A stretch of 8,406 bases of DNA from positions 1 to 8,406 of the forward strand of contig JAUYCY010000127.1 in NCBI GenBank assembly GCA_030692055.1, given 5' to 3'. A program made the translations under genes and the position numbers. This stretch comes from Candidatus Omnitrophota bacterium. Its GTDB lineage: Bacteria > Omnitrophota > Koll11 > Duberdicusellales > 4484-171. Every line of letters starts with the position of its first letter. Position 1 is the stretch's first letter. Shown here piece after piece: positions 1-8,406 of the stretch. Under the pieces are notes generated by a model that was given only the letters and a program-made list of their open reading frames with translations, was not told the DNA's origin and did no database searches.

Positions 1-2879
1 CCTAAACATAGCATAACCCAAATATTTAACAACTCCGCTGTTGCTCCGCTAAGGCGCGCGACAAAGCCTTTAGCCCATAAACTTTTGTCAGGATAAGCAC
101 TGCTTACGATAAAAGAAGAATTTTCTAAAATATTTCTCCCGTAGGTTCTAGGCTCAAGAAAACACACTGCGCAGTTATAAAAATCTTTGAAAAATTCTTC
201 ATATAGCCCTTTCTTTAATACCTCTAAAAGATACTTATATTCCATATGCAGCCAAATAGACTCATTCTCCAGCCAACCCGGAACAAATATCCGGCTTCTG
301 CCGATCTCTAAGGGTTCATCGCTAAGCGAAGCATTTAAGCGGTACATCTTTAGCTTGGCGTCAAAAAGCGAAGATTCTTTTAGGGGCTGATATAAATTTC
401 CATTGCCCTCTACTCTTAAGCTATGCACAGCGCCCTCTAAAAAATGCGGCAAAGCTCTTTTAACAAACCTTGACGCAACAACATATTTATTTTTTACGCT
501 GTAGTTGGCTAAGTTATAACTAAAATAGGCAAAATAGAGGCCGGTTGCTTTGTCCTTAGCTTTGGCTATCGCTAAATTTAATTTAGCGGTGAGATTTTCT
601 AAAAATTTCTCTATTATTTGGCAATTAAGCTCTTTTTGTTTTCCTGCAAGGCAAAAAAAAGTCTGCTTTCTAAACTTTTCTTTTATAGAATTAGATTTAT
701 CCCACCATAAAAAATCTTTATCTTTTTTGTTATCAGCTAAATGGGCCTTAAGCAAATTATTTAGGCTATTTAGAAACCAAAAGACTTCCTGCGCGACTTT
801 AACTTTTACTATGCCTTTGGCTTGTAATCTTTTTATCGCCTCTGTAAGCATAAGGCAGGCGCGCTTGAGCTCTAAAGTTTCACATAACGAAGAACCAAAA
901 AGGGCAGGCAGGCCGTTTAGCGAATCGCACCAGCCGGGCTTATCCGCTTCCATCTCTATGCCGATACCTTGGGGATCTAAACTGGCAGCTTTATTTAAAA
1001 TGAGCGCTAAAATCTTTTCCACCAGATGCGTGCGGTAAATATTTCCCTTTTTATCTCTTAAGAAATTCGCAAATCTTCCTCTTTTTCCTAAAAGCAGCCG
1101 CTTGGCTTGGACCTCCTCTACGCTATGCCACTGATAAACCTTGCTATCTTTTAGATGGTACCTGCGTTTTCTTTCCTTAACTCTGTATTCATCATCCCAA
1201 AAACAATAGTCGTTGCTTAAAAATAGCTCTCCTGCTTTGTCGGGATAAAAGTAGAGAAAACTTTCGATAAGGTCCAAATTATAACGCCAATGGTCTATCC
1301 AGTATCCTTCACCATGGGTAGCCATGGGCTCTCTCAAAGCTCTATCAACCAATCGCTTGGCTAATTCCTCTCTCTTGGCTATTACTATCCCTTCCTCTTT
1401 AAGCAGCTCAAAGAAATCACCTAGATGAAATCCTGTTAGCATTAAAGAAAGAACTTTCTTATCGTTTATGCTAAATTCTTTTAAAATCGCCGATGCCTCT
1501 TTCTTGCCAAAAAATAGCCTCTCTCCTTTTACTACTAGGGGATTATAGCCGTCTATTTTTATAAAATTGAGGAAATAAATAATATTTTTATTTGCGATGA
1601 CAGGATTAAAGAATAAATCCATGCGGCGATTTTGGTTGATGTCGCGGTAATTTGATTCTCCTTCGCTAAAGTAGGAAGGAAGCAGCTTAAATTTATTATA
1701 ATCCCTTTCCAGGTCTCCGTGTTTCCTTGAAAAGATGTAATAGATATCTTTACCGTTAAACTTTCCGCCAGGGGCGGATCCGCCTTTGGCGGAATAGGGG
1801 TAGCCTCCCCGTAAAACATTATCCAGATAAGTACAGCCGATATAGTGGTTTAGCGGACCGGAAGCTGACACGCAAAGGGCGTGATTTTTTATCTCGTCAA
1901 TGATATCTTCGTTTTCTTTGGCCTTCTCTTTTAAAAAGTTCTCATCTAAATTATGCACAAATTCTTTAATCAAATCCGATTTAAAGCAAGAACCAAAAAT
2001 ACTATAAAACTTTTTCTCCTGCCCTGGTTTTAAATTCCATTTGAAATGACTAAAAGTGCAGGGAGTTTTGCCAAAGGTTATCTGATTCAACGGCGGGCGA
2101 AAATGCTTCTTGAAAAAATTAACAGGTGTGGAGTAAGAAGTATCCTCGGCAAAAATCACGCCGGGATCAACAATAAGGTAAGGAGAAACTTTTTTACCGT
2201 TATCGTGGTAAAAAGAACAGTTGAAAGTAGCGCCATCAACATATTTAGTTTGGCTGCTATCTTTTGGGTCGACAATCAGACGAAAAATAGCTAGATTGTC
2301 GTAGATATAGGAACGCATCCATGCTTCCAGGGTACGCGCTAAATCTTTGAGTAAAACATGATTGAGGCCAAAAGGAATAATTTTGGGCAGCCCATCCAGA
2401 ACTTCTAAATCAACTTCTTTATCAGATATGTTTTTTATAGAGAGCTCTCTCACCAGAGCGCCGACAATAGTATTAGGCAAGGTAAAATATTTTACGCAAA
2501 AATTTAAACCCAAATTGGCGTTAGTTTTTCTAATTTCAAAAGAAGCGCTTTTAACCACCATCTCCTCTTCTCTTTCATAATCCGAAATAACACGAAATGG
2601 CTCATAGTTAATTTTATCGCCAATTTTTAAAAATGTGCGAAAACCTACTAGCCCAGCAAAACAATAAGCATTATTGGCAGGAAAGAATTCGGTTATGGAA
2701 TGGTCTTTATCTTTGATACCGAAACTTATTACTCCTTGCGCGCGGTTTACATAAAATACCCAGATAGGAACGCCCCATGCGCCGGCTACACCGGGAAGAA
2801 AATTAGAAAATGGCGGCTTGCTATTATAGTTTTTTATAACAAAACTGCCGTCGTCTCTAAGTAAATAATCGCTGTCCAT
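1..2879 (-). CDS. Cellobiose-phosphorylase-like (GH94-type) protein, C-terminus cut by window edge
   Basis: An uninterrupted frame of 959 codons runs from ATG at 2879 to the left edge with no stop, so the C-terminus is missing. TAGGAG lies 5 nt before the ATG and supports the start. The protein resembles large proteins usually annotated as cellobiose phosphorylase. An N-terminal beta-rich part (about 1-300) precedes a helical part. Blocks that look conserved are FSRKHGDLERDYN (about 383-395), RDINQNRRMD (412-421), MEADKPGWCDSLNGLPALFGSS (643-664), and ENSSFIVSSAYPD with KGFVARLSGATAE near the end of the visible part. Known members phosphorolyse beta-glucosides or beta-glucans in the cytoplasm, releasing a sugar 1-phosphate. 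Neither substrate nor catalytic residue can be fixed here, and I see no signal peptide. Residues 363-372 (SAKGGSAPGG) come from a palindromic DNA insert described separately. Family assignment is from recognition of motifs, not from a search. Confidence 0.8.
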   Translation of the reverse strand, partial: MDSDYLLRDDGSFVIKNYNSKPPFSNFLPGVAGAWGVPIWVFYVNRAQGVISFGIKDKDHSITEFFPANNAYCFAGLVGFRTFLKIGDKINYEPFRVISDYEREEEMVVKSASFEIRKTNANLGLNFCVKYFTLPNTIVGALVRELSIKNISDKEVDLEVLDGLPKIIPFGLNHVLLKDLARTLEAWMRSYIYDNLAIFRLIVDPKDSSQTKYVDGATFNCSFYHDNGKKVSPYLIVDPGVIFAEDTSYSTPVNFFKKHFRPPLNQITFGKTPCTFSHFKWNLKPGQEKKFYSIFGSCFKSDLIKEFVHNLDENFLKEKAKENEDIIDEIKNHALCVSASGPLNHYIGCTYLDNVLRGGYPYSAKGGSAPGGKFNGKDIYYIFSRKHGDLERDYNKFKLLPSYFSEGESNYRDINQNRRMDLFFNPVIANKNIIYFLNFIKIDGYNPLVVKGERLFFGKKEASAILKEFSINDKKVLSLMLTGFHLGDFFELLKEEGIVIAKREELAKRLVDRALREPMATHGEGYWIDHWRYNLDLIESFLYFYPDKAGELFLSNDYCFWDDEYRVKERKRRYHLKDSKVYQWHSVEEVQAKRLLLGKRGRFANFLRDKKGNIYRTHLVEKILALILNKAASLDPQGIGIEMEADKPGWCDSLNGLPALFGSSLCETLELKRACLMLTEAIKRLQAKGIVKVKVAQEVFWFLNSLNNLLKAHLADNKKDKDFLWWDKSNSIKEKFRKQTFFCLAGKQKELNCQIIEKFLENLTAKLNLAIAKAKDKATGLYFAYFSYNLANYSVKNKYVVASRFVKRALPHFLEGAVHSLRVEGNGNLYQPLKESSLFDAKLKMYRLNASLSDEPLEIGRSRIFVPGWLENESIWLHMEYKYLLEVLKKGLYEEFFKDFYNCAVCFLEPRTYGRNILENSSFIVSSAYPDKSLWAKGFVARLSGATAELLNIWVMLCL
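1764..1793 (-). repeat. Tandem 15-nt palindromes inserted in frame in the phosphorylase gene
   Basis: Two adjacent 15-nt palindromes, TCCGCC-AGG-GGCGGA (1764-1778) and TCCGCC-TTT-GGCGGA (1779-1793), occupy exactly 30 nt. They lie in codon phase and encode two pentapeptides, SAKGG and SAPGG (residues 363-372). The GC-rich block contrasts with the AT-rich gene around it. The same TCCGCC...GGCGGA ends occur at 6059-6116. The likely reading is a dispersed palindromic repeat tolerated in a surface loop, as with Rickettsia palindromic elements. That comparison is analogy only. Confidence 0.7.
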
Positions 2880-2884
2880 AATTG

Positions 2885-2890
2885 CTCCTA
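2885..2890 (-). promoter_or_regulatory. Ribosome binding site of the phosphorylase-like gene
   Basis: TAGGAG on the minus strand, 5 nt before the ATG at 2879. It fixes the start codon. The 45-nt gap to the stop of the four-helix-bundle gene holds no clear promoter, so the phosphorylase may be read from upstream, through the inverted-repeat cassette. Confidence 0.7.
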
Positions 2891-2897
2891 ATCAAAA

Positions 2898-3332
2898 CAG
2901 AAGACAGAGGTCAGATGACAGATGTCAGAGAGAATGCCAGTTGTAGCTTAAGCGATAAAGCATAGCATTGACTTCGTCATACTTAATATCTAACTTCCTG
3001 TGCGCTTCGTTGGTTATATATTTACAATCTCTGGCAAAATCAAGCCAACCCCTTGTTTCTTCGGATGAACCCAAAGAATCATTTAGATGCCTGACAAATA
3101 CCTGTTCATATTTACGCTTGGCATAGCCTTCACGAATATTTATAGCTACTGATCTTGAAGAACGCATTATCTGTCGGTTAAGGAATATACTTCTTCTTTG
3201 GGAAATTTCTTGGTTATTTCAAATATTTCCATTGCAAGTTTATATGTTGTTTCATATACCTTTAAATCCCTTATATTTTTAATTGCCATTCTGCCTCCCC
3301 TCTGTCTTCTGACTTCCGACCTCTGACTTCTG
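2898..3332. mobile_element. Four-helix-bundle gene cassette bounded by low-complexity inverted repeats
   Basis: The frameshifted four-helix-bundle gene is enclosed by two 31-nt arms, 2898-2928 and 3302-3332, that are inverted copies at 25 of 31 positions. All mismatches but one are A/T swaps. The outermost 15 nt match at 14 positions, and 2898-2910 (CAGAAGACAGAGG) also has a perfect inverted copy at 3299-3311. The arms are made of short degenerate CTGACTT/CTCTG units. Single-stranded DNA or RNA of the cassette would fold into a long stem with the gene in its loop. This resembles intervening sequences in 23S rRNA, whose ends pair and whose loops carry genes of this family. Calling it a mobile cassette is inference; no target-site duplication was recognised. 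Confidence 0.55.
2925..3289 (-). pseudogene. Four-helix-bundle protein of the 23S rRNA intervening-sequence (S23/IVP) family, frameshifted
   Basis: ATG at 3289, preceded by GGAGG 4 nt away, opens a 40-residue frame (MAIKNIRDLKVYETTYKLAM... ending SLTDR) that stops at TAA 3169-3167. The next frame starts at ATG 3167 and gives 80 residues beginning MRSSRSVAINIREGYAKRK and ending at TGA 2925. Joined by one added base (GAC-CAG in place of GACAG), they make a normal-length protein of 121 residues with the family's LTDQI..RSSRSVA..I.EG core. So a 1-nt deletion splits the gene. Stop and restart overlap as TAATG, so coupled translation of two pieces remains possible, as does a sequencing error. The family is helical and is related to the Avd accessory protein of diversity-generating retroelements; the role of free-standing copies is unknown. 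The TGA and last codons lie in the left inverted repeat arm. Confidence 0.85.
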
Positions 3333-3343
3333 CTATATGCAAA

Positions 3344-3985
3344 TTATTCGTATAAATCCAAAACCTCCCGCAGCGAGGATACAACTTTTTTATTTCTATA
3401 TTTCTTTACTGAGGAAAGCGCACTGGAGCCGCCCCTTACAAACACAAAATCAACATCAGCGCGCCTGGCTGTTTCTAAATCAATATCCATATCACCGATA
3501 AAAACAGCATCTTGCTTATTTAGCGAAGATTTCTTTATAATCGTATTCAATATTTTAGGATTGGGTTTGTTGCTTTTGATCTCATCGGCACAAAGAACCA
3601 TATTAAAGAATTTCTTTATTCCCAGCGCCTCTAAAATCAAATTGGTGAAATAACTCGGCCGATTTGACGCGATGGCAGTGATTTTTTTCCTTCGCTTTAA
3701 CGTGCATAGAAGTTGCTTTGCGTGGGGCCTTAGTTTAGAGTACGTTAAAACTGCTTTTTTATGGTGGGCGCGATAAATCGCCAATGCTCTTTTAAAATCT
3801 TTTTTAGAAAAAAAAGTTTTCATGAAAACTTTGTCGCCTCTGCCAACTTCCCGTTTCGCTTTTTCGTAACTGACGGCCGGGCAACCTAATTTCTTAAGCG
3901 TAAAATTTAAACTTTTCTCTATCGCTCTGTAAGCGTTAGCTAAAGTTCCGTCTAAATCAAAGATGTAAAGCCTCTTGCTGATCAT
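3344..3985 (-). CDS. HAD-superfamily hydrolase, phosphoglycolate-phosphatase-like
   Basis: The 213-residue protein has all four HAD motifs. Motif I is DLDGT with nucleophile D10 and acid D12; motif II is S107 in ASNRP; motif III is K140 in SNKPNP; motif IV is GD165xxxD169. The helical cap (about residues 16-85) is of the C1 type seen in phosphoglycolate phosphatase and related small-phosphoester phosphatases. Such enzymes are cytoplasmic, Mg-dependent and often of broad specificity, so the substrate is not predicted. Length is typical. The ATG at 3985 begins seven codons before motif I, as expected, but no Shine-Dalgarno sequence precedes it. The upstream 120 nt up to bioY are an inverted repeat element. 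The gene may be co-transcribed with bioY through that element; no independent promoter is clear. Confidence 0.85.
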   Translation of the reverse strand: MISKRLYIFDLDGTLANAYRAIEKSLNFTLKKLGCPAVSYEKAKREVGRGDKVFMKTFFSKKDFKRALAIYRAHHKKAVLTYSKLRPHAKQLLCTLKRRKKITAIASNRPSYFTNLILEALGIKKFFNMVLCADEIKSNKPNPKILNTIIKKSSLNKQDAVFIGDMDIDLETARRADVDFVFVRGGSSALSSVKKYRNKKVVSSLREVLDLYE

Positions 3986-3993
3986 ATATGTAA

Positions 3994-4113
3994 GTAGCTA
4001 TATGCAAAGCGCAAGGCGCAGAGCGCATGGCGTTTAAAAACAATTCTGCAAAGACTTATAAAAATTTGTAGCTATTCTTAGCGCTTCGCGCTATGCGCTA
4101 TGCGAATTACTAC
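3994..4113. repeat. Gene-less low-complexity inverted repeat between bioY and the HAD gene
   Basis: Arms 3994-4030 and 4077-4113 are imperfect inverted copies. The core (4004-4030 against 4077-4103) matches at 19 of 27 positions, 18 of the first 23, and GTAG/CTAC closes the outside. The arms consist of GCGCA/AGCGC-type short units (GCAAAGCGCAAGGCGCAGAG; GCGCTATGCGCTATGC), far richer in GC than the 46-nt AT-rich centre. The right arm ends on the bioY stop codon (4110-4112) and the left arm ends 8 nt before the HAD start, so the element fills the whole spacer. The architecture matches the arms of the four-helix-bundle cassette. Confidence 0.6.
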
Positions 4114-4643
4114 TTTATTTTTGTAGCTATAATGGATGCTAGGCTTATTTTAAAAATCTCTCCGCCGATAAACGGTAAAAGCCCCGCCGATACCGCAGAA
4201 GCAAAAGAGAATTTATGAAATAGCATAAGCCAAATGATTCCTGGTGTGTAAATAACGCTAGCTACTAAAAAAAAGAAAAAAAAGTTTTTGAAAAAAGTTC
4301 TCTCCCCGGGCAGCAGGCGAGAAAAAATAATAGTGGCCGCAAAGAAACCTAGTATATAACCGCCCGTGGGCCCCAAAAGATAGATAAAACCGCTGCCAAA
4401 ATTGGTAAAGACCGGTAACCCTACCAGTCCAAAAAATACATACGCCCCTTGGGAGAGAAACGCTTTGTTTTTAAGAAAAATTATACTTAGGTACACTACA
4501 AATGTTTGCATGGTTATAGGCACAGGCGTAAAAAAAAGAGGTATACGCACGTAGGCAGACAGAACCATTAAAAAAGTAAATGCTAAAATAAGAACGATTT
4601 CAAAAATAAGTTGCTGTTTTTGGCTGCAAGAAATTGCTTTCAT
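4110..4643 (-). CDS. bioY: BioY, biotin-binding S component of an ECF transporter
   Basis: The 177-residue, very hydrophobic protein has about six membrane segments (roughly 12-30, 36-57, 61-80, 86-108, 118-140 and 148-175). It carries BioY signatures: FTPVPITMQTF (38-48) and LLGPTGGYILGF (89-100). BioY binds biotin in the cytoplasmic membrane and in most bacteria works with the shared energising module EcfA/EcfA'/EcfT, which is not in this window. Some solitary BioY proteins are reported to transport on their own. The family's C-terminal Asp-x-x-Lys, which contacts biotin, appears here as E162-I-F-K165, a conservative change. The ATG at 4643 has a strong AAGGAG 5 nt upstream. No biotin synthesis gene is adjacent, which fits scavenging, though only a few genes are visible. 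Confidence 0.9.
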   Translation of the reverse strand: MKAISCSQKQQLIFEIVLILAFTFLMVLSAYVRIPLFFTPVPITMQTFVVYLSIIFLKNKAFLSQGAYVFFGLVGLPVFTNFGSGFIYLLGPTGGYILGFFAATIIFSRLLPGERTFFKNFFFFFLVASVIYTPGIIWLMLFHKFSFASAVSAGLLPFIGGEIFKISLASIIATKIK

Positions 4644-4647
4644 AATG

Positions 4648-4655
4648 TCTCCTTT
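4648..4655 (-). promoter_or_regulatory. Ribosome binding site of bioY
   Basis: GAAAGGAG on the minus strand, ending about 5 nt before the ATG at 4643. It is strong and well placed. Confidence 0.75.
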
Positions 4656-4666
4656 CTTATAAACTC

Positions 4667-4736
4667 CAGGCTACATGCCACAAGCTACATGCCACAAGAT
4701 TTAGAAATGAATCCTGCGCCCTGAGGCTGAAGCCTG
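4667..4736. repeat. Short inverted and tandem repeat in the bioY leader
   Basis: A 14-nt unit, GCTACATGCCACAA, occurs twice in perfect tandem (4670-4683 and 4684-4697). The stretch starts with CAGGCT (4667) and ends with AGCCTG (4731-4736). The inverse of 4721-4736 (CAGGCTTCAGCCTCAG) aligns with CAGGCTACATGCCACA of the left side. This is a smaller version of the low-complexity inverted arrays seen at 2898-3332, 3994-4113 and 6717-6803. It lies within 25 nt of the bioY ATG, so it would form part of the bioY leader RNA. Confidence 0.5.
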
Positions 4737-4798
4737 AAACTAGTCTCAATAGGACGTTCATTGTATCATAGAAATAAGGAAAAAGAAGAAAAAATTAT

Positions 4799-4810
4799 GT
4801 AAAATTTTAC
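4799..4810. other. 12-nt AT-rich palindrome upstream of bioY
   Basis: GTAAAATTTTAC is a perfect palindrome about 156 nt upstream of the bioY start. It could be an operator, but no known biotin regulator box is recognised and AT-rich palindromes arise easily by chance. Confidence 0.25.
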
Positions 4811-4861
4811 GGGCAGGTGTACGTTATTTAGAATTACGCCTGGGATACCATCAATTAACCC

Positions 4862-4888
4862 AAAAATGCATTTGAAAAATGTATTTTT
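4862..4888. repeat. AT-rich hairpin
   Basis: AAAAATGCAT (4862-4871) pairs with ATGTATTTTT (4879-4888), a 10-bp stem with one G-T pair and a 7-nt loop. It is the first of a run of hairpins filling 4862-5117 between the phospholipase and bioY. Confidence 0.5.
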
Positions 4889-4899
4889 CGCCTGAAGGG

Positions 4900-5009
4900 C
4901 AGCCCTTTATTTTTCATAAGAAGATTCTCATTCGTAGAAATAAAGGGCTGGGTTAACCCAGCACCAATTTTCTGCGTATGAGTATTCTTCTTTGGAAAAA
5001 TTGGTGCTG
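4900..5009. repeat. Mirror pair of 51-nt hairpins around a 16-nt palindrome
   Basis: Hairpin A (4900-4950) has a perfect 13-bp stem, CAGCCCTTTATTT with AAATAAAGGGCTG. Hairpin B (4959-5009) has a perfect 13-bp stem, CAGCACCAATTTT with AAAATTGGTGCTG. Both are 51 nt and are symmetric about 4954.5, the centre of the palindrome GCTGGGTTAACCCAGC (4947-4962). Read inverted, B has the same end bases (CAGC/GCTG) and similar 25-nt loops sharing AAGAAGA, CTCAT and AGAAA. The stem interior differs at five pairs, each still paired. The layout resembles inverted REP doublets (BIMEs). The type of element is not recognised. Confidence 0.65.
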
Positions 5010-5018
5010 CTCGTTGAG

Positions 5019-5117
5019 GGAAAAATGCCGTGTACCTTTTAGTGTATTAGGATTGTTATGCAACCTTTTGTTTTCGATAGAATTATAACCTTTTTGTGCT
5101 TTCAGCGGCATTTTTCC
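5019..5117. repeat. 99-nt element with 12-nt perfect inverted ends
   Basis: GGAAAAATGCCG (5019-5030) and CGGCATTTTTCC (5106-5117) are exact inverted copies enclosing 75 AT-rich nt. The right end lies 2 nt beyond the phospholipase stop codon. The interior contains AATTATAACCT (minus-strand AGGTTATAATT), an 11-mer also found inside the 6161-6290 element. It could act in transcript folding downstream of the phospholipase gene, but it has no T-tract, so a standard terminator is not supported. Confidence 0.5.
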
Positions 5118-5119
5118 GG

Positions 5120-6037
5120 TTAATATTTTCTCTTTCTTAAAATATAAGCTAGAGAAAAAAACTTTTTTATTCGTTCTTTTTTTAAAGCCCTAAGAAGCTC
5201 GTCAGCGTGCTGCAAAACCTCCTCTTCTCCCTTCTTAACCAACTCCGCGCCTCTGGCAAAATCCCCCCAAGGGAAAGACTCCAAATTAGGAGAAAACAAA
5301 TAATCTATTCCTGTAAGGCTATCTTCAATGATTCTCTTATAGCGTATCCTATCAGCTAAATTCATAACATCCATAGCGCTTCTCATAGCTGGGAAATAAT
5401 AACCGGAACTTTCTAAGTTTATTGCGATTATAAAATCAGCCTTATCCTTAATTATTTTTGCCGGTATCGGCATCAACACTCCGCCGTCTATTAAAATTTT
5501 ATTTCCCCATTTTATGGGAGGAAAAAAGCCCGGATAAGCACAAGACGCTAAAGCAGCCATACTTAAAGGGCCACTGGCAAGGCATATGGGTTCACCTTTA
5601 GCTAAATCTACGCTGGTGGCGTAAAATGGAATTTTACAATCAGAAAAAGAAAAATCCTCAAAAATATTTTTGAATACCTTAAAAAATGTTTTAAAGTCAG
5701 CTAAAGAAGGTTTAATTATGCGTAAATTCCAAATGCAAAATTCCTTGACCAAGCTAAGGCATTTCTCAGAAAATAGCCTTTTCGCCTCAACATTGGTGGG
5801 GGGGAAGCTATCCTTAAGCAAGGCTATTGCTTTCTGGTGATTATTGATGACACGAAAAATCTTTTCTTCTAAGGCCTTTGTGTCGGGGTTAAGGGCATAA
5901 AGCCCACCGATAACTGCGCCTATGGAAGTTCCGGAAATTACATCTATTTTTACTTTTAGCTTTTCCAGGGCTCTTAAGGCGCCGATATGAAAAAATCCAA
6001 GCGCCACTCCACCACCTAAAGCAAGACCGATCTTCAA
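5120..6037 (-). CDS. Patatin-like phospholipase, RssA-like
   Basis: The 305-residue protein carries the complete patatin set: the glycine-rich oxyanion loop GGGVALG (8-14), the nucleophile elbow G-T-S38-I-G, and the catalytic D184-G-G. The remaining domain motifs (SDCKIPFYATSVDL about 132-145; SCAYPGFFPP about 165-174) fit bacterial patatin-like lipid acyl hydrolases of the RssA/YchK type. There is no signal peptide or membrane segment, so it should act in the cytoplasm or at the inner membrane face; its lipid substrate is unknown. The start is TTG at 6037: AAGGAGG lies 9 nt upstream, the first residues (MKIGLALGGG) match the usual family start, and an earlier TTG is closed at once by TGA. 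Hairpin elements begin 5 nt upstream of the Shine-Dalgarno and 2 nt past the stop. Confidence 0.9.
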   Translation of the reverse strand: MKIGLALGGGVALGFFHIGALRALEKLKVKIDVISGTSIGAVIGGLYALNPDTKALEEKIFRVINNHQKAIALLKDSFPPTNVEAKRLFSEKCLSLVKEFCIWNLRIIKPSLADFKTFFKVFKNIFEDFSFSDCKIPFYATSVDLAKGEPICLASGPLSMAALASCAYPGFFPPIKWGNKILIDGGVLMPIPAKIIKDKADFIIAINLESSGYYFPAMRSAMDVMNLADRIRYKRIIEDSLTGIDYLFSPNLESFPWGDFARGAELVKKGEEEVLQHADELLRALKKERIKKFFSLAYILRKRKY

Positions 6038-6046
6038 AGCTTCAAG

Positions 6047-6053
6047 CCTCCTT
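6047..6053 (-). promoter_or_regulatory. Ribosome binding site deciding the TTG start of the phospholipase
   Basis: AAGGAGG on the minus strand, 9 nt before the TTG at 6037. There is no in-frame ATG nearby, so this site is the main evidence for the TTG start. Confidence 0.75.
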
Positions 6054-6058
6054 CAATG

Positions 6059-6116
6059 TCCGCCATTCGCCTTAGACGAATGGCGAGATCTCGTCAAAAT
6101 CAAAGATTTTGGCGGA
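6059..6116. repeat. TCCGCCA/TGGCGGA foldback with internal hairpins
   Basis: TCCGCCA (6059-6065) and TGGCGGA (6110-6116) are inverted ends. Inside are CGCCATTCG (6061-6069) with CGAATGGCG (6077-6085), the palindrome GAGATCTC, and AAAATC with GATTTT. The outer stem and first hairpin share bases, so two alternative folds compete. The ends are the same as the in-gene palindromes at 1764-1793, suggesting one dispersed family. The element sits in the phospholipase leader, next to its ribosome binding site. Confidence 0.55.
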
Positions 6117-6117
6117 A

Positions 6118-6162
6118 GCACATTATTTTTTCAAGCCGAAGGCGTAGAAAAAATAATAGTGC
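6118..6162. repeat. Long AT-rich hairpin
   Basis: GCACATTATTTTTTC (6118-6132) pairs with 6147-6162, GAAAAAATAA-TA-GTGC, giving 15 pairs with one bulged A. The loop itself can form GCC-GAA-GGC (6135-6143). It directly joins the foldback at 6059-6116 and the element at 6161-6290. Confidence 0.55.
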
Positions 6163-6290
6163 GAATTGAACCCCGCTCTTTTGGCGAAGCTATAGATAAT
6201 ACCACTATAATGAATACTCCAAACTTACAGGTTATAATTTACTCGCTAAATTATCAATCTACTCCGCCAAAAGGGCGGGGTCAAATTCGG
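6161..6290. mobile_element. 130-nt MITE-like element with 26-nt inverted ends
   Basis: The ends 6161-6186 and 6265-6290 are inverted copies at 22 of 26 positions, including ACCCCGC and CTTTTGGCG blocks. They enclose 78 AT-rich nt with no open frame. Size and ends fit a miniature inverted-repeat element, but no transposase and no flanking duplication are visible, so mobility is inferred only. Confidence 0.5.
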
Positions 6291-6296
6291 CTACAC

Positions 6297-6313
6297 CCCG
6301 ACGTTGCGTCGGG
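6297..6313. repeat. Short GC hairpin
   Basis: CCCGAC and GTCGGG flank a 5-nt loop. No T-tract follows on either strand, so it is not a clear terminator. Confidence 0.4.
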
Positions 6314-6323
6314 ATAAGCCTCA

Positions 6324-6367
6324 TTTGAAAAACAAATAGGGCAGACACGAATTATGCCTGCCCTATT
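6324..6367 (-). terminator. Intrinsic terminator of the small membrane protein gene
   Basis: On the minus strand AATAGGGCAG pairs perfectly with CTGCCCTATT (6367-6358 with 6344-6335; 10 bp, 13-nt loop) and is followed by TGTTTTTC. It starts 16 nt after the stop codon at 6384, a classic placement. Confidence 0.8.
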
Positions 6368-6383
6368 AAATTCATAATTAGAC

Positions 6384-6605
6384 TTAATCTTTAGCTATAG
6401 CTATAGTAATTACTCCGGCAAGAATTAAAAATGGACCGACGCCGCCCTTAACGATTATCCACAAATCTTTCCACCAAGCCCATTTCAAAAGCACTAATAA
6501 GCCTAGTGCGATAAACACTATACCTAAAATTACCTTTCCAACCATCTTCGTGCCTCCCGAAGACGCCTTTACCTCTTCATTTGGCGTTTTATTCTGCTCT
6601 TCCAT
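6384..6605 (-). CDS. Small two-helix membrane protein of unknown function
   Basis: The 73-residue protein has a charged N-terminus (MEEQNKTPNEEVKASSGGTK, about 1-20) with no signal cleavage site. Two hydrophobic segments follow, about 24-41 (ILGIVFIALGLLVLL) and 54-70 (GVGPFLILAGVITIAIA), joined by a tryptophan-rich turn (KWAWWKDLW). The pattern loosely recalls the LiaI/LiaF or DUF5668 membrane region, but this is weak resemblance only and no function is assigned. It is certainly a real gene: a full Shine-Dalgarno (AAGGAGGTG) precedes ATG 6605, a strong promoter lies just upstream, and an intrinsic terminator follows. It is therefore probably a single-gene transcript, and likely well expressed. 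Confidence 0.85.
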   Translation of the reverse strand: MEEQNKTPNEEVKASSGGTKMVGKVILGIVFIALGLLVLLKWAWWKDLWIIVKGGVGPFLILAGVITIAIAKD

Positions 6606-6610
6606 TTTGC

Positions 6611-6619
6611 ACCTCCTTA
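6611..6619 (-). promoter_or_regulatory. Ribosome binding site of the small membrane protein
   Basis: AAGGAGGTG on the minus strand, about 5 nt before ATG 6605. It is a near-perfect match to the 16S rRNA tail. Confidence 0.8.
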
Positions 6620-6647
6620 AAAGATTATTAAATACTATATGATATTA

Positions 6648-6676
6648 AATATATAGATTTTTACGCTTCTTGTCAA
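6648..6676 (-). promoter_or_regulatory. Housekeeping-sigma promoter of the small membrane protein gene
   Basis: On the minus strand TTGACA (6676-6671) and TATATT (6653-6648) are separated by exactly 17 nt. This puts transcription start near 6641 and leaves a leader of about 36 nt before ATG 6605. It is the best promoter match in the window. Confidence 0.75.
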
Positions 6677-6716
6677 TGATTAATTGCTGGAGTTTCCCCA
6701 TTTTTTAAATCTCATT

Positions 6717-6803
6717 GACGGATGCATACGGATGGTTACGGATTCATACGGATAATTATAGGATTTATCCGTTTGCATCCGCTGGAATCTGTTTGCATCC
6801 GTC
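6717..6803. repeat. Low-complexity inverted repeat with 10-nt periodicity
   Basis: Arms 6717-6755 and 6765-6803 are inverted copies at 30 of 39 positions around a 9-nt centre. The left arm is four steps of GGAT spaced exactly 10 nt apart (GGATGCATAC, GGATGGTTAC, GGATTCATAC, GGAT). The right arm mirrors this, with AGAT at one step. It forms a long hairpin between the ATP-grasp stop and the membrane protein promoter, about 40 nt upstream of the -35 box. It shares the design of the arms around the four-helix-bundle gene, with a different unit. The rest of the spacer (6804-6904) shows nothing recognisable. Confidence 0.6.
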
Positions 6804-6904
6804 CATGGATAATTATAGATTTTAAATTTTATTAGCGATTGGTTCATATATACTTAGACAAAAATAGCTGATAATTTTGGGAAATGTCCAGTTAATTGGT
6901 TTTG

Positions 6905-7897
6905 TCATTTTTCTAACGCTAGTGCCAAAATCTTTTCTATCGCTATTGCGTAGGTATAACCTTTTACATAAGCTTCTTTCATGAACCCGCTATCGCAGTT
7001 AATGTCAGGGTTGGGGTTAACGTCCAAAACAAAAAGCTCGCCTCTGCTCTCGCGTAAATCTACCCTGAAATAACCTCGACAGCCTAAGGTTTTTGCGGTT
7101 TTTCTGGCAATGTCAATTATTGTCTTTTTCAAATCATCATCAACTTTACTGACTGAAGGCATTAGAATTTTAAATTCATCACAAGACATATCCCACTTTG
7201 AGGCATATGTGAAATACGAAGGCAAATTTTTATATAGCGAGTAATCAATAAAAGAAATTCCCAGCGCCTCATAGGGAAAATCGCCTAGAAACGCGGCGCT
7301 ATACTGTTTGCCGGCGAGAAACTCCTCTACGAGAAGCCCTTTTGGAAACTCTTTGATTTTTTTTGAAACGGTTCTATGCAAATCTTCTTTTGTATTTGCC
7401 AAAGAATCTTTATCTATGCCTAAACTTGCGTCTTCGCAGCAAGGTTTTATAAAAACAGGGAAGTTAAAACTATCAACACTCAGTTCTTCTAGGTATTTAA
7501 TAAATTTGCCTTGCGGAACTAAAATTTTGCTTTCGCGCAAAATATTTTTTGTTCTTTCTTTATCCAAGCAAAGCCCCAAGGTAGATGATGGATTTCCCGT
7601 AAAAGGCACCTGCATTTCTTCTAAAATTTCCGCAAATTCCGCTTCTTTTGCCGAATCGTCGCTGAATCCTTCAAAAAGGTTAAATACGCAATCAGCTTTG
7701 GAATTATAAATTTTTTCCTTTATGTTTTTTAGATTTTCAAAATCTTTTTTTTCTAAATAAAGCGTGTCTACGCAAATGCCTTTATCTAAAAAAACTTCTT
7801 CTACCGAATCCCTGCAACGCAAGGTATCGACAAGGTCTTTGCGCTGGGTTTGCTCTTTCTCTACAACAATAAGTATTTTTTTATCTTTAATGTTCAT
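6905..7897 (-). CDS. ATP-grasp ligase related to D-alanine-D-alanine ligase
   Basis: The 330-residue protein has the three-part Ddl-like layout. An N-terminal domain ends with VFNLFEG (71-77) and TGNPSSTLGLCLDKERTK (100-117). The ATP-grasp part has FPVFIKPCCEDASLGI (146-161, ATP-binding K151) and the adenine-side strand GLLVEEFLAG (187-196). The C-terminal metal site is GYFRVDLR (275-282) with D280 and VLDVNPNPDI (290-299). The second metal motif, Glu-x-Asn in Ddl, is D292-x-N294 here. Such enzymes join a carboxylate to an amine using ATP through an acyl phosphate; whether this one makes D-Ala-D-Ala or another peptide is not shown. No cell-wall gene is beside it. ATG 7897 lacks a clear Shine-Dalgarno, though it fits the domain start. 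No intrinsic terminator is seen after the stop. Confidence 0.8.
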   Translation of the reverse strand: MNIKDKKILIVVEKEQTQRKDLVDTLRCRDSVEEVFLDKGICVDTLYLEKKDFENLKNIKEKIYNSKADCVFNLFEGFSDDSAKEAEFAEILEEMQVPFTGNPSSTLGLCLDKERTKNILRESKILVPQGKFIKYLEELSVDSFNFPVFIKPCCEDASLGIDKDSLANTKEDLHRTVSKKIKEFPKGLLVEEFLAGKQYSAAFLGDFPYEALGISFIDYSLYKNLPSYFTYASKWDMSCDEFKILMPSVSKVDDDLKKTIIDIARKTAKTLGCRGYFRVDLRESRGELFVLDVNPNPDINCDSGFMKEAYVKGYTYAIAIEKILALALEK

Positions 7898-7965
7898 CCG
7901 AAATTTTGCATTAGGCTGTTATAGCAATCGATAATGTTTTATGAAATAACAGGTTATCATACATT

Positions 7966-8116
7966 CGCAAGGTAAGAAAGTTCACTTGCCAACGAAGTTG
8001 GCAAGCTCACAACCTTGAACTTCCTTGCGGTAGCTACGACACAAAATTGAACTATCCGTATTACCACGATGCATTTTTACTTGTGCCCTTTAGGGTATAC
8101 TTTCCTATACCGCAAG
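7966..8116. repeat. Nested hairpin region upstream of the ATP-grasp gene
   Basis: CGCAAGG (7966-7972) and AAGTTCA (7978-7984) pair with TGAACTTCCTTGCG (8016-8029), leaving a 5-nt bulge. Within this lies a perfect stem, CTTGCCAAC-GAA-GTTGGCAAG (7985-8005). CTTGCGGTA (8024-8032) also has a perfect inverted copy at 8108-8116, next to GGTATA/TATACC (8094-8111), so two folds compete for the CCTTGCGG segment. No gene is supported in 7898-8406. A poor promoter-like pair (TTTCAT, 17 nt, TATAAC) lies just before the ATP-grasp start and is only a guess. Confidence 0.5.
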
Positions 8117-8195
8117 AAAAAGTTACAAAGCTTTTTACGAAATAAAATGTTTTCTCTACTGCGAAATGCTTACATTCTCAATCAAATTCAATGGT

Positions 8196-8404
8196 GGACC
8201 CAATGAATGCGCCTGCGGCGCTCTTTGCTCGCGCAGAGCGCAGGCAAAGATTGGGTTCATGGAGCCCCACGGGCATGCCCGTGGTACATTTATTTACCCG
8301 CCAGATTTGCTGCGCAAATCTGGCGAGGTATCCGCCTTGCGTCCGATGCGACATCTCGCCGAAGCAGTACCTCAGTTCGCATTCACCCCCGGCCATGGCC
8401 GGGG
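8196..8404. repeat. Cluster of GC-rich palindromes at the right edge
   Basis: Five foldbacks follow one another. (1) GGACCCAAT (8196-8204) with ATTGGGTTC (8250-8258), enclosing GCCTGCG/CGCAGGC and CTCT/AGAG. (2) A perfect 18-nt palindrome, CCACGGGCATGCCCGTGG (8267-8284). (3) CGCCAGATTTGC-TGC-GCAAATCTGGCG (8299-8325), a 12-bp stem extended by TACC/GGTA with one bulged base. (4) GAGGTA (8325-8330) with TACCTC (8368-8373). (5) A perfect 18-nt palindrome, CCCCGGCCATGGCCGGGG (8387-8404). The block is much richer in GC than the rest of the window. It resembles REP-type arrays or the flank of a small transposase gene beyond the edge; neither can be confirmed. Confidence 0.6.
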
Positions 8405-8406
8405 TA

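Follow-up and report, generated by a model that had tools for sequence, protein, structure and literature searches.

What are the two 51-nt hairpins that stand side by side in opposite orientation between two genes of an Omnitrophota genome, and why do both of their stems remain paired where their sequences differ? The locus lies in a stretch of 8,406 nt (contig JAUYCY010000127.1, assembly GCA_030692055.1), which in its full length is referred to here as the window. A first-pass annotation had described two inverted hairpins at 4900-4950 and 4959-5009, and these are indeed the only perfect stems in the window of at least 13 bp with a loop of 10 to 40 nt, against an expected number of 0.02 per Markov-1 resampled window (200 resamplings). 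When both copies are read in the same orientation, the 5' stem differs at positions 5, 7, 8, 9, and 10, and the partner positions 47, 45, 44, 43, and 42 are changed as well. All five pairs are Watson-Crick in both copies, which confirms the earlier description of five stem pairs altered on both sides with pairing retained. The inverted kinship of the hairpins is upheld too, with half-to-half homology extending 72 nt outward from the center, past the hairpins themselves. TTAA is found at the center and at both ends of a palindromic element at 4855-5123; the span of 4900 to 5009 given earlier is thus correct for the hairpins and too narrow for the element, whose parts are as follows.

4855-5123: whole element, two adjacent inverted units, placed by the TTAA positions, the folds, and the shorter gaps in loci L001 and L002 with conserved gene order
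4855-4956: left unit, closed by TTAACCC/GGGTTAA, with a cloverleaf as minimum-energy fold and a homolog in G001:C20 (L032)
4862-4888: left-unit arm 1, an AAAATGC-type hairpin also present in genomes G001, G002, and G008
4890-4900: left-unit mini-arm GCC/GGC, from the folds and the comparison of units
4900-4950: left-unit 51-nt hairpin, arms ACCCAGCCCTTTAT as read from the center, matched by covariance model R1 (described below) in G001 and G012
4950-4959: central dyad GGGTTAACCC, from the alignment of the halves
4953-5123: right unit, inverted, closed by TTAACCC/GGTTAA, a predicted cloverleaf on the plus strand
4959-5009: right-unit 51-nt hairpin, arms ACCCAGCACCAATTTT, with stem and loop like those of class A hairpins, e.g., G001:C92 (L121)
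5010-5018: right-unit mini-arm CTC/GAG, from the folds and the comparison of units
5019-5117: right-unit arm 1, GGAAAAATGCCG (5019-5030) with CGGCATTTTTCC (5106-5117), from the folds

Folded as one strand, 4895-5015 is predicted to form a single long hairpin in which the halves are paired together (-59.3 kcal/mol, z = -9.2), an energy equalled by 0 of 200 shuffles, and the wider region 4840-5125 takes the same long-hairpin shape when folded as DNA (z = -6.7). Separately, the hairpins reach -21.0 and -19.2 kcal/mol. That the halves pair best with one another rather than as two hairpins counts against the reading preferred below, in which the hairpins are the arms of a mobile element. Taken alone, the left unit is predicted to fold as a cloverleaf consisting of the closing helix TTAACCC/GGGTTAA, the AAAATGC-type arm, the mini-arm, and the 51-nt hairpin. 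The right unit gives a cloverleaf on the plus strand, with the mini-arm being absent from the prediction for the other strand. The full cloverleaf was the minimum-energy fold in 8 of the 13 units folded.

The doublet is placed between bioY (4110-4643, minus strand) and a patatin-like gene (5120-6037, minus strand), whose stop codon (5120-5122) falls within the right-hand TTAA (5120-5123) and whose protein has its closest named relatives in Candidatus Omnitrophica/Omnitrophota. The order DDL-p73-patatin-bioY-HAD is retained in L001 and L002 (contigs of G001 and G002, respectively), where the patatin-bioY gap measures 185 and 195 bp versus 476 bp in the window, the gap boundaries in these and all other L loci being set by protein matches. 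Since the gap is longer in the window at conserved gene order, the 4855-5123 element is probably an insertion. In the more distant loci L005, L007, and L008, the two genes are about 103, 135, and 165 bp apart, respectively. L006 also has a long patatin-bioY gap (~480 bp), which contains other composites of this hairpin kind. A second gene-less composite occupies the p73-patatin gap of the window, which measures 346 bp versus 72, 145, and 76 bp in L001, L002, and L003, the gap of L002 containing one single module. Finally, the DDL-p73 gap is 305 bp in L001, where it holds a gene-less composite, versus 110 bp in L002 and 107 bp in L003. At three intergenic sites, then, gene order is kept and an element is present in some genomes and absent in others, with the gaps of L001 to L003 too diverged to fix exact element ends or a target-site duplication; blastn of the syntenic loci gave nothing beyond weak chance-level pieces. 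The element has the marks of a miniature inverted-repeat transposable element (MITE), namely, terminal inverted repeats (TTAACCC/GGTTAA), no gene, and a site at which L001 and L002, with their shorter gap, are probably empty.

The second composite of the window is flanked by a hairpin of another kind, here called a GA-module.

6170-6281: second gene-less member, class D-like arms ACCCCGCTCTTTTGGCG/CGCCAAAAGGGCGGGGT and a 78-nt loop (the class D nuclease elements, treated below, are L213, L220, L223, and L224)
6284-6325, minus strand: GA-module beside the second element, a hairpin whose internal loop is GA/GA

Hairpins with GA/GA loops (TC/TC on the other strand) stand on both sides in 46 of 66 class A copies, by foot sequence, and an open search beside 65 copies returned 85 modules, 71 of them with the GA/GA loop. 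The window doublet is without GA-modules. A search requiring 2x2 internal loops between stems of 5+5 bp gave no excess of GA/GA; the modules emerged once the inner stem was allowed to be shorter or the outer stem was fixed as AAT. Their outer ends lie near a Shine-Dalgarno (SD)-like GGAG in 15 of 85 cases versus 133 of 2600 control windows, and adjoining modules lacking a hairpin between them, which could represent an empty target, were encountered 0 times in the loci examined. Within the flanking module of the second element lies a 58-nt hairpin-forming stretch (6059-6116, TCCGCC...GGCGGA), apparently a nested insertion. Two further repeats of the window are a palindrome TTCCGCCAGGGGCGGATCCGCCTTTGGCGGAA at 1763-1794, perhaps within a long minus-strand gene, and an inverted block of 10-nt units ACGGATNNNN at 6713-6807, upstream of a 73-aa gene.

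The idea that copies should exist elsewhere was borne out in other Omnitrophota by both DNA search and covariance model. In a DNA search of 12 related genomes, G001 and G012 yielded clear copies, and G008 and G002 yielded arm 1; the best relative of the element in other Omnitrophota MAGs has an E value of 1.0e-29, and the left-unit homolog L032 shows 86% identity over query positions 16-132 of window 4840-5130. Nine copies of the 51-nt hairpin, all from the window, G001, and G012, were used to build covariance model R1, which at E <= 0.01 matches 20 of the 384 Omnitrophota genomes, with 5 places in G001 and 6 in G012 once opposite-strand duplicates are removed. Judged by eye, 9 of the 20 contain family members, 10 contain apparently unrelated hairpins, and 1 (G003) is ambiguous; hairpins of the CCCAGCAC type in further genomes were also found by R1. 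The arm pattern CCCAGCACTWATTTT occurs in 48 of 384 genomes, with a maximum of 40 forward and 34 reverse matches per genome, compared with 0-1 per genome and strand for the reversed-pattern control. Pattern CCCAGCCCTWWWTTT occurs in 31 of 384, with 2+2 matches in G001 and 0+2 in G012; the other 29 genomes, with pattern matches only, have one each, or two on different contigs in G325 and G341. Hairpin lengths in 56 listed copies are mostly near 33-38, 47-55, 98-106, and 262-268 nt, and the related copies occupy many different sequence contexts. Plasmid and phage records gave 0 matches to the element, viral contigs contained neither a nuclease relative nor a class A hairpin, and no literature on these elements appeared among the matches listed, a search to which most subscription papers were out of scope.

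Additional repeats were seen in the same genomes. In G006, many contigs end near TTAACCGGAAAAATGCATTTGAAAAA (e.g., L037, L046, L058, L059, L060, and L063), and a longer repeat with such ends may break this assembly. In G012, the copies at L052, L053, L054, and L057 carry a further hairpin (the GCCTGCCTACCGTCAGGCAGG region) within the loop of one hairpin, which is absent from copies L033 and L045; from this, the elements seem to be targets for other elements.

Whether pairing matters, as the first-pass annotation had held, receives a divided answer. Related copies do mostly pair via two-sided changes. Across units, arm 1 is paired in 96 of 100 cells (10 distinct rows), and 10 of its 10 positions show two-sided change, a level reached by 0 of 2000 shuffles; for the mini-arm, 12 of 12 cells are paired (reached by 79 of 2000 shuffles), and for the 51-nt arm, 65 of 70 (reached by 14 of 2000). 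None of these is a clean probability, as the rows are few and related and the stems were chosen from folds, with a bias toward pairing. The tally leaves out G012_C96_R and copies L053, L054, L055, and L057, as well as arm 2 of G008 and G002, which is a different hairpin. Two-sided stem change, however, need not imply selection on pairing. In G012:C90, the two sides of the central dyad carry an identical change, at the cost of one pair in each hairpin, and this points to copying between halves as one source of the symmetry.

Larger relatives of the hairpins contain a gene. Five of the 56 listed copies, of 262-268 nt, each enclose an open reading frame (ORF) of 77-79 aa that begins just inside the 5' arm and stops at the 3' arm, and all five ORFs exceed the curated cut-off of PF01541 (GIY-YIG). 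No GIY-YIG ORF was seen in the window elements. With a profile of the five ORFs, 41 of 384 genomes show relatives at E <= 1e-15, as do 14 of 18 chosen genomes at E <= 1e-4; the stricter threshold yielded 55 nuclease places, 30 of which were examined as loci, and later searches brought the number examined to 58. Perfect inverted arms of at least 11 nt lie within 80 nt of the matched gene in 46 of these 58 (43/54 plus 3/4), compared with 0 of 1080 mononucleotide-shuffled flank pairs. The other 12 have no such arms within 80 nt, L219 among them having arms within 120 nt. We thus observe a multicopy family whose arms enclose a nuclease gene in other genomes, a class A nuclease being demonstrated in 12 of the 48 genomes with class A arms. 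Two PDB sequences match the nuclease profile, the UPF0213 hypothetical proteins 1zg2 and 1ywl (E = 3.5e-6 and 0.0015, respectively).

Nuclease relatives also occur in four Kuenen-/Shapirobacteria genomes, with inverted arms in 0 of 17. At L296, L300, and L312 of the Shapirobacteria genome G393, the relative starts directly after an apparent tRNA 3' end (by eye), and at L300 and L312 the tRNA-end-like sequence recurs after the gene, as if inserted with a direct repeat. The window itself holds a gene of the 23S_rRNA_IVP type (2925-3167, minus strand) between imperfect inverted arms at 2898-2922 and 3308-3332 (21 of 25 positions matching), in a layout like that of the nuclease elements.

Arms and nucleases diverge together. 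Eight arm types were assigned by eye from the arm sequences, with four odd arms (L210, L212, L258, and L278) placed in the nearest type.

Type A: ACCCAGCACTAATTTT
Type B: ACCCCACACCCAGC
Type C: ACCCCGCACCTTYTT
Type D: ACCCCGCCCTTTTGG
Type E: ACCCCCACACCAATTA
Type F: ACCCCGTTAGAGA
Type G: ACCCAGCCCTCTA
Type H: AACTTTTTGGAT, with two identical proteins

The tree was built from proteins alone and comprises 42 of the first 54, excluding the 11 that lack arms of 11 nt or more, along with L276, which has 17-nt arms of its own type and an interrupted gene. On this tree, the eight types require 7 changes, which is the minimum possible, whereas shuffled arm labels require a mean of 25.7, with 0 of 200 shuffles as low as 7. 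Types E, F, and H each form one side of a branch. Types A, B, C, and D each require two changes, and in the bootstraps C never makes up one side of a branch. Arm type therefore agrees with nuclease phylogeny.

How closely do the window hairpins belong to these nucleases? The left hairpin arms are close to the gene-bearing type G arms of L266, the nearest gene-bearing element, which has ACCCAGCCCT in common with the window arms and then diverges. The right hairpin resembles class A hairpins in both stem and loop, as in L121. Three results weigh against the preferred reading here. Arms identical to those of the window were found around none of the 58 nuclease genes, and a search with the L266 protein gave none closer (the next match by E value has 56% identity). 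G012, with its six R1 places, gave 0 matches to the nuclease profile at E <= 1e-4. G181, with 37+37 arm matches, has weak nuclease matches only (best E = 1.1e-11); the two that were inspected comprise one with class F arms and one that is armless. Also against the preferred reading stand the 12 nuclease genes lacking such arms within 80 nt, the demonstration of a class A nuclease in no more than 12 of the 48 genomes with class A arms, the 0 of 17 armed relatives in Kuenen-/Shapirobacteria, and a G012 copy that adjoins a RAYT-like gene. Because there is no exact-arm gene-bearing copy and no nuclease match in G012, the link between window and nuclease is, on the sequences compared, one of family resemblance and not of an exact cognate pair.

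We consider it reasonably likely, with a probability of roughly 0.6, that the window hairpins form the central arms of a palindromic insertion of 269 bp, which has no gene and belongs to a nuclease-linked, hairpin-bounded mobile family of Omnitrophota. The hairpins, together with the nuclease gene enclosed by their relatives, suggest a hairpin-plus-nuclease kind of selfish DNA. Full members would carry the gene for a GIY-YIG nuclease of ~77 aa between their arms, and gene-less copies would behave like MITEs. The nuclease may recognize its cognate arm as a folded single strand and cleave near the hairpin foot, after which repair or recombination would copy the element into new sites, and gene-less copies with matching arms could be copied in trans. 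The arm sequences of the two window hairpins would then differ through descent from different arm types, with copying between halves, the requirement for folding, or both together maintaining the symmetry.

A small GIY-YIG protein paired with a dispersed repeat may also serve its host. In Neisseria, Ssn is a GIY-YIG single-strand nuclease and NTS is its repeated target, and the hairpins could by this precedent be binding sites of an Ssn-like nuclease that tune natural transformation. Both systems combine a small single-domain GIY-YIG protein with a genome-wide multicopy repeat, and of the 9 class A nuclease genomes searched, all 9 have a ComEC domain and 8 have DprA. These families are common, however, with ComEC and DprA matched in 10 and 11 of 14 control genomes, respectively. 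The present system further differs from Ssn/NTS in that the gene lies between the repeat arms, arm type tracks nuclease phylogeny, and gene-less derivatives are compound palindromes; a gene inside the repeat fits a selfish unit, and we regard a host-serving role as unlikely.

The resemblance to the layout of repetitive extragenic palindromes (REP/BIME) pointed out earlier is real, since the hairpins form intergenic inverted pairs. Under that explanation, which appears improbable, they would be nonautonomous units mobilized by a RAYT, a Y1 HUH transposase. The proposed check for an associated transposase gave a mixed outcome: Y1_Tnp genes are present in 7 of 12 genomes, and the G012:C90 copy lies directly upstream of a RAYT-like ORF, but G001, in which the element is multicopy, has 0 Y1_Tnp matches, albeit in a MAG that may be incomplete. 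In 20 RAYT loci (117 kb) there were 0 GA-modules, and in 178 kb of Omnitrophota sequence from elsewhere there were 6, a contrast that is small but also speaks against RAYT. According to PMC3733652, a REP is a palindrome of 20-40 bp, one end of which carries GTAG or CGTC as an unpaired tag. REP/BIME/REPIN systems (PMC3733652, PMC2817692) and the present elements have in common short intergenic inverted palindromes, high copy number, and gene-less derivatives, but the feet here are ACCC at the center and GCCC/GCTC outside, without either tag, and the enclosed enzyme is a GIY-YIG nuclease and not a Y1 HUH transposase. RAYT was dropped as the main reading on the Y1_Tnp distribution, the GA-module counts, and the GIY-YIG enclosure. 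At G012:C90 (L076, ~2393-3400), where the RAYT-like ORF adjoins the element copy, a AAATGAGACATTTNAAGTCAGACTT repeat stands on either side of the ORF.

About equally improbable is that the doublet is a MITE of a DDE transposon with a TA or TTAA target, bearing TTAACCC ends and unrelated to the nuclease. The TTAA at the center and both ends, the terminal inverted repeats, and the probable insertion at a conserved gene pair would all suit such an origin, but many related hairpins are flanked by GA-modules and not by TTAA ends. An integron attC site, of which the core is GTTRRRY, was rejected since the central GTTAACC does not fit it. That the doublet is a structural or regulatory RNA (a terminator or 5' leader) under selection for RNA folding, the structural role being one that the first-pass annotation had offered, is very improbable, since the strong fold and the module ends near SD-like GGAG that would favor it are set against 0 Rfam families at gathering score for the window and 12 related loci (five weak E-value matches each lie far below their gathering scores), a near mirror symmetry that gives similar folds on both strands, the absence of the element from the patatin-bioY gap of L001 and L002, and the variety of contexts in which copies occur.

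Nuclease-linked hairpin mobility, the reading we prefer, has a further parallel in homing endonucleases, in which, as is proposed here, a GIY-YIG nuclease is the selfish driver. According to PMC1564403, these enzymes cut the uninterrupted site and do not recognize their own mobile DNA, whereas here the gene is flanked by arms that codiverge with the nuclease. More tentatively, and with the odds somewhat against it, the family may represent a new class of mobile element, in which a lone single-domain GIY-YIG nuclease encoded within its own arms would, with no transposase, spread the hairpin as folded single-stranded DNA, arms and nuclease codiverging into specificity types and gene-less compounds being mobilized in trans. 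If this is true, a nuclease of ~77 aa and its arms would be among the smallest selfish DNA units, and the many natural nuclease-arm pairs would be available for testing single-strand sequence specificity. In addition, RAYTs would be joined by another kind of enzyme linked to short palindromic repeats, and the presence of some hairpin repeats dispersed through Omnitrophota genomes would be explained.
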